NCBI GenBank assembly: GCA_001939945.1
Contig: MOEB01000022.1
Span: forward strand, 1-64,000
Source: Aerophototrophica crusticola
GTDB taxonomy: Bacteria; Pseudomonadota; Alphaproteobacteria; Azospirillales; Azospirillaceae
Reading direction: 5' to 3'
Length of the DNA: 64,000 nt
In this document: positions 1-64,000 of the stretch, piece after piece
Numbering within the stretch: position 1 is the stretch's first letter
Layout: every line of letters starts with the position of its first letter
Made by a program: the position numbers and the translations under genes
Notes under the pieces: model-generated
The model's input: the letters and a program-made list of their open reading frames with translations, nothing else
Told to the model about the DNA's origin: nothing
Databases searched by the model: none

Positions 1-1
1 T

Positions 2-295
2 GAGCCCCGCCCGGCCCGTGACGGTGACCGGCCTTCCCGCCCGAGCCGCGCCGGTGAGGATGCCCGGCCGTCCCGGCGGCGGGAGGAGGGTGGTTTCGAG
101 GGGCGTGCGCCCCGGCGTGAGGGTGGTCCCGCTGACGCGCCCAAGCCGGCGCGCCCGGCCCGTGGGGCGAACAGCCGCTCGGCCAAGAGCGGCCCGCGGC
201 CCAGCCGGCCGCAGCCGCCACAGGACAAGGGTCCGGGCGGCTCTGGCCCGACGCGACGCGGACCTGGGGGCAAGGGTGCGGATCGTCGGCGGTAA
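2..295 (+). CDS. C-terminal tail of an RluB-like 23S rRNA pseudouridine synthase (partial)
   Basis: The frame starting at base 2 is open from the window edge to TAA at 293-295 (97 codons). It encodes a low-complexity basic tail rich in Arg, Gly, Pro and Ser that ends GKGADRRR. No catalytic domain is inside the window. RluB-type pseudouridine synthases of alphaproteobacteria often carry such a disordered tail and often precede rsmD, so the identity rests on composition and position only. It overlaps the rsmD start by 20 nt, which suggests translational coupling. It could be another protein with a basic tail. Confidence 0.55.
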   Translation, partial: EPRPARDGDRPSRPSRAGEDARPSRRREEGGFEGRAPRREGGPADAPKPARPARGANSRSAKSGPRPSRPQPPQDKGPGGSGPTRRGPGGKGADRRR

Positions 296-842
296 GCACC
301 GGGGCCGCAGGCTGGAGGCGCCGCCGGGACTGGACGTGCGCCCCACCAGCGACCGCACCCGGGAAAGCCTGTTCAACATCCTGGCCCATGGCGACTGGGC
401 CGCGGACGACGGCGACGTGATCGACGGGGCCGTGGTGCTGGACGCCTTCTGCGGCACCGGGGCCCTGGCGCTGGAGGCCCTGTCCCGTGGTGCGGGCAGC
501 GCCCTGCTGCTGGACCGCTCCCGCGCTTCCCTCGACGCCGCCCGCCGAAATGCCGCCGTCCTGGGGGAAGAGGGGCGCTGCCGCTTCGTCCTGGGCGACG
601 CCACCAAGCCCCAGCCGGCCCCGGCTGCCGCGACCCTGGCCTTCCTGGACCCACCCTACGCCCAGGATTTGGTTCCCGCCGCCCTCACCGCCCTGGCGTC
701 CCGCGGCTGGCTGGCCGCCGGCTGCCTCTGCGTGGCGGAGGTGGGCGAACGCGACCCGCTGGCGGCCCCGGCGGGGTTCGAGTTGCTGGAGGAACGGGCG
801 TACGGGAAGACCCGGGTGGGGTTCCTGCGCCATCTGGGCTGA
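276..842 (+). CDS. rsmD: 16S rRNA (guanine966-N2)-methyltransferase RsmD
   Basis: RsmD methylates G966 of 16S rRNA with S-adenosylmethionine during 30S assembly. The 188-residue product shows the family N-terminus RIVGGKHRGR, the SAM-binding motif DAFCGTG near residue 56 and the N2-guanine catalytic motif DPPY at residues 125-128. Length fits the family (about 185-200 aa). The reading frame stays open much further upstream, but that extension lies inside the basic tail of the preceding gene. The GTG at 276 gives the normal RsmD start. It overlaps the upstream gene by 20 nt, so the two are probably cotranscribed. Confidence 0.93.
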   Translation: MRIVGGKHRGRRLEAPPGLDVRPTSDRTRESLFNILAHGDWAADDGDVIDGAVVLDAFCGTGALALEALSRGAGSALLLDRSRASLDAARRNAAVLGEEGRCRFVLGDATKPQPAPAAATLAFLDPPYAQDLVPAALTALASRGWLAAGCLCVAEVGERDPLAAPAGFELLEERAYGKTRVGFLRHLG

Positions 843-843
843 C

Positions 844-872
844 GGGCCGGCCCGCTGGCGCGGGACCGGCCC
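844..872. terminator. Hairpin between convergent genes
   Basis: GGGCCGG (844-850) pairs with CCGGCCC (866-872) and CCCGC (851-855) with GCGGG (860-864), around a TGGC loop with one bulged A. It starts just after the rsmD stop and lies between two converging genes. No T-run follows on either strand, so intrinsic termination is only inferred. Confidence 0.4.
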
Positions 873-884
873 TGCCGGACCCCC

Positions 885-1343
885 TTACCCGCCGCTGCCG
901 GTCGTGGTTGCCTGGGCGGTGCGGCTGTCGCCGTCGGCGCAGACGACGCCCACCTTGACCCAGCCGCCATCGGCGCTGGTGGGGGCGTTGCCGCTGTCGG
1001 CCACCATCTCCTTGCGGACCACCCAGCGGTCGCCGGCATCCTCGGCCCAGGTGCGGAAGCCCTGGAGCGGGCCGGGTCCTTGCGTCATGCCGAAGGCCAG
1101 GGGCGTGGCATAGACCTGGGGCGACTGCCCGGTGGGGCATTCCGGCTTCGGCACCTCGGTGCCCGGCCGCACCCAGTCCAGGATGCGGTAGACGCGGTCC
1201 TCCGGCCGGATGGCCACGCCGTCGTCCAGGGCGGACTTGGTGGCGGGGACGCTCGGGTCCGATGCCGGGCCCGTGTCCTGGGCCAGGGCAGGCAAGGCGA
1301 GGCCGGCGGCAAGGGCCAGGCCGGCAACCATGGTCTTGATCAT
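885..1343 (-). CDS. Hypothetical secreted protein
   Basis: A 152-residue protein of no family I recognise. The chosen ATG (1341-1343) begins a clean signal peptide: MIKTM, a hydrophobic core, then ALAQ cleavage near residue 21. The mature part has two Cys (one in PECPTGQ, one near the C-terminus in GVVCADGD), which could form a disulfide, plus several Trp, and ends in a Thr/Gly-rich tail. An upstream in-frame extension has no secretory character and was left out. Likely periplasmic. It converges on rsmD. Confidence 0.75.
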   Translation of the reverse strand: MIKTMVAGLALAAGLALPALAQDTGPASDPSVPATKSALDDGVAIRPEDRVYRILDWVRPGTEVPKPECPTGQSPQVYATPLAFGMTQGPGPLQGFRTWAEDAGDRWVVRKEMVADSGNAPTSADGGWVKVGVVCADGDSRTAQATTTGSGG

Positions 1344-1518
1344 TCGGCTGTATCCTCTGTCGTGACAGCCCCCCGACAGCCAACACGCGCAGGGGTGGCA
1401 GGGTTCCACGCCAGGGAGGCCAAGGGCGGTGCCGCCCGTTGCCCGAAGGGACGGCCCCGGCTATGCTGGACTCGCCCAAAAGGGCTGCCTCCATCGTCAA
1501 AACGACCAAGGAGCCGTC

Positions 1519-1962
1519 ATGACCAGCATCGCCGCCGCACCCGCACCCGCGCCTGCCGCAGAGGCGCGCCGCAGCGAAGTCACCCCCGGCCGGGATCGCC
1601 AGGCCCTCGCGTCCGCCATCGCCGACGCGGAGGAGCGCATCCAGGCCCTGCGGGAGAAGATCCCCAAACTGGAGGAAGCGGTCCGCCAAGCCAGGGGGCC
1701 GGACGTGCCCAAACTCCAGATGGAGTTGGACAAGGCCCGCCGCGAACTGAAGGCACAGGAAGCCAGGCGCGACCAGTTCAAAGCCCAGCTCGCCGCCGCC
1801 GGGGGCAGCGACGCGGACGTGGCCAGGGAGGAGATGAAGCGCCGGCCCGTGGACGCGGCAGGCGATGCGAAGCGGGCCAAGGAGGCGCAGGAGGCCGCCA
1901 CGGCCAAGAAAGGCCCCAGTGACCCGGTGCAGGGCCGCAAGACCGTCGACATCAAGACCTGA
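1519..1962 (+). CDS. Hypothetical coiled-coil protein
   Basis: A 147-residue, highly charged protein with an Ala/Pro-rich N-terminus, a long predicted helix or coiled coil (about residues 25-105, heptad-like Leu/Ala with Glu/Arg/Lys) and a basic tail. It has no signal peptide or membrane segment. The ATG at 1519 follows AAGGAG (1508-1513) at good spacing, which fixes the start against an upstream in-frame extension. Function unknown. It converges with mutL, leaving one base between the genes. Confidence 0.75.
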   Translation: MTSIAAAPAPAPAAEARRSEVTPGRDRQALASAIADAEERIQALREKIPKLEEAVRQARGPDVPKLQMELDKARRELKAQEARRDQFKAQLAAAGGSDADVAREEMKRRPVDAAGDAKRAKEAQEAATAKKGPSDPVQGRKTVDIKT

Positions 1963-1963
1963 G

Positions 1964-3850
1964 TCAGCGCCGCCCGAACAGCCGCTCGATGTCGGACAGC
2001 TTCAGCTCCACATAGGTGGGGCGGCCGTGGTTGCACTGGCCGCTATGGGGCGTGGCCTCCATCTGGCGGAGGAGGGCGTTCATCTCCTCCATGTTCATGG
2101 GCCGGCCGGCGCGGACCGAGCCGTGGCAGGCCATGCGGCTGCAGATGGCCTCCAGCTTCTCCTTCAGGGCGTGGGCGTCGCCCAGTTCGGCCAACTCGTC
2201 CGCCATGTCCTGGACCAGGCCGCGGACGTCGGCCCGGCCGCCCAGCAGGGCCGGCACCTCCCGCACCACCACGGCCCCGGTGCCGAAGGGTTCCAGGGCC
2301 AGGCCCAGTTCCGCCAGCTCGTCCGACCGCTCGGCCAGGCGTTCGGCGTCGGCGGGGTCCAGCTCCACCACCTCCGGGATCAGCAGGAGCTGGCGCTTGA
2401 CCACGCCGGACAGAAGGTCCTGCTTCACCTTCTCATAGACCAGCCGCTCATGCGCCGCGTGCTGGTCCACGATGACGATGCCGTCCGCCGTCTGGGCCAC
2501 GATGTAGGTGGCGTGGAGCTGGGCGCGGGCGGCGCCCAGGGGGAAGCGCTGGGCATCGCCCTGGGGGGCGTCGGCGGGCAGCTCCGCCCTTGCCTGGGGG
2601 GCGAAGGTCTCATCCGCGGCCGGGGCGCCATAGGCGGGCGGGGCGTAGGTGCCGGGGCGGACGCCGATGGGCGCCTGGAAGGCCACCGCCGCCTCTGCCA
2701 GGGCGCGGGGCGGCGGGGTGGGCCCGTGGTGCTGCTGGCCCGGCGGGGGATAGGCGGGGCGCTGGGGTTGCCAGAGCAGGCCGGTGGCAGCGGGGGCAAC
2801 CTTGGGCACCAGACTGGTGAGGGTGTCCTCCGCCACCGTGGTGCTGGCCCGGTGGCCGGCGGCGGCCAGGGCGTGCTTGATGGCGCCGACGATCAGGCCG
2901 CGCACCAGGGCCTGGTCGCGGAAGCGCACCTCCGTCTTCGCCGGGTGGACGTTCACGTCCACGTCCACCGGGTCGATGTCCAGGAACAGGGCCAGGACGG
3001 GGTGGCGGTCGCGGGCCAGGAAGTCCGCATAGGCGCCGCGCACGGCCCCAACCAGCAGCTTGTCCTTCACCGGCCGGCCGTTGACGAACAAATACTGCCC
3101 GGCCGAGGTGGGCTTGTTGTAGGTGGGCAGCCCCACATGGCCCGACAGGCGCACGCCCTGGCGTTCGGCGTTGATGGGCAGGGCATTGTCTTGGAACTCC
3201 CGGCCTAAGATGGCGCCCAGGCGTGCCAGGCGGGCCTGCTCCCCCTCCCCGGAACAGGCGGGCAGTCGCACCGGGGTGCGGCCATCCTCCGTCAGGGTGA
3301 AGGCAACCTGCGGGTGGGCCATGGCGAGGCGCTCCACCACGTCCACCGCATGCTCACACTCCCGCCGGCTGCCCTTCAGGAACTTCAGGCGGGCGGGGGT
3401 GGCGTAGAACAGGTCCCGCACCTCCACCCGCGTGCCCACCCCGCCGGCGGCGGGGCCGACGAGGCCCTTGGCCCCCCCTTCCACCGTGATGCAGGAGGCA
3501 TGGTCGGCGTCTGCCGTGCGGCTGGTGATGGTCAGGCGGCTGACGGCGCCGATGCTGGGCAGCGCTTCCCCCCGGAAGCCCAGGGTGCGGATGTGGGTCA
3601 GGTCGTCGTCTGGGAGCTTCGAAGTGGCGTGCCGTTCCACCGCCACGGCCAGTTGTTCCGGCCCCATGCCGTGGCCATCGTCCGCCACGCAGATCAGGGC
3701 CTTGCCGCCGTCCCGCAAGGACACCTCGACCCGGCGGGCGCCCGCGTCAAGGGCATTCTCCACCAGCTCCTTCACGGCCGCGGCCGGCCGCTCCACCACC
3801 TCGCCGGCGGCGATCTGGTTCACCAGGGTGTCAGGCAGGCGACGGATCAT
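1964..3850 (-). CDS. mutL: DNA mismatch repair protein MutL (endonuclease type)
   Basis: MutL links MutS mismatch recognition to strand incision and removal. The N-terminal GHKL ATPase domain has [31 protein letters not shown] and a GTR-containing loop. A Pro/Ala-rich linker leads to a C-terminal dimerisation domain holding DQHA-x2-E-x4-E (seen as [12 protein letters not shown]), with ACHGSVRAG and CNHGRP, the metal-site motifs of endonuclease-type MutL. Such MutLs nick DNA themselves in species without MutH. Three in-frame ATGs lie at 3865, 3856 and 3850; 3850 was chosen because family members begin (P)IRRLPDTL. The product is 628 aa, a normal length. Confidence 0.97.
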
Positions 3851-3930
3851 GCGCATGCCCCACATTTAGCAGCAGTTGGGCCTGCTTGCCAGGGGAGGGG
3901 CCAGGGATTGTGCGTCGGTCCGTTGGCCTG

Positions 3931-4087
3931 CCTTGAGGTGACCATGGGAGACCTTAACGAGACTAAAGTGACCTAAAGGTGACGCTTAAGGCGACGGGTG
4001 TCTCCTTCCACAGGACTGAAAACGCTGGGGAAAGTGGCTTAAGGAGACAAAGGTGACCGGTTCCGCTTCGTGTCACCTTAAGGGCCC
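3931..4087. repeat. Phased GNGAC/CTTAAG word array in the mutL-TA intergenic region
   Basis: The gap between mutL and the next gene is about 400 nt and has no coding frame I trust. GTGAC, GAGAC or GCGAC occurs at 3938, 3948, 3959, 3968, 3979 and 3991 (steps of 10, 11, 9, 11 and 12 nt), alternating with CTTAA/CTAAA words. Two more occur at 4044 and 4053, and an inverted GTCAC at 4072 is followed by CTTAAG. Spacing near one helical turn suggests either a multi-site protein-binding region upstream of mutL or a degenerate repeat element. Confidence 0.55.
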
Positions 4088-4205
4088 GATGGGTGGGGTG
4101 CGGGTGCCCGGTGGTGATGGGTGTTCAGGATGTCCAAGAGCCGGGCGCAGGCGCCTGACTGGGAGTGTGGCATGGAATAGGATCAAAGTCAGCAAACATC
4201 AAACC

Positions 4206-4220
4206 TGTACATGATGTACA
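4206..4220. promoter_or_regulatory. Perfect palindromic operator upstream of the TA operon
   Basis: TGTACAT (4206-4212), a central G, and ATGTACA (4214-4220) form a perfect 7-1-7 inverted repeat 43 nt before the antitoxin ATG. Phd/YefM antitoxins bind such palindromes to repress their own operon, so this is the likely autoregulatory site. I could not place convincing -35/-10 boxes. Confidence 0.7.
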
Positions 4221-4263
4221 TCGTCCCCTATCTTTGTCGGGTGGCTGCACCTGGGAGGCAGGG

Positions 4264-4527
4264 ATGATGCGGACGTGGCAGGTGAACGAGGCGCGAGCCC
4301 ACATGCGGGATTTGCTGGACGCAGCCGAGGACGCGCCGCAACGTGTGACGCGGAATGGCCGGCCTTATGTCGTCATCAGCGAAGAGGAATGGAACCGGGT
4401 CAGCCGTCCTCCGCGCCGGAAAGGCCTTGGGAGCTTCCTGGCAGAGTGTCCCATTACCCCGGATCTTCTGCCACCCCGGCGACCTGCGCGGGTGCTGCGT
4501 GATCCCCTGCTCCCTGACCAGGAGTAA
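4264..4527 (+). CDS. Phd/YefM-family antitoxin
   Basis: Antitoxin of a type II pair with the PIN toxin that follows. The 87-residue product begins with the family fold (TWQVNEARAHMRDLLDAA, then RVTRNGRPYVVISEEEW), the N-terminal DNA-binding and dimerisation part. A Pro/Arg-rich tail (about residues 55-87) would wrap the toxin. ATG codons at 4264 and 4267 both follow GGGAGG. The frame extends further upstream but runs through the palindromic operator, so a start there is unlikely. Six bases separate it from the toxin. Confidence 0.88.
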   Translation: MMRTWQVNEARAHMRDLLDAAEDAPQRVTRNGRPYVVISEEEWNRVSRPPRRKGLGSFLAECPITPDLLPPRRPARVLRDPLLPDQE

Positions 4528-4533
4528 GCATTC

Positions 4534-4983
4534 TTGTACTTGCTCGACACCAACATCATCGGGCGTTGCGCCCCAGGGGGGCGGGACCAGAACGAGGGCT
4601 TGATCCGTTGGCTTGACCGTCACACCGACGACTGTTTCATCAGCGTGATCACAGTAGCGGAGCTTCAACACGGGGCTGCCTATGCCGAAGCGCAGGGGCA
4701 TGCGCGCGTGGCCCGGGCCTTGAAGGGATGGATCAGCGGCCTGTTACAGGAATTCGGGGACCGCATCCTGCACCTGTCTGCCGCCGTGGCGTTGGGCACT
4801 GGGGAGAAGCTGGCACAAGCCAGGAAGGCCGGGCATGAGCCGCAATTCGAGGATGCGGCCATAGCGGCAACGGCCCAAGTTCATGGCCTGACGGTGCTGA
4901 CAGCGAACACCCGCCACTTCCTGCCGTTTGATGTGCCGATCCTGAACCCGGACGGGGAGGAACTGCCGGAGCGGGGACCATGA
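4534..4983 (+). CDS. PIN-domain ribonuclease toxin (VapC/FitB type)
   Basis: Probable Mg2+-dependent RNase toxin, 149 aa. PIN-domain acidic residues are in place: Asp in LLDTN (residue 5), Glu in VITVAEL (about 43), Asp in FEDAAIA (about 104) and the TANTRHF strand. The start is TTG at 4534, preceded by AGGAG (4520-4524), which lies over the antitoxin stop. A weak start coupled to antitoxin translation would keep toxin below antitoxin. FitB-like PIN proteins paired with Phd-type antitoxins are common; the actual RNA target cannot be read from sequence. Confidence 0.9.
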   Translation: MYLLDTNIIGRCAPGGRDQNEGLIRWLDRHTDDCFISVITVAELQHGAAYAEAQGHARVARALKGWISGLLQEFGDRILHLSAAVALGTGEKLAQARKAGHEPQFEDAAIAATAQVHGLTVLTANTRHFLPFDVPILNPDGEELPERGP

Positions 4984-5022
4984 ACCCGCTTGTGACGGGT
5001 GTAGCCATCTTTCCGCCAAGCC

Positions 5023-5102
5023 CGCTGCCGCCCATTGGCAGGACGGCCTTCCCAAGGGCCCCGGGTCAAGCCCGGGCTGACATCAGGTGATTGGCAGGAC
5101 GG
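5023..5102. repeat. Dispersed intergenic repeat, family A (copy 1)
   Basis: Begins CGCTGCCGCCC, continues through a TTGGCAGG word, and contains CCCAAGGGCCCCGGG followed by TCAAGCCCGGGCTGAC. Nearly the same 60-70 bases recur at 28231-28303. The GGGCCCCGGG...CCCGGG core can fold. It fills the gap between the PIN toxin gene and the pentapeptide gene. Confidence 0.7.
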
Positions 5103-5106
5103 GGCC

Positions 5107-6396
5107 CTATGGCTTCGCGGGGGGCCAGCCGATGACGTCGGTGAGTTGGTCCTTGCGGAGCTTGGCGCCGGAGAGTTTGGCGTTGGTCAGGTCGGCCTCA
5201 CGCAGGTCGGCGTCAGCCAAGTTGGCGTAGGACAGGTCGGCGCCGGCCAGGTTGGCCTTGCGCAGGCGGCTGCCGGACAGGTCGGCGTAGCGCAGGGCAG
5301 CACCCGCCAGCTCGGCCCGGACGACGCGGGTGTCGTCGATCTTCAGGAAGGACAGGTTGGCGCCCTTCAGGTCGGCGTTGTTCAGCCGGGTGGCGGCCAG
5401 GTTGGCGCCGCGCAGGTCCGCCCCGGCCAGCGTGGCGGTGCGCAGGTCGGCCCTTTGCAATTGGGCGACCTGGAGCTGGGCCGCCGTCAGGTCCACCCCG
5501 TACAGCACCGCCTCCACCGCCATCAGCCGGGTCAGGCAGGCGTGGGACAGGGCGTGGGTGCCGCGCAGATCGATGCCGTCCAGGCGGAGGGGCATGCCCT
5601 CCTGCCCGGCGCTGCCCACCCAGAGGGCGTGGAGCTTCACCAGCTCCTCCAGCGGGCGGGGCAGGCTGTCCAGGGGCTTGCCGGCGGGCTTGTCGGTCAA
5701 GGCGCCGGCCAGGTCGGCCCCGCCCAGCTCCGTCAATGTCAGGGTGGCGCCGGTCAGCACCGCGCCCTTCAGGCTGGCGCCGCGCACGTCGGCGCCGGAC
5801 ATGTCCGCCCCTTCCAGGATGGCCCCGTCCAGGGTGGCGTTGCGCAGGTTCGCCCGCACCAGCTTGGTGCCGCGCATCACCGCGTCGGTGAAATCCGTGT
5901 GCATGGCGATGGTGCCGGACAGGCGGGCCTGGGACAGGTTGGCGTTGGCCAGCTTCGCCCCTTCCATGTCCGACGGGGTGGTGCCGCCGTCGGCCTGGAT
6001 CACGCGCAGGGTGCCGTCCTTTTCCCGTGCGGCGATAGAGCCGTCGCGCAGGTCGGCGTTCACCAGGGTGGCACCGGTCAGGTCCGCCCCGCGCAGGCAG
6101 GCGCCGCGCAAATCCGCCTTCACCAGGGAGGCGCCCTGGAAGTCGGCCTGGCGCAGGTCGCAGCCGAACAGGGTGGCGCAGTCCAGGGTCGCCCCGGCCA
6201 GCTTGGTGCCCTTCAGCACGCTGCCGGTGAAGTCCGCATGGGCCAGGTCGCGGCCGGTCAGGTCCAGGCCCGACAAATCATAGAAGGACAGCACCGCCCG
6301 GGCCCCGCCCATGCGGGCGTTGCGGAACATCTCGTGCCGCCGCACGATCTGGTCCAACTGCTCCTGCGTCACCCGGTAGAGCGGGCGGGGGTCCAA
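5107..6396 (-). CDS. Pentapeptide-repeat protein
   Basis: A 429-residue protein made largely of A(D/N)LxX repeats (for example LTGRDLAHADFTGS and LRGADLTGATLVNADL), predicted to form a right-handed quadrilateral beta-helix. There are two or three blocks separated by short non-repeat segments near residues 125-145 and 205-250. It has no signal peptide. Some pentapeptide proteins mimic DNA and protect gyrase (the Qnr type); nothing here shows that role. The best start is TTG at 6396, eight nt after GAGGAG. A TTG at 6426 lacks such a site. Confidence 0.85.
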   Translation of the reverse strand: MDPRPLYRVTQEQLDQIVRRHEMFRNARMGGARAVLSFYDLSGLDLTGRDLAHADFTGSVLKGTKLAGATLDCATLFGCDLRQADFQGASLVKADLRGACLRGADLTGATLVNADLRDGSIAAREKDGTLRVIQADGGTTPSDMEGAKLANANLSQARLSGTIAMHTDFTDAVMRGTKLVRANLRNATLDGAILEGADMSGADVRGASLKGAVLTGATLTLTELGGADLAGALTDKPAGKPLDSLPRPLEELVKLHALWVGSAGQEGMPLRLDGIDLRGTHALSHACLTRLMAVEAVLYGVDLTAAQLQVAQLQRADLRTATLAGADLRGANLAATRLNNADLKGANLSFLKIDDTRVVRAELAGAALRYADLSGSRLRKANLAGADLSYANLADADLREADLTNAKLSGAKLRKDQLTDVIGWPPAKP

Positions 6397-6516
6397 GATG
6401 CGCGCTCCTCGGGCCGGTGGTCCCAAGGATCATGCCGGAAGCGGACCTGTCCTGGCAATGCCGGGCGGCTTTGGAGCGATCGAGGTGGTCGGACTTGGGG
6501 CGGCGTGGGGCCGTTC

Positions 6517-6767
6517 AACACGGACGACACGGACGCCGCTTCGCGGACACGGACAGACACGGACGGGGCTTGGGGAGGCCGTGGTGCTTACCCAAAGACC
6601 ACCTGCCGCGGCGAAGCCGCAGAAATCCAAAGATCCCAGGAATGCCTGCAACTTTCAGCGGGAGGCATCATTGCGGCTACGCCGCGGGTGCCGGGTGCCA
6701 CCGTACGGCCTCACAGCTGTCCGTGCTTGTCCGTGTGCCGCGAAGCGGCGTCCGTGTCGTCCGTGTT
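6517..6767. repeat. Word-repeat hairpin element D1 (ACACGGACG arms)
   Basis: Occupies most of the gap between pgi and the pentapeptide gene. The left arm (6517-6564) starts AACACGGACGACACGGACG and has a small internal hairpin GCCGCTTCGCGG. The right arm (6719-6767) is its near-exact reverse complement over about 48 nt. The roughly 150-nt interior has no long open frame. The same left-arm start occurs at 61828. No transposase is nearby. Confidence 0.8.
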
Positions 6768-6822
6768 GACGGCACCAGAGCCAGCCCCAAGCCGAACCGC
6801 CTCGTCCCAGACGATACCCCGG

Positions 6823-8457
6823 TCACCCACCCCGGATCGCCGCCACCAGCCCCGCCGTGGACGCGTCGTGGTCCTTGGCCGGGCCGCCTTCCAGTTCCGG
6901 CAGGATGGCTTTGGCCAGTTGCTTGCCCAGCTCCACGCCCCATTGGTCGAAGCTGTTGATGTTCCAGATCACGCCCTGGACGAAGACCTTGTGCTCATAC
7001 AGCGCGATCAGCATGCCCAGGGTGCGGGGGTCCAGCTGGTCCGCCAGGATCATGTTGGTGGGGCGGTTGCCGGGGAAGACCTTGTGGGGCAGCAGGGCCT
7101 CGAGCGCCGGGCCGGACTTGCCCTCGGAGGTCAGCTCGGCGCGGACCTCGTCTTGGGTCTTGCCGCGCATCAGGGCCTCGGCCTGGGCCAGGATGTTGGA
7201 CAGCAGGATGGGGTGGTGGCGGCCCACCGGGTTCTGGGTCTTCACGGGGGCGATGAAGTCGCAGGGGATCAGGTGGGTGCCCTGGTGGATCAGCTGGTAG
7301 AAGGCGTGCTGGCCGTTGGTGCCGGGTTCGCCGAAGATGATGGGGCCGGTGGCGTAGTCGACGGGGTTGCCGTCCCGGTCCACGCCCTTGCCGTTGCTCT
7401 CCATATCCAACTGCTGGAGGTAAGCGGGGAAGCGGGCCAGGTACTGGTCATAGGGCAGGACTGCCTGGGCGCAGGCGCCCCAGAAGTTGCCGTACCAGAC
7501 GCCCAGCAGGCCCAGGATGACGGGCATGTTCCGGTCCAGCGGGGCGGTGCGGAAATGCTCGTCCATCGCATGCCCGCCGGCCAGGAACTCGGCGAAGGCC
7601 TCCGGCCCCACCATCAGGGCGATGGGCAGGCCGATGGCGGACCACAGGCTGTAGCGGCCGCCCACCCAGTCCCAGAAGCCGAACATGTTGGCAGGGTCGA
7701 TGCCGAACTTGCGCACCTCCCCCTCATTGGTGGAGACGGCGACGAAGTGCTTGGCGATGTCCGCCTCACTGCCGCCCTTCTCCAGGAACCAGGACCGGGC
7801 GGTGTGGGCGTTGGTCAGGGTTTCCTGCGTGGTGAAGGTCTTGGAGGCGACGATGAACAGGGTCGTCTCCGGGTCCACCTGCTTCAACGCCTCCGCGATG
7901 TGGGTGCCGTCCACGTTGGAGACGAAATGGGCCCGCAGGCGCGGGTGGTGCCAGGGGGTCAGGGCCTGGGTGGCCATGACGGGGCCCAGGTCGGACCCGC
8001 CGATGCCGATGTTGACGATGTCGGTGATGGGCTTGCCGGTGCGGCCCAGCCACTGCCCGTCCCGCACCCGGCGGCAGAAATCATACATCCGGTCCAGCAC
8101 GGCGTGGACGTCCGGCACCACGTCCTGCCCGTCCACCTCGATCCGCCGGCCCTTGGGCGCGCGCAGGGCCACATGCAGGACGGCGCGGTCCTCCGTGGTG
8201 TTGATCCGCGCGCCGGAGAACAGCCGGTCGCGCCAGCCCTCCAGGTCCCGCGACCGGGCGAGGTCCAGCAACAGGGACATCGTCTCCCCCGTCACGCGGT
8301 TCTTGGCATAGTCCAGCAGCAGGCCAGGCACCCGGACGGAGAAACGGTCGAACCGGCCGGGGTCCTGGGCGAACAGGTCCCGCAGGCTCACGCCCTCCAT
8401 GGCTTGGCGGTGCGCGGCGAGCGCCTTCCAGGCGGGGGAGGCGGTGAGGGCAGACAT
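6823..8457 (-). CDS. pgi: Glucose-6-phosphate isomerase
   Basis: Interconverts glucose 6-phosphate and fructose 6-phosphate in the cytoplasm. The 544-residue protein has the GIGGSDLGP phosphate-binding segment, signature 1 ([15 protein letters not shown]) and signature 2 ([11 protein letters not shown]) with its catalytic Lys region. Length matches the long bacterial form. It stands alone: word-repeat element D1 lies downstream and a REP-like palindrome about 125 nt upstream. The ATG at 8457 begins [10 protein letters not shown]; no better start was seen. Confidence 0.97.
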
Positions 8458-8581
8458 GCGGGGGCTCCGGTCTCAGGGCGGCGGACCGTGAATTGATAGC
8501 ACGGCGCGGACGGTGCTCAAGCGCGCACAGGGTCTATCGAGGGGGGTAGGGCGGGATGCCTGCCGTGCCGTAAAGGCTTGA

Positions 8582-8702
8582 GGCGTAACGTGACAGGGGG
8601 TGCGGTAGGTCGGGGTGACCATCGGGAACCCCGACACTTCCCGGTGCCGTCGGTCGTCGGGGTTCGGCTTGCGCCTCACCCCGACCTGCGGGGCGTTACG
8701 CC
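8582..8702. repeat. REP-like inverted repeat, family C (copy 1)
   Basis: Outer arms GGCGTAACG (8582-8590) and CGTTACGCC (8694-8702) enclose inner arms AGGTCGGGGTGA and TCACCCCGACCT. A TAGGTCGG core is shared with the copies at 42922 and 63909. The right arm overlaps the last codons and stop of the flavin-binding protein gene. It lies between that gene and the pgi start. Confidence 0.75.
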
Positions 8703-9217
8703 CGGCCGCGGAAGTCCAGCTTCTCATTGTCGCCGGGGTGCGGGGGCTCCCCGGTCAAGGCGGCCTTGGCGTAGCCGTACAGGTGCACCATTGTGCTGGA
8801 CGGGCTGTCCCAATATTCCGCCAGCTCCACGTCCACCGCCAGCACGGCGATGTCCGGGTCGTCGGTCCCCTTGGGGAACCAGGTGCGCATGGGCTCCTTC
8901 CACAGCTCCTTCACCAGGGCCTTGTCCTGCACCAGCCGGCCGCGGCCGGAGACGGAGACATAGTCCTGGCTGTTCGGCTTGGCGTAGGCGAGGCCGATGT
9001 GGCTGTCCTGGCGCACCTCCTCCACCTTGTGGGCGGAGGCGCGGGTGAAGAAGTACAGCGCGCCGTCGAACTTGTCCTGCAGGCACCACATGGGCCGGGC
9101 GCGCAGATGGCCGCCGTCCAGCGTGGTCATCATGGCGATGTCGATCTCACGGATCATGTCCCACAGCTTGGCGGTCTTCGGGTCGGCCGAGGGATCGGGG
9201 ATGGCCGAACTGGCCAT
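8696..9217 (-). CDS. Pyridoxamine 5'-phosphate oxidase-like flavin-binding protein (general stress protein 26 type)
   Basis: A 173-residue split-barrel protein of the family that binds FMN, F420 or haem and is often induced by stress. Visible signatures are the strand pair TTLDGGHLRARPMW, the ALYFFTRASAHKVEEV segment and the VSVSGRGRLV strand. It lacks the C-terminal PLP-specific part of true PdxH. The ATG at 9217 follows AGGAG on its strand and starts MASSAIPD; the open frame upstream is Pro-rich and has no family similarity. Its stop codon falls within a REP-like repeat. The physiological substrate is unknown. Confidence 0.85.
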   Translation of the reverse strand: MASSAIPDPSADPKTAKLWDMIREIDIAMMTTLDGGHLRARPMWCLQDKFDGALYFFTRASAHKVEEVRQDSHIGLAYAKPNSQDYVSVSGRGRLVQDKALVKELWKEPMRTWFPKGTDDPDIAVLAVDVELAEYWDSPSSTMVHLYGYAKAALTGEPPHPGDNEKLDFRGRA

Positions 9218-9344
9218 GGCACACTCCTGTCTTGCCGGAAGGAATGGCCTTGCAACAGGAGGGGGTGGGTGGGGGTTCCTGGGGGTGTTGTGCTTGCCAG
9301 GAACCGTGCCGGTTTGGATGCCGGTCGGCACCGGTGCGGTGTTC

Positions 9345-9536
9345 GGGGAAAACGGAATTAAACGGATCAGAACGGATGGAAACGGAAATTGGCCTTACCC
9401 GGAGGCCGGCAGCCTTTTTGGTTGCAAGTATTGCGCCGCAGGCGCGGAGAATTATTTCGGCGTTCGTTGATTTTATTAGAAGGCTTGAGATTTTATCCGT
9501 TCAATCCGCTTTGATCCGTTCAAATCCGTTTTCCCC
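9345..9536. repeat. Word-repeat hairpin element D2 (AACGGAT arms)
   Basis: The left arm begins GGGGAAAACGGAATTAAACG and repeats AACGGAT-like words. The right arm (9495-9536) is the reverse complement, with ATCCGTT words ending in TTTTCCCC. The centre holds GCGCCGCAGGCGC and an AT-rich stretch unlike the rest of the window. It fills the 370-nt gap between the flavin-binding protein and dodecin genes. I see no gene in it. Confidence 0.8.
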
Positions 9537-9588
9537 AAACACATAACCGCTTGACCGATGGCCAGGGAAAACTCTCCCCGAACTTTCC

Positions 9589-9936
9589 TCACGCCCGCGG
9601 CGTGCCGGGGGTGTCGGGGCGGTAGCCGACCTTCACGCCGACCATCCAGCGGCCCACCTTGCCGTCGGCGACGCTGCCGCGCAGCTCGGTCAGCTCGAAC
9701 CAGTCCACGCCGGGGACCAGGCTGGTGGCACGGGCCAGGGCGTTCTCGATGGCGTCGGGCAGGCTCTCGGCCGAGGTGGCGACCAGGTGCAGGGTGCGGT
9801 AGGTGCCGGTGGCCTCGTCCGCCAGGCCGGGGATGCCGGCGGGCGGGGTGGGGATCTGGCCCAGGGTGATCGGGTCGGCGTTCGGGGGGATGAGACGCGA
9901 CATGGGCGGGGCCTGCGGTTCCGGGCGTTCGGTCAT
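9589..9936 (-). CDS. Dodecin family flavin-binding protein
   Basis: Dodecins form hollow dodecamers that store flavins. The C-terminal 70 residues fit the family: TYRTLHLVATSAESLPDAIENAL, then WFELTELRGSVADGKVGRWMVGVKVGYR, including the Trp that stacks on flavin. At 115 aa it is longer than typical (about 70 aa) because of a Pro-rich N-terminal 40 residues. A second in-frame ATG at 9903 would shorten this, but neither start has a strong ribosome site. It is divergent from tadA, with about 95 nt between. Confidence 0.85.
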   Translation of the reverse strand: MTERPEPQAPPMSRLIPPNADPITLGQIPTPPAGIPGLADEATGTYRTLHLVATSAESLPDAIENALARATSLVPGVDWFELTELRGSVADGKVGRWMVGVKVGYRPDTPGTPRA

Positions 9937-10030
9937 GGGGTCAGTTTCTCACACCCCGGCCGGGGGATGCCTTCGCGCGGAAGCGGCAGGGCTTGACGCG
10001 GAGGGGGTGGCGGCGCAGCCTCCGCGCGCC

Positions 10031-10489
10031 ATGACCGACACGCCCACCACCCCCATGGACATCGCCTTTGCCGAGGCCCGCGCCGCCGCCGCGCGGGGGG
10101 AGGTGCCGGTGGGCGCCGTGGTGGTGGACCCGGGCACGGGGGCCGTGCTGGCCCGGGCCGGGAACCGGACGGAGGAACTGGCCGACCCCACCGCCCACGC
10201 GGAGGTGCTGGCCATCCGGGAAGCCTGCCAAGCGCTGGGGGAGCCGCGGCTGCCGGGGCTGGACCTGTATGTGACGCTGGAGCCCTGCGCCCTGTGCGCC
10301 GCGGCCATCAGCTTCGCCCGGCTGCGGCGGGTCTATTTCGGCGCCTACGACCCCAAGGGCGGCGGTGTGGACCATGGGCCCCGCTTCTTCCACCAACCCA
10401 CCTGCCACCATGCGCCGGAGGTCTATGGCGGGCTGCGGGAGGGGGAGGCGGCCGACCTGCTGCGGGGGTTCTTCCGGGAGCGGCGGTAG
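10031..10489 (+). CDS. tadA: tRNA-specific adenosine deaminase TadA
   Basis: Deaminates A34 to inosine in tRNA-Arg(ACG), which is essential for reading CGN codons. The 152-residue protein has the zinc site HAEVLAIREA (His and catalytic Glu) and EPCALC (two Cys ligands), with the AFEEA-like first helix (IAFAEARAAA). The ATG at 10031 starts MTDTPTTPMDIAF; a second ATG at 10055 would also keep the whole deaminase domain. The reading frame continues far upstream across the dodecin promoter and is not coding there. Confidence 0.95.
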   Translation: MTDTPTTPMDIAFAEARAAAARGEVPVGAVVVDPGTGAVLARAGNRTEELADPTAHAEVLAIREACQALGEPRLPGLDLYVTLEPCALCAAAISFARLRRVYFGAYDPKGGGVDHGPRFFHQPTCHHAPEVYGGLREGEAADLLRGFFRERR

Positions 10490-10513
10490 GGTCCGGCCTG
10501 ATACCGATGGTTC

Positions 10514-10541
10514 TTGACTATATTTCGGTATTTGGCAAAAT
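10514..10541 (+). promoter_or_regulatory. Candidate promoter of the sdpRI-like operon
   Basis: TTGACT (10514-10519) and CAAAAT (10536-10541), 16 nt apart, sit in an AT-rich patch. The predicted transcription start falls at or within a base or two of the repressor ATG at 10549, and there is no Shine-Dalgarno sequence, so the mRNA may be leaderless. CTATATTT and CAAAATAG form an imperfect inverted repeat over the promoter, a plausible ArsR-family operator. Confidence 0.45.
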
Positions 10542-10548
10542 AGCGAAC

Positions 10549-10857
10549 ATGAACCTGGTCTTCAAAGCCCTGGCCGACCCGACGCGGCGGCGCATCCTGG
10601 AACTGCTGCGGGAGCGGGAGATGACCGCCGGCGAGCTGGCGGAGCATTTCAGCCTCGCCAAGCCTACCCTGTCCGGCCACTTCGCCGTGCTGCGGGAGGC
10701 GGACCTGGTGGAGGCGGAGAAGCACGGCACGAGCATCACCTACCGGCTGAAGCTGTCCGTGCTGGAGGAGGCGCTGCTGGCGTTGGCGGGGGTGATGGGG
10801 ATCGGGCTGGCGGAGAAGGGTACGGACGGGAAGAAGGGGAAAGGGCATGCGACCTGA
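10549..10857 (+). CDS. ArsR-family autorepressor (SdpR-like)
   Basis: A 102-residue winged-helix repressor: MNLVFKALADPTRRRILELL, then the recognition region AGELAEHFSLAKPTLSGHFAVL. It lacks the Cys-rich metal site of ArsR/SmtB sensors, as do the SdpR-type members. The neighbour, overlapping by 11 nt, is an SdpI-family membrane protein, the same arrangement as sdpRI of Bacillus subtilis. There SdpR represses the operon and is titrated by toxin-bound SdpI; whether this pair responds to a peptide toxin is unknown. An open frame upstream lies inside tadA and is not used. Confidence 0.88.
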   Translation: MNLVFKALADPTRRRILELLREREMTAGELAEHFSLAKPTLSGHFAVLREADLVEAEKHGTSITYRLKLSVLEEALLALAGVMGIGLAEKGTDGKKGKGHAT

Positions 10858-11512
10858 GAGGATCCCGCTGGTGGGCGGACTGGTCCTGGCCGCCATGTTC
10901 GGCAGCGCCGCGGTGGCTTATGACGCGCTGCCGGCGGACACGCTGTTGCCGGTCCATTACGGGCTGGACGGCCAGCCGGACCGCTGGGGCAAGCCGGGCC
11001 TCGCCCTGTTCGCCATGCCGCTGAGCGCCCTGATCGTCTGGGCCGCCGCCCTGGTCATCCCCTTCATCGAGCCGAGGGAGGAGAACCGGGAGCGCTCGGC
11101 CAAGCCGACGGCGACCATCATCCTGGCCACCATGGGGCTGCTGGCCGCCATCCACGCCGTCACCCTGGCGAACGCCTTCGGCGTGGATCTGGACATGGGT
11201 GCGGTGGTGATGACGGGGCTGGGCCTGCTGTTCGCCATCGTGGGCAACCTGCTGGGCAAGCTGCGGCCCACCTTCACCGTGGGCATCCGCACGCCCTGGA
11301 CCCTGTCGGACGACCGGGTCTGGGACAAGACCCACCGGGCCACGGGGCGGGTCTATGTGGCGGTGGGGCTGGCGGTGGCCGCCATGGGGCTGGGCGCCGT
11401 GCCGGAGGGTTGGCGGGTGCCGGGGATGCTGCTGGCCCTGGTGGTGGTGATCGGCTTCCCCCTCACCCTGTCGTGGGGGCTCTGGCGGCAGGCGCGCCGG
11501 ACAGGCGGGTAA
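10847..11512 (+). CDS. SdpI-family integral membrane protein
   Basis: A 221-residue inner-membrane protein with about six hydrophobic segments. An N-terminal DUF1648-like part (LPVHYGLDGQPDRWG) is followed by the SdpI signature GNLLGKLRPTFTVGIRTPWT and VWDKTHRATGRV. SdpI confers immunity to the SdpC killing peptide in Bacillus; proteobacterial homologues with an ArsR partner are widespread and of unproved function. The ATG at 10847 follows AGGGGAAAGG and overlaps the repressor gene, so the two are translationally coupled. Confidence 0.9.
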   Translation: MRPERIPLVGGLVLAAMFGSAAVAYDALPADTLLPVHYGLDGQPDRWGKPGLALFAMPLSALIVWAAALVIPFIEPREENRERSAKPTATIILATMGLLAAIHAVTLANAFGVDLDMGAVVMTGLGLLFAIVGNLLGKLRPTFTVGIRTPWTLSDDRVWDKTHRATGRVYVAVGLAVAAMGLGAVPEGWRVPGMLLALVVVIGFPLTLSWGLWRQARRTGG

Positions 11513-11521
11513 GGCCGCGGG

Positions 11522-12031
11522 TCAGGGCTTCAGCGGCGGGGGGCCGTCCGCGCGTTCCCGCTGGCGGCGCTCCACCTCCTCGGTGGGCAGGACGACGGTG
11601 CGCTTGCCATATTCGGGCTGGTCAGCGCAGGTGCGCGGGCCGTCATAGGCGCGGCCGGCCAGGTAGCCCACCGTGCTGCCGGTGGCGAGGCCGAGGACGG
11701 CGTTGCCCAGCTTGGACCAGCCGTCCCCGTCACCGATGACAAGGCCCGCCGCCACGCCGGCGGCGGCGCCCAGGGCCGTGCCCACATCCACGCCGGTGGT
11801 GCTGCGGCCCGTGCAGGGCGGGGGCAGGGGCGGGCTGTTGGCGGCGGCGATCTGTTCCCGGTCGGCCTGGGCGATGGGGCCGCGGGGGCCGGGGGTGGGC
11901 GGCAGCAGGGTGAAGGTGTTGACGGTCTCCGCCTTGGCAGGGGCGGGCTTGCCGTCCGGCGCGCACAGGGCGGGCGGGGCGGCCAGCAGCAGGCCGCCCA
12001 GGGCGAGGGCCAGGGTCGGCCCCCGGCGCAT
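11522..12031 (-). CDS. Hypothetical secreted protein with glycine-rich hydrophobic segment
   Basis: A 169-residue exported protein with an N-terminal signal peptide (MRRGPTLALALGG... cleaved near APPALCA). A Gly/Ala hydrophobic stretch at about residues 80-125 (GTALGAAAGVAAGLVIG, LGLATGSTVGYLAG) looks like a glycine-zipper membrane motif. The C-terminus is charged and Pro-rich. Its ATG overlaps the TGA of the preceding gene (TGATG), so it is the second gene of a two-gene operon. Role unknown; outer-envelope location is inferred. Confidence 0.72.
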   Translation of the reverse strand: MRRGPTLALALGGLLLAAPPALCAPDGKPAPAKAETVNTFTLLPPTPGPRGPIAQADREQIAAANSPPLPPPCTGRSTTGVDVGTALGAAAGVAAGLVIGDGDGWSKLGNAVLGLATGSTVGYLAGRAYDGPRTCADQPEYGKRTVVLPTEEVERRQRERADGPPPLKP

Positions 12032-12534
12032 CACTTCCGCCAGAAGTCGAGCGGCGCGCCCACCGAGGGCAGGCCGCCGATGTTGCCGCCATAGCGGTAA
12101 CGCAGGTACGACTCGTTGTAGGCCAGCCGCGGCGTGCCGCCATAACCCCAGCCATAGTAGCTGTTGGCGATGCTGGGCTGGAACGCGTCGTTGTCGTAAT
12201 AGCCGACGCCGTCACCCAGGTAGCGGGAGGCGCGGTCACGGGCGTTGGGGTTGCCGACGGTGCCCTGGCCGGTGACGGAGAAGCGGACGCCGCTGCTGCC
12301 GTCGCTGCCGCCATAGACATCCAGTTCCCGCGGGGTGGCGGCCATGGCCAGCGCCCGCTGGTCGCTCAACAGGGCGGGGCCGCCCTGGGCCATGGCGGCG
12401 GCCCGCTCTCCCGGCAGGGGGGCGCGGTCGATGCGCTGGAAGGTGTTGTAGGCCTTCTCCGCCGCGACCGCGGGCACGGCACCGGCGAGGCCGGCGGCGA
12501 GGGCGAGCAGGACGGCGGTGCGGGTGGGCGACAT
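12031..12534 (-). CDS. Hypothetical secreted protein, Tyr/Gly-rich
   Basis: A 167-residue protein with a signal peptide (MSPTRTAVLLALAAGLAGAVPAVAA). The mature part is rich in Tyr, Gly and Asn towards the C-terminus (YYGWGYGG, YLRYRYGGN), a composition seen in surface or fibre-forming proteins. No domain is recognised. The ATG at 12534 was chosen because it begins the signal peptide; the upstream in-frame region does not resemble protein. It is the first gene of a pair whose second gene starts within its stop codon. Confidence 0.72.
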   Translation of the reverse strand: MSPTRTAVLLALAAGLAGAVPAVAAEKAYNTFQRIDRAPLPGERAAAMAQGGPALLSDQRALAMAATPRELDVYGGSDGSSGVRFSVTGQGTVGNPNARDRASRYLGDGVGYYDNDAFQPSIANSYYGWGYGGTPRLAYNESYLRYRYGGNIGGLPSVGAPLDFWRK

Positions 12535-12580
12535 GCGAACGCTCCCAACGGGACGGGGCCAAACCATTCCCTGAAAGGTC

Positions 12581-12614
12581 GCCCCTCCCGCCGCCTTCGT
12601 CAAGGGGGAGGGGC
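12581..12614 (-). terminator. Candidate terminator hairpin
   Basis: GCCCCTCCC (12581-12589) pairs with GGGAGGGGC (12606-12614). It lies between the end of the His-rich surface protein gene (12674) and the next gene on the same strand. Read on the minus strand it is followed by only a short CTTT run, so strength is uncertain. Confidence 0.35.
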
Positions 12615-12673
12615 CTTTCGTTCTCCCTCGGGTGCCGGGGCGCCCCCGAAGGATCGGGGTCGCCCTTGCCCCG

Positions 12674-13348
12674 TCAGCCGACGATGCGCCAAGTGCCGTC
12701 GGGTTGGCGGCAGGCGGTGCCGGTCACCGTCTCTGCCCGGCCGCCGATGGTGGCGCGGCTCTTGTATTCCCGGCAATAACGGCCGGGCTCGGGCTCATAG
12801 GTGCGGACGGGGGTGACCTGGTAGCGGGCGCCGTTGTCCGGGTTGTTCCAGACGACGGGCTGGCCGGTGGGCGCCCGCTCCAGCGCCTGGGTCAGGCAGC
12901 CCTGGTCGGCGGCATCCAACTGGCCCTGCACGGCGTTGCCCAGCACGGCGCCCAGCAGCACGCCGGCGGCGGTCATGGCCACCTTGCCGTCGCCCTTGCC
13001 GAACTGGCTGCCCGCCAGGCCGCCGGCGATGGCGCCCAGCACCGTGCCCACATTGGCCTGGACGAGGCCGCGGTCGCAGCGGCCCTGCTCGATCCCCACG
13101 GGCAGGCCGTAGAAGGCGGGCAGGCCGGCGGCGAGCTGCGGCGGGCGCTCCACCTCGCGGATGATGACGGTGCGGCGGTCGTCATCGTCCTTGTGCTTGT
13201 GCTTGTGCTTCTCCTCCTTCGCCCGGTGGCCGTGCGCCGGGGCCCAGGGGGGCGGGTCGGCATAGGCCGCTGCCGTGGGGCCGAGGGCGAGCAGGCCGGC
13301 CAGGGCGGCGGTGGCCACGGTGGCAGGCAGGGTGTGGCGGAACTTCAT
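12674..13348 (-). CDS. Glycine-zipper surface-antigen-like protein
   Basis: A 224-residue envelope protein. After a signal peptide (cleaved near AAAYA) comes a strongly charged His/Lys/Asp stretch (KEEKHKHKHKDDDD, about residues 44-57). A glycine-zipper double helix follows at about 100-145 (GTVLGAIAGGLAGSQFG, AAGVLLGAVLG). The C-terminal part resembles 17-kDa surface antigen / RT0821-type domains (RYCREYKSRATIGGRAETVTGTAC and RQPDGTWRIV). The Cys pair probably forms a disulfide. The His/Asp stretch could bind metal, but that is a guess. It is a single gene with its own upstream region. Confidence 0.8.
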   Translation of the reverse strand: MKFRHTLPATVATAALAGLLALGPTAAAYADPPPWAPAHGHRAKEEKHKHKHKDDDDRRTVIIREVERPPQLAAGLPAFYGLPVGIEQGRCDRGLVQANVGTVLGAIAGGLAGSQFGKGDGKVAMTAAGVLLGAVLGNAVQGQLDAADQGCLTQALERAPTGQPVVWNNPDNGARYQVTPVRTYEPEPGRYCREYKSRATIGGRAETVTGTACRQPDGTWRIVG

Positions 13349-13576
13349 CGGTTCGCTCGTTCGGTCGTTGGTCGAGGCTCTCTCCAGGGGCAGGCTCGCC
13401 CCCGATCACGGCCAAGGTAGGGCATGGGGCCGGCGATTTGGTGTGGCCTCTTTGTGGGTATGTCCGGTGGGGAATGGGGCCTGGGCCGGGGCTACCGCCC
13501 GCCGCGGGGGCCGTGGTAGGGTGCGCCGCCCTTGCCGGGGAAGCGCCCGGCCCCCGGAAACCCCGCCCTGCCCGCC

Positions 13577-14866
13577 ATGCTCGAGACCCTGTACCGCGGC
13601 CTGACCCACCTTGCCGGGCCGGCCGTGCGCCGCCTGCTGGACAAGAGGGCGGCCCGGGGCAAGGAAGACCCCGACCGGCGGGGGGAGCGGCTGGGCCATG
13701 CCGGCCTGCCCCGGCCGGCGGGCAGGCTCGCCTGGATCCATGCGGCCAGCGTGGGGGAGAGTCTGGCCGTGCTGCCCCTGGTGGACCGGTTGCTGGCCCG
13801 CGACCCCGACCTGTCCGTGCTGGTGACCACGGGCACGGTGACGTCCGCCGGGTTGATGGCGCAACGGCTGCCGGCCCGGGCCTTCCACCAGTATGTGCCG
13901 GTGGACCTTGCCCCCGCGGTGGACCGCTTCCTGGAGCATTGGCGGCCGGACCTGGTGCTGTGGGTGGAATCGGAGTTCTGGCCCAACCTGCTGGCCGGCG
14001 TCCGCCGCCGCCGCATCCCCGCCGCCCTGGTCAATGCCCGGCTGAGCGAGAAGAGCTTCCACGGTTGGCGCCGGGTGCCCGGCACGGCCCGGCGGCTGCT
14101 GTCCGTCTTCCGACTGGCCCTGGCGCAGACGGCCGCCGAGGCACAGCGGCTGAAGGCCCTGGGGATCGCCGACACGCGCACGGTGGGGAACCTGAAATAC
14201 TCCGCCAAGCCGCTGCCCTGCGACGACGCGGAACTGGCCCGGCTGACCGACGACCTGCTGGGTCGCCCCCGCTGGTGCCTCGCCTCCAGCCACGCCGGGG
14301 AGGAGGAGCTGGCCCTGGCCGCCCACAAGGCCCTGGCGGGGGAATTCCCTGGCCTGCTGACCCTGCTGGCCCCCCGGCACCCCGCGCGGGGGGAGGCGGT
14401 GGCGGCGCTGCTGCAAGGGGGCGGGCTGACCGTCGCCCGCCGGTCCCTGGGCGAGGCGGTGACGGGCACGACAGACATCTACCTGCTGGACACGATGGGG
14501 GAGATGGGGCTGGCCTTCCGCCTGGCGCCGGTGACGGTGGTCGGCGGGTCCTTCGTGCCCGTGGGCGGCCACAACCCCATCGAGCCCGCCCTGCTGGGCA
14601 GCGCCGTGCTGCACGGACCCCAGATGTTCAACTTCGCCGAGGTGGCGGCCGAGCTGGCCGCGGCCGGCGGGGCCGTGACGGTGGCCGACGCCGACGGCCT
14701 GGCACGGGAGCTGCGCCGCCTGCTGTCCGACCAGGGCGCGCGGGAGGGCATGGCTGATTCGGCCCTGGCCGTGGCGGAGCACAACCGGCAGGCCGTGGAC
14801 CGGGTGATGGAGGCGCTGGGGCCCGTGCTGGATGCGGCGGGGGTGGGGCAGGGAGGAAGGACGTGA
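13577..14866 (+). CDS. waaA: 3-deoxy-D-manno-octulosonic acid (Kdo) transferase WaaA
   Basis: Transfers Kdo from CMP-Kdo to lipid IVA at the inner face of the cytoplasmic membrane. The 429-residue GT30 enzyme shows the N-terminal acceptor-domain motif HAASVGES (with the catalytic Glu), ESEFWPN, and the donor-site motif GGSFVPVGGHNPIEPA. The N-terminal helix LETLYRGLTHLAG is the membrane anchor. The ATG at 13577 matches the family start; a more upstream ATG adds a Pro-rich leader. It is followed, beyond an opposite-strand hicAB pair, by lpxK and an acyltransferase. Confidence 0.95.
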   Translation: MLETLYRGLTHLAGPAVRRLLDKRAARGKEDPDRRGERLGHAGLPRPAGRLAWIHAASVGESLAVLPLVDRLLARDPDLSVLVTTGTVTSAGLMAQRLPARAFHQYVPVDLAPAVDRFLEHWRPDLVLWVESEFWPNLLAGVRRRRIPAALVNARLSEKSFHGWRRVPGTARRLLSVFRLALAQTAAEAQRLKALGIADTRTVGNLKYSAKPLPCDDAELARLTDDLLGRPRWCLASSHAGEEELALAAHKALAGEFPGLLTLLAPRHPARGEAVAALLQGGGLTVARRSLGEAVTGTTDIYLLDTMGEMGLAFRLAPVTVVGGSFVPVGGHNPIEPALLGSAVLHGPQMFNFAEVAAELAAAGGAVTVADADGLARELRRLLSDQGAREGMADSALAVAEHNRQAVDRVMEALGPVLDAAGVGQGGRT

Positions 14867-14874
14867 CGGGACGC

Positions 14875-15306
14875 TCAGGCCGCGTCGGCGATGTCCACCA
14901 CCAGCCGTTTGCCCAGGGCGGCCAGGGCCGTCTCCACCTGTTCCAGCTTGGACGCGTGGGTCAGGTCCAGCAGCCGGTCCACCTGCGGCAGGTGACAGTT
15001 CAGCCGCCGCGCCAGCGCCGCCTTGCCCACGCCCTGGGCGCGCATGGTCTCATACAGCGCGGCCTTGGCCATGCCGAGGGCGGAGAGGGGCACCAGGGTC
15101 TCGCCGGGCTCGGCCGGCGTCGCCGTGGGCAGGTCGGCGCGGTCCTCCACATAGAGGGACAGCGCCGTCTCCAGCGCGTCCACCGCGTGCAGCTTGGCTT
15201 CCTCCAGCGTGTCGCCGCAGGTGATGGCCTCCGGCACGTCGCGGAACGTGACGGCGAAACCCCCGGTCTCCGGGTCCTGGTCAAGGCGGGCAGGGTAGGC
15301 GCGCAT
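14875..15306 (-). CDS. hicB: HicB-family antitoxin
   Basis: A 143-residue antitoxin of the HicAB pair. The N-terminal half is the degenerate RNase-H-like HicB fold (YPARLDQDPETGGFAVTFRDVPEAITCGDTLEEA...AVDALETAL). The C-terminal half is a helix-turn-helix (KAALARRLNCHLPQVDRLLDLTHAS) that should bind the operon promoter. It lies 9 nt after hicA on the same strand. It sits between waaA and lpxK but is transcribed against them and ends 8 nt from the waaA stop. Confidence 0.92.
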   Translation of the reverse strand: MRAYPARLDQDPETGGFAVTFRDVPEAITCGDTLEEAKLHAVDALETALSLYVEDRADLPTATPAEPGETLVPLSALGMAKAALYETMRAQGVGKAALARRLNCHLPQVDRLLDLTHASKLEQVETALAALGKRLVVDIADAA

Positions 15307-15315
15307 CCTGGTCCC

Positions 15316-15498
15316 TCACTTCAGCCCGAGCTGCTTCTTGATCGACTCGACCGTGCCCTTGGGCAGGTCGTGGGAACTGCCATGCATGGGAAGGACGGAG
15401 CGGCGGCCGCCCAGGAACACGATCAGGTGCCCGCCCTTGCCGGGCTTGAAGGTGGCCCCCTGACGCTCCAGCCAGCGCTTGAACTCCGAGCTCCGCAT
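15316..15498 (-). CDS. hicA: HicA-family mRNA interferase toxin
   Basis: A 60-residue double-stranded-RNA-binding-fold toxin that cleaves mRNA. Features are MRSSEFKRWLERQGA, the catalytic His24 in GKGGHLIVF, and the C-terminal VLPMHGSSHDLPKGT followed by SIKKQLGLK. The frame is open for 2 kb upstream across lpxK, but the ATG at 15496-15498 gives the exact family length. Toxin-first order is normal for hicAB. Its promoter must lie at 15500-15570, which is also the lpxK start region. Confidence 0.92.
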   Translation of the reverse strand: MRSSEFKRWLERQGATFKPGKGGHLIVFLGGRRSVLPMHGSSHDLPKGTVESIKKQLGLK

Positions 15499-15563
15499 CC
15501 AGGAATGGTGGTGTCGTACCGATTCTTGGTCAACAGAAATGTTGCATGCGACAGGGGCGCGCG

Positions 15564-16547
15564 GTGAAGGCCCCCGCCTTCTGGTACCGCCCCCCCAGCG
15601 TGGCGGCGGCGCTGTTGTCGCCCGTGGCGGCGGTGTGGGCCGCTGTCGGGCGGGCCAAGCTGGGGCGGGCCGGGTTCCGGCCAGGGGTGCCGGTGGTCTG
15701 TGTGGGAAACCTGGTGGCCGGCGGGGCGGGGAAGACGCCCGTGGTGCTGGACCTGATGGCGCGGCTGCGGGGCATGGGGGTGGCGGCGCACAGCCTGTCG
15801 CGGGGGTATGGCGGCAGGCTGGAAGGGCCGGTGCGGGTGGACCCGGGATGCCATGGGGCGGCGGAGGTGGGGGACGAGCCCTTGCTGCTGGCGGCGGGTG
15901 GCCCGGCCTGGGTGGCGCGGGACCGGGCGGCGGGGGCGCGGGCCATGGTCGCCGCGGGGGCGCAGGCCATCGTGATGGATGACGGCTTCCAGAACCCGGC
16001 CCTGGCCAAGGACCTGTCCCTTGTGGTGGTGGACGGGGCCGTGGGCTTCGGCAACGGGCGGGTGATCCCGGCGGGGCCGCTGCGGGAACCGGTGGGTGAT
16101 GGGCTGGCCCGGGCGCAGGCGCTGGTCCTGGTGGGGGAAGACCGGGCCGGGGTGGCGGGGACGGTTGGTGGGCGGGTGCGGGTCGTGCGGGCGCGGCTGG
16201 TGCCCGACCCGGCCGTTGCCGTGGGGCTGCGCGGGAAGCCGGTGCTGGCTTTCGCCGGCATCGGGCGGCCCGGCAAGTTCTTCGACACGCTGCGGGAGAT
16301 CGGGGCGGACGTGGTGGAGGCGGTTCCCTTTCCGGACCACCACCCCTATACCGGGGCGGAGGTGGAAGGGCTGCTGGCACAGGCGGACAGGCTGGGCGCC
16401 GTCCCGGTGACGACGGCGAAGGACGCGGTTCGGCTGCCGCCGGGCTCGCGGGACCGGGTGGCGATCCTGCCCGTGGCCCTGGCGTGGGAGGATGAGGGGG
16501 CGGTGACGGCGTTGCTGGAACAGGCGGTGCGCCATGGCCAACCATAG
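15564..16547 (+). CDS. lpxK: Tetraacyldisaccharide 4'-kinase LpxK
   Basis: Phosphorylates the 4' position of the lipid A disaccharide, using ATP at the inner membrane. The 327-residue protein has the N-terminal KAPAFWY, a membrane-associated helix, the Walker A loop VGNLVAGGAGKTP, the GYGG motif and the DDGFQNP segment. The GTG at 15564 was chosen: AGGGG lies six nt upstream and the product starts (M)KAPAFW as in relatives. An in-frame ATG at 15546 has no ribosome site. The end overlaps the next gene by 14 nt. Confidence 0.94.
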   Translation: MKAPAFWYRPPSVAAALLSPVAAVWAAVGRAKLGRAGFRPGVPVVCVGNLVAGGAGKTPVVLDLMARLRGMGVAAHSLSRGYGGRLEGPVRVDPGCHGAAEVGDEPLLLAAGGPAWVARDRAAGARAMVAAGAQAIVMDDGFQNPALAKDLSLVVVDGAVGFGNGRVIPAGPLREPVGDGLARAQALVLVGEDRAGVAGTVGGRVRVVRARLVPDPAVAVGLRGKPVLAFAGIGRPGKFFDTLREIGADVVEAVPFPDHHPYTGAEVEGLLAQADRLGAVPVTTAKDAVRLPPGSRDRVAILPVALAWEDEGAVTALLEQAVRHGQP

Positions 16548-17436
16548 CAAGGCCCGCCGCCGCTGGGACCGCACCGTCGGCTACCGGCTGGAGGCGGCGG
16601 GGCTGTGGCTGCTGCTGGGCCTGCTGCGGTCGCTGGGCATCGACCGGGCCTCGGCCTTCGGCGGCTGGCTGGCGCGCGGTTTCGGGCCGCGGTCGGGCGC
16701 GTCGAAGAAGGCGTTGCGCAACATCGCCCTGGCCTTCCCGGAGATGACGCCAGAGCAGCACCGGGACATCCTGGCCGGGGCCTGGGAGAATTTCGGCCGG
16801 ACCATGGCCGAGTATGTCCATCTGGGCACCCTGGCGGCGGAGTGGGACCGGCGGGTGGAGCTGGTGGGCGGGGAGTACCTGGACCAACTGGCCGGGGATG
16901 GCCGCCCCGGCATCGCCATGACCGGCCATTTCGCCAACTGGGAGCTGTCGGCCCTGGCCTGCGCCCGGGCGGGGATGGAACTGACCTTCGTCTTCCGCCA
17001 GCCCAACAACCCCTATGCCGCCGCCCTGCTGGCGGAGGCGCGGCGGCCCCTGGGCGGCACCATGGTGCCCAAGGGGCGGGAGGCGGCGCGGGGCCTGATG
17101 ACGGCCATCCGCAAGGGCGGCCATGTGGGCCTGCTGGTAGACCAGAAGCTGAACGAGGGCATCCCCGTCCCCTTCCTGGGCCGGGACGCCATGACCGGCA
17201 CGGTGCTGGCGGACCTGGCCCTGCGCTACCAGGCGCCGGTGGTGCCGATCCGGGTGGTGCGGCTGAAGGGCGCGCGGTTCCGGGTGGAGGTGTTCCCGCC
17301 GCTGGAGTTCGCCAAGTCCGGCGACATGGCCGCGGACGTGCGCGCCGTGATGGGGCGGGTGAACGACCTGCTTGGCGATTGGGTGCGGGCCGAGCCGGGA
17401 CAATGGCTGTGGCAGCACCGGCGGTGGCCGGATTGA
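16534..17436 (+). CDS. LpxL/HtrB-family lysophospholipid acyltransferase (lipid A late acyltransferase)
   Basis: Adds a secondary acyl chain to Kdo-lipid A, or a related acceptor. The 300-residue protein has one N-terminal membrane helix (about residues 20-38), the H-x4-E catalytic motif in MTGHFANWE, and the conserved QP/NN, KGREAARGLM, DQKLNEGIPVPFLG and PVVPIRVVR blocks. It overlaps lpxK by 14 nt and is certainly cotranscribed. Which acyl chain and position it uses cannot be told. The downstream gap holds a family B inverted repeat. Confidence 0.9.
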   Translation: MANHSKARRRWDRTVGYRLEAAGLWLLLGLLRSLGIDRASAFGGWLARGFGPRSGASKKALRNIALAFPEMTPEQHRDILAGAWENFGRTMAEYVHLGTLAAEWDRRVELVGGEYLDQLAGDGRPGIAMTGHFANWELSALACARAGMELTFVFRQPNNPYAAALLAEARRPLGGTMVPKGREAARGLMTAIRKGGHVGLLVDQKLNEGIPVPFLGRDAMTGTVLADLALRYQAPVVPIRVVRLKGARFRVEVFPPLEFAKSGDMAADVRAVMGRVNDLLGDWVRAEPGQWLWQHRRWPD

Positions 17437-17460
17437 TCGAGTACGGAGACCCTGTCGCCT

Positions 17461-17552
17461 CACCCGCGAAGGCGGGTGTCCACAGTTTTTGGCTCGTTTC
17501 CCGGCAGCGTCGTCGTAAAACAACCGTGGGCCCCCGCCTTCGCGGGGGAAGC
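17461..17552. repeat. Dispersed inverted repeat, family B (copy 1)
   Basis: Two short palindromes face each other: CACCCGC-gaag-GCGGGTG followed by CCACAGTTTTTG, and CCCCCGC-cttc-GCGGGGG. The same pair recurs at 19533-19626. It occupies the gap after the lipid A acyltransferase and may stop transcription of that operon, since the first hairpin is followed by TTTTT. Confidence 0.75.
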
Positions 17553-17602
17553 GGGATTGTTCGAAGGACCTGTGAGCCAAGCCGGATGAGGGAGAAGGCA
17601 TC

Positions 17603-17950
17603 ATGACCAGCGTCACCAGCTTCCAGGACCCGCTGCCCCCGGCGGACAGCTACCGGCCGGACGCGGCCAAGGTGCTGGCCGGGGACCCGGTGCAGAGCGT
17701 GGCCAACCTGTTCGCCAGCGCCGACGGCCGCTTCAACTGCGGCGTCTGGACCGGCCAGCCGGGCACCTGGAGGGTCAGCTTCACCGAGAACGAGTTCTGC
17801 CATCTGGTCGAGGGCGTGGTGGTCGTGACCTCCGACAGCGGGGAGAGCCGGACCTTCAAGGCGGGCGACGCCTTCGTGATGCCATCGGGCTTCACGGGGA
17901 CGTGGGCGGTGGTGGAGCCGGCGAAGAAGCTGTACGCGGTGTATGAGTGA
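17603..17950 (+). CDS. Cupin-domain protein (DUF861/cupin_3)
   Basis: A 115-residue single-domain cupin. Both cupin motifs are visible: FTENEFCHLVEGVVVVTSDSG, and FKAGDAFVMPSGFTGTWAV with the usual P-x-G. The N-terminal segment carries the GVWTGQPGTWRV strand typical of this EutQ/YgiD-like subgroup. Substrate unknown. A GGGAGAAGG site precedes the ATG. It converges with the carotenoid oxygenase gene, 13 nt apart. Confidence 0.88.
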   Translation: MTSVTSFQDPLPPADSYRPDAAKVLAGDPVQSVANLFASADGRFNCGVWTGQPGTWRVSFTENEFCHLVEGVVVVTSDSGESRTFKAGDAFVMPSGFTGTWAVVEPAKKLYAVYE

Positions 17951-17963
17951 GGGGCTGGAGGCC

Positions 17964-19382
17964 TCACGCTACCGCCTTCTCCTCCGCGTAGAACTGCCCA
18001 TGGAAGTTGAACGGGGCCGCGTGGGGCAATGGGGCCCTGGCCAGCTCGTCCAGAGTGTCGGCATCCAGGACCAGCAGGAAGGAGCGGGCGGCGGCGGCGT
18101 CCAGGACCAGGGACAGCAGCACGCCGCCGGACCCGCCGGGCTGGGGGACCATGACGGGCTCCCCCGGGTAGGCGCCGGGTTGGTGCCAGAGGGCGGTGCG
18201 CTGGCCTTTCGCGGCGTCCAGGCGCAGCAGGCAGTCCAGGAAGCCGGACGCGGGGTCTGACAGGCCGGTGCCCCAAGCGACCGCGTGCTCCCGGCCATTG
18301 TCCCGGGCCTCATGGATGCGGGGCATCTCCATCAGCCCGTCCCACAGCACTTCCTGGATGGCGTCGTGCCCGTCCAGCGGCAGGCGGTAGCGCAGCACCC
18401 GGCCCGTGGCGAGGGACGGGCTGGCGCCGCGCAGCGTGTCCAGCCGCAAGCCGTCCAGCACGCCGGAATCCTGGTAGGCGCAGAGGTCGATCACCACCTC
18501 CCCCGGCCGCTCGAAGGCGTTGACCTGGTGGAAGGCGAAGCAGGCGGGACCCTCCAGTGTCCGCACCGACCCGCTGCGGCGGTCCACCATGTGGAAGCGG
18601 GTCCCCTCGCCCTGGCACCAGCGGTAGTTCGCGATGAAGGGCTTGCCGGACAGGCGCAGTTCCAGCGGGTTCACACGGAAGGGCGGCTCGAACAGGACGG
18701 CGAAGTTCTCCGTCAGGCCGAAGCTGTGCATGTAGGCGGGGGCCCGCATCTCCACGAAGGCGACGGTGCGGGGATAGGGCTTGCCCGGGGCCTGGGCGAC
18801 GACGCGGCAGGTGCTGCGCCGGCCGAACTCCAGCAGGGTGTTGACCCATTCCTTGCGCGTCCCGTCCCATTGGGGATGGGCGGTGGTCAGATGGCCCGGC
18901 GGGGCGCGGCGGCAGGTCTCGGGCCCCAGCGTCTCCAGCGTGTCCGGGTCGATGCGGATGGGGCCCGGCACCTCCGTCAGGGCGAAGGTGCCGCGGTCGG
19001 TGCGGTGGATGTTGACGTTGGCGTTGTCGCTGGGCACGGCGCCCCGGAACAGGCCCAACAGGCGGTTGAACAGGGGGCCGTGGTCGGCCTTGGTGCCGAA
19101 GCCGTCCTGGGTGACGCGGCCGAAGCGGCGGGCGTCCTTCAGCCCCTGGCTCTGCAGCAGGCGGTTCCGGTACTCCACCCGGCCGCCGCGGAAGGCGAAG
19201 CGGTAGAGCATGCCCAAGCCATCGAACCAATGGCCCAGCGGCTTGCCCCGCACCTCGAACAGGGCAGGGCCGGTGCGCAGCAGCACCCCCTCCAGCCAGT
19301 CCGGGACGCGGCCCTGCACCGGCAGGTCGATACCCCCCACCTCCTCGCTCAGGCTCCGGAAGCCGATCCGGAAATCCGCCAC
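17964..19382 (-). CDS. Carotenoid oxygenase (RPE65/CCD family)
   Basis: A 472-residue seven-bladed propeller dioxygenase that would cleave a carotenoid or similar conjugated double bond. The four Fe(II)-ligand histidines appear in order in TTAHPQWD, YMHSFGLTEN, AFHQVNAFE and FNFHGQFY. The N-terminal EGVLLRTGPALFE and HWFDGLGM blocks are family-specific. No signal peptide. No carotenoid biosynthesis gene is in the window, so the substrate is open; stilbene-type cleavage is also possible for this family. Confidence 0.93.
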   Translation of the reverse strand: MADFRIGFRSLSEEVGGIDLPVQGRVPDWLEGVLLRTGPALFEVRGKPLGHWFDGLGMLYRFAFRGGRVEYRNRLLQSQGLKDARRFGRVTQDGFGTKADHGPLFNRLLGLFRGAVPSDNANVNIHRTDRGTFALTEVPGPIRIDPDTLETLGPETCRRAPPGHLTTAHPQWDGTRKEWVNTLLEFGRRSTCRVVAQAPGKPYPRTVAFVEMRAPAYMHSFGLTENFAVLFEPPFRVNPLELRLSGKPFIANYRWCQGEGTRFHMVDRRSGSVRTLEGPACFAFHQVNAFERPGEVVIDLCAYQDSGVLDGLRLDTLRGASPSLATGRVLRYRLPLDGHDAIQEVLWDGLMEMPRIHEARDNGREHAVAWGTGLSDPASGFLDCLLRLDAAKGQRTALWHQPGAYPGEPVMVPQPGGSGGVLLSLVLDAAAARSFLLVLDADTLDELARAPLPHAAPFNFHGQFYAEEKAVA

Positions 19383-19532
19383 GTCAACCCCGCTGCTTGC
19401 AATGCCATGGGGAGTTCAACGGGTGGGGGGCGTTCGAGTCGCGGGGGCATTTGTGCGGGGCCCATCAGCCACCCCGGCTGTCGTTCGGCGGTCCTAATTC
19501 CGGCTGAACCGTCTGTGACAGGCACCACCGCA

Positions 19533-19626
19533 TCCCCCGCGAAGGCGGGGGCCCACAGTTTTTGACCCGGTGTGTGCCGTCTATGTGGTTGAAAACAGTG
19601 GACCCCCGCCTGCGCGGGGGAAGCAG
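19533..19626. repeat. Dispersed inverted repeat, family B (copy 2)
   Basis: CCCCCGC-gaag-GCGGGGG, then CCCACAGTTTTTG, and 50 nt later GGA-CCCCCGC-ctgc-GCGGGGG. This is the same arrangement as 17461-17552. It lies in the 324-nt gap between the carotenoid oxygenase start and the xseA end; nothing else is recognisable there. Confidence 0.75.
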
Positions 19627-19706
19627 AAAACCCGCAGGCCAGTGTGCTCAGCACGCACGGGCCTTTGCCGGGATGACGGGGGAGGAAAGGGCAGCGAGAC
19701 GCGCTC

Positions 19707-21314
19707 CTAGAAAAGGCTTTCCTGCTTCGCCGGCTCCGCCTTCCTTACCCTGGTGGGCTTGGCCGGTTTCGCGGCGGGCGGCGGTGGCGGGGCGGCGGCT
19801 TCCCCGGCCACCAGGGCTTCCACTTTGCCGTCCTGGAAGGCGATGGTCAGGCCCTGGCCGGGCTGGGTGTCGGCGGCGTGGGTGACGGGCTGGCCGGCGC
19901 CGTCGGTGACCAGGGCGAAGCCGCGGGCCAGGACGCCGCGGTAGCTGTAGCTCTCCAGCAACTGCCCCAGGGCCGCCAACCGGTCGGACGCCTGGGTGAG
20001 GCGGCGGGCATAGGCCTGGTCCAGCCGGGGCGGCAGGTCGCGCAGCTTGGTGCCGCCGTCGGTGAGCTGGCGGCGGATGGGCAGCAGGGTCAACCGGTCG
20101 GACACGCGGTGGTAGCGCCCCTCTTCCAGCCGCACGGCCTTGTCCAGGCCGGTGCGCAGGGCGCGGGTGGCGGCCTGCATGCGGGTCACGGCCAGGGCCA
20201 GCACCTCCCGCGGGTGGCGCAGTCGGCTGCCGGCCTGCGCCACGGCGGTGCGCCGCCGCTCTAGCTGGGCGGCCATGGCGAGGGTGAGGCGCTCCGCCCG
20301 GTCGTCCAGCCGCTGGACACAGCCCTCCAGGTGGGCGCGGGGGTCGCCCAGGCCGCGGCCCAGCGCCTCCACGTAAGACCGCCGGTTCTCCAGGGCGCGG
20401 GACATGCAGGCATGCAGGCGCCGGCCGTCGTCCAGCACCTGGGACAGCAGCTCCGCCCGCACGGGTACCGCCATCTCCGCGGCCGCGGTGGGGGTGGGGG
20501 CGCGGCGGTCGCTGGCGAAGTCGATCAGGGTGGTATCGGTCTCATGCCCGACCGCGGAGATCAGGGGGATACGGCTGGCCGCCGCCGCCCGCACCACCAC
20601 CTCCTCGTTGAAGGCCATCAGGTCCTCGAGGCTGCCGCCGCCGCGGGCGACGATCAGCAGGTCGGGGCGGGGGACCCTGCCGCCCGGCTGGATGGAATTA
20701 AAGCCCTGGATGGCCTTCGCCACCTCTGCCGCCGCCCGCTCCCCCTGCACCGCCACGGGCCAGAGCAGGACGTGGCGGGGGAAGCGGTCTGCCAGCCGGT
20801 GCAGGATGTCGCGGATCACCGCGCCGGTGGGGCTGGTGACGACGCCGATGACGTTGGGCAGGAAGGGCAGGGGGCGCTTCTTCTCCGGCGCGAACAGGCC
20901 TTCCGCCGCCAGGCGCTTCTTGCGCTCCTCCAGCATCTTCAGCAGGGCGCCCTCGCCCGCCAGATCCATGGTCTCGATGACCAGCTGGTACTGGCTGCGG
21001 CCGGGGTAGGTGGTCAGGCGGCCGGTGCAGACCACCTCCATGCCTTCTTCGGGGCGGACGGACAGGCGGGCCACGGTGCCCTTCCAGCACACCGCCTCCA
21101 GCACCGCCGACTCGTCCTTCAGGCGCAGGTACAGGTGGCCCGAGGTGTGGCGCTTGGGCTGGCTGATCTCCCCCCGCACGCGGACATAGGCGAACCGCTC
21201 CTCCACCGTCCGCTTCAGGTCGCGGGCCAGCTCGGAGACGGAGACCTCGGGCAGGTTGCTGCCCGTGCGGGGGGCGGCATCCGCGTAGGAATAGTCGGGG
21301 GGCAGGTCGGTCAT
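19707..21314 (-). CDS. xseA: Exodeoxyribonuclease VII large subunit
   Basis: Large subunit of the single-strand-specific exonuclease ExoVII. The 535-residue protein has an N-terminal OB fold (VRGEISQPKRHTSGHLYLRLKD), the catalytic domain with VTSPTGAVIRDI, ARGGGSLEDLMAFNEE and SAVGHETDTTLIDFASDRRAP, and a long C-terminal coiled coil that binds XseB. The tail is Lys/Pro-rich and ends QESLF, which resembles the sliding-clamp-binding pentapeptide. The ATG at 21314 starts MTDLPPDYSY; the open frame upstream is non-coding. No xseB is in the window. Confidence 0.95.
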   Translation of the reverse strand: MTDLPPDYSYADAAPRTGSNLPEVSVSELARDLKRTVEERFAYVRVRGEISQPKRHTSGHLYLRLKDESAVLEAVCWKGTVARLSVRPEEGMEVVCTGRLTTYPGRSQYQLVIETMDLAGEGALLKMLEERKKRLAAEGLFAPEKKRPLPFLPNVIGVVTSPTGAVIRDILHRLADRFPRHVLLWPVAVQGERAAAEVAKAIQGFNSIQPGGRVPRPDLLIVARGGGSLEDLMAFNEEVVVRAAAASRIPLISAVGHETDTTLIDFASDRRAPTPTAAAEMAVPVRAELLSQVLDDGRRLHACMSRALENRRSYVEALGRGLGDPRAHLEGCVQRLDDRAERLTLAMAAQLERRRTAVAQAGSRLRHPREVLALAVTRMQAATRALRTGLDKAVRLEEGRYHRVSDRLTLLPIRRQLTDGGTKLRDLPPRLDQAYARRLTQASDRLAALGQLLESYSYRGVLARGFALVTDGAGQPVTHAADTQPGQGLTIAFQDGKVEALVAGEAAAPPPPPAAKPAKPTRVRKAEPAKQESLF

Positions 21315-21378
21315 GCCCGCCAGCATAGGCATGGGCGGCGGCGGATGGAACCGCGAAGGCGGGGCGGGCCGGGGTTGG

Positions 21379-22038
21379 TCACGGGGGGCCGGCCGCCTCC
21401 CGCGCCCGGTAATGGGCGAGGACAAGGGGGCACAGCCGCTCCAGCTCCGCCTCCGCCGCGGGGTCGCGGGGCTTGTCGCGGTGGGCCTCGGTGACCGACC
21501 GGCCGCGGACATTGCCGAAGACCAGGTTCAGCTCCTCGAACAGGTGGGGCAGGTGGTGCCACAGGTCGGCGAAGATGGCCTCATGCCGGCGGGCATAGTC
21601 GAACTGGGCCGGCCCCACCGGCCAGCCCAGCTGCGTGACGCCCTCCAGCACGGCGGGGTCGCGGCGCACGAAATCCTCATAATGCACCACCAAGTCGAAG
21701 TCGGACCGGCGGGCGAACAGCCCGTCCAGCAGGCGGAACTTCTCCTCCATGCTGCCGGAGCCGTCGCGGTAGGGCTTGGTCGAGAGGCTTTGCCAGTTGT
21801 CCCGCGGGTCCCGCAGGAACAGGATCGTCCGGTCGGGACGGAACCGCTCCACATGGGTCGGCCAGGGATGGGCGACGGTCACCACCACCTTGGCCACCAT
21901 GTCGGGGCCGGGATCGACGCATGGGGCCAGGTCGGTGTTGGCGATGTCCACCAGGGCCAGGGTGCCCGGCCGCTGGGCCAGGAACAGGGTGAAGGAGGTG
22001 GCGCCGCTGGACTGCATGCCGTGGACCAGGAGCTTCAT
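21379..22038 (-). CDS. Sulfotransferase-like P-loop protein
   Basis: A 219-residue protein with an N-terminal nucleotide-binding loop (LLVHGMQSSGATSFT) in the place of the 5'-phosphosulfate loop, and FLRDPRDNWQSLS, the 3'-phosphate-binding motif of PAPS sulfotransferases. It is short for the family and lacks an obvious acceptor domain. Its ATG overlaps the stop of the preceding 2-oxoglutarate oxygenase gene by 4 nt (ATGA), so the two are coupled. The pair may modify one product in sequence, but no substrate is evident. Confidence 0.75.
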   Translation of the reverse strand: MKLLVHGMQSSGATSFTLFLAQRPGTLALVDIANTDLAPCVDPGPDMVAKVVVTVAHPWPTHVERFRPDRTILFLRDPRDNWQSLSTKPYRDGSGSMEEKFRLLDGLFARRSDFDLVVHYEDFVRRDPAVLEGVTQLGWPVGPAQFDYARRHEAIFADLWHHLPHLFEELNLVFGNVRGRSVTEAHRDKPRDPAAEAELERLCPLVLAHYRAREAAGPP

Positions 22039-22814
22039 GACGGCACCTCTCCCGGCGGGAACAGCCAGGGCGTGGCAAGCTCCGCCGTCATGAAGACGTA
22101 GCGGCGCAGGTGCGGCGTGGGCTGGCGCAGGCCGACCCCGTGCAGGGCATCAATCCCGTTGGGGAACATGACAAGCTGGTTGGCCCGGTAGGGGATGCGG
22201 GCCACCTCCTCCACCGCCGTGTCGGGAAGCTGGAAATGGCTTGTGTTCCGCGGGGAGTCCGGCTGCCAGCGGTAGAGCACCAGCTCCCCGCCTTCCGAGT
22301 CGTCGTCCGGGTGGCGGAAATAGAGCAGGCCGGTGTACAGCCGTTCCGGTCGGTCCAGGTGCGGCCCGCGGGAGACGGAGGCCGGGCCCGTCACCGGGGT
22401 GTTCACCTCGAACCGCGCGTCCAGGGCGATGCGGGCCGCGTCGAAGGCGCCGGGCCAGACCAGGCCCGTGGCATGGCCCAGCAGGGACCCGTCCAGCGCC
22501 CGCAGCAGCGCCTCCGGCCAATGGTCGCGGAACAGGGACACCACCTCCCCATAGAAGGCGGGGGAGGCGTGGTGGGCGAGGAATCGCTTCCAGGCCGGGG
22601 CGATCCCGTCATGCTCAAGGATCGCCTTCGCGTTCATCTCATACCGGCGGTTGCTGCCGTGCCGCCCGCCGGCCCAGGTCAGCGTCTCCAGCGACGGGAA
22701 GCTGTCCGCCAGGGCGGCGTAGAGGTCCCCGTCCAGGGCGTCGGGGACCAGGACATGGGGGAAGGGGTCCGGGCGGATGTCCGACGCCGTGATCCCGGAA
22801 AGCACTGACCGCAT
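22035..22814 (-). CDS. 2-oxoglutarate/Fe(II)-dependent oxygenase (prolyl 4-hydroxylase-like)
   Basis: A 259-residue double-stranded beta-helix oxygenase. The iron triad is seen as H-x-D in GPHLDRPERLYTGLLYF and the distal His in DALHGVGLRQ; the Arg of LRRYVFM probably binds 2-oxoglutarate. GGELVLYRW is the usual strand between them. It is the first gene of a two-gene operon with a sulfotransferase-like protein. It is divergent from the threonine aldolase gene, and the 180-nt gap should hold both promoters. Substrate unknown. Confidence 0.85.
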   Translation of the reverse strand: MRSVLSGITASDIRPDPFPHVLVPDALDGDLYAALADSFPSLETLTWAGGRHGSNRRYEMNAKAILEHDGIAPAWKRFLAHHASPAFYGEVVSLFRDHWPEALLRALDGSLLGHATGLVWPGAFDAARIALDARFEVNTPVTGPASVSRGPHLDRPERLYTGLLYFRHPDDDSEGGELVLYRWQPDSPRNTSHFQLPDTAVEEVARIPYRANQLVMFPNGIDALHGVGLRQPTPHLRRYVFMTAELATPWLFPPGEVPS

Positions 22815-22992
22815 GATGCTCCGTTCCCTGGCGCCAGGATGCGCTTAGGTGAGGGGCATATTCCCAACCGTGTACCAAGCTCGCAAGAGTCATAAGCTGG
22901 TCGTTCCCGGCGCCCATTTGCCGCGTGGGAGGCTGGCGCTGCGGCCCCTTCCGTGCGAGCAAGGCAGGGACGATCCCGCACCGGAAACAGCC

Positions 22993-24087
22993 ATGACCAA
23001 CGACGAGCTTGCCGACCTGCGCGCCCGCTGCACCCGCTTCCTGAACGGCCATGGGCCGCGTACGGCGAAGGGTTGGGTGGAGCGGATGGCCGCCTCCCCC
23101 CACCTGGGGGCGCGACTCGACGAGTATGGGGAGGGGCCGGCGGTGCGGGCGCTGGAGGAGCGTTGCGCCGGCCTGCTGGGCAAGCCGGCGGCCCTGTTCT
23201 TCCACAAGGGGGTGGTGGCGCAGCAGGCGGCGCTGCTGGCCCATGGGGAAAGGACGGGTCGGACCACGGTGGCCCTGCATCCCAAGTCCCACATCGCGCT
23301 GGATGAGGAGGACGCCATCGAGCGGCTGACGCCCCTGCGCCTGCGCCGGACCGGGCCGGACCACCGCCCCTTCAATGCGGCGGAGCTGGCGGCGGTGCGG
23401 GAGCCGCTGGCGGCGGTGAGCGTGGAGCTGCCCCTGCGCCGGGCGGCGTTCCAGGGCAATGGCTGGGAGGAGCTTGGGGCCATCAGCGGCTGGTGCCGGG
23501 AAAGGGCCGTTCCGCTGCACCTGGACGGCGCGCGGCTGTGGGAGGTGCAGCCCTGGCTGGGGCGGCCGCTGGCCGACATCGCCGGGCTGGCGGACACCGT
23601 CTATGTCAGCTTCTACAAGGGGCTGGGTGGCCTGGGCGGCTGCGTGCTGGCAGGGCCCGTGGACTTGATTGAGGCGACGCGGGCCTGGCGGACCCGGTTC
23701 GGCGGCAACCTCTATACCGCCTTCCCGCTGGTGGTCACGGCGCTGGACGGCATCGAGCGGCACCTGCCGCGGATGGGGGCGTACCATGAACACGCCAAAG
23801 CGTTGGCGGTGGCGCTGGCCGGGGTGGACGGCCTGCGGGTGAACCCGGGCGTGCCGCACGGGAACAGCTTCCAGCTTCTCTGGGACGCGCCGGCCGACCG
23901 GCTGGAAACCGTGTTGCGACGCCTTGCCGGCGACGAGGGCATCTGGCTGGCGGGCCGGGTGGGGGCGACGCCGGTGCCGGGCTGGAGCTCCACGGAGGTC
24001 AGCGTGGGCGACGCGACGCTGGCCTGGGACCTCCGCGACGTTGCGGACCTCTGCGCCCGGGTGTTACAGGCAGCGCGCACGGCGTGA
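22993..24087 (+). CDS. Low-specificity threonine aldolase family PLP enzyme
   Basis: A 364-residue fold-type I PLP enzyme of the beta-eliminating lyase/threonine aldolase group, which splits threonine or allo-threonine into glycine and acetaldehyde. PLP-binding residues are visible: Asp in HLDGARLWE and the Schiff-base Lys in [11 protein letters not shown]. The ATG at 22993 begins MTNDELADL; the frame is open upstream through the intergenic region. It is followed 14 nt later by purD. Glycine from this enzyme is a purD substrate, a plausible link. Confidence 0.88.
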
Positions 24088-24101
24088 ACGGGGAGGCGGC
24101 G

Positions 24102-25394
24102 ATGAAGGTGCTGGTGGTGGGCTCGGGCGGGCGGGAGCATGCCCTGTGCTGGAAGATCGCCCAGTCGCCCCTGTGCGGGGGACTGTGGTGCGCCCCCGGC
24201 AACGCCGGCATCGCCGACGTGGCGACCTGTGTGCCCATAGCCGCCAACGATGTGGACGGGATCGTCAGGTTCGCCAAGGACACCGGCATCGACTTCGTCC
24301 TGGTGGGGCCCGAGGAGCCGCTGGTTCTGGGCTTGGCCGACCGGCTGCGCGACGCGGGCGTGAAGGTGTTCGGGCCGTCCAAGGCCGCGGCGGCGCTGGA
24401 GGGGTCCAAGGGCTTCATGAAGGACGCGGTGGCAAGATTCGGCGTGCCCACCGCCGCCTATGGCCGCTTCACCGACCCGGGCAAAGCCAAGGACTTCGTC
24501 CGGGCGCAGGGGGCGCCCATCGTGGTGAAGACCGACGGCCTCGCCGCCGGCAAGGGCGTCATCATCTGCCAGAGCGTGGAGGAGGCGGAGGCCGCCATCG
24601 ACGACATGATGGTGGGCCAGCGCTTCGGGGCCGCCGGAACCGAGCTGGTGATCGAGGAGTTCCTGGACGGGGAGGAGGCCAGCTTCTTCGCCCTGTGCGA
24701 CGGCACGTCAGCCGTGCCCCTGGTGGGCGTGCAGGACCACAAGCGCGCCTTCGACGGCGACCAGGGCCCCAACACCGGCGGCATGGGCACCTACAGCCCC
24801 GCCCCGGTCCTGACGCCGGAGCTTGAGGCCCGGATCATGCGGGAGATCGTGGAACCCACGGTCCGCGGCATGGCCACCGACGGCAAGCCCTTCAACGGCG
24901 TGCTGTTCGCCGGCATCATGGTGGTGCCGGGCAAGGACGGGGAGCCGGTGCCCAAGCTGCTGGAATTCAACGTCCGCTTCGGCGACCCGGAATGCCAGGT
25001 GCTGATGCGCCGCCTGAAGTCCGACCTGCTGCCTGTGCTGGTGGCCGCGGCGGAGGGCAAGCTGGCGGGCACCGAGCTGGAATGGCATGACGACGCGGCC
25101 CTCTGCGTGGTCATGGCCGCCCAGGGCTATCCCGGCGACTACAAGAAGGGCACCGAGATCCGCGGCCTGGAGCAGGCGGCGGAGATCGAGGAGGCCGTGG
25201 TCTTCCACGCCGGCACCAAGCGGGCGGAGGATGGCCGTGTGCTGGCCACAGGCGGCCGGGTGCTGGGCGTGACGGCCATGGCCAAGACCATCATCGACGC
25301 CCAACGCCAGGCCTACACGGCCGTGGACCTGATCGACTGGCCGGAGGGCTTCTGCCGGCGGGACATCGGGTGGCGGGCGCTGCACCGGGCGTGA
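24102..25394 (+). CDS. purD: Phosphoribosylamine-glycine ligase
   Basis: Second step of purine synthesis: joins glycine to phosphoribosylamine using ATP. The 430-residue ATP-grasp protein starts [15 protein letters not shown] and shows [37 protein letters not shown], the family signature RFGDPECQ and the C-terminal [10 protein letters not shown] segment. The ATG at 24102 follows GGGGAGG; an upstream in-frame ATG overlaps the previous stop and is less likely. It converges on the TacT-like gene 21 nt away. Confidence 0.97.
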
Positions 25395-25415
25395 GGCCCG
25401 TCCTGTTGCCAGCGC

Positions 25416-25919
25416 TCATCGAGCTTGCAGGGCCGCCATCACCGTCTCGATAGGCAGGAACAGGATGCGGCTGTCCGCGGGATACTCGATGAACTCTGCG
25501 CAGGACAGGTAGAAGCGCTTCGCCCCATCATCCTTTGCTTGGACCAGCAGGGCGGCGATGCCGATTGCATCCGCCGCCCCCACGACACGCCGGAAGGCAT
25601 CGGCCAGCAGGTCCTTGCCCAGGCCCCGGCCAGCATGGCCGCGGTCCACCGCCAGCCGCCCGAGAACGGAAACCGGGACGCTGTCCGGGGCGTTGCGGCG
25701 GAGCCTGCCCGGGGCTGCCGACCGGTCCACGGCCCCGGCCGCGAGGCAGTAGTAGGCGACCACGCGACCGCCGTCGCAGACCACATAGGTCCTGGAGAAC
25801 CGGCTTTCGTTCTTGATGGCGCGGTGCCGCAGCCAGTCATCCAGGGCCGGTTGGCCACAGGCGAAGGCGCTGACGTCATGGTCCGGCCGCAAGGGGGCCG
25901 GGGGCGTCAACCCTCCCAT
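25416..25919 (-). CDS. GNAT acetyltransferase toxin (TacT/AtaT-like)
   Basis: A 167-residue GNAT protein of the type that acetylates the amino acid on charged tRNA and blocks translation. It begins with the characteristic PLRPDHDVSAFACGQPALDDWLR, and has VLGRLAVDRGHAGRGLG (acetyl-CoA loop, R-G-x-G) and AKRFYLSCAEF with the usual catalytic-region Tyr. It overlaps the DUF1778 antitoxin gene by 13 nt. The antitoxin-first order and partner family match TacAT/AtaRT. The target tRNA is not predictable here. Confidence 0.9.
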   Translation of the reverse strand: MGGLTPPAPLRPDHDVSAFACGQPALDDWLRHRAIKNESRFSRTYVVCDGGRVVAYYCLAAGAVDRSAAPGRLRRNAPDSVPVSVLGRLAVDRGHAGRGLGKDLLADAFRRVVGAADAIGIAALLVQAKDDGAKRFYLSCAEFIEYPADSRILFLPIETVMAALQAR

Positions 25920-26245
25920 GCTGGTTTCCGGCTCATCAGGGCGCGCAGCTTCGGGCCCGGCGGCGGCGGGTGGTCCAATAGTTGGACGAAGGCGTCGAAC
26001 CGGTCAGGGTCCAGGGTGAACAGCCGCTGGTCCAGCAGGACGTCCACCGCGGCCTTGCGGGCGCTGTCCACCATGAACTCCGTTCGGGTCTTGCCCAGGA
26101 TGGACGCGGCCTCATCGATCAGCTGGCGGGTCGGCCCCTCGATGCGCAGGTTGATGCTGCCCTTCGCCCCGCCGGACATGCCGCGGTCGCTGGCGTCGGC
26201 CGGCCCGTCGCCGGCGGTGTGGGGGGCACCAAGATCATCTGTCAT
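25907..26245 (-). CDS. DUF1778 ribbon-helix-helix antitoxin (TacA/AtaR-like)
   Basis: Antitoxin and autorepressor, 112 aa as called. The RHH DNA-binding part is GSINLRIEGPTRQLIDEAASILGKTRTEFM. The C-terminal toxin-binding part follows (LFTLDPDRFDAFVQLLDHPP...). Candidate starts are 26272 (GTG), 26254, 26245 and 26179. A palindrome and promoter cover 26253-26284, which excludes 26272 and makes 26254 unlikely. 26245 coincides with the predicted transcription start. 26179 would give the usual family length of 90 aa and remains possible. Confidence 0.85.
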   Translation of the reverse strand: MTDDLGAPHTAGDGPADASDRGMSGGAKGSINLRIEGPTRQLIDEAASILGKTRTEFMVDSARKAAVDVLLDQRLFTLDPDRFDAFVQLLDHPPPPGPKLRALMSRKPAWEG

Positions 26246-26252
26246 GGCCACC

Positions 26253-26284
26253 ATTCTGGCATTTGTATCCACAGTGTCAATACA
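26253..26284 (-). promoter_or_regulatory. Promoter and palindromic operator of the tacAT-like operon
   Basis: On the minus strand a perfect TTGACA (26280-26275) and CAGAAT (26258-26253) are 16 nt apart. A 21-nt imperfect palindrome at 26264-26284 (TGTAT..ACA, centre, TGT..ATACA; 16 of 20 positions pair) covers the -35 box. This is where an RHH antitoxin would bind. Expected transcription start is about 26246, at the antitoxin ATG. Confidence 0.65.
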
Positions 26285-26417
26285 CCGGACCCATCAGATC
26301 GACGGGGCGGGACAATTTCGAGAAACATCCGACCTCGGATGCATTTTCCCTTGACCTCCGGGGAAAGCTGCCCAACTGTAGGGGCATTGGCGCAACCAAC
26401 AGAAAGGAGGTGATCCG

Positions 26418-26480
26418 ATGTCTCGTTCCCTCAAGCGGACCCGCGCGGATCTCTCCGTCAGCAAGGTCGTTCACGGCTGA
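26418..26480 (+). CDS. 20-codon mini-ORF behind a maximal Shine-Dalgarno sequence
   Basis: AAAGGAGGTGATCC (26403-26416) is a perfect 14-nt complement of the conserved 3' end of 16S rRNA, one base before ATG 26418. The ORF encodes 20 basic residues (MSRSLKRTRADLSVSKVVHG) and stops at TGA 26478-26480. A TTGACC element at 26351-26356 could be a -35 box. The mini-ORF is followed by a strong hairpin and then the TPR-methyltransferase gene. It may be a leader peptide, a small protein or an RNA that titrates ribosomes. The remainder of the 427-nt gap shows no other gene. Confidence 0.5.
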   Translation: MSRSLKRTRADLSVSKVVHG

Positions 26481-26539
26481 CCTGGCGGACATCCGTCGCG
26501 GACCACCCGCGAGCGGATCGTCTACGGCTACCGTAGGGG

Positions 26540-26569
26540 CAGGGCCGGTGTCTTCGGGCACCGGCCCTG
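26540..26569 (+). terminator. Strong hairpin downstream of the mini-ORF
   Basis: CAGGGCCGGTG (26540-26550) and CACCGGCCCTG (26559-26569) form a perfect 11-bp stem with loop TCTTCGGG; flanking GTAG and CTAC can add four pairs. Only scattered T follows. It could terminate the mini-ORF transcript or act as an attenuator ahead of the gene at 26673. Confidence 0.5.
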
Positions 26570-26672
26570 TCTACGTTCGGGGCCGGGTGCCGGGGTTACC
26601 CTTCCCGTCTGGCGTGCGGGGGGTGGGGCTGCTATCAAGGCCTTCATCTCCAGTCCCAGTCCGGATGCCCGC

Positions 26673-28133
26673 ATGAACCGCCGTGACCGCCGCCGCCAGC
26701 TTGCCGAGCTGCCCAAGGCGCCCGACCTGTCCGCCCGCTTCGCCAACGACGTCAAGATCGCCACCACCCTGCACAAGCAGGGCCGGCTGAAGGAGGCGGT
26801 GGACGTCTATCGCAAGGTCGTGAAGGTGTATGAGGGCCACCCGGACGTGCGCGTGGCCTGGTCCAACCTGGGTGCTGCCCTGCAAGGGCTGGGCAAGTTC
26901 GACGACGCGGTCATCGCCCTGAAGAAGGCCCGGGCCCTGAAGCCCGACCACCCGCCGCCGCACCACAATCTGGGCATGGCGCTGCTGCAGCAGAACAAGC
27001 TGGAGGAGGCGCTGGAAAGCCTGACCCGCGCCATCGAGCTGGACCCCAATTTCCACGACGCCTGGGTGGGCCTGGGCATCGCCTGCGAGAAGCTGGGCGA
27101 CATGGGACGGGCGGAGGATGCCTGCCGCCGCGCCCTGGCCGCCGACCCGCGGTCGCTCCAGGCCCGCTTCAACCTGGCCAACGTGCTGCGCCAGACCGGC
27201 CGGCCGGACGCCGCCAAGGCGGAGCTGGAGGCCTGCCTGGCGCAGGAGCCCAACTTCGCCGAGGCCATCTACACCCTGGGCCGGCTGGAGGAGGTGGGCG
27301 GCAACCCCGCGGCAGCCGCCGAACGCTACCTCGCCACCCTGAAGCTGGTGCCGCAGGCGGAGCCGGTGCACAACCAGCTCGGCCAAGCCCTGCAAGCCCT
27401 GGCGGAACGGGACCCGGAGCAGGCCCGCAGGCTGGCCGCCACCTGGCGGGAAACCTACCCGGACAGCCCCATCGCCCAGCACCGAGCCGCCGCCCTGCTG
27501 GGGGAGGGCACGACGCGGGCCTCCGACGACTTCCTGGTCAACCAGTTCAACCCCTTCGCCGAGATCTATGACGAGGCCATGGCCGCCGTGGACAACCACG
27601 CGCCGGAACTGTTGCTGGCCGCCCTGGGCAAGGTGCTGGGCGAGCCGACGGGCGGGCTGTCGGTGCTGGACGCCGGCTGCGGCACCGGCCTGCTGGCGCC
27701 GGGGCTGAAGCCCTATGCCAAGGCCCTCACCGGCGTGGACCTGTCCCCCGGCATGGTGGAGAAGGCCCGCGCCCGGGGCCTGTACGATTCGTTGGAGGTG
27801 GCGGAGCTGACCGCCTGGCTGGCCGGGCAGGCGGGCCGGTTCGACCTTATGGCCGCCGGCGACGTGCTGCCCTACCTGGGGGACCTTGCGGGGCCGGTGT
27901 CCACCCTGGCCGGGGCGCTGGCCCCCGGCGGTACCCTGGGCCTGACGGCCGAACGGCTGGAGGAGGGCACCTGGACCCTGCTGCCCACCGGCCGCTACTC
28001 CCATTCCGAGACCTACCTGCGGCAGGTGCTGGAAAGCGCGGGGCTGACCGTCGCCACCCTGCATGAGGAGGTGCTGCGGCGCGAGGGCGGGGAGCCTGTG
28101 GTGGGGTATGTGGTGGTGGCGGGGAAAGCGTGA
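26673..28133 (+). CDS. TPR-repeat protein fused to a SAM-dependent methyltransferase
   Basis: A 486-residue cytoplasmic fusion. Residues about 25-270 hold six or so tetratricopeptide repeats (for example AWSNLGAALQGLGKFDDAVIALKKA and AWVGLGIACEKLGDMGRAEDACRRAL). Residues about 290-486 are a class I methyltransferase with motif I VLDAGCGTGLLAPGL and the acidic end of strand 2 in GVDLSPGM. The TPR part probably binds a protein substrate or partner. Related fusions are common in Rhodospirillales, but the substrate is unknown. The ATG at 26673 starts MNRRDRRRQ. Confidence 0.87.
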   Translation: MNRRDRRRQLAELPKAPDLSARFANDVKIATTLHKQGRLKEAVDVYRKVVKVYEGHPDVRVAWSNLGAALQGLGKFDDAVIALKKARALKPDHPPPHHNLGMALLQQNKLEEALESLTRAIELDPNFHDAWVGLGIACEKLGDMGRAEDACRRALAADPRSLQARFNLANVLRQTGRPDAAKAELEACLAQEPNFAEAIYTLGRLEEVGGNPAAAAERYLATLKLVPQAEPVHNQLGQALQALAERDPEQARRLAATWRETYPDSPIAQHRAAALLGEGTTRASDDFLVNQFNPFAEIYDEAMAAVDNHAPELLLAALGKVLGEPTGGLSVLDAGCGTGLLAPGLKPYAKALTGVDLSPGMVEKARARGLYDSLEVAELTAWLAGQAGRFDLMAAGDVLPYLGDLAGPVSTLAGALAPGGTLGLTAERLEEGTWTLLPTGRYSHSETYLRQVLESAGLTVATLHEEVLRREGGEPVVGYVVVAGKA

Positions 28134-28144
28134 TGCAGGGCACG

Positions 28145-28303
28145 TGAGGTCACCCCGGGCTTGACCCGGGGCCCTCGGGATCGGTCGATGCAGGTCACCG
28201 AAAGCCCTGTTTTTCTTTGTTCTTTGGCCCGCTGCCGCCCCTTGGCAGGTCCGCTTTCCCAAGGGCCCCGGGTCAAGCCCGGGGTGACCTCCAGTGATTT
28301 GCA
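28145..28303. repeat. Dispersed intergenic repeat, family A (two inverted copies)
   Basis: A right-hand copy at 28231-28303 (GCTGCCGCCC, TTGGCAGG, CCCAAGGGCCCCGGG, CAAGCCCGGGGTGACC) is nearly identical to 5023-5081. A left-hand, inverted partial copy lies at 28145-28175 (GGTCACCCCGGGCTTGACCC). Together they make a large inverted repeat between the converging TPR-methyltransferase and pmbA genes. A T-rich patch (GTTTTTCTTTGTTCTTT) lies between the copies. Confidence 0.7.
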
Positions 28304-28310
28304 CGTCTGT

Positions 28311-29663
28311 TCACATCCCCGCCACCGTCATCCCCTCGATCCGCACGGTGGGGCTGTCGATGCCGTGGCGGAAGGTCAGGTCGTTGGCGGGGGTCAGGTT
28401 GCGGAACATGTCCTTCAGGTTGCCGGCGATGGTGACCTCGCTGACCGGGTAGGTGACCTGCCCATCCTCGATCCAGAAACCGCCGGCGCCGCGGGAATAG
28501 TCGCCGGTCACGCCGTTGACGCCCGAGCCCATCAGGCTGGTGACGTAGAACCCCTGTTTGATGTCGCGGATCAGCTCCTCCGGCGGCAGGCTGCCGGGGG
28601 CTAGGTAGACGTTGGTCGGGCTGGGCGAGGGCGGGCCGCCGGTGCCGCGGGAGGCGTGGCCGGTGCTGGACAGGCCGAGCTGCCGGGCGGAGCGCAGGTC
28701 GAGCAGCCAGGTGGTCAGCGTGCCGTCGTCGATGATGGCGCGGCGCCGGTTCAGCAGCCCCTCCGCGTCGAAGGGCTTGGAGCGCAGGCCGCGGCGGATG
28801 AAGGGGTCCTCCACCACGCTGATGCCGGGGGCGAACAGGGGCTGGCCCAGCCGGTCCTTCAGGAAGCTGGTGCCGCGGGCGATGGATGGGCCGGAGATGG
28901 CGCCGCACAGGTGCCCTAACAGGCCGCCGGCCAGCCGCGGCTCGAACACCACGGGCACGGCCTGGGTCATCACCTTGCGGGGGCCGAGCTTGCGCACCAC
29001 CCGTTCGCCGGCGCGGCGGCCGATCTCCTCCGGCGCCTCCAGGTCGGTGCCATAGACGGTGGAATGGTAGTCATAGTCCCGTTCCATGGCCGTGCCGGAC
29101 CCGGCCAGGACGGAGACGGACAGGGAATGGCGGCTGACCGAATAGCCGCCGACGAAGCCGTTGCTGGCGGCCAGGGTGACGCTGGACCGGCTCCACGACC
29201 CGTCGGCGCCGTCGGAGTTGCTGACGCCGGCCACGCCGCGGGCGGCCTCCTCACAGCGGCGGGCGGCCTCGATCAGTGCCTCGGCCGTGGGCTCGGAGCT
29301 GTCGCACAGGTCCAGGTCGGCCCAGTCGGTGGCGACGTCCCCCGGCTCGGCGATGCCGCAGAACGGGTCCTCCGGCACGGTGCGGGCCATGGCGACGGCC
29401 CGGTCCGCCAACTCCTGCAACATCTGCTGGCTGCGGTCGGTGGAGGAGACGACGGCCATCCGCTTGCCGATGAAGACCCGCAGGCCCAAATCGCCGGACT
29501 CCGACCGTTCCAGCCCCTCCGGCTTGCCCAGCCGCATGGAGAGGGAGAGGGAGGCGCTGTCCACCAGCAGGGCGTCGGCCGCGTCGGCCCCCGCGGCCTT
29601 GGCCCGGCGGATCAGGTCTTCCAGCAGGCTGGCGGCGGCGGGGTCGGGGGTGTGGCTGGGCAT
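28311..29663 (-). CDS. pmbA: TldD/PmbA-family metalloprotease subunit (PmbA/TldE)
   Basis: A 450-residue member of the TldD/TldE pair, which matures microcin B17 and degrades small proteins such as CcdA. Recognisable blocks are SESGDLGLRVFIGKRMAVVSS, the Gly-rich PPSPSPTNVYLAPG, and the C-terminal VNGVTGDYSRGAGGFWIEDG and VTIAGNLKDMFRNL. No HExxxH motif is present, as expected for the non-catalytic PmbA/TldE subunit rather than TldD, whose gene is outside the window. Start MPSHTPDPAAAS at 29663. Confidence 0.93.
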   Translation of the reverse strand: MPSHTPDPAAASLLEDLIRRAKAAGADAADALLVDSASLSLSMRLGKPEGLERSESGDLGLRVFIGKRMAVVSSTDRSQQMLQELADRAVAMARTVPEDPFCGIAEPGDVATDWADLDLCDSSEPTAEALIEAARRCEEAARGVAGVSNSDGADGSWSRSSVTLAASNGFVGGYSVSRHSLSVSVLAGSGTAMERDYDYHSTVYGTDLEAPEEIGRRAGERVVRKLGPRKVMTQAVPVVFEPRLAGGLLGHLCGAISGPSIARGTSFLKDRLGQPLFAPGISVVEDPFIRRGLRSKPFDAEGLLNRRRAIIDDGTLTTWLLDLRSARQLGLSSTGHASRGTGGPPSPSPTNVYLAPGSLPPEELIRDIKQGFYVTSLMGSGVNGVTGDYSRGAGGFWIEDGQVTYPVSEVTIAGNLKDMFRNLTPANDLTFRHGIDSPTVRIEGMTVAGM

Positions 29664-29815
29664 GGGGTTCCGCTTCGATTCGGGACGGGGTGCCGGACCC
29701 CAGGTCTAGCAGACGCCGGACACGGGTAGAAGCCCCCCGGTCGGGCGGTGGTTCCCTCGGGGCAACCGTCTGCTTCCATGAAGGAACCGCGCCCCTGCGG
29801 CCCTGTTGTGCGGCC

Positions 29816-30532
29816 ATGACCCTCGCCCCGTCACACCTCCCCCCGCCGCCTGCCCCCGCCCGCCGCCGCGGGGTAGGGGATGGCGGATCGCCCGACGACC
29901 CCGGCGCCCGCGCCCTGGCGGCCCAGGTGGCGTTGCTGCGAAGCCTGTGCGGGCCCGGGCGACCAAGCCTGCTGCATGTGGGCTGCGGCACGGGCCAGGT
30001 ACTGCTGGGGCTGGCGCCGGACCTGGGCCTGGGCATCGGCGTGGCGCCTGACGTGGAGGATGTCTGCCGCGCCCGGCTGGCCAGTGTCCGGCAGGGGTTG
30101 GGGCGGCTGCACTTCACCGTGGGCACGGCCGTGGCCTTCCGGGTGGACCAGGTGCCGCCCCAGGCCTTCGACCTGGTGCTGGTCCAGGCCATCGGCGGCC
30201 TGCGCGGCCTGTCCCGCGACCTGGGCGGGGCGCTGCGGCGGCTGGCGCCGGGCGGGCGTATCGTGGTGCTGGGCACGGATGACAGCCACCCCGCCGTGGT
30301 CTGGCGCCGCTGGTGCCGGGGGGAGAAGCCGCCGCCCGGCCTGACGCCCCAAGTGGCGCGGGAGGCGGCCCGGCGGCTGGGGCTGGAACCAGTGGCCGAC
30401 CACAGCCTGCCCTGGCAGCCCGGGCCCTTGCCGGAAGAGGCCGGCGGGTCCCGCCTGAAGCGCGCCATGGCCCGCATGGCCCCGGCACCCCGGGCCGGGG
30501 ACTTCGCCCTGGTGCTCCGCCGGGCGGGGTGA
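29816..30532 (+). CDS. Class I SAM-dependent methyltransferase
   Basis: A 238-residue protein with motif I LLHVGCGTGQVLLGL, an Asp-containing post-I region (GVAPDVEDV) and GGRIVVLGTDD at the position of motif III. The overall pattern resembles UbiE/type 11 methyltransferases; the substrate is unknown. The N-terminus is Pro-rich and basic. The ATG at 29816 (MTLAPSHLPPPP) was chosen over an upstream ATG whose extension crosses the pmbA promoter. It is divergent from pmbA. Confidence 0.8.
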   Translation: MTLAPSHLPPPPAPARRRGVGDGGSPDDPGARALAAQVALLRSLCGPGRPSLLHVGCGTGQVLLGLAPDLGLGIGVAPDVEDVCRARLASVRQGLGRLHFTVGTAVAFRVDQVPPQAFDLVLVQAIGGLRGLSRDLGGALRRLAPGGRIVVLGTDDSHPAVVWRRWCRGEKPPPGLTPQVAREAARRLGLEPVADHSLPWQPGPLPEEAGGSRLKRAMARMAPAPRAGDFALVLRRAG

Positions 30533-30592
30533 GGCGCTTCCCCTGGGGACAGGCCGCCCTAGCTTTCCTGGCGGATGGCGAGGGAGGTGCCC

Positions 30593-31156
30593 ATGGCGCG
30601 GCTGGTCCTGCTGATACTTGCCCTACTGCTGGCGGCGCCGGCCCAAGCCCAGGATGAGGCGAAGGCCTGGGAGGTGCTGCGCCGGGGCGGCGGCGTGGCC
30701 GTGATCCGCCATGCCCTGGCGCCGGGAATCGGCGACCCGTCCGGCTTCAAGCTGGACGACTGCTCCACCCAGCGCAACCTGTCCGAACAGGGCCGCGCCC
30801 AGGCCCGGGCACTGGGGGAGCGGTTGCGGGCGGAGGGGGTGGCGGTGTCGGCGGTGCTGTCCAGCCGCTGGTGCCGCTGCCTGGAGACGGCGCGGCTCGC
30901 CTTCGGCACGGTGACGCCCTTCCCGCCGCTGGACAGCTTCTTCGAGGACCGGGGGGAGGAGCCGGCCCGCACGGCGGCCGTGCGTGACCATATGAAGGCC
31001 TGGGACGGCAGGGGCACGCTGGTGATGGTCACGCACCAGGTAAATATCACGGCCTTGACCGGGGCTGTGCCTTCCTCGGGAGAGATCGTGGTCCTGGGGC
31101 CCAACCCTGACCGATCTTTCGCGCTGGTCGGCAGGATCAGGCTGGGCGATCCGTAA
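30593..31156 (+). CDS. Secreted histidine phosphatase superfamily protein
   Basis: A 187-residue branch-1/2-like histidine phosphatase with a signal peptide (MARLVLLILALLLAAPAQAQ). The catalytic motif is seen as VIRHALAPG (R-H, with A in place of the usual G), with SRWCRCLETARLAF and the second catalytic His in VTHQVNI. A GGGAGGTG site precedes the ATG at 30593. The protein resembles small periplasmic SixA/Ais-type phosphatases in size; the substrate is unknown. Confidence 0.85.
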   Translation: MARLVLLILALLLAAPAQAQDEAKAWEVLRRGGGVAVIRHALAPGIGDPSGFKLDDCSTQRNLSEQGRAQARALGERLRAEGVAVSAVLSSRWCRCLETARLAFGTVTPFPPLDSFFEDRGEEPARTAAVRDHMKAWDGRGTLVMVTHQVNITALTGAVPSSGEIVVLGPNPDRSFALVGRIRLGDP

Positions 31157-31310
31157 AAGGGTGGCGGGCGGCGAAACGTTGCATCCGCGACACAGGGTTC
31201 CAGCGTAACGATCCAGACAAAAACCGCCCAGGGGCGGACATGTTTCGGACACGAACCGCTGGTCTCCTGCCCCTCGAACGATTGTTCCAGCCCGACGGGA
31301 GGACGCGCCC

Positions 31311-31478
31311 ATGACCAAGCACCGCACGACGGTGGCCTTCCAGGCCTTGCTGCTGCTGGCCCTGATCCTGGCCGCCATCCTGTCCGCGCCGATGCGCGCC
31401 GGCCATGCCAAGGCGCAGGAGGCCCCGCGGCCCCCGGTGGCCCAGCCGGCCCCGGAAGCCGCGTCCGACCGGCACTGA
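31311..31478 (+). CDS. Small membrane/secreted protein (55 aa)
   Basis: ATG at 31311 is preceded by GGGAGG (31299-31304) at good spacing. The 55-residue product has a basic start (MTKHRTT), one hydrophobic helix (about residues 9-25) and a Pro/Ala-rich hydrophilic tail ending PEAASDRH. It is either a single-pass membrane protein or a cleaved secreted peptide. It lies 154 nt after the phosphatase gene and converges with the DUF3616 gene. No homologue is recognised. Confidence 0.6.
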   Translation: MTKHRTTVAFQALLLLALILAAILSAPMRAGHAKAQEAPRPPVAQPAPEAASDRH

Positions 31479-31492
31479 ACGGGCCCGGTGCC

Positions 31493-32635
31493 TCAGGGCA
31501 GGTCGAACAGGTCCAGATCCACCCCGTCGCCGCCGCGCAGCCGGCCCTCCCCGGGGTTGTCATAGGCCACCAGCAGCCGGGGCGGGCCGTCGGGCCGGGG
31601 CAGCAGGGCGATGCCCTCCGCATGGTCGAAGCCGATGCCGTGGGGGATGTCCGTCACCCGCACCAGCTCCTTCCGGCTGACCAGCATCTGTTCCGTGGAT
31701 TTGACGGCGCCCGGCCAGCGATAGATGAACACCGGCCCGTCCAGGTCCATGGTCGGGCCGGCCAGGATCAGCAAATCGTCCCCCTGCCGCTTCATGTCCC
31801 GGATGCCCAGCCCGTCCAGGTCGAGGAAGTGCTTGCGGTAGGGCGCGCCGTCCGGCCCGCACTCGTCCAGCTTCAGCCGACCCTTCTTCTCCGTCAGCTT
31901 CACCTCGATGATCGTGGCCCAGCCGCGCAGCACGGGGCCGCGCAGGCCCAGCCAGACCCGGTCGCCATAGGCCGCCAGCCCCTCGATGTCGAAGCCGTTC
32001 TCCTTGGCCGGCACCTCCAGGAAGCGGCCGATATGCTCATCCTCCGCCAGGGCCTTGGTCAGGGGGTTGCCGCCCTTGCCGGACATCTTCAGGCAGGCGG
32101 CGGTCAGGGTCTTGCCGTCCTTGCCCTTGCCCTCCTTGACCAAGTCGTACTCCCCGCCCTTGCCGGAGGGCACGCAGGGGATGCGGCCCAGCAGGTAACG
32201 GTTGGGGTCGCGGCGGACGGTGGTCAGCCGCTCCAGGCAGGCGGCGTCGTCATGCTCGTCCGGCTTGGGCCGGCGGCGGGCCAGGCTCATGGAGCCGGTG
32301 ACCCAGACATAGCCGGTGCTGTCGTCATAGCCGAAGCCCTCGATGTCCACCTCGCCCCGCTCGGCCGCCTCATCCGCCTCCCCGGCGGCCACGTCCTCTT
32401 CGGTCGCCAGGGGCAGGTCGAAGAAGGCGCTCAGCCGCTCCGGCACATGGTCGCCATAGGTCCCGTCCTTCTGCCGGGTCAGCCGCTCGATGGTCGCCGT
32501 CTCATCCGACGCCACGAACAGGCTGTCCCCCACCGGTTCCACCACCGACAGGTCCTGGCGGACATCCTTCTCCCCCGGCAGGCCGCGGTGGGTGGGAAGG
32601 GTCACGCGGATGGTGGCGACGGGGGCGGGGGGCAT
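31493..32635 (-). CDS. DUF3616 domain protein
   Basis: A 380-residue protein matching DUF3616 in order and motif: DLSVVEPVGDSLFVASDE, DIEGFGYDDSTGYVWVTGS, GFDIEGLAAYGDRVWLGLRGPVLRG and HAEGIALLPRPDG. Repeated D-x-E-G-(L/F)-x-Y strands suggest a beta-propeller-like fold that may bind calcium. No signal peptide is evident, so it is probably cytoplasmic. Function is not established for the family. It ends 14 nt from the small 55-aa gene on the other strand. Confidence 0.85.
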   Translation of the reverse strand: MPPAPVATIRVTLPTHRGLPGEKDVRQDLSVVEPVGDSLFVASDETATIERLTRQKDGTYGDHVPERLSAFFDLPLATEEDVAAGEADEAAERGEVDIEGFGYDDSTGYVWVTGSMSLARRRPKPDEHDDAACLERLTTVRRDPNRYLLGRIPCVPSGKGGEYDLVKEGKGKDGKTLTAACLKMSGKGGNPLTKALAEDEHIGRFLEVPAKENGFDIEGLAAYGDRVWLGLRGPVLRGWATIIEVKLTEKKGRLKLDECGPDGAPYRKHFLDLDGLGIRDMKRQGDDLLILAGPTMDLDGPVFIYRWPGAVKSTEQMLVSRKELVRVTDIPHGIGFDHAEGIALLPRPDGPPRLLVAYDNPGEGRLRGGDGVDLDLFDLP

Positions 32636-32661
32636 GGGGGCTCCTTGGGTTGGTCAGCCTG

Positions 32662-32955
32662 TCAGGCTGGGACCAAGGGCTCAATGCCGTCAAGGTCATG
32701 CACGATGGCCGCCACCTCGGTGAGGTCGTGCAGCGCCTGGAGGTTCATCCAGAACTCCGGACCGGTCCGGAATACCCTGCCAAGGCGGAGGGCGAGGTCA
32801 CCTGTGACCGGTGTCTGCCCCAGGGCAAACCGCTCAATCCGGGTACGGGAAGCCTTGCAAGTCCTGGCGAGCGCCGACGCCGTGAGGCCCATCGGCTTCA
32901 GGAACTCCTCGGTGAGGATTTCACCGGGGTGGATGGGCGGGGTAGGGCCGATCAT
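32662..32955 (-). CDS. HigA-family antitoxin, XRE helix-turn-helix (no partner toxin)
   Basis: A 97-residue HigA-type antidote protein: PPIHPGEILTEEFLKPMGLTASALARTCKASRTRIERFALG, then RLGRVFRTGPEFWMNLQALHDL. HigB toxin genes normally lie immediately upstream on the same strand, but here that place is taken by ubiD (ends at 32992), and nothing HigB-like flanks it. It may be a stand-alone repressor or the remnant of a lost pair. Confidence 0.9.
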   Translation of the reverse strand: MIGPTPPIHPGEILTEEFLKPMGLTASALARTCKASRTRIERFALGQTPVTGDLALRLGRVFRTGPEFWMNLQALHDLTEVAAIVHDLDGIEPLVPA

Positions 32956-32991
32956 GGGATATGCTTCTCGCTGACGGCCCAGATTACCACA

Positions 32992-34500
32992 CTACCAGAT
33001 CGCCTTCCCGCTCCCCGGCAAGCCCAGCTTCCCCCAGCGCTCCGTCACCCGGTCCACCACCTCCTGCTCCATCCGCAGCTTCACGCCCCATTCGCGGTGG
33101 GTCTCTGGCGGCAGCTTGTTGGTGGCGTCCAGGCCGACCTTGCCGCCCAGGCCGGATTCGGGGCTGGCGAAGTCCAGGTAGTCGATGGGGGTGCCCTCGA
33201 TCACGGTGATGTCGCGGGCGGGGTCCATGCGGGTGGACATGGCCCACATGACGTCCTTCCAGTCGCGGGCATTGATGTCGTCGTCCACGACGATGACCCA
33301 CTTGGTGTACATGAACTGCCGCAGGAAGGACCAGACGCCCATCATCACGCGCTTGGCGTGGCCCGGGTAGGCCTTCTTCATGCTGACCACGGCGATGCGG
33401 TAGGAACAGCCCTCCGGCGGCAGCCAGAAATCCACGATCTCCGGGAATTGCTGCTGGAGCAGGGGGATGAACACCTCGTTCAGCGCCTCCCCCAGCACGC
33501 TCGGCTCGTCCGGCGGGCGGCCGGTGAAGGTGGAGAGGTAGATGGGGTCGCGGCGCATGGTGATGGCCGTGACGTTGAACACGGGGAAGGGCTCCACGCT
33601 GTTGTAATAGCCGGTGTGGTCGCCGTACGGCCCCTCGTCCGCGTACTCGTCCAGGGACACGTAGCCCTCCAGCACGATCTCCGCGTTGGCCGGCACCTTC
33701 AGGGGCACGGTCTTGCAGTCCACCAAATCCACCTTTTTCCCGCGCAGCAGGCCGGCGAACTGGTACTCGCTCAGCGTGTCCGGCACGGGCGTCACGGCGG
33801 CCAGGATGGTGCCGGGGTCGGCGCCGAGGACGGCGGCGGCGGGCAGGGGCTCGCGCTTGCCCGCACCCTTCCAGCGCTGGTGGTGCTGGGCGCCGCCGCG
33901 GTGTTTCAGCCAGCGCATGATGGTCTTGTCCCGCCCCAGCACCTGCATGCGGTAGATGCCGAGGTTGTAATTGTCCTCCCGCTTGTCGCTGGGGCCCTTC
34001 GTGACCACCAGGGGCCAGGTGATCAGCGGCGCCGGCTCCCCCGGCCAGCAGCCCTGCACGGGCAGGCGGGAAAGGTCGATCTGGTCCCCGGTCAGCACCA
34101 CCTCCTGGCAGGGCGCGCGGGACACGTTGCCGGGACGCATGGCCAGCACGGTCTTGGCCAGGGGCAGCAGGTCGAACGCCTCCCGCAGGCCGCGGGGCGG
34201 TTCCGGTTGCTTCAGGAAGGCCAGCGTCTCCCCCACCTGGCGCAGCTCGTTCGGCTCCCGGTCCATGCCCCAGGCCACCCGCTCCACCGTGCCGAACAGG
34301 TTGATCAGGACGGGCATCTCGCTGCGGGTCCCGTCCGCCTTGATGACGTTCTCGAACAGCACGGCCGGCCCGCCCTCCGCCAGCAGGCGGGTGTGGATCT
34401 CCGTCATCTCCAGGTGGGTGGACACCGGCTCCCGCACCCGGACCAGCCTTCCGGCCTTTTCCAGCCGCTCGATGAACTCACGCAGGGAACCGTAGGGCAT
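32992..34500 (-). CDS. ubiD: UbiD-family prenylated-FMN-dependent decarboxylase (4-hydroxy-3-polyprenylbenzoate decarboxylase)
   Basis: Decarboxylates polyprenyl-4-hydroxybenzoate in ubiquinone synthesis, using prenylated FMN made by UbiX. The 502-residue protein has the UbiD core: [51 protein letters not shown], and [12 protein letters not shown]. Length fits E. coli UbiD (497 aa). The ATG at 34500 (MPYGSLREF) was preferred to a GTG three codons upstream. No ubiX is present here; ubiE and ubiB lie 16 kb away. Confidence 0.94.
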
Positions 34501-34645
34501 GGGGCGCACTCTCTAATGGGGAGGGGCCGATGGGGGTGCGCAGAAGATCGGGGAACATGTCCCCAGGTCAAGCTGCCGCTTGCGTCGCACCCTGACCGCC
34601 GGTGAAATGGCTTGCACCCACACCCCTGGCGGGAAAGCCAAGACC

Positions 34646-35098
34646 ATGTACCACCTCGCGCAGGTCAACATCGCCAAGCTGCTGGCCCCCATCGACAGCC
34701 CTCAACTCCTCGGCTTCACCTCCCGCCTGGACATGGTGAACGCCATGGCGGAGTCGGCGCCGGGCTTCGTCTGGCGGCTGAAGGGCGATGGCAACGACGC
34801 CACCAGCCTGCGGCCCTTCCCCGACCCGGAGGTGATCGTCAACATGTCGGTGTGGGAGAGCGTGGAAGCCCTGTTCGACTTCACCTACCGCCAAGCCGAC
34901 CACACCGGCGTGATGCGTGGCCGACGGGAATGGTTCGCCAGGCACGAAGGGGCCTACATGGCCCTGTGGTGGGTGCCCGCGGGGCATGAGCCCACCCTGG
35001 CGGAAGCGCGGGAGCGCCTGGACCATTTGGACCGGCACGGGCCCACCCCGGTCGCCTTCACCTTCAAGGAACGGTTTCCGGCACCGGTCCCGGCCTGA
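34646..35098 (+). CDS. DUF3291 domain protein
   Basis: A 150-residue protein typical of DUF3291: YHLAQVNIAKLLAPIDSPQL, SAPGFVWRLKG, VIVNMSVWESVEALFDFTYR, then HxxxM-like RRREWFA and ALWWVPAGHEPT. The fold is probably a ferredoxin-like alpha/beta dimer, as in antibiotic-synthesis monooxygenases; function unknown. The ATG at 34646 starts at the family boundary; in-frame ATG 34607 is an alternative. It converges with deoC. Confidence 0.87.
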   Translation: MYHLAQVNIAKLLAPIDSPQLLGFTSRLDMVNAMAESAPGFVWRLKGDGNDATSLRPFPDPEVIVNMSVWESVEALFDFTYRQADHTGVMRGRREWFARHEGAYMALWWVPAGHEPTLAEARERLDHLDRHGPTPVAFTFKERFPAPVPA

Positions 35099-35125
35099 CA
35101 ATCCAGGCCGGGACGGCGCAGGACC

Positions 35126-35902
35126 TCAATACCCGCTGCTGGGCGCCACGCCGGGCTTGCCGTGGCCCAGCACGGCCAGCAGCGCGTCCAGCAGGCCGGA
35201 GGCGCCGAAGCGGAAGGTGGCAGGGCTGGCCCAGCCGGGGCCGCAGATTTCGTCCGCCAGGGCCAGGTACTCGGCCGCACCGGTCACATCGCGAATTCCG
35301 CCGGATGCCTTGAAGCCCACAGGGAGGCCGGCGTCCTTGCAGGCCTGCAGCAGGATGCGGGCGGCGCCGGGGGTGGCGCCCACCGGGACCTTGCCGGTGG
35401 AGGTCTTCAGGAAGTCCGCCCCGGCTTCCACCGCGATGGCGGCCGCCCGCTCCACCAGCACCGGCTTGGCCAGGGCGCCCGTTTCCAGGATCACCTTCAT
35501 GGTGGTGGGGCCGCAGGCCTCCCGGCAGGCCTTCAGGTGCTCCAGGGCGCGGGTGCCGCTGCCCTGGTAGACGTCGGCATAGTTCATCACGACATCGATC
35601 TCATCCGCCCCGTCGGCCAGGGCGGCGGCGATCTGGGCGGCCACCTTCTCCGCCGGGAAGCTGCCGCCGGGGAAGTTCACCACCGTGGCCACCTTCACGC
35701 CCGACCCGGCCAGCAGGCCCTTGGCCTGGGGCACGAACTGCGGCCAGAGGCAGACCGCGGCCACGGACCCGGCCGGGGTGACGGCGCGGCGGCACAGGGC
35801 TGCGGTACTGTCGGCATCGTCCCCATCGTTCAGGCTGGTCAGGTCCAGCAACGGCAGGGCGCGGCGGGCGGTCGCGATTTCGGAGGCGGAATGATCGGTC
35901 AT
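35126..35902 (-). CDS. deoC: Deoxyribose-phosphate aldolase
   Basis: Splits 2-deoxyribose 5-phosphate into glyceraldehyde 3-phosphate and acetaldehyde in nucleoside salvage. The 258-residue TIM barrel has DEIDVVMNY, the Schiff-base Lys in DFLKTSTGK and the second Lys in GFKASGGIRD. It follows cdd on the same strand with a 26-nt gap, forming a nucleoside-catabolism operon. Length matches E. coli DeoC. Confidence 0.96.
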   Translation of the reverse strand: MTDHSASEIATARRALPLLDLTSLNDGDDADSTAALCRRAVTPAGSVAAVCLWPQFVPQAKGLLAGSGVKVATVVNFPGGSFPAEKVAAQIAAALADGADEIDVVMNYADVYQGSGTRALEHLKACREACGPTTMKVILETGALAKPVLVERAAAIAVEAGADFLKTSTGKVPVGATPGAARILLQACKDAGLPVGFKASGGIRDVTGAAEYLALADEICGPGWASPATFRFGASGLLDALLAVLGHGKPGVAPSSGY

Positions 35903-35928
35903 TGGTCGTTCCAGAGTCGGAATAAAGG

Positions 35929-36333
35929 TCAGAAGCCAAGGTTGTCCGGGCCGAAGCTGTGGGGCAGCAGCTCCGCCAGGGTGAAGCGCTGGCCCTGGCC
36001 CCCGGCGTCGAAGACATGGATGGGGGTGTCGGGGGACGCGAACTCCCGGATGCGCTGGCGGCAGCCGCCGCAGGGGGTGCAGAGGATGCCGGACCCGGCC
36101 TCCCCGCCCACCACCGTGATCTCGGCGATGCGGCCCTCACCGGCGGCCACCATCATGCCGATGGCGCTGGCCTCGGCGCACTGGCCCTGGGGGTAGGCGG
36201 CATTCTCCACGTTGCAGCCGGCGAAGACGGCGCCGGACTGGGTGCGGATGGCGGCGCCCACCTTGAAGCGGGAATAGGGGGCGTGGGCTTTTTCCCGCAC
36301 GGCGCGGGCCGCCTCGAACAGGTCGGTGGTCAT
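35929..36333 (-). CDS. cdd: Cytidine deaminase
   Basis: Deaminates cytidine and deoxycytidine to uridine and deoxyuridine. The 134-residue tetrameric-type enzyme has SRFKVGAAIRTQSGAVFAGCNVENAAYP, the zinc ligand and catalytic Glu in CAEASAI, and PCGGCRQ with two Cys ligands. The ATG at 36333 (MTTDLFEAA) begins at the family boundary. It is the first gene of the cdd-deoC operon. Confidence 0.96.
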   Translation of the reverse strand: MTTDLFEAARAVREKAHAPYSRFKVGAAIRTQSGAVFAGCNVENAAYPQGQCAEASAIGMMVAAGEGRIAEITVVGGEAGSGILCTPCGGCRQRIREFASPDTPIHVFDAGGQGQRFTLAELLPHSFGPDNLGF

Positions 36334-36587
36334 CTCTGTTGGGTTCCCCTGGGAAAGTCGCCGCAGCATAGGGGCAGGGCGTGCCCACGGCTAGACCATG
36401 TTTCCGGCCACCGGGGACATGGTCCGGCGGCGACTGCCGCCGCGCCCGCCGATGCGGGCGAAAGCCAAGCCGCGGATGCGGCGCCGGCGCTTGAGGAAGG
36501 CCACCTGGGCCGTTGCACCCTTGCCCTGGCCGCCGCGATGGTTACCCTGGGCGCCAACAGCCAAGAGCAAACCCGGGAGGAAGCACC

Positions 36588-37751
36588 ATGATCGCCACCA
36601 TCCTCACCCCCCGCATCATGGAGGTCGGCGGCGGCGCCGTGGCCCGCGTGGCCGAGGTGCTGGCCCGGCTGGGCTGCTCCAGGCCCCTGGTGGTGACCGA
36701 CCCCTGGATGCGTGACAGCGGCACGGTGGAAAAGGTGCTGGCCCCCCTGCGCCAGGCGGGCATGGCCTTCGACGTCTTCGCCGACACGGTGCCGGACCCC
36801 ACCACCGACGTGGTGGCCGCAGGCACGGAACGGCTGCTGTCCGGCGGCTTCGACAGCATGGTGGCGCTGGGCGGCGGGTCCCCCATCGACACGGCCAAGG
36901 CCATGGGCATCCTGGCCGCCAACGGGGGCGAACTGCGGTCCTACAAGGTGCCCAACCCCATCCCCAAGGCGGGCGTGCCCCTGCTGGCCATCCCGACGAC
37001 GGCGGGCACGGGCTCGGAGGTGACGCGCTTCACCGTGGTGACCGACACGGGCACGGATGAGAAGATGCTGATCGCCGGGCCCATGCTGGTGCCCACCGCC
37101 GCCATCGTGGACTATGAGCTGACCTTGACCTGCCCGCTGCGGCTGACGGCGGACACGGGCATCGACGCCCTGACCCACGCCATCGAGGCCTATGTCAGCC
37201 GCAAGGCGAACCCCTTCTCCGACAGCATGGCCCTGGCCGCCATCCGCAAGATCGCCCCGAACATCCGCGCCGCCTGTGCCGAGCCGGGCAACCGGGCGGC
37301 GCGGGAAGCCATGATGCTGGGCGCCACCCTGGCGGGGATGGCCTTCTCCAACGCCTCCGTCGCCCTGGTGCACGGGATGAGCCGGCCCATCGGCGCCTTC
37401 TTCCACGTGCCGCACGGCCTGTCCAACGCCATGCTGCTGCCGGCGGTCACCGCCTTCAGCCTGCCGGCGGCGGAGGCCCGCTATGCCGATTGCGCCCGGG
37501 CCATGGGCGCCGTGGGGGAGGGGATGCCGGACGAGGCCGCCGGCCTTGCCCTGCTGGACGCGCTGCGGGACCTTAACGCCGACCTGAAGGTGCCGGGACC
37601 CAAGGCCTATGGCATCGACGAGGCCCGCTGGAACGGCCTGCTGGCCACCATGGCTGAGCAGGCCATAGCGTCGGGCAGCCCGGGCAACAACCCGCGGGTA
37701 CCCGACGCCCAGCAGATCGTGGCGCTGTACCGGGAGGCGTGGGCGGCTTGA
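36588..37751 (+). CDS. Iron-containing alcohol dehydrogenase
   Basis: A 387-residue group III alcohol dehydrogenase. NAD(P)-binding GGGSPIDTAKA is followed by TTAGTGSEVT and the metal-binding DALTHAIEAYVS, HGMSRPIGAFFHVPHG (three His plus the Asp of the first motif). Strong ribosome site GGGAGGAAG precedes the ATG. Substrate (ethanol, butanol, 1,3-propanediol or other) cannot be told. The 250 nt upstream shared with cdd hold both promoters; I saw no other feature there. Confidence 0.92.
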   Translation: MIATILTPRIMEVGGGAVARVAEVLARLGCSRPLVVTDPWMRDSGTVEKVLAPLRQAGMAFDVFADTVPDPTTDVVAAGTERLLSGGFDSMVALGGGSPIDTAKAMGILAANGGELRSYKVPNPIPKAGVPLLAIPTTAGTGSEVTRFTVVTDTGTDEKMLIAGPMLVPTAAIVDYELTLTCPLRLTADTGIDALTHAIEAYVSRKANPFSDSMALAAIRKIAPNIRAACAEPGNRAAREAMMLGATLAGMAFSNASVALVHGMSRPIGAFFHVPHGLSNAMLLPAVTAFSLPAAEARYADCARAMGAVGEGMPDEAAGLALLDALRDLNADLKVPGPKAYGIDEARWNGLLATMAEQAIASGSPGNNPRVPDAQQIVALYREAWAA

Positions 37752-37839
37752 GGGCCCTCAGCCCCGGGAGAGGGTGGCGCCGGATGAAGGGGGGAGCGTA
37801 GGCCTAGGTTTCCCTGCTCCCGGCACCCCCTCACCCCGA

Positions 37840-37862
37840 CCCTCTCCCCGGTGGGGAGAGGG
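37840..37862. repeat. REP-like palindrome CCCTCTCCCC/GGGGAGAGGG
   Basis: CCCTCTCCCC (37840-37849), loop GGT, and GGGGAGAGGG (37853-37862) form a perfect 10-bp stem five bases before the nitronate monooxygenase stop. A looser copy (GGGAGAGGGTGG) follows the alcohol dehydrogenase stop at 37770. Palindromes of this sequence are widespread intergenic repeats in proteobacteria. It may serve as a bidirectional terminator here. Confidence 0.7.
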
Positions 37863-37867
37863 GGAGT

Positions 37868-38830
37868 TCAGCCGAACACCGGCCGCTCGGCCGCGGCGCG
37901 GTACTCCGCCGCCAGCCGGTCCACCAGCTCCTGCACGGTGGGCACGTCATGGATGGTGCCGATGCCCTGGCCGGCGGACCAGATGTCCTTCCAGGCCTTC
38001 TTGGACGGGTTGTCCCAGTCGGACACGTTGGGCTTGCCCACGGCGGCGCTGATCTGGCTGGGGTCGATGCCGTTGGCGATGACGCTGTGGGCCAGGTAGT
38101 TGCCGGGGATGCCGCTGAAGACGGGGGTATAGACGATGTCCGCCGCCGCGCCGTCCACGATCATCTGCTTGTAGGCCGGGCTGGCGTTCGCCTCCGCCGT
38201 GGCGATGAAGCGGGTGCCCATGTAGGCGAAGTCCGCCCCCATCACCTCCGCCGCGCGGATTGCGGCGCCGGACGACATGGAGCCCGCCAGCACGATGGGT
38301 CCGTCGAAGAACGCCCGCACCTCCGGCAGCAGGGCGAAGGGCGACAGGGTGCCGGCATGGCCGCCGGCACCGGCGCAGACCAGGATCAGCCCGTCAACGC
38401 CCGCCTCCAGCGCCTTCTTGGCGTGCTTCACGTTGGTCACATCGTGAAAGACCAGCCCGCCATAGGAATGCACCGCCTCAACGATCTGGGTCGGCGCGCC
38501 GACCGACGTGATGACCAGCGGCACCTTGTGCTTCACGACAAGGGCGAGGTCGTCCATCAGGCGGCCGTTGGACTTGTGCACGATCAGGTTCACCCCGAAC
38601 GGCGCCACCGGCTTGTCCGGGTTGGCGGCGGCGTAGGCGGCAAGCTCCTCCGTCACCTGGCCCAGCCACTGGTCCAGCAGCTCGATGGGCCGGGCGTTCA
38701 GGCTGGGGAAGGTGCCGACGATGCCGGCCTTGCACTCCGCGACCACCAGCTCCGGGTAGCTGACGATGAACATGGGGGAGGCGATCACGGGCAGGGCGAG
38801 CTTGCCCTGGAACAGCTTCGGCATGGGCAT
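37868..38830 (-). CDS. Nitronate monooxygenase (2-nitropropane dioxygenase family)
   Basis: A 320-residue FMN-dependent TIM-barrel oxidase that converts alkyl nitronates to carbonyls and nitrite. Family features are LPVIASPMFIVS, FGVNLIVHKSN, the FMN/active-site His in LVFHDVTNVKHAKKA, ILVCAGAGGHAG, and the phosphate-binding GSMSSGAAIRAAEVMGADFAYMGTRF. The ATG at 38830 (MPMPKLF) gives the normal length; the upstream open frame is non-coding. It is divergent from the malic enzyme gene. Confidence 0.92.
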   Translation of the reverse strand: MPMPKLFQGKLALPVIASPMFIVSYPELVVAECKAGIVGTFPSLNARPIELLDQWLGQVTEELAAYAAANPDKPVAPFGVNLIVHKSNGRLMDDLALVVKHKVPLVITSVGAPTQIVEAVHSYGGLVFHDVTNVKHAKKALEAGVDGLILVCAGAGGHAGTLSPFALLPEVRAFFDGPIVLAGSMSSGAAIRAAEVMGADFAYMGTRFIATAEANASPAYKQMIVDGAAADIVYTPVFSGIPGNYLAHSVIANGIDPSQISAAVGKPNVSDWDNPSKKAWKDIWSAGQGIGTIHDVPTVQELVDRLAAEYRAAAERPVFG

Positions 38831-39068
38831 GGGGTGGGAACCTCCCTGGGGCGATGGTTGCCGCCGCCGGGTCGTCCGCCCGGCTTGTCGCCCGCCTTTG
38901 TAGGCCATCGCGGGGGGTGGGGGGAAGCGCGCACCGCTTTCCCAACCAGCGGATGGGTGCTTAACGCCGCACGCCTCGGCAAGCCTAGCGGTGGCGGCCC
39001 CGCCTCGTTTACCATGCCGGCCCGCACAGCCCGGGGGCATGTCAGCGTAACAAGGGGAGTTGGGGGGA

Positions 39069-41339
<2,271 letters not shown>

Positions 41340-41451
41340 AGGGGGGCGGGTCCTTCGTCCGCGGCTGATGTTAAATTTAGGTGACGCGGGCCTTCCCGGG
41401 ACGGGGCTATGCTATGCCCGGCGATAACGAACCGTCATAGCCCCGGCCCCC

Positions 41452-42924
41452 ATGATGCCGCGCGACCTGTACCCCTTCCGCCTTTTCCTGATCGGCCTGC
41501 TGCTGGTCGGGCCGAGCGGGGGCGTGCTTTTGTCGCTGGCGTGGCATGGGCACATCCATGCCGGCAACGCCCTGGCCCTGTTCGCCCTGGTGGCGGCGGT
41601 GTCCGGCGTGCTGCTGCGGCTGATCCACCAGGACACCCGCGCTATGGTCGCCTATGCGGACCGCCTGGCGGAGGGGGGCCCGCCCGTGCCCATGCCGCTG
41701 GTCAATTCCGTCTCGGCCGAGACGGTGGTCTCCGCCATGGCCCGCACCCAGTCGCGCTGGCTGGAGCGGGGGGAGGCCGGGCAGCGCCGGGTGGACGCGG
41801 CGGAGGCCGTGGTGGACGGGCTGCACGACCCGCTGCTGCTGGTGGGCGCCGACCGGCGGGTGATCCGCGCCAACAACGCCGCCCGGGCCCTGTTCGGCGA
41901 CCGCATGGTGGGCCGGGACCTGGCCGTGTCCCTGCGGAACCCGGCCCTGCTGGAGGCGGTGGACGCCGTGCGCAACGGCGGTGCCTCCCGCAGCGTCGAG
42001 TTCATGCTGCCCGTGCCGGTGGAGCGCACCCTGGAGGCACGGGTGAAGCCCTTCTCCCGCACGGACCCCACGGGGGGAGAGCCCGCGCCGGACGAGCCGC
42101 GGCTGTTGCTGACCCTGCACGACATCACCCTGCTGAAGCGCTCGGAGCAGATGCGGGCGGACTTCGTGGCCAACGCCAGCCATGAGCTGCGCACCCCCCT
42201 GGCCGCCCTGATCGGCTTCATCGAGACCCTGCGCGGCCCGGCCCGGGACGACACGGAGGCGCGGGACCGCTTCCTGGGCATCATGCACGACCAGTCCAGC
42301 CGCATGTCCCGGCTGGTCAACGACCTGCTGTCCCTGTCGCGGATCGAGCTGGACGAGCATTCCCCGCCCACCGACCGGGTGGACGTGGCGGAGATCGTCC
42401 GCCGGGTGGCGGCCACGCTGGAGCTGCGCGCCGCCGGCCGCAAGGTGCGGCTGAAGGTGGAGGGGGCGGAGACCCTGCCCGCCGTGGTGGGGGACGAGGA
42501 CCAGCTGACCCAGGTCTTCCAGAACCTGATCGACAACGCCATCAAGTACGGCAAGGAACAGACGGAGGTGACGGTCAGCCTGTCCGTCAGCGACCCGGCA
42601 TCCTCCGCCGCCAGCCTGGGCTTGCCCGTGCTGCCGGGCCGGGGGCGCGGCGGGCGCAACATCTGCGTCAGCGTGCGCGACCGGGGCGACGGCATCCCCC
42701 GCACCCACCTGCCGCGCCTGACCGAGCGGTTCTACCGGGTGGACCCGGCCCGGTCCCGCGCCCTGGGGGGCACGGGCCTGGGCCTCGCCATCGTCAAGCA
42801 CATCGTCAACCGCCACCGCGGCCGGCTGACCATCGACAGCGAGGTGGGCAAGGGCAGCACCTTCACCGTGCACCTGCCCGCGGCGGAGGAGCCGGCGGCG
42901 ACGGCGAAGGCGGACGTGGCGTAG
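41452..42924 (+). CDS. phoR: Phosphate regulon sensor histidine kinase PhoR
   Basis: Membrane sensor kinase that phosphorylates PhoB when phosphate is scarce. In its 490 residues are two N-terminal membrane helices with a very short periplasmic loop, a PAS domain (about 115-230), the H-box with phospho-accepting His244 in ASHELRTPLAAL, and the N (NLIDNAIKYG), G1 (DRGDGI), F (ERFYRVD) and G2 (GGTGLGLAIVK) boxes. It lies 900 nt before pstS, in its own transcription unit. Its TAG stop is the first part of a REP-like repeat. Confidence 0.93.
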   Translation: MMPRDLYPFRLFLIGLLLVGPSGGVLLSLAWHGHIHAGNALALFALVAAVSGVLLRLIHQDTRAMVAYADRLAEGGPPVPMPLVNSVSAETVVSAMARTQSRWLERGEAGQRRVDAAEAVVDGLHDPLLLVGADRRVIRANNAARALFGDRMVGRDLAVSLRNPALLEAVDAVRNGGASRSVEFMLPVPVERTLEARVKPFSRTDPTGGEPAPDEPRLLLTLHDITLLKRSEQMRADFVANASHELRTPLAALIGFIETLRGPARDDTEARDRFLGIMHDQSSRMSRLVNDLLSLSRIELDEHSPPTDRVDVAEIVRRVAATLELRAAGRKVRLKVEGAETLPAVVGDEDQLTQVFQNLIDNAIKYGKEQTEVTVSLSVSDPASSAASLGLPVLPGRGRGGRNICVSVRDRGDGIPRTHLPRLTERFYRVDPARSRALGGTGLGLAIVKHIVNRHRGRLTIDSEVGKGSTFTVHLPAAEEPAATAKADVA

Positions 42925-43034
42925 GTCGGATTAGGTGCGAAGCACCGTAATCCGACGGCAAACGGTCCCGCGATCCCACGCGCGTATTCACGCGATGTCG
43001 GATTACGGTGCCTTGCGGCACCTAATCCGACCTA
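42922..43034. repeat. REP-like inverted repeat, family C (copy 2)
   Basis: Left arm TAGGTCGGATTAGGTGC with an internal GGTGC-gaa-GCACC hairpin; right arm CACCTAATCCGACCTA. The arms meet around a roughly 40-nt centre. The ends are the TAG stops of phoR (42922-42924) and, on the other strand, of the DUF4440 gene (43034-43032). The TAGGTCGGAT(T/A)A core is shared with 63909. Confidence 0.85.
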
Positions 43035-43496
43035 CTTTTTCTGGAAGGCCCTTGTCTCGGGGTTGGTCAGTTCCCCGTCGCCGATGAACTTCCAGGAGCC
43101 GTCCTTCTGCTTGCGCCAGATGGTGACATAGCGGGTGGGGCCCAGGTCGGTGACGGTGCCGCCCGGCTTCTTCGCGGAATAGCGGGCCTTGCCCCAGGTG
43201 TAGCCCAGGGTGCCGTCGTCGGAGATGGCCCCGCCCTCCGGCGCCCAGTCGATGTCGAAGCCCGGCGGGAACAGGGCGGCCACCTGCTCCGGCGTCATCT
43301 CGGGCGTGGCGGTGCTGAACATCACCACCTTGTCGGCGGCGAACATCTGGAAGGCCTTGGCCAGGCCCACCTCCTTGGCCTTCACGGCAAAGGCGCGGTC
43401 GGCGTCCATCACCGCCTTGGCCGGGTGGTCGGCGGCGGCGGAAGTGATGGCGGACAGGCAGAGCAGGGCTGCGGCCAGGGCAAGGCGGCGGGGCAT
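43032..43496 (-). CDS. Secreted DUF4440/SnoaL-like protein
   Basis: A 154-residue protein with a signal peptide (MPRRLALAAALLCLSAITSAAA). The rest resembles the DUF4440/NTF2-like cone fold: HPAKAVMDADRAFAVKAKEVGLAKAFQMFAADKVVMF, then YTWGKARYS and YVTIWRKQKDGSWKFIGDGE. Such proteins bind small ligands or act as steroid-isomerase-like enzymes. The ATG at 43496 starts the signal peptide. It is divergent from pstS, and its stop is supplied by a REP-like repeat shared with phoR. Confidence 0.82.
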   Translation of the reverse strand: MPRRLALAAALLCLSAITSAAADHPAKAVMDADRAFAVKAKEVGLAKAFQMFAADKVVMFSTATPEMTPEQVAALFPPGFDIDWAPEGGAISDDGTLGYTWGKARYSAKKPGGTVTDLGPTRYVTIWRKQKDGSWKFIGDGELTNPETRAFQKK

Positions 43497-43648
43497 GGTC
43501 GTCTCCGGCAGGGGTGTCCCCCCAGGAGAAGCGCGGCGCGGCCCTTGGCGCAACACACGATCCCGGCCTTGCAAGCGGTTTTTGGCCGAACCGGGCATAA
43601 CGCCGGAAAGGGCCGGGTGGTGACAGGGATCGGGCAGAAAGGGGGTCG

Positions 43649-43666
43649 CTGTCATCAAACCGTCAT
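43649..43666 (+). promoter_or_regulatory. Pho box upstream of pstS
   Basis: CTGTCAT (43649-43655), CAAA, CCGTCAT (43660-43666): two 7-bp direct repeats with 4-bp spacer, matching the PhoB consensus in all but one position of the second repeat. A candidate -10 box TAGTAT lies at 43674-43679. Transcription would start about 130 nt before the pstS GTG, so the leader is long. The 317-nt gap between the DUF4440 gene and pstS contains nothing else clear. Confidence 0.85.
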
Positions 43667-43813
43667 CGACCTGTAGTATTTAAGTCGCGCAGCAAAGCTA
43701 TGGTCCGCCCACCCGAGACGGGTCCCAGCCGGCCCCCCGGGGGACTGCCCACGCAGTCCCCATCCCCTGCGGACCTTCCCGTCGGACCAAGGCCAAATAC
43801 CGGAGGCAAAGTC

Positions 43814-44854
43814 GTGACCACCAAGAAGCTTGCCCTCGCCGCTGTGCTGGGTGCCGTGTCCCTCGTGGCGATGAGCGGCGCCGCCGCGGCCCGCGACCAG
43901 ATCCGCATCGTCGGTTCCTCCACGGTGTTCCCCTTCAGCTCCACGGTGGTGGAGCGGTTCGCCCAGGGCGGCAAGTTCAAGGCCCCGATCCTGGAGTCCA
44001 CCGGTACCGGCGGCGGCTTCCGCCTGTTCTGCACCGGCATCGGCGCCGACACGCCGGACGCCACGGGCGCTTCCCGCGCCATGAAGGCCAGCGAGTTCGA
44101 CACCTGCCAGAAGAACGGCGTCGAGGGCATCACCGAGCTGGTGATCGGCTTCGACGGCCTGACCATCTCCCAGAACAAGAACGGCCCGAAGATCGCGCTG
44201 ACCAAGGCCCAGCTGTTCCAGGCCCTGGCCAAGGAGGTCGAGGCCAACGGCCAGGTCGTGGCGAACCCCTACAAGACCTGGGACCAGATCGACCCCTCCC
44301 TGCCGAAGGTCCAGATCGAGGTCCTCGGCCCGCCCCCGACCTCCGGCACCCGTGACGCCTGGGTCGAGCTGGTCATGGAGGCCGGCTGCAAGGAGTTCCC
44401 GGCGATCAAGGCGCTGGACAAGGCCCGCCATGACGCGGTCTGCAAGACCATGCGCGAGGACGGCGCCTTCATCGAGGCCGGCGAGAACGACAACGTGATC
44501 GTGCAGCGCCTCGAGGGCAACCCGAACGCCTTCGGCATCTTCGGCTACTCCTTCCTGGAGGAGAACGTCGACAAGCTGCGCGGCGTGCCCGTCGGCGGCG
44601 TCGAGCCGAAGTACGAGACCATCGCCTCCGGCCAGTACCCGGTGTCCCGCCCGCTGTTCGTCTACTTCAAGAACCAGCACATGGGCGTGATCCCCGGCCT
44701 GAAGGAGTTCCTGGCCGAGTACGCTTCCGAGCGGGCCATGGGCGACGACGGCTACCTGGCCGACAAGGGCCTGGTGCCGCTGCCGGACGACAAGCGCAAG
44801 GCCGCCGAACAGTCCGCGCTGAAGATGAGCCCGATGGCCAAGCCCGCCTCGTAA
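43814..44854 (+). CDS. pstS: Periplasmic phosphate-binding protein PstS
   Basis: Captures phosphate in the periplasm for the PstCAB transporter. The 346-residue protein has a signal peptide (VTTKKLALAAVLGAVSLVA... cleaved near AAAA-RDQ), the first phosphate-binding loop IVGSSTVFPFSS, TGTGGGFRLFC, and TSGTRDAW. This is the larger alphaproteobacterial PstS type. The GTG at 43814 follows GGAGG; the open frame upstream is the mRNA leader. The operon continues to pstC after a hairpin. Confidence 0.95.
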   Translation: MTTKKLALAAVLGAVSLVAMSGAAAARDQIRIVGSSTVFPFSSTVVERFAQGGKFKAPILESTGTGGGFRLFCTGIGADTPDATGASRAMKASEFDTCQKNGVEGITELVIGFDGLTISQNKNGPKIALTKAQLFQALAKEVEANGQVVANPYKTWDQIDPSLPKVQIEVLGPPPTSGTRDAWVELVMEAGCKEFPAIKALDKARHDAVCKTMREDGAFIEAGENDNVIVQRLEGNPNAFGIFGYSFLEENVDKLRGVPVGGVEPKYETIASGQYPVSRPLFVYFKNQHMGVIPGLKEFLAEYASERAMGDDGYLADKGLVPLPDDKRKAAEQSALKMSPMAKPAS

Positions 44855-44884
44855 GTCCCCCGGAAACGGGATATAGCAGGGCGC

Positions 44885-44912
44885 GGCGGCACCTCCCCCC
44901 GGGGGTGCCGCC
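44885..44912 (+). terminator. pstS-pstC intercistronic hairpin
   Basis: GGCGGCACC (44885-44893) and GGTGCCGCC (44904-44912) form a 9-bp perfect stem with a C/G-rich loop. No T-run follows. This position is typical of structures that protect the pstS message or partly stop transcription, giving more PstS than transporter subunits. Confidence 0.6.
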
Positions 44913-44957
44913 GAACCCTTGTACCGTTCCCCCCAGTCCCAACCGCGACGGCCCCCG

Positions 44958-46421
44958 ATGCCCATCACCTATACCGTCGGCACGCTCCTGATCCTCACCG
45001 CACTGGGATACCTTCTCGGCCGGCGCAAGGCGGTGACGGTGGCGGGCGGCAACATCGCCTCGCTGCACTCGGTCCCCTCCTATTACGGGTCCTTCTCGGC
45101 CCTGTGGGTGCTGCTGCCGACGATCTCGCTGGTGCTCCTGTGGCTGGCCCTCAAGGGGCCGGTCATCAACTGGGCCGTCGTGGACGGCATGGCGCCCGAG
45201 GCCGTGCTGGGCTGGGCCAACGCGTCCATCCCGCCGGGCGAGCTGGAGGCCGTGCGGGCCCGCGTGGCGGAGGGGGCAGGGGCCCTCACCGACATCCAGC
45301 GGCAATTGCTGCTGATCAACATTACCAACCTGGCCGCCGGCCAGGCGCAGTACGTGAACCCGGCCGTGGTGGACATCCTGCGCCCCGCCGCCGCCCACAT
45401 GCAGGACCTGCGGTCGCTGACCGACTGGGCCCTGTTCGGCATCTGCGTCAGCCTGGCCGCGGCGGCCCTGTTCATCACCCGCGGCAAGATCGGCCCGGCC
45501 TTCCGGGCGCGGAACAACGTCGAGCGGATCGTCACCTTCCTGCTGATCATCTGCTCGCTGATCGCCATCCTGACCACGGTCGGCATCGTCCTCTCCCTGG
45601 TGTTCGAGAGCCTGCGGTTCTTCACCAAGGTCCCCGTCACCGAGTTCCTGTTCGGCCTGCAATGGAGCCCGCAGACGGCCATCCGGGCGGACCAGGTGGG
45701 TTCGTCGGGGGCGTTCGGCGCGGTGCCGCTGTTCGCGGGCACGCTGCTGATCGCGACCATCGCCATGTGCGTCGCCGCGCCGGTGGGCCTGCTCTCCGCC
45801 ATCTACCTGTCGGAGTACGCGTCCGGCGCCGTGCGCAACGTGATCAAGCCGGTGCTGGAGATCCTGGCCGGCATCCCCACCGTGGTGTTCGGCTTCTTCG
45901 CCATCCTGACGGTGGCGCCCTTCATCCGCGACATGGGCGCCGCCATCGGCCTGGACGTATCGTCACAGAGCGCGCTGGCGGCGGGTGTGGTCATGGGCAT
46001 CATGATCGTGCCCTTCGTCTCGTCCCTGTCGGACGACGTGATCAACGCCGTGCCCCAGTCCCTGCGCGACGGGTCCTACGGGCTGGGCGCCACCCGGTCC
46101 GAGACCGTGAAGCAGGTCATCCTGCCGGCTGCCCTGCCGGGCATCGTCGGCGCCATGCTGCTGGCCGTCAGCCGCGCCATCGGCGAGACCATGATCGTGG
46201 TCATGGCCGCGGGCCTGCAGGCGAACCTCACCGCCAACCCCCTTGCCAGCGTCACCACCGTGACCGTGCAGATCAAGTCGATCCTGGTCGGCGACCAGGT
46301 CTTCGACAGCGCCAAGACGCTGTCGGTGTTCGCCCTGGGCCTCGTGCTCTTCGCGGTCACCTTGGTGCTGAACGTCGTCGCCCTCCGCATCGTCCAGCGG
46401 TACCGGGAAAAATATGACTGA
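44958..46421 (+). CDS. pstC: Phosphate ABC transporter permease PstC
   Basis: Inner-membrane permease subunit. At 487 aa it is longer than E. coli PstC (319 aa). An N-terminal part (about residues 1-180) holds two or three membrane helices and a periplasmic loop, before the permease core with the EAA-like loop DGSYGLGATRSETVKQVILPAALPGI and SRAIGETM. This long form is usual in alphaproteobacteria. The ATG at 44958 has a weak ribosome site. The end overlaps pstA by 8 nt. Confidence 0.93.
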   Translation: MPITYTVGTLLILTALGYLLGRRKAVTVAGGNIASLHSVPSYYGSFSALWVLLPTISLVLLWLALKGPVINWAVVDGMAPEAVLGWANASIPPGELEAVRARVAEGAGALTDIQRQLLLINITNLAAGQAQYVNPAVVDILRPAAAHMQDLRSLTDWALFGICVSLAAAALFITRGKIGPAFRARNNVERIVTFLLIICSLIAILTTVGIVLSLVFESLRFFTKVPVTEFLFGLQWSPQTAIRADQVGSSGAFGAVPLFAGTLLIATIAMCVAAPVGLLSAIYLSEYASGAVRNVIKPVLEILAGIPTVVFGFFAILTVAPFIRDMGAAIGLDVSSQSALAAGVVMGIMIVPFVSSLSDDVINAVPQSLRDGSYGLGATRSETVKQVILPAALPGIVGAMLLAVSRAIGETMIVVMAAGLQANLTANPLASVTTVTVQIKSILVGDQVFDSAKTLSVFALGLVLFAVTLVLNVVALRIVQRYREKYD

Positions 46422-47730
46422 GATCACCGCCCCCCTCTCGGACAGGTCCGTCTCGTTCCACACCAGCGACGCCGCGGAGAAGCGGCTGCGCGCCCGGTAC
46501 GCGGCGGAGAAGCGGTTCAAGGCCTATGGCGTCATCGCCATCGCCTTTGCCGTGTCCATGCTGGCCATCCTGCTGTTCACGCTGTTCCGGACGGGCATCT
46601 CCGCCTTCTGGCAGACCGAGATGCAGCTTGAGGTGACGTTCGACGCGGCAGTGGTCGATCCCAAGGGGACCGGCAACCCGGCGGACTGGGACCGCGGCGC
46701 CTTCCAGGGCCTGGCCAACGAGGCCCTGTACAAGGCTTTCCCGGAGGTCACCGGCCGCACCGACCGGCGCGAGCTGCGCGGCCTGCTCAGCCCGGTGGCT
46801 GGCGCCTTCCTGGTGAACTACGCCCTGGAGAACCCGGCCGTCGTCGGCCAGACGGTGAAGGTCTGGCTGCCCACCTCCGACGGCATCAACCAGATCGCCA
46901 AGGGCAACATCGACCGCACGCTGCCCGAGTCCAACCGGCCGGTGAACGACACCCAGCTCGGCTACCTGGACCGGATGGAATCGCAGGGCGCCATCCGCAC
47001 GGCGTTCAACAGCACCTTCTTCTCCGCGTCCGACAGCAACTACCCGGAGCTGGCCGGCATCCTGGGCGCCACGGTGGGCACGCTGCTGACCATGGTGGTG
47101 ACCATCCTGCTGTCGCTGCCCATCAGCGTGGCCGCCGCCGTGTACCTCGAGGAGTTCGCCCCGAAGAACCGGCTGACCGAGCTGATCGAGGTGAACATCA
47201 ACAACCTGGCGGCCGTGCCCTCCATCGTGTTCGGCCTGCTCGGCCTGGCCATGTTCCTGAACTTCTTCGGGATGCCCCGGTCCTCGCCGCTGGTGGGCGG
47301 CATGGTGCTGGCCCTGCTGGTGCTGCCGACCATCATCATCGCCAGCCGCGCGGCGCTGAAGGCGGTGCCCCCCTCCATCCGCGAGGCGGCGCTGGGCATG
47401 GGGGCGTCGAAGCTGCAGACGGTGATGCACCACGTGCTGCCCCTGGCCATGCCGGGCATCATGACCGGCACCATCATCGCCATGGCCCACGCGCTGGGCG
47501 AGACGGCGCCGCTGCTGATGATCGGCATGAACGCCTTCGTCACGGCCCCGCCCACGGGGTTCCTGGACAGCTCCTCCGCCCTGCCGGTGCAGGTCTACAT
47601 CTGGGCGGACAAGCCGGAGCGCGGCTTCGTGGAGCTGACCTCCGCGGCCATCCTGGTCCTGCTCACCTTCCTGGTGGCGATGAACGCGACCGCCATCTAC
47701 TTCCGCAAGAAATTCGAGCGTCGCTGGTAA
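46414..47730 (+). CDS. pstA: Phosphate ABC transporter permease PstA
   Basis: Second permease subunit, 438 aa, with a long N-terminal region. One membrane helix (about residues 38-60) is followed by a roughly 150-residue hydrophilic, probably periplasmic insert (about 65-205). The core permease follows, with EAALGMGASKLQTVMHHVLPLAMPGIM and AHALGETAPL. The insert is characteristic of alphaproteobacterial PstA. It overlaps pstC by 8 nt and precedes pstB by 12 nt. Confidence 0.94.
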   Translation: MTEITAPLSDRSVSFHTSDAAEKRLRARYAAEKRFKAYGVIAIAFAVSMLAILLFTLFRTGISAFWQTEMQLEVTFDAAVVDPKGTGNPADWDRGAFQGLANEALYKAFPEVTGRTDRRELRGLLSPVAGAFLVNYALENPAVVGQTVKVWLPTSDGINQIAKGNIDRTLPESNRPVNDTQLGYLDRMESQGAIRTAFNSTFFSASDSNYPELAGILGATVGTLLTMVVTILLSLPISVAAAVYLEEFAPKNRLTELIEVNINNLAAVPSIVFGLLGLAMFLNFFGMPRSSPLVGGMVLALLVLPTIIIASRAALKAVPPSIREAALGMGASKLQTVMHHVLPLAMPGIMTGTIIAMAHALGETAPLLMIGMNAFVTAPPTGFLDSSSALPVQVYIWADKPERGFVELTSAAILVLLTFLVAMNATAIYFRKKFERRW

Positions 47731-47742
47731 ACGGGGAACAGA

Positions 47743-48546
<804 letters not shown>

Positions 48547-48601
48547 GCCCCGACCGGTCCAACACATTTCCCGACAGGCATATTTGAGCGAGAGGGCGAG
48601 C

Positions 48602-49339
48602 ATGGCCGCCGAGCATACCGTCAAGGCGTTCGAGCAGGAGCTGCGGCGCCTGTCCAACCTGATTTCCCAGATGGGCGGCGTCGCCGAGGCGCAGGTGGAG
48701 GCGGCGGTCCAGGCCGTGGCCCGCCGCGACGTGGACCTGGCCGGCCGCGTGCTGCAGGCGGACAGCCAACTGGACGAGTATGAGCGCCAGATCGAGCAGG
48801 AGGCCGTGCGCATGCTGGCCCTGCGCCAGCCCATGGGCGTGGACCTGCGCGAGGTGCTGGCGGCGCTGAAGATCAGCGCCGACCTGGAGCGCACGGGCGA
48901 CTATGCCGCCAACTCCGCCAAGCGCTCCATCGCGCTGGCCCAGCTCCCGGCCGTGCGGCCCGCCTCCGCCATCCCCCGCATGGGCCGGCTGGTGCAGGAG
49001 ATGCTGAAGGACGTGCTGGACGCCTATGTGGACCGGGACGTGGAGAAGGCGGTCGCCGCCTGGCACCGGGACGAGGAGCTGGACGACCTCTACACCAGCC
49101 TGTTCCGCGAGGTCCTGACCTACATGATGGAGGACCCGCGTAACATCACCCCCTGCACCCACCTGCTGTTCATCGCCAAGAACCTGGAGCGGGCCGGCGA
49201 CCACGCCACCAACATCGCCGAGACGGTGCATTTCCTGGTGGTGGGCCAGCCCCTGACCGGCGCCCGGCCGAAGGGCGACAAGAGCAGCTTCGCCGTGGTG
49301 GCGCCGGAGCCCGCCGCCGACCTGCCGGCCGGCCCGTAA
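48602..49339 (+). CDS. phoU: Phosphate signalling protein PhoU
   Basis: Negative regulator linking PstSCAB status to PhoR. The 245-residue all-helical protein has the two PhoU repeats, each with the metal-binding E-x3-D-x3-N type motif: DLERTGDYAANSAKR and NLERAGDHATNIAE. The ATG at 48602 follows GAGAGGG; a TTG 18 nt upstream is an alternative. The C-terminal 25 residues are a flexible tail. Confidence 0.96.
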   Translation: MAAEHTVKAFEQELRRLSNLISQMGGVAEAQVEAAVQAVARRDVDLAGRVLQADSQLDEYERQIEQEAVRMLALRQPMGVDLREVLAALKISADLERTGDYAANSAKRSIALAQLPAVRPASAIPRMGRLVQEMLKDVLDAYVDRDVEKAVAAWHRDEELDDLYTSLFREVLTYMMEDPRNITPCTHLLFIAKNLERAGDHATNIAETVHFLVVGQPLTGARPKGDKSSFAVVAPEPAADLPAGP

Positions 49340-49389
49340 GCGCCGCCCCGACCGATCCCGCCCCGACTGACGCAGCCGACACGGACGCC

Positions 49390-50094
49390 ATGAACTCTGC
49401 CCTGAAGCCGTTGATCCTGGTGGTGGACGACGAGGCCGACCTGGTCACCCTGCTGCGCTACAACCTGGAAAAGGAAGGCTTCCGGGTGCAGACCGCCGGC
49501 GACGGCGAGGAGGCCCTGGTCGCCGCGGACGAGCAGACGCCGCACCTGGTCCTGCTGGACTGGATGCTGCCGCTGATGAGCGGGCTGGAGGTGTGCCGCC
49601 AGCTCCGCCGCAACCCCAAGACCCGCGACGTGCCCGTCATCATGCTGACGGCAAGGGGGGAGGAGGGGGACAAGGTCCGCGGCCTGAACAGCGGGGCCGA
49701 CGACTACATCGCCAAGCCCTTCAGCCCGACCGAGCTGGTGGCCCGCATCCGCGCCGTGCTGCGCCGCGCCTCCCCAGCGCTGGCGGAGGAGCTGCTGCGC
49801 TTCAGCGACATCACCATGGACCTGGCCGCCCACCGGGTGCGCCGGGGCGGCCGGGACATCCATCTGGGCCCGACGGAGTTCCGCCTGCTGCGCCATTTCA
49901 TGCAGCACCCGGGCCGGGTGTTCAGCCGGGAGCAGCTGCTGGACATCGTCTGGGGCCACGACGTCTATGTGGAGCCCCGCACGGTGGACGTGCACATCCG
50001 CCGCCTGCGCAAGGCCCTGAACGAGACCGAGGAACAGGACGTGATCCGCACCGTCCGCTCGGCGGGGTATGCGCTGGACGAGAACACGGTGTGA
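49390..50094 (+). CDS. phoB: Phosphate regulon response regulator PhoB
   Basis: OmpR-class activator that binds Pho boxes, 234 aa. The receiver domain has the acidic pocket ILVVDDEAD, the phosphorylated Asp in LLDWMLP, and the Lys of AKPFSPTEL. The C-terminal winged helix (about 130-230) has TEFRLLRHFMQHPGRVFSREQLL and VDVHIRRLRKALN. It closes the pstSCAB-phoU-phoB operon, 50 nt after phoU, and is followed by a hairpin. Confidence 0.97.
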   Translation: MNSALKPLILVVDDEADLVTLLRYNLEKEGFRVQTAGDGEEALVAADEQTPHLVLLDWMLPLMSGLEVCRQLRRNPKTRDVPVIMLTARGEEGDKVRGLNSGADDYIAKPFSPTELVARIRAVLRRASPALAEELLRFSDITMDLAAHRVRRGGRDIHLGPTEFRLLRHFMQHPGRVFSREQLLDIVWGHDVYVEPRTVDVHIRRLRKALNETEEQDVIRTVRSAGYALDENTV

Positions 50095-50113
50095 GGCCGC
50101 CCGTAGGGCGGCC
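50095..50113 (+). terminator. Hairpin after phoB
   Basis: GGCCGCCC (50095-50102), GTA loop, GGGCGGCC (50106-50113) starts at the first base after the phoB stop. No T-run follows. It probably marks the 3' end of the operon message. The roughly 115 nt beyond it, up to the AT-rich orphan gene, show no feature. Confidence 0.5.
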
Positions 50114-50229
50114 GGCCAGGGAGTCGGTGACCAAGCGAGGAAGTGGGGCCATTGCTCGCAGGAAAAGTATTGGACGACACTTGAAGCACGAACGGGCATT
50201 GTTGGTCTCGTCTCAATGCGAGGTGCTTC

Positions 50230-50763
50230 ATGTCGGGAAAGAGGGTGCAAATCTTTTTATCGCCATTGGAAGTGTCTACGTTTCTAACGGACCCATTTGA
50301 CAGAAACGACGTCGCTATTTGGATAATGAAGGGCAACGAACCAAATGGAGATGCACGGCTAGAGTTAGTGAATCCCAGCGATGCTTACAATCAGAGCCAT
50401 ATTCAAATTTTCTTTTCCCCATTGAAAGGCAGCACTAATCATACAAGATCATTACTGAATTGTGTTCAATTCATTTTACCAAAACACAAAGAAGACACTC
50501 TTTACGCGGCCTCGTTCGCTGTGAGACTGTCAAATCAATTATCAGATTATGTGTTCGGCAAGTATATACATTCGAGGCTTGTAAAATACTGCAATTCAAG
50601 GTTCAGGAAAGGAGTTATTGGTGAGAATGTTATTTCTGGCGCGTCATCATTCTACAAGGATATTTTCATTAGCGACGTGGCATTTGATTTGTGGAGGCAG
50701 GGGGTAACGCTGATGCCAACACCAGGTTTTGTCAAAATGCGGCCGATCGACGATTGTCGATAG
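50230..50763 (+). CDS. AT-rich orphan protein, likely acquired
   Basis: A 177-residue protein with no family I recognise, rich in Ser, Asn, Phe and Lys and lacking signal peptide or membrane helix. Two segments look alike: VQIFLSPLEVST (residues 6-17) and IQIFFSPLKGST (about 58-69), suggesting an internal duplication. Base composition is foreign: 73 of the 180 bases in 50341-50520 are G or C, far below the neighbours. GAGG precedes the ATG at 50230, and no other start codon lies between the upstream stop and it. It sits alone between the phosphate operon and ubiE. Confidence 0.7.
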   Translation: MSGKRVQIFLSPLEVSTFLTDPFDRNDVAIWIMKGNEPNGDARLELVNPSDAYNQSHIQIFFSPLKGSTNHTRSLLNCVQFILPKHKEDTLYAASFAVRLSNQLSDYVFGKYIHSRLVKYCNSRFRKGVIGENVISGASSFYKDIFISDVAFDLWRQGVTLMPTPGFVKMRPIDDCR

Positions 50764-50869
50764 CCGTACCAACCGCTGGCATCGGGTTGGCCGCGGTCAT
50801 CGTTGGACCTCGCCCCCTTTTGCCGCGCCCGCTTCCGCTCAGGGTGCCTTGCGGCTATGGTGCGGCCCC

Positions 50870-51643
50870 ATGAGCGAGACGATCCCCCCCAAGCCCGCCG
50901 CCGGCGAGGAAGGCCGCTTCTTCGGCTTCCGCGAGGTGGACCCGACCGAGAAGACGCCGCTGGTCCGCGGGGTGTTCTCCAACGTCGCGGCCAAGTATGA
51001 CCTGATGAACGACCTGATGTCGGCGGGCATCCACCGGCTCTGGAAGGACAGCTTCGTCGGGCTGGTGAGGCCCAGGGCGGGGGAGGCGCTGCTGGACGTG
51101 GCGGGGGGGACGGGCGACATCGCCTTCCGCCTGGCCCGCGCGGCAGCGGGGGCCAAGGTCACCGTCTGCGACCTGACGGAGGCCATGGTGCGGGTGGGCC
51201 GCGACCGCGGGGTGGACCAGGGGGTGCTGTCCGGCATCGACTGGACCGTGGGCAACGCGGAGGACCTGCCCTTCGCCAGCCGGTCCATGGACGCCTACAC
51301 CATCGCCTTCGGCCTGCGGAACGTCACCCGGATCGACAAGGCGCTGAAGGAGGCGCGGCGGGTGCTGAAGCCGGGCGGGCGGTTCTTCTGCCTGGAGTTC
51401 AGCCATGTTTCCATCCCCGTGCTGAAGGAAGCCTACGACCGCTATTCCTTCAGCCTGCTGCCCCGCATCGGCCAGCTGGTGGCCGGCGACCGGGACAGCT
51501 ACCAGTATCTGGTGGAGAGCATCCGCCGCTTCCCCGAGCAGCAGGCCCTGTGCGCCCGGATCGAGGCCGCCGGCTTCACCCAGGCCCGCGCCCGCAACCT
51601 GTCCGGCGGCATCGCGGCCATCCATTCCGGGTGGCGGGTGTAG
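50870..51643 (+). CDS. ubiE: Ubiquinone/menaquinone biosynthesis C-methyltransferase UbiE
   Basis: C-methylates the benzoquinone ring during ubiquinone synthesis. The 257-residue protein has FGFREV...KTPLVRGVFSNVAAKYDLMNDLMSAG, SAM motif I LLDVAGGTGDIAF, NAEDLPF and the UbiE signature AYTIAFGLRNV with RVLKPGGRFFCLEFS. The ATG at 50870 (MSETIPPK) is the family start; an upstream frame is open but overlaps non-coding DNA. ubiB follows 10 nt later, so they form an operon. Confidence 0.95.
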   Translation: MSETIPPKPAAGEEGRFFGFREVDPTEKTPLVRGVFSNVAAKYDLMNDLMSAGIHRLWKDSFVGLVRPRAGEALLDVAGGTGDIAFRLARAAAGAKVTVCDLTEAMVRVGRDRGVDQGVLSGIDWTVGNAEDLPFASRSMDAYTIAFGLRNVTRIDKALKEARRVLKPGGRFFCLEFSHVSIPVLKEAYDRYSFSLLPRIGQLVAGDRDSYQYLVESIRRFPEQQALCARIEAAGFTQARARNLSGGIAAIHSGWRV

Positions 51644-51653
51644 GGGAACGCTT

Positions 51654-53201
51654 GTGATCCGCACCCTCCGCAACCTGGCCCGGCTGGTCACCATCGGGCG
51701 GACGCTGGCCCGGCATGGGGCCCTGCTGGCCGACCCGATCCGGGACAGCTCCCCCGCCACGGCCTGGCTGGTGGACAAGCTGAACCGGCGGAATGCCCCC
51801 GGGCGGCCGGGGGAGCGGCTGGCCCGGGCGCTGCAAGAGCTGGGGCCCAGCTTCATCAAGCTGGGGCAGGTGCTGTCCATCCGCGCCGACCTGGTGGGCG
51901 ACGCCGTGGCGGCGGACCTGGCCCAGTTGCGCGACCGGCTGCCGCCCTTCGACGGGCACCAGGCCCGCTGCATCATCGAGGCGGAGCTGGGGGAGCCCCT
52001 GTCGGCCCTGTTTAGCCGGTTCGACGACCAGGCGGTGGCCGCCGCCAGCATCGCCCAGGTGCATTTCGCGGAGACGCCGGATGGCCGCGCCGTGGCGGTG
52101 AAGGTGTTGCGGCCGGGGATCGAGCGGGCATTCCAGCGGGACATCGACCTGATGCGCTGGCTGGCCCGGCTGTTCCTGGCTTTCCAGCCCCGGCTGAAGC
52201 GGCTGAAGCCCACGGAGGTGGTGGAAACCTTCGCCGATACGGTGGCGCTGGAGATGGACCTTCGCATGGAGGCCGCCGCCGCCGCCGAGCTGGGGGGTAA
52301 CTTCGACGGGGATGAGAGCTTCGGCGTGCCGCCCATCGACTGGCAGCGCACGTCGAAGCGGGTCCTGACCCTGGCGCGGGTGGACGGGTTCCCGGTGGAC
52401 CGGGTGGAGGAGATCCGGGCGGCCGGCATCGACCCGGACCTGGTGCTGCGCCACGCGGCCAACGCCTTCTTCAACCAGGTCTTCCGCGACGGCTTCTTCC
52501 ATGCCGACCTGCACCCGGGCAACCTGTTCGTGGACCGGCAGGGCAACCTGGTTGCCGTGGATTTCGGCATCGTCGGCCGGATTGACCGGCAGACGCGCCT
52601 GTACCTGGCGGACATGCTGATCGGGTTCCTGAACCGGGACTACGACCTGGTGGCGAAGGTGCATTTCGACGCCGGCTTCGTGCCCGCCAGCCAGGACCAG
52701 GAACTGTTCAAGCAGGCCTGCCGCGCCATCGGGGAACCGCTGCATGGCAAGCCCCTGGCCGACATCTCTGTCGGCCGACTTCTGGCCCAGCTCTTCGCCG
52801 TGACCGAGCAGTTCCAGATGGAGACGCAGCCGCAGCTGCTGCTGTTGCAGAAGAGCATGCTGACGGCGGAGGGGGTGGGCCGCAGCCTGAACCCGTCCCT
52901 CAACATGTGGGAACTGTCCCGCCCCCTGATCGAGCGCTGGATGGTGGAGAACCGCGGCCCCGAGGCCCGGGTGGCAGAGGCGGCCGGGGCGCTCGCCGGC
53001 ATCATCGGCCGCATCCCCACCCTGGTCCGCGACCTGGAGCGGGCCGCAGGGCAAGTCGCGACCACGGGCCTGCGCCTGGACCCGGAGACGGTGCGGCTCA
53101 TGGCCGAGGCGCAGAGGGGCAGGGGAGCCGCGGTCACCCGGCCGCTGTGGGTCATCGCCGGGCTACTGGGCGCGATCCTGGGGGTTTTGCTGCTGGGCTA
53201 G
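51654..53201 (+). CDS. ubiB: UbiB atypical kinase/ATPase, ubiquinone biosynthesis
   Basis: Membrane-bound ADCK/ABC1-family ATPase needed for ubiquinone biosynthesis. The 515-residue protein has the family KxGQ motif in FIKLGQVLSIRADL, the Ala-rich nucleotide loop VAAASIAQVH, catalytic FFHADLHPGNLFV and the metal-binding VDFGIVG. A C-terminal hydrophobic hairpin (WVIAGLLGAILGVLLLG) anchors it. It starts with GTG at 51654, preceded by AGGGGAA. The last 4 nt overlap the end of an opposite-strand gene remnant. Confidence 0.95.
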   Translation: MIRTLRNLARLVTIGRTLARHGALLADPIRDSSPATAWLVDKLNRRNAPGRPGERLARALQELGPSFIKLGQVLSIRADLVGDAVAADLAQLRDRLPPFDGHQARCIIEAELGEPLSALFSRFDDQAVAAASIAQVHFAETPDGRAVAVKVLRPGIERAFQRDIDLMRWLARLFLAFQPRLKRLKPTEVVETFADTVALEMDLRMEAAAAAELGGNFDGDESFGVPPIDWQRTSKRVLTLARVDGFPVDRVEEIRAAGIDPDLVLRHAANAFFNQVFRDGFFHADLHPGNLFVDRQGNLVAVDFGIVGRIDRQTRLYLADMLIGFLNRDYDLVAKVHFDAGFVPASQDQELFKQACRAIGEPLHGKPLADISVGRLLAQLFAVTEQFQMETQPQLLLLQKSMLTAEGVGRSLNPSLNMWELSRPLIERWMVENRGPEARVAEAAGALAGIIGRIPTLVRDLERAAGQVATTGLRLDPETVRLMAEAQRGRGAAVTRPLWVIAGLLGAILGVLLLG

Positions 53202-53344
53202 GCCACGCCGGTCCGCGCGGTCCGCAGTTCCGCTTCCAGGGATGGAAGCCGGTCCGCCGTGACGACAAGGTCGATATCGCCGCCCCGGGCCCAGTCGTCG
53301 GCCCGGGACCCGAACAGGCGCATCTCGTCCGGGGTCAGGCGCAA
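53198..53344 (-). pseudogene. Remnant of a MntA-type minimal nucleotidyltransferase
   Basis: Starting at TTG 53344, the 48-residue frame reads LRLTPDEMRLFGSRADDWARGGDIDLVV and then ends after 20 more residues. Intact MNT proteins of this type are about 100 aa, with a helix between LTPE and the RLFGSR strand and a second half bearing the third acidic residue. Both appear deleted here, although the G-S and D-x-D nucleotide-binding motif remains. It follows the HepT-like gene by 7 nt. It is probably inactive. Confidence 0.65.
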
Positions 53345-53351
53345 GGCCGTT

Positions 53352-53786
53352 TCAGCCCCTGGCCGCCAGCGCCGTTTCCGCCCGGTCCAGCAGGCCCCGC
53401 AGGGTCTGGCTGGCGGCGGCGATCTCATTCAGCAATGTGGCCTCGGCCGCGGGCTCCGTGGGGAAGCCTTCACACAGGCGGGACCGCAGGGCGGACAAAT
53501 GGGCCAGCACGTCGGGGGAGGGGACCAGGCCCGCGGCCGCGGCGGCGGCCGGCAGGTCATCCCGGGTACCGCCCAGGGCGGCCGGCAGGATGTGGTGGGA
53601 CAACAGGCTGTGCAGGGTCAGGAAGCGGTGGAACAGGGCGTCCGCCTCCGTCCTGAACTTTTCCGGCATGTAGGCCAGCTCCGTGCCGGTGACCGGCAGC
53701 AGCTTGCGCAGCTCGTCGCTGGAATGGCCCAGGCGGCGGGCCAGGGTCCGGGCGGTGTCCAGCGCCCGGTCGGGGATGGCGTCCAT
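53352..53786 (-). CDS. HEPN/HepT-like protein with lost ribonuclease motif
   Basis: A 144-residue helical protein that matches the HepT-like partners of MntA antitoxins: RRLGHSSDELRKLLPVTG, EADALFHRFLTLHSLL and ALRSRLCEGFPTEPAAEATLLNE. In active members the last block carries R-x4-H-x-Y (RNRLAHDYP). Here the His and Tyr positions are Glu and Phe (RSRLCEGF), so RNase activity is unlikely. With its truncated partner it looks like a decayed type VII TA pair. Start ATG at 53786. Confidence 0.7.
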   Translation of the reverse strand: MDAIPDRALDTARTLARRLGHSSDELRKLLPVTGTELAYMPEKFRTEADALFHRFLTLHSLLSHHILPAALGGTRDDLPAAAAAAGLVPSPDVLAHLSALRSRLCEGFPTEPAAEATLLNEIAAASQTLRGLLDRAETALAARG

Positions 53787-53858
53787 GGTCGGTCCCTCCC
53801 GTTGTGCCTGGGCACAGCCTAGCGCAGACCGCCGCCTGCGCCTACCCGCCTTCGACCA

Positions 53859-54221
53859 TCATGCCGCCGCGGGCAGGCGACGGCGGGCATGGGCGCGCAA
53901 CGCCTGGAAGGCCGCAACCGACAGGACGATGCCCACCGCGTCGGCGACCCAGTCCTCCAGGCTGCCGACGCGGCCCTTGACCTGGCCCTGCGCCACCTCC
54001 AGCAGGGCGCCGACCACGGCGATGCCGGCCATGGACAGGAAGGGGGCCAGCTTGTGCCGCAGGGCGATGGTGCCCAGCACGGCCAGGAAACCGAAGGCCC
54101 CGGCGTGAAGGATCTTGTCGATGCCATAGGCGCTGGGCGGCGCCAGGCGGGGCTGCAACCCCGCCCAGAGCAGGGCGATGGCAAGGATGGCCAGCAGCAC
54201 GCCGGCAAGGCGTCGGTCCAT
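53859..54221 (-). CDS. VanZ-like membrane protein
   Basis: A 120-residue inner-membrane protein with three or four helices. VanZ-like signatures are IDKILHAGAFGFLAVLGTIAL, GALLEVAQGQVKGRVGSLEDWVADAVGI and a C-terminal basic tail. Function is unproved for the family; VanZ itself gives low-level teicoplanin resistance. The ATG at 54221 was preferred to a TTG at 54251. A four-repeat 11-bp-phased GTGAC array lies about 96 nt upstream. Confidence 0.85.
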   Translation of the reverse strand: MDRRLAGVLLAILAIALLWAGLQPRLAPPSAYGIDKILHAGAFGFLAVLGTIALRHKLAPFLSMAGIAVVGALLEVAQGQVKGRVGSLEDWVADAVGIVLSVAAFQALRAHARRRLPAAA

Positions 54222-54316
54222 GTCAGTCGGGTTCACGAGTCGGGACAGCAAAGGGAGGCTCCGGGATCGGGGAGGATGGCCGCCCGGGGCAGGGCGACGA
54301 AGGTTCTCCGAACATG

Positions 54317-54354
54317 GTGACGGCGCCGTGACCTGTCAGTGACGCGGCAGTGAC
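54317..54354 (-). promoter_or_regulatory. Four direct repeats with exact 11-bp period (OmpR/PhoB-type site?)
   Basis: GTGAC occurs at 54317, 54328, 54339 and 54350. Read on the minus strand these are AGGTCAC, GCGTCAC, AGGTCAC and CCGTCAC, each separated by 4 bp. That is the 7+4 geometry and GTCA core of Pho boxes (compare CCGTCAT at pstS). The site lies 96 nt upstream of the VanZ-like gene and 186 nt upstream of the gene at 54540. Nothing else was recognised in the 318-nt gap. Confidence 0.5.
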
Positions 54355-54539
54355 CTTGGCGGGACCGTTGGGGCTTGCCCGTCCGGGATATGCCATCCCC
54401 CTGTGGCGCGAAGGGGACACTCATTGCTGACCTGCGGAGATTACATGGTTGTCGCCGCTGAAATGACACCAGGAAGCGCATTATTAGACGGACGTCGGTG
54501 GCTTGTTGCCCCCGGCGAACCGCAACCCAGGGACCTTGC

Positions 54540-54890
54540 ATGTTCCCCGTAGTGGCGACCGGAGCCCTCAATCCGGAATCCGGCCTGACGGCAGCCGTTT
54601 CAGCCGTCCCCGGCATCGCCTTCACCGGCCTGCCGTCTGATGTGAAGACCTTCACCGACCTCCCGCCCCTGCCCACCCCGCTGCCCCATGGCGCGGAGGT
54701 GCTGGCCCGGCAGATCCTGGACGCGGTATCCCGCGGCCGGACCCTGGGCCACCGCGGGCAGAGCATCACCCTGACCCGTCCAACCGCCGTGGCCGAGGCC
54801 GTCTATGGCCTGCTGCGCCGCGCCGGGCTGGAGCCCGCCCTGCGGCCCGCCAGCATCGGCGGCTGCTCGGTCCTCAGCCTGCGGCCCTGA
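54540..54890 (+). CDS. Hypothetical protein (116 aa)
   Basis: No family recognised. The protein starts MFPVVATGALNPESG, has a Pro/Leu-rich middle (SDVKTFTDLPPLPTPLPHG), and an amphipathic C-terminal half (VLARQILDAVSRG...AVAEAVYGLLRRAGLEPAL), possibly a small ligand- or protein-binding alpha/beta fold. There is no signal peptide or membrane helix. AGGGA lies before the ATG at 54540. A strong intrinsic terminator follows the stop, which supports a real, separately expressed gene. Confidence 0.68.
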   Translation: MFPVVATGALNPESGLTAAVSAVPGIAFTGLPSDVKTFTDLPPLPTPLPHGAEVLARQILDAVSRGRTLGHRGQSITLTRPTAVAEAVYGLLRRAGLEPALRPASIGGCSVLSLRP

Positions 54891-54896
54891 CGTTTC

Positions 54897-54931
54897 CCGC
54901 CCCCGCCTGACCGGCGGGGGCGGTTCGTTTT
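54897..54931 (+). terminator. Intrinsic terminator
   Basis: CCGCCCCCGCC (54897-54907), loop TGACC, GGCGGGGGCGG (54913-54923) then TTCGTTTT. A perfect 11-bp GC stem plus a T-rich tract just after the stop of the 116-aa gene. Confidence 0.88.
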
Positions 54932-55001
54932 CCGGTAGGGAATGGCCCCGTGACAGGCGTGGGCCGGGCTCTCCGCGCGCCTTGAACCCGGCGGCGGATA
55001 T

Positions 55002-55016
55002 GTTCATGATATGTAC
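55002..55016 (+). promoter_or_regulatory. Candidate LexA (SOS) box at the mmcB start
   Basis: GTTC-ATGATAT-GTAC matches the alphaproteobacterial LexA site GTTC-N7-GTTC except at one base. It overlaps a possible -10 CATGAT (55005-55010), 17 nt after TTGAAC (54982-54987), and ends one base before ATG 55018. LexA binding here would block transcription. The predicted start at the ATG and the absence of a ribosome site suggest a leaderless mRNA. Confidence 0.6.
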
Positions 55017-55017
55017 C

Positions 55018-55482
55018 ATGAGCATCGCCGAGTCGCCCCTGCTGCCCCGCCCGCCGTCAGACACCGCCGCCACCATCACCCGCGGCGTGCGCCGCGCCCT
55101 GGCCGACCGGGGCGTCCGCACGCTGGTGGAGTTTTCCCTGGCCAACAACCGCCGGGCCGACATCTTCGGCATCGACGAGGGCGGGGACATCGTCATTGTG
55201 GAGGTGAAGAGCAGCGTCGCCGACTTCCGGTCCGACCACAAATGGCAGGACTACCTGGACTATTGCGACAGCTTCTACTTCGCCGTGGGCCCCGACTTCC
55301 CACAGGAACTGATCCCGGAGGAGTGCGGGCTGATGGTGGCCGACGCATTCGGGGCGGAGGTGCTGCGGGAAAGCCCCGTCGCGAAGCTGGTGGCGGCCCG
55401 CCGCAAGGCGGTGACCCTCCGCGCCGTCCTCTGCGCCGCCGGGCGCCTGCACCGGGTGGAGGACCCGGGGTTCGGGATGTGA
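55018..55482 (+). CDS. mmcB: MmcB-family DNA repair protein (putative endonuclease)
   Basis: A 154-residue nuclease-fold protein of the family implicated in mitomycin C resistance in Caulobacter and under SOS control there. The PD-(D/E)xK-like core is visible: ADIFGIDEGGDIVIVEVKSSVADF (Asp, then E-x-K), followed by KWQDYLDYCDSFYFAVGPDFP and GLMVADAFGAEVL. The ATG at 55018 lies directly after a LexA-like box; ATG 55000 would put the operator inside the gene. No ribosome site is seen. It ends before word-repeat element D3. Confidence 0.88.
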   Translation: MSIAESPLLPRPPSDTAATITRGVRRALADRGVRTLVEFSLANNRRADIFGIDEGGDIVIVEVKSSVADFRSDHKWQDYLDYCDSFYFAVGPDFPQELIPEECGLMVADAFGAEVLRESPVAKLVAARRKAVTLRAVLCAAGRLHRVEDPGFGM

Positions 55483-55509
55483 GGCCTGCTGTTCGAGGAG
55501 TGGGGCATT

Positions 55510-55624
55510 AAACATTCACGAACACGCACAATACACTCACAACACGCACGAAAGAAACAGCCTGCGGCAGCAGTAGTTTTGTGAATGTTCGTGTGTGTGG
55601 TGGTGCATGTCCGTGCGTGTTCTT
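55510..55624. repeat. Word-repeat hairpin element D3 (AACACGCAC arms)
   Basis: Left arm (55510-55553) repeats ACACGCAC/CACTCAC-like words starting AACATTCACGAACACGCAC. The right arm (about 55581-55624) holds GTGAATGTTCGTGTGTG and GTGCGTGTTC, the reverse complement in shuffled register. The centre is CCTGCGGCAGCAG. It fills the gap between the converging mmcB and solenoid-protein genes. Confidence 0.7.
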
Positions 55625-55649
55625 GGCACCCCAGGAGCGAAAACCGCAC

Positions 55650-56975
55650 CTACTCCAACATCGGCAGCCCGGTCTCGATTTCCACCAGGGCGGCCAGGAA
55701 GGGGACGGCCACGTCGCGGCGGGTGGTGGTGGCGCTGGTCTTCTCGGCTTCGGACAGGGCGGCGACGAAGGGGGCGCGCCAGCGCTGGTCCTTGTACAGC
55801 AGCTTGTCGGCCCGGGCCCGTTGCACCAGCACCACGGGGTTGCGCGCCTTGGCCAGCAGGGCGTTCAGGCGGGCGGACAGGGTCTCGGCCTGCTGGCGGT
55901 CGCCGGCCTTCAGCGCGCCGGCCAGCAGTTCCACATAGGTCTCGGCCTTCAGCTCCTGGTCCTGGAGCTGGTCGGCATAGGTAAGGGTCAGGGTCTTCTC
56001 CCCCCGGGCGCCCAGGCGGCCCAGCACCTGGGGCACGGTCCAGGGGCTTTCCTCCTGCACGGTACGCAGCAGGCCGAGGGCCAGGTTGGGGTCGCCAAGG
56101 TCGCCGGCGGCCACCGCCAGCTCCGGCGGGCAGCAATTGCCGCGCTTGTCCTTGAACCGGCTGAACTGCTCCTCCACCGTGTTCAGGAACAGGGTGCGGG
56201 CGCGGGCCTCGTTGCCCACATGCAGAAGGGCCTGGGCCACCAGCCCCAGTTCCCAGGCGCAGGACTGGGCCCGGGCATACTCCGCCGCCTCCTCCGCCAG
56301 CTCGGCGGCGCGGCCGGTGCTGCCCTGCCAGACCAGGGCCTCCGCGATGTCGGCCAGGTTGTAGACGCGGGTGGAGCAGTCGTTGATGCCGCGGGTGACC
56401 TGGAGCGCCAGCTCCGCCTCGCCGGTCAGCGCCAGGGCCCGCCCCACGAACAGGTCCTGGCTCGCCTCCTGCTTACCGGCCCCCCGGCGAAGGGCCTGCA
56501 GGAAAGGGGCGATGATCGGACGGACCCGCCCCTTGTCGCCCAGATGGTATTGCGCCACCGCCAGGGACAGCCAGTCCCAGCGGGGGGCGGCGATGGGATA
56601 CTCGATGGGGGCGATCAGCCCCTCCACCCGGTGCAGCAGGCAGGCGTTGGCGGTGGCATCGTTGCAGGCGAGGCCCCGGATGCGGGCCTTGAAGTCACCA
56701 TAGTCGAAGTCGCCCACGAACTGGTTGGTGATGAGCTGGACCGCCAGGTTGCTCTCGGGCAGGCGGGTGATGATGTCGGTCAGCAGCCTGTCCGCCTCCA
56801 GCAGCAGCTTGGCCTGCTCCTGGGCGTCATAGGTGCTGTCGGCCCGCTGCAGCACCTGCATGGCCTGGACGAACTGGCGGTTCGCCTGGGCCGACTGGTC
56901 CTGGGCCGCGGCGGGTGCCGACCAGCCCCAGACCAGCAGCACCAGCAACAGGATGCCGGCCCTACATCCGGACAT
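55650..56975 (-). CDS. Secreted helical-repeat (TPR-like) protein
   Basis: A 441-residue exported protein with a signal peptide (MSGCRAGILLLVLLVWGWSAPAAAQ; the Cys is not in a lipobox). The rest is a string of Ala/Leu helix pairs resembling degenerate tetratricopeptide repeats (for example VYNLADIAEALVWQGSTGRAAELAEEAAEYARA and AQALLHVGNEARARTLFLNTV). It starts 14 nt inside the end of the BON lipoprotein gene, so they form an operon. A periplasmic scaffolding role is plausible; no homologue named. Confidence 0.75.
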   Translation of the reverse strand: MSGCRAGILLLVLLVWGWSAPAAAQDQSAQANRQFVQAMQVLQRADSTYDAQEQAKLLLEADRLLTDIITRLPESNLAVQLITNQFVGDFDYGDFKARIRGLACNDATANACLLHRVEGLIAPIEYPIAAPRWDWLSLAVAQYHLGDKGRVRPIIAPFLQALRRGAGKQEASQDLFVGRALALTGEAELALQVTRGINDCSTRVYNLADIAEALVWQGSTGRAAELAEEAAEYARAQSCAWELGLVAQALLHVGNEARARTLFLNTVEEQFSRFKDKRGNCCPPELAVAAGDLGDPNLALGLLRTVQEESPWTVPQVLGRLGARGEKTLTLTYADQLQDQELKAETYVELLAGALKAGDRQQAETLSARLNALLAKARNPVVLVQRARADKLLYKDQRWRAPFVAALSEAEKTSATTTRRDVAVPFLAALVEIETGLPMLE

Positions 56976-57561
56976 GGTTCACCACCCGCCGGACCCGGCC
57001 GATCTCCCGCGCGTAGCCCTGGACACGCTCAAGCTCCTGGGGCGACCGCGCCCGGCCCAACAGGTAGACGGTCTGGTTCACCACCTCGATGGTGTAGTTC
57101 TTGGAGGAAATCTCCGAGTCGAACAGCAGCTTGGACCGGAGCTGGGTGGCGATCCACAGGTCCGTGGCCGTGTCCGACAGGCCGGAGCTGTCGCCCACCT
57201 GGACCTCGTTGATCACCTCCTGCACGCCCTCCACCTGCCAGGCGAGGCGGACAGCCTCCACCCGCTGGTCCGGGTCCCTGGCGTTGCCGGTCAGCAGCGC
57301 CCGACCGCCGGTGACGGTGACGTCCAGCCGGTCGTCGATGCCGCCGGCCTCCTTCCAGCGGCGCTCGATCTCCGCCCGGACGCCGGAATCGGAGACCTTG
57401 TAGGCCTGCTGCGCCGCGGCGCGGTCAGCCGCGCCCCGGTCGGCGGACTGACAGCCCGACAGCCCCGCCAGGGCGAGCAGCGCCAGCGCGGCGCCCGCCT
57501 TCCATTTGCCCTGCGCCCCGCGGCGCCGGCCCTGATGCGCCCGTGGGCGCCCGCTCCCCAT
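56962..57561 (-). CDS. BON-domain lipoprotein (DolP/OsmY-like)
   Basis: A 199-residue lipoprotein: basic N-terminus, hydrophobic helix and lipobox LAGLSGC (Cys about residue 37). Two BON domains follow: VRAEIERRWKEAGG...GRALLTGNARDPDQRVEAVRLAWQVEGVQEVINEV and IATQLRSKLLFDSEI...TVYLLGRARSPQELERVQGYAREIGRVRRVVNHV. BON proteins bind phospholipid and guard outer-membrane integrity. The ATG at 57561 was used (a GTG precedes it). It overlaps the downstream solenoid-protein gene. Confidence 0.9.
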   Translation of the reverse strand: MGSGRPRAHQGRRRGAQGKWKAGAALALLALAGLSGCQSADRGAADRAAAQQAYKVSDSGVRAEIERRWKEAGGIDDRLDVTVTGGRALLTGNARDPDQRVEAVRLAWQVEGVQEVINEVQVGDSSGLSDTATDLWIATQLRSKLLFDSEISSKNYTIEVVNQTVYLLGRARSPQELERVQGYAREIGRVRRVVNHVRM

Positions 57562-57642
57562 CACCCTGCCTCCCGCCCGCTGCCCCGCCTGCGCGGTGGC
57601 CGCCGGTCCCTGTGGACCCTTGCCCCCGACCCACCCCCGCCC

Positions 57643-58488
57643 TCAGGCGAAGGGGGCCGCGTTCACCACCGCCGCCAGTTCCCGGGCCAGCACCGCGGCG
57701 ATGCGCCGCCGTGCCGCCGGGTCACGCAGCAACTTCTCGTCTTCCCGGTTGGACAGGAAGCCCGTCTCCACCAACACCGACGGCGTCTCCGGCGACTTCA
57801 GCACGGCGAAGTTCGCGGAACGCTTCGGGTTTTCCAGCAACCGCAGGTCCTTCTCCACCCCCGCCACCAGGCTGTGCTTGGCCAGCAGGGAGGCGCGGTG
57901 GACATGCTGGGCCGCCAGGTCGCCTAGGATGGCGGCGACGGCATTGTTCACGTGGCTCATGTCCGCGCCGTCGGCCAGGTTCTCGGTCTTGGCGAGCGCG
58001 GCGGCGAACTCGTCGGAGGCGTTCTCCGACAGGGTATAGGCGGACAGGCCGCGCGCGTTGGCGTTGGGCGCGCTGTCGGCGTGGATGGAGATGAACAGGT
58101 CGGCCCGCGCGTCGCGCGCCGCCTGGACCCGCTGCGGCAGGGACAGGAACACGTCCGTCTCCCGCGTCAGGGCCGCCTTGGTGCCGCGGCCGCGGTCCAG
58201 CAGCCGCGCCAGTTCCTTGGCGATGTCCAGGGTGACGTCCTTCTCATGGGTGCCGCGGGCGCCGATGGCGCCGGGGTCCTTGCCGCCATGGCCCGGGTCC
58301 AGCATCACCAGCCGCGGCGGGCGGGGCTTGGACTTGGGCGCGCGGGCCTCCGCCAGCTCCTGCGCCAGGGCCGCGTCGGGCAGGCCGCCCAGCAAGGTGA
58401 ACGAGACGCCCGCCACCGGCACGCCCAGCGCGACACGCAGCAACGCCCGACGATCCATCGGCTTACGATCCAACGGCCTGCGATCCAT
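57643..58488 (-). CDS. amiC: N-acetylmuramoyl-L-alanine amidase (AmiC-like, Tat-type signal)
   Basis: Periplasmic zinc amidase that cleaves septal peptidoglycan. The 281-residue product has an Amidase_3 domain: MLDPGHGGKDPGAIG (Zn His), the metal Glu early in the domain, ISIHADSAPN (second His), VLVETGFLSN with the catalytic Glu. The N-terminus is MDRRPLDRKPMDRRALLRVALG, a Tat-like twin-Arg region made by a triplicated 15-nt unit. ATGs at 58488 and 58458 both start MDRR. It lacks the AMIN domain of E. coli AmiC. Confidence 0.92.
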   Translation of the reverse strand: MDRRPLDRKPMDRRALLRVALGVPVAGVSFTLLGGLPDAALAQELAEARAPKSKPRPPRLVMLDPGHGGKDPGAIGARGTHEKDVTLDIAKELARLLDRGRGTKAALTRETDVFLSLPQRVQAARDARADLFISIHADSAPNANARGLSAYTLSENASDEFAAALAKTENLADGADMSHVNNAVAAILGDLAAQHVHRASLLAKHSLVAGVEKDLRLLENPKRSANFAVLKSPETPSVLVETGFLSNREDEKLLRDPAARRRIAAVLARELAAVVNAAPFA

Positions 58489-58657
58489 GGAGCCAACCAC
58501 CACCCGGGCCCTGCCACCAAGGGGCCCTCTCCCGGGGGGTATGTTTGGACCGGCCATTTTGGTTCCGCAACAGGAACCTGTGGGGCATTTAGCGGTTGCG
58601 TCACACTGTTGCCACAGGCCTACAGTGCAAGGGCCGCATGGCCCCCGGTGGCGCCCC

Positions 58658-59485
58658 TCAGTGGCCGGGGTGGCCGCCCTGTCCCGCCAGGGCGGCGAGG
58701 GCGGGGGAATTGGGTTCCCGCGTCGGGGCGAAGACCGCCTGGGTGATGGCCCGCTCGATCTGCTCCCGGGTGAAAGGCTTGCGGATGACGGGGCCCAGAT
58801 GCTCCAGCCCGCGGCGGGTCAGCTCGTCCCCAAAGGCGGTGACGAAGATGATGGGCAGCTCGCTGCTCTGCCGCAGCATCTGCGCCGTGGTGATGCCGCT
58901 GTCGCCGTGGGCGAGGCGCAGGTCCATGAGCGCCAGGGTGGGGCGGTTGCGCTTGGCCGTGGTCAGGGCGGCGTCCATGGTGGCCGCCGTGCCGCAGACA
59001 TGGTGGCCCATGTTGCGTACCGTCTCCGCCAAGTCGAAGGCGATGACGGCGTCGTCCTCCACGATCATGATGTTGGCGATCAGCGCCTCGCGCAGCGCCT
59101 CCTGGGCCTTGACCATGCGGCCATGGGCCTCCTCCAGGGGCAGGCCCATGATGCCCGCGGCTTCGGCGAAGCCCAGCTCCTCCAGGCTGACCAGAAGGAA
59201 CAGGCGGCGCTCCACCTCCGGCAGGGCGGCCAGCGCCTTCTCCATGGGATGGCCGTCCTGGGGCACGGGCTTGGGCGAGCCGGAGGCGTCATGCAAGCGG
59301 TTCAGCAGGGCATAGAGCGGCGAGCGGTCGCGGCCACCCAGGCCATGGCCCTCGGGGTCGTCCAGCGCCTCCTGGACGGCCTGGCCGACCAGCTCGTCAC
59401 CCTTTTCCCCCGTGCCCGTCAGGGCACGGGCGTAGCGGCGCAGAAACGGCAGGTGCTTCAGTAGCTGTTGGGCGTAGGCGTCCAT
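58658..59485 (-). CDS. phyR: General stress response regulator PhyR
   Basis: Anti-anti-sigma response regulator. Unphosphorylated it is idle; phosphorylated it captures NepR and frees the sigma factor EcfG. The 275-residue protein has an ECF-sigma-like domain (about 1-130: AQQLLKHLPFLRRYARALTG...LPEVERRLFLLVSLEELGFAEAAGIMG) and a receiver domain (about 140-260) with IMIVEDDAVIAFDL, the phospho-Asp in ALMDLRLAHG and the Lys of IRKPFT. The ATG at 59485 follows GGAAGG. No nepR or ecfG was found nearby, although these genes usually cluster. Confidence 0.95.
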   Translation of the reverse strand: MDAYAQQLLKHLPFLRRYARALTGTGEKGDELVGQAVQEALDDPEGHGLGGRDRSPLYALLNRLHDASGSPKPVPQDGHPMEKALAALPEVERRLFLLVSLEELGFAEAAGIMGLPLEEAHGRMVKAQEALREALIANIMIVEDDAVIAFDLAETVRNMGHHVCGTAATMDAALTTAKRNRPTLALMDLRLAHGDSGITTAQMLRQSSELPIIFVTAFGDELTRRGLEHLGPVIRKPFTREQIERAITQAVFAPTREPNSPALAALAGQGGHPGH

Positions 59486-59708
59486 CGATCTTCCTTCCAC
59501 GGCTGCACCCATGGCGAAGGGTGCGGCTGGCCGCGTGTCCGTCACTGGCCCTAATTGTCGGGAGTTTCGCGGGGAACGCCATCCCACTTGCGCGGTCGCC
59601 CGGTCGGCATGCCCATGCCCCCTCCGGTTCGTCAGGGAGTAGCGCCTAAGCCGCGCGGGCGGGTGTTGGGTAAGCCCACCTCATCCCTGGGGAGAGGGGA
59701 TTTCGGCG

Positions 59709-59734
59709 GGAACGCCACTGCCTCCGGGCCTGTT
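59709..59734 (+). promoter_or_regulatory. Candidate EcfG-type promoter
   Basis: GGAAC (59709-59713), 17 nt, then TGTT (59731-59734). The general-stress sigma factor of alphaproteobacteria recognises GGAAC-N16/17-CGTT, so one base differs. It faces a stretch with no gene but with an intrinsic terminator 50 nt further on. Confidence 0.4.
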
Positions 59735-59740
59735 TTCGCG

Positions 59741-59831
59741 GGCACTGGTGCGTTGCCTCCCTGAACCGCCAGAAACTTGGACGCGAGCCGCCGCGGACGG
59801 GCCCAGGGCCCCTCGGGCGGCTCGTTTTTTG
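59741..59831 (+). ncRNA. Candidate small RNA beside phyR
   Basis: Between a possible EcfG promoter (59709-59734) and an intrinsic terminator (59784-59830) lie about 90 nt on the plus strand with no open frame, divergent from phyR and antisense to nothing. The 5' half has an unstructured C-rich stretch (GCCTCCCTG) of the kind that pairs with ribosome sites. GsrN of Caulobacter is a stress-sigma-dependent RNA of similar size; relatedness is not claimed. The rest of the 354-nt gap (59486-59740) shows only short palindromes. Confidence 0.42.
59784..59830 (+). terminator. Intrinsic terminator with no upstream gene on its strand
   Basis: CGAGCCGCC (59784-59792) pairs perfectly with GGCGGCTCG (59816-59824) and is followed by TTTTTT (59825-59830). 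The loop can fold further (GGGCC/GGCCC). Both flanking genes are on the minus strand, so it must end some plus-strand transcript. Confidence 0.8.
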
Positions 59832-59839
59832 TCCGGGGG

Positions 59840-60607
59840 TCAACGCAGGGGGTTAGCCGATGCCCCTTCCAGGGCGGCATGCCGCGTGCCGTCCCCGGCG
59901 GCGGGGGCATGGGCGATCTCCTTCACCAGCTTGGTCATGATCGCCTCCCCGAAGGTGGAGAAGTCCTCCGCCACCAGCAGGAAGGCGCCGGGGCCGCCGA
60001 TGACGTGCTGCTGGTAATAATTGTCCAGGTCCAGGGGCGGCAGCCCGCCCCAGGGGTTCGGCCGGCTGTTCAGGATGGGCAGGCCATTGATGGTGATGCC
60101 CCGGGCGATGGCGTCGTCGCGTGCCTCCTCTGGCGGGCGGCCGCGGTTGCTGTAGCCGTCGCCGGAAATGTCGATGACCTTGCGCAGGCCCTGGTAGCCG
60201 TTGTTGTCGAACTTTGCGGCGCCATAGTCGATGGCCGTGCCGATGCTGGTCCAGAAGGCGGTGCTGACGGGGGCCTCCGCCAGCTTGGTGGCGAAGGCGC
60301 GGGCGCTGGCCTCCCCATCCAGGACCGACCAGTCAACCACCGTCACCTGGTAGGTGTCGTCGGCCCATTCCACATAGGTCACGGCGATCCGGCCATGGGG
60401 ACCGGACTGGATGGCGTCCACCACCGACCGGCTGGACAGGGCATTGGCATAGCCGCGGCGCTGCAGTTCCGCCTCCTGCGCGTCCACGCTGCCCGACACG
60501 TCCACCAGCAGCACCAGCTCCAGGTCCACCAGTTCCTGCGCGCCGGAAGGTCCGGCCCAAAGGGCCAGGGCGGTGAGGCAGGCCGGGAGGAGGCGGGTCT
60601 TACGCAT
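59840..60607 (-). CDS. DUF1194 secreted von Willebrand-A-like protein
   Basis: A 255-residue exported protein with signal peptide MRKTRLLPACLTALALWAG. It shows a MIDAS-type metal site LLVDVSGSVD (D-x-S-x-S), YVEWADDTYQV, and IDISGDGYSNRGRPPEEARDDAIARGITINGLPI, the DUF1194 hallmark. VWA domains bind proteins through the metal. Function unknown. The ATG at 60607 begins the signal peptide. Confidence 0.88.
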   Translation of the reverse strand: MRKTRLLPACLTALALWAGPSGAQELVDLELVLLVDVSGSVDAQEAELQRRGYANALSSRSVVDAIQSGPHGRIAVTYVEWADDTYQVTVVDWSVLDGEASARAFATKLAEAPVSTAFWTSIGTAIDYGAAKFDNNGYQGLRKVIDISGDGYSNRGRPPEEARDDAIARGITINGLPILNSRPNPWGGLPPLDLDNYYQQHVIGGPGAFLLVAEDFSTFGEAIMTKLVKEIAHAPAAGDGTRHAALEGASANPLR

Positions 60608-60734
60608 ACGGATGACACCCCATCTGGCGGGACGCGTCACCCCAGGCTGCCGGACCCCGGCCCTGACCGCAAGGACGCGATGGTTATTGGCGCCTTGGAC
60701 AACTGGCGGAACGGACTATGACCCGGGGGCCGGG

Positions 60735-61709
60735 CTACAGCCAGCCGCGGCGCTTGAACCAGACCAGCGGGACCAGCACGGACAGGACCATCAGGGCCAG
60801 GGCCATGGGGTAGCCCCATTCCCAGTCCAGCTCGGGCATGTGGTGGAAGTTCATGCCATAGATGCTGGCCACCAGGGTGGGCGGCAGGAAGACCACCGCG
60901 GCGACGGAGAAGATCTTGACGATGTTGTTCTGCTCGATCCCCACCACGCCCAGCAGCGCGTCCAGCTGGAAGGCGATGTTGCTGGACAGGAAGGCGGTGT
61001 AGTCGGCCAGGGATTGGGTGTCCTGGGTCAGGGTCTTCAGCCGCGCCCGCATGGCCTTGTCGCCCGCCACCTCCCTCACCGTTGCCAGGAAGGCCAGCAC
61101 CCGGGTCAGGGTCACCAGGCTTTCCCGCGCCTTGGCGGTCAGGTCATGGGCGCGGGCGATGCGCTTCAGCAGCTGGTGCTGCATGTCGGACCCCAACGCC
61201 CCGCCATGCCCCTCGATCAGCAGGTGCTGGGCCACTTGGTTCACGTCGCGCCCCGCCCCTTCCAGCACGTCGGCCACCCGGTCCAGGATGGCGTCCAGCA
61301 ACTGAGTGAAGGCGCCCACCCCATGGTCCAGCTTGATGCCGTTGCGGGCCGCCTGGTTGTGGAAGCCGTAAAAGGGCTTGGGGTCATCAAAGCGCAGGGT
61401 GATCAGCGTCTCCGCCGCCAGGACGAAGGTGATGTCCATGGTCTCCGGCACCGGCGCGTCGGCCCGGCAGAGGACGGTGGCGGTCATGAAGACGCCCGCC
61501 TCCTCCCGGTAGATCCGGCTGGACAGCTCGATCTCCCGCATCTCCTCGCGGGTGGGCAGCTCGATCCGGAAGGTGCGCTCCACCAGCCGCTGTTCCTCCG
61601 GGCTGGGGGACAGCAGGTCGATCCAGGCGGCGGCGCGCAGCAGGTCGCTGCCGGCGTCGTCGGGCAGGCGCTCATTGCGGCCCTCGGCCACGCGGTAGGC
61701 CCGGATCAT
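60735..61709 (-). CDS. corA: CorA-family magnesium/divalent cation transporter
   Basis: A 324-residue pentameric Mg2+ channel. A large cytoplasmic N-terminal domain with a long stalk helix precedes two C-terminal membrane helices. The selectivity motif YGMNF lies between them (IYGMNFHHMPELDWEWG). The protein ends FKRRGWL, with the basic ring usual for CorA. Alternative ions (Co2+, Ni2+, Zn2+ as in ZntB) cannot be ruled out. Upstream lies a 350-nt gap with word-repeat element D4. Confidence 0.94.
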   Translation of the reverse strand: MIRAYRVAEGRNERLPDDAGSDLLRAAAWIDLLSPSPEEQRLVERTFRIELPTREEMREIELSSRIYREEAGVFMTATVLCRADAPVPETMDITFVLAAETLITLRFDDPKPFYGFHNQAARNGIKLDHGVGAFTQLLDAILDRVADVLEGAGRDVNQVAQHLLIEGHGGALGSDMQHQLLKRIARAHDLTAKARESLVTLTRVLAFLATVREVAGDKAMRARLKTLTQDTQSLADYTAFLSSNIAFQLDALLGVVGIEQNNIVKIFSVAAVVFLPPTLVASIYGMNFHHMPELDWEWGYPMALALMVLSVLVPLVWFKRRGWL

Positions 61710-61827
61710 CGGTACCTCCGTCCTGTCGCTGCGGGAAAAGGGGGAGACTTGAACGGTTTACCGCGGCCCAGGGGGTCGGTGGAAGGGGGATCGCGTGCGG
61801 TGTGTCTCCGGGGGACGGGTCACAGTC

Positions 61828-61969
61828 AACACGGACGACACGGACGCCAGCTTCGCTGGCAACACGGACGGACACAGACAAGGAAGAATGGCTGCGCCGC
61901 AGGCGCGATAAAGCCCGTTTCGCACGATTGGCCGGTGGGTCGAAATCCAGTCCGTGTCGTCCGTTTTCC
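61828..61969. repeat. Word-repeat hairpin element D4 (ACACGGACG arms)
   Basis: The left arm starts AACACGGACGACACGGACGC exactly as element D1. It then has a nested GCCAGC-ttc-GCTGGC hairpin and more ACACGGACGG words. The right arm (61950-61969, GTCCGTGTCGTCCGTTTTCC) is its reverse complement but shorter. The centre includes GCGCCGCAGGCGC, as in D2. It lies in the gap between the divergent corA and yciB genes; no gene is seen in that gap. Confidence 0.78.
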
Positions 61970-62059
61970 CTGCACCGGCCTTGCCGGAAAGGACAACCCG
62001 CGGGACAACCGCCCCACACCCCCTGGCGCAACGGCGCCTGCCCCGCTACATCTGGGCGC

Positions 62060-62641
62060 ATGAGCCCCTTCGTACGCCTCGCGCTGGAGGCCGGCCCGCT
62101 GGCCGTCTTCTTCGTCGTCAACAGCAATGCCGGCATCATGGCCGGCACGGCCACCTTCATGGTGGCCACCACCCTGGCCCTGGCCTTGTCCTGGAAGCTG
62201 GAACGGCGCATCCCGGTCATGCCCGTGGTGGGCTGCTTCTTCGTGCTGCTGTTCGGGGGACTGACCCTGTGGCTGCATGACGAGCTGTTCATCAAGGTCA
62301 AGCCCACGGTGGTGAACCTGCTGTTCGCCGTGACCCTGTTCGTGGGCCTCGCCCTCAAGCGCAACCTGCTGAAGACCGCGCTGGGCGCCGTGCTGGAGCT
62401 GGACGAGGCGGGCTGGCGTATCCTGACCGTGCGCTGGGCCTGGTTCTTCCTGCTGCTGGCGGGGTTGAACGAGGTGGTCTGGCGCAACTTCGACACGGAT
62501 GCCTGGGTGAACTTCAAGGTGTTCGGCATCCTGCCCCTGACCCTGGTGTTCAGCGCATTGCAGACGCCCGTCATCCTGAAGCACCAGCTTGCCAAGGCGG
62601 AGGACGGCGAGCCCGCCCCGGCCAAGGCGCCGGAGGCCTGA
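62060..62641 (+). CDS. yciB: Inner membrane septation protein YciB/IspZ family
   Basis: A 193-residue membrane protein with five or six helices. Family signatures are EAGPLAVFFVVNSNAGIMAGTATFM, RIPVMPVVGCFFVLLFGGLTLWL, FIKVKPTVVNLLFA and the conserved W-x-N region LNEVVWRNF-DTDAWVNFKVFG. It is linked to cell-envelope synthesis and septation. The ATG at 62060 is the family start; an open frame upstream runs through element D4 and is not coding. The SDR gene begins 5 nt after its stop. Confidence 0.94.
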   Translation: MSPFVRLALEAGPLAVFFVVNSNAGIMAGTATFMVATTLALALSWKLERRIPVMPVVGCFFVLLFGGLTLWLHDELFIKVKPTVVNLLFAVTLFVGLALKRNLLKTALGAVLELDEAGWRILTVRWAWFFLLLAGLNEVVWRNFDTDAWVNFKVFGILPLTLVFSALQTPVILKHQLAKAEDGEPAPAKAPEA

Positions 62642-62646
62642 CGCCC

Positions 62647-63447
62647 ATGGCCGGCGCCTTCAAGGGCCAGGTGGTCTGGATCACCGGCGCCTCCAGCGGC
62701 ATCGGGGAGGCGCTGGCGAAGGAGTTGGCGGGGCAGGGCGCCCGGCTGGTCCTGTCCGCCCGGCGGCAGGCAGAGCTGGAGCGGGTTCGGGATGCCTGCG
62801 GCGGGCACAACGCCCCGGTGGTCCTGCTGCCCCTGGACGTGGCGGACACCGACTCGGCGCCCCAGGCGGTTGCCCGGGCGCTGGAGGCCTTCGGCCGGGT
62901 GGACATGCTGGTGAACAATGCCGGCATCAGCCAGCGCAGCCTGGCCCGGGACACCAGCCTGGAGGTGGACCGGCGTATCATGGAGGTGAACTTCTTCGGC
63001 ACGGTGGCCCTGACCAAGGCCCTGCTGCCGCACCTCGTGACCCAGGGCTCCGGCCGGCTGGTGGCGATCAGCAGCATCGTCGGCAAGTTCGGGTCACCCC
63101 TGCGCAGCGCCTATTCGGCCAGCAAGCACGCCCTGCACGGCTTCTTCGACAGTTTGCGGGCGGAGCTGGCGGGGACGGGGGTGCAGGTCACCCTGGTCTG
63201 CCCCGGCTTTATCCGGACGGAGGTCTCCGCCAACGCCCTGACGGGCGACGGCAGCGCCCAGGGCTTCACCGACCCCGGCCAGGCCAACGGCATGGACCCG
63301 GCCGTCTTCGCCCGCCACATGCTGGACGCCCTGGCGCGGGGCGAGCGGGAGGTGGTGATCGGCGGCAAGGAGGCGCAGTACGTGCGCATCAAGCGCTTCT
63401 TCCCCGACCTGTTCGCGCGCCTGCTGGAGAAGGCCAACGTGCGCTGA
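62647..63447 (+). CDS. Short-chain dehydrogenase/reductase
   Basis: A 266-residue classical SDR. The cofactor-binding TGASSGIGEALA and NNAG motifs are present, with catalytic Ser in SSIVGKFGS and YSASKHAL (Tyr and Lys). An Arg after the second strand (LSARRQAE) suggests NADP(H). The C-terminus has an extended FPDLFARLLEKA helix as in DHRS7-like SDRs. Substrate unknown. It is cotranscribed with yciB. Confidence 0.92.
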   Translation: MAGAFKGQVVWITGASSGIGEALAKELAGQGARLVLSARRQAELERVRDACGGHNAPVVLLPLDVADTDSAPQAVARALEAFGRVDMLVNNAGISQRSLARDTSLEVDRRIMEVNFFGTVALTKALLPHLVTQGSGRLVAISSIVGKFGSPLRSAYSASKHALHGFFDSLRAELAGTGVQVTLVCPGFIRTEVSANALTGDGSAQGFTDPGQANGMDPAVFARHMLDALARGEREVVIGGKEAQYVRIKRFFPDLFARLLEKANVR

Positions 63448-63569
63448 GCGCGGCGAGGATTGTTGCCGCTACGTCAAAGGCTGTAACGGCAAGGTAACGA
63501 GAGTTGCGGCGTGGGGGCGGGTTGCTACCTTGGCGGAAGTTGACAATCGCTGTCGGGGCTTCCCACACC

Positions 63570-63899
63570 ATGACGACCCGCACCCTGTGCCTGCTCGCCC
63601 TCGGCGCCCTGGCGCTGTCCGCCTGCTCCATCAACGTGGACGGGGACACCCACGGGCCGGGCTACAACCTGCCCCGCACCGCCACCGACCTGTGCCGGCG
63701 CGAGGTGGACCGTACCTATGACAGCCGCTACCGCATCGCCTATGAGCTGCCGGAGCTGTCCACCGACGGCCCCACCCAGACCGTCCGCCAAGCCTTCACC
63801 CTGGCCCTGCGGAAGGAGAACTTCGAGGCACCGGAACGCCGCGCCCTGCGCTGCGTCGTGAAGGGCGGGGAGCTGGTGTCGGTGACGGAGGTGCGGTGA
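63570..63899 (+). CDS. Small putative lipoprotein
   Basis: A 109-residue lipoprotein with signal and lipobox MTTRTLCLLALGALALSAC (Cys19). The mature part (about 90 aa) has two further Cys (LCRREVDRTYDSRYRI and LRCVVKGGELVSVTEV) that may pair. A SnoaL or BON-like domain is not recognisable; no named family. The ATG at 63570 begins the signal peptide; the in-frame upstream region lacks one. It is followed at once by a REP-like repeat. Confidence 0.8.
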   Translation: MTTRTLCLLALGALALSACSINVDGDTHGPGYNLPRTATDLCRREVDRTYDSRYRIAYELPELSTDGPTQTVRQAFTLALRKENFEAPERRALRCVVKGGELVSVTEVR

Positions 63900-63908
63900 G
63901 GGATTCCC

Positions 63909-64000
63909 GTAGGTCGGATAAGGGCCGCGGGCCCGTAATCCGACAGCAACCATAGTGGCGCGCGAGTTCGTCGGATTACGCGGCTGGTAGCCGCTAATCC
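63909..64000. repeat. REP-like inverted repeat, family C (copy 3, cut by window edge)
   Basis: GTAGGTCGGATAAGGGCC with a nested GGGCC-gcg-GGCCC hairpin, GTAATCCGAC, a spacer of about 25 nt, then GTCGGATTAC and the beginning of the right arm (GCTAATCC). This is the same design as 42922-43034. Confidence 0.8.

Follow-up and report, generated by a model that had tools for sequence, protein, structure and literature searches.

The stretch of 64,000 nucleotides from Aerophototrophica crusticola that was analysed here (the window, taken at its whole length) contains an intrinsic terminator which faces the plus strand in a gap between two minus-strand genes. One of these neighbours is phyR, and the question raised by the locus is what is transcribed towards the terminator and whether such a transcript is part of the general stress response (GSR). 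In a preliminary description, a small RNA that depends on a stress sigma factor was proposed, and this proposal was followed up by computational analysis.

Results

On one side of the gap lies phyR (58658 to 59485, minus strand), whose product matched the Pfam domains PhyR_sigma2 and Response_reg and scored above the cut-off of NCBIfam NF006623, as a PhyR-family response regulator and anti-anti-sigma factor. On the other side is a gene with a profile match to DUF1194 (VWA) (59840 to 60607, minus strand), which is convergent with the small RNA gene; the start codons of both genes were our choice. On the plus strand, the EcfG-type promoter could be read directly, with a -35 element GGAAC (59709 to 59713), which is kept in homologues, a spacer of 17 bases and a -10 element TGTT (59731 to 59734). 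As had been claimed, this is one base away from the EcfG consensus, the consensus base being C (CGTT). The predicted small RNA of approximately 90 nt (59741 to 59830, plus strand) would start about 7 nt past the -10 element, near 59741, and would end with the T run. Its 5' hairpin (59745 to 59772, plus strand) is near-invariant in the family and carries CCUCCC (59756 to 59761) in the predicted apical loop. The terminator (59784 to 59830, plus strand) was also found as described: CGAGCCGCC at 59784 to 59792 pairs with GGCGGCTCG at 59816 to 59824 in nine perfect pairs, followed by six T's at 59825 to 59830. The fold of 59780 to 59831 had a free energy of -33.6 kcal/mol (z -3.6), while that of the whole predicted RNA was less striking (z -1.75), little better than shuffles. 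Within the gap, positions 59560 to 59605, which lie towards phyR, resemble a stretch in the genome G007 (L006) and are possibly part of the phyR promoter.

Taken singly, each of these motifs is weak evidence, being mildly enriched, and it is conservation that decides. The pattern GGAAC-N16..18-YGTT occurred five times in the window compared with a mean of 1.28 in shuffled sequences, none of the 100 shuffles reaching five; the other four occurrences lie at 1382-1407, 9254-9279 and 31175-31201 on the minus strand and at 29783-29807 on the plus strand. Genome-wide, GGAAC-N16/17-TGTT was found 47 times, compared with 29 for a reversed control pattern, and ten terminator-like sites were counted in 9 kb, where 4.0 were expected.

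When the gap was compared by BLASTN with 59 genomes (own included), matches were obtained in 12, eight of them on the hairpin core and three more, besides the own genome, elsewhere. The eight core homologues were read, and they carry a promoter-like GGAAC shortly upstream (GGAAT in G013) and usually, on the downstream side, a GC-rich hairpin with T's. A core pattern gave 26 loci among 84,980 species genomes, in Azospirillum, Oleisolibacter, Arenibaculum, one Roseomonas and one Rhodospirillaceae MAG, and copies are present in Azospirillum brasilense records. The core has a type 1 form, TGGTGCGTTGCCTCCCTGAACCGCCA, in the window, G007, G012, G019 and G022, and a type 2 form, TGGTGTGATTCCTCCCTGAACCGCCA, in Azospirillum and others, besides which there are a few diverged copies.

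A covariance model, R1, was built on positions 59734 to 59783 with 29 homologues (30 sequences in all); as these sequences had been picked by their core, the invariance of R1 in the core is partly a matter of ascertainment. With R1 at E <= 1e-6, the RNA was recovered from 48 of the 82 family genomes, and the search at order level gave the same set of 82. At E <= 0.1, 60 of the 82 passed, those beyond the 48 being weak; there are weak matches elsewhere in G001 and G033. Among 289 genomes sampled from the class, which include a few of the family, 26 passed an E of 0.1 with the own copy counted, the best match besides it having an E of 1.1e-4, and no credible copy was found outside the family under filters strict enough for weak copies to escape. 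The 25 weak class-wide loci were scanned and rejected, none having CCTCCC behind an EcfG-type promoter; four of them were read, which have no promoter and by their look resemble coding sequence.

No Rfam 15 family was matched at its gathering score by the window and seven homologous loci, and two sub-threshold matches within 59600 to 59900 were taken as chance. A description of the RNA was not found in the open-licence literature searched. In a study of the small RNAs of A. brasilense Sp245 (PMC7685610), phyR is not mentioned in the main text, and the RNA may be among its candidates; PhyR, EcfG and small RNA are all absent from the text of a study of A. brasilense RpoE6 (PMC12826043).

The promoter and terminator were assessed in 49 distinct loci pooled from all sources, with the window included, identical stretches used once, none more than 95% alike and copies with short flanks excluded. 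The pattern for reading these loci was widened after diverged copies had been seen, and the loci were chosen by core, not by promoter. Clear islands of conservation were the -35 element, the -10 element and the 26-nt hairpin core, with a weaker conserved ACT behind the hairpin. A check for conservation of GGAAC and the terminator in relatives had been put forward in the preliminary description, and the proposal withstood it. The promoter, as GGAAC-N16/17-NGTT in the expected 44-nt stretch, is present in 46 of the 49 loci compared with 87 of 98000 shuffles (0.09%). Of these 46 loci, 45 have a T ahead of GTT, so TGTT is the normal form in the family of this RNA, and with one copy per carrier genome the counts are likewise 46/49 for NGTT and 45/49 for TGTT. 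The three misses are the G013 copy (L007/L059), which has GGAAT, and L108 and L111, which keep GGAAC with a degenerate -10 element. A terminator, defined as a stable hairpin whose tail is rich in T, was found in 45/49 loci compared with 142 of 980 shuffles (14%); L004 and L017 have a T-poor tail, and L022 and L035 a much longer 3' hairpin, which looks as if the loop had gained inserted sequence while the strong stem was kept.

The position next to phyR had been claimed from the window alone; across the family, the linkage proved to be much stronger than could be seen there. Orthologues of PhyR at full length were counted in 58 of the 82 family genomes (best hit below 1e-60; none of the others had a hit better than 1.4e-23), and the RNA is present in 48 of these 58 compared with none of the 24 without PhyR (Fisher p 4e-13, a value that ignores shared ancestry). 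A 49th, diverged copy adjoins phyR in G086. Of the 49 located copies, 48 point away from the best PhyR match in divergent orientation, at a median distance of 443 bases (43 within 1 kb and five at 2-3.8 kb), and in G092 the two are on different contigs. Nine other genomes with PhyR show no adjoining copy, among them G014, where the contig breaks off beside phyR; in G078, G099, G094, G033 and G024 no copy was seen around the best PhyR match. In G001 the gap between DUF1194 and phyR is closed, with the order CorA-DUF1194-phyR kept (L101), and in G009 (L102) and G002 (L103) DUF1194 is also missing beside phyR; judged by these three genomes, a stepwise loss of the RNA seems to have taken place within the genus of the window. 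Six further genomes of this genus are without full-length PhyR.

Facing phyR, the pattern GGAAC-N16..18-NGTT was found in none of the 42 gaps read. Looser words of the form GGAAC...CGNN face phyR in 18 of the 42, and two GGAAC-N17-CGGG/CGGY-like words recur with this orientation in Azospirillum loci (e.g. L017, L019, L030 and L065), for which close kinship may be the cause.

The usual nepR neighbour of phyR had been described as missing, and this holds: the genes adjoining phyR are those for DUF1194, CorA and an amidase, and both NepR-family matches in the genome (G000) are on contigs other than that of the window. A candidate EcfG/NepR pair, not linked with phyR, lies on contig C285 (L098:498-1743). 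It consists of an ECF sigma factor with a match to the Pfam PhyR sigma2 domain and, behind and overlapping it, an anti-sigma-like ORF that carries a NepR motif. At G000:C1:605719-606053 (L097) there is an anti-sigma-like ORF of 100 aa with a NepR motif, which has GGAAC-N16-TGTT just upstream; a second, divergent GGAAC-N16-TGTT faces an ORF that was labelled by reading as short-chain-dehydrogenase-like.

Taking these observations together, we judge it very probable that the gap holds a genuine and conserved small RNA gene which is linked to phyR and controlled by EcfG. That EcfG is needed we infer from the promoter together with the linkage to PhyR, and the start site, the mode of pairing and the sign of regulation are likewise predictions.

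Discussion

The best reading of the locus, to which we give a probability of about 0.72, is a free-standing, EcfG-driven, PhyR-linked small RNA that acts in trans through a pairing CCUCCC loop. Activation of PhyR would release EcfG from its anti-sigma factor, and RNA polymerase with EcfG would then transcribe the RNA of approximately 90 nt from the GGAAC/TGTT promoter until it stops at the intrinsic terminator, giving a transcript with two hairpins. The loop of the 5' hairpin would expose CCUCCC(U). In a manner similar to GsrN, this element could pair in trans with target mRNAs, at segments that are G-rich or resemble a Shine-Dalgarno sequence (AGGGAGG), and under stress could so alter how these mRNAs are translated or how stable they are. 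Action by pairing of the loop with mRNAs is, as a part of this reading, likely.

The comparison with GsrN of Caulobacter, which had been drawn at the outset, stands for the logic of the RNA (promoter, phyR locus, size and C-rich loop) and does not extend to a demonstrated common ancestry or target. As far as the available text of PMC5869019 describes it, GsrN has a GSR-sigma promoter, a length of approximately 100 nt, an exposed C-rich 5' loop and a 3' intrinsic terminator, and acts by pairing in trans, katG mRNA with its G-rich leader being a target. According to the same text, BLASTn with GsrN gave hits in Caulobacteraceae only, and predicted homologues are typically near core GSR genes, with C. 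crescentus as the exception (PMC5869019). Processing to a stable 5' isoform and an influence of Hfq are further traits of GsrN. The RNA described here shares with GsrN an EcfG-type promoter, the phyR locus, a predicted length of about 90-100 nt and an intrinsic terminator, and its predicted 5' loop is C-rich. Nearness to core GSR genes holds here for phyR only, the NepR matches of the genome being elsewhere. However, the GsrN loop has six tandem C, while the CCUCCC loop is C-rich without being six C, and the reported hits of GsrN lie in Caulobacteraceae, while R1 gave no credible copy outside its own family among the 289 class genomes sampled. The GsrN target katG (TIGR00198, cut-off E 1e-50) is present in two of eight carriers and missing in six, for which reason it was rejected as a common target. 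In both carriers with katG, GGGAGG precedes its start codon, which may perhaps be an ordinary ribosome-binding site. By its promoter, location, size and C-rich loop, the RNA would be set beside GsrN and ReC64 and would work like them.

By description, a further likeness is to ReC64 of Rhizobium etli, an EcfG1-dependent ncRNA of the ecfG1-phyR region whose start was mapped by 5' RACE, according to the available text of PMC3892343, and to the putative GsrN homologues of Rhizobiaceae mentioned in that of PMC5869019; common to them are an EcfG-dependent ncRNA in the ecfG-phyR region and a GGAAC-N16-CGTT motif. ReC64 lies downstream of phyR-tcrY, whereas the RNA described here is divergent from phyR and nepR does not adjoin it in the genome of the window. 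In NfeR1 (alpha-r14) of rhizobia, an anti-Shine-Dalgarno word was shown to act on mRNAs by pairing, as the text available of PMC10746234 has it. The likeness here is the anti-Shine-Dalgarno word in an unpaired hairpin region, while NfeR1 has three hairpins with CCUCCUCCC and is controlled by LsrB/NtrC; the multiple CCUCCUCCC loops of alpha-r14 and of cuckoo-type anti-Shine-Dalgarno RNAs are absent from the present RNA, which has one CCUCCC loop and an EcfG-type promoter. The CcsR RNAs have a C-rich anti-Shine-Dalgarno motif. They are alphaproteobacterial small RNAs with a role in stress defence, which is the likeness to the present RNA; in Rhodobacter they have an RpoHI/RpoHII promoter and are co-transcribed with the DUF1127 gene ccaF1 (PMC10253847, in the text available), whereas the gene described here stands alone and has an EcfG-type promoter.

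As to targets, the own genome has 41 occurrences of CAGGGAGG-N4..9-ATG compared with two of the reversed pattern, which shows the complement of the loop to be part of ribosome-binding sites. By analogy, this enrichment fits pairing at or near the Shine-Dalgarno sequence, as with NfeR1, or with a G-rich leader, as with GsrN and katG. The CCUCCC-type anti-Shine-Dalgarno word also resembles, we presume, the tail of 16S rRNA; the one pattern used for this 3' tail gave no match in three genomes, perhaps because the variant does not fit these organisms. The target search compared ORFs preceded by CAGGGAGG-N4..9-ATG, 17 in G000, 18 in G007 and 43 in G022, and covered 25 of the 41 sites of G000 and six loci each of G012 and G034. 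Among the candidate ORFs of G000, G007 and G022 there was no homologous pair, and one distant pair, with 39.6% identity, was found between G000 and G012. The strict candidates of these three carriers thus gave no target to bear out the pairing mechanism.

This result also bears on the strongest alternative, which is unlikely: an EcfG-dependent RNA that acts through a protein, as a binding site or a decoy, and not by loop-mRNA pairing. A protein would then bind the near-invariant stem, in which a U-G wobble is invariant, and the failure to find a shared mRNA target speaks for this reading. Across the copies that were aligned (48 copies, 41 distinct rows, with L111 excluded for a stem deletion), 97.6% of stem cells are paired, and the pairs 14-37, 15-36, 16-35 (the wobble) and 17-34 are invariant in the 41 rows; in these core-selected rows, this is more constraint than pairing alone needs. 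However, the outer U-A pair is swapped for C-G in two of the 41 rows, the only double-sided change, with three other pairs departing by unpaired cells only, and the most exposed conserved element is CCUCCC, akin to the loops of GsrN and NfeR1 that have been shown to pair with mRNAs. The CCTCCC word is found in 49/49 carriers, both the R1 model and the reading pattern favouring it. As the stem hardly varies, covariation is weak, and the stem is supported by conservation and not by covariation. A lower stem extending the 5' hairpin, suggested by the MFE folds of several copies, was rejected on in-register pair counts.

It is improbable that the conserved element is a short peptide gene, or the leader or attenuator of a downstream gene. 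Frames from CTG cross the core in 42/49 loci (the CTG being inside the core) and frames from GTG in 16/49, and in some Azospirillum-type loci (L016, L017 and L033) the next ORF downstream is on the same strand, as such a reading would have it. Against it, ATG frames of at least 10 codons cross the core in only four and three of the 49 loci, in two different frames, none being common to the 49, and the type 2 copies with ATG-GTG reach a TGA at once. The downstream content also varies, being DUF1194 with type 1, ORFs without a Pfam match (L016 and L017) or an AMP-binding gene about 1 kb away (L029), and in the window and four other type 1 carriers (G007, G012, G019 and G022) the DUF1194 gene is convergent. 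The RNA is therefore taken as non-coding.

The same convergence, together with the T run ending 10 bases from the DUF1194 stop codon, could speak for a 3' antisense RNA or a terminator element serving DUF1194; this is very improbable, as the RNA persists at type 2 copies, around which tblastn of the fetched stretches found no DUF1194, and only the plus side has a T run. Chance motifs in a GC-rich gap, for which the mild enrichment of every single motif could be adduced, have a negligible probability, being already refuted by the conservation, the phyR linkage and the co-occurrence with PhyR.

If the preferred reading of a trans-acting small RNA with a pairing loop is taken further, the whole 26-nt hairpin could be under selection and the RNA, triggered by PhyR, could serve quite generally to slow down or to sort the initiation of translation on mRNAs whose ribosome-binding sites are of the AGGGAGG type. 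We consider this doubtful; if true, the RNA would act globally instead of on a few specific targets.

To summarise, the RNA, for which neither an Rfam match nor a description in the open-licence literature searched was found, is likely to be one of the outputs by which Azospirillum and related bacteria, among them plant-associated nitrogen fixers, carry out their general stress response. The finding suggests that an EcfG switch is coupled with a small RNA of the C-loop kind beside phyR not only in Caulobacter and the rhizobia but well outside these groups, with a different sequence and probably with different targets there.
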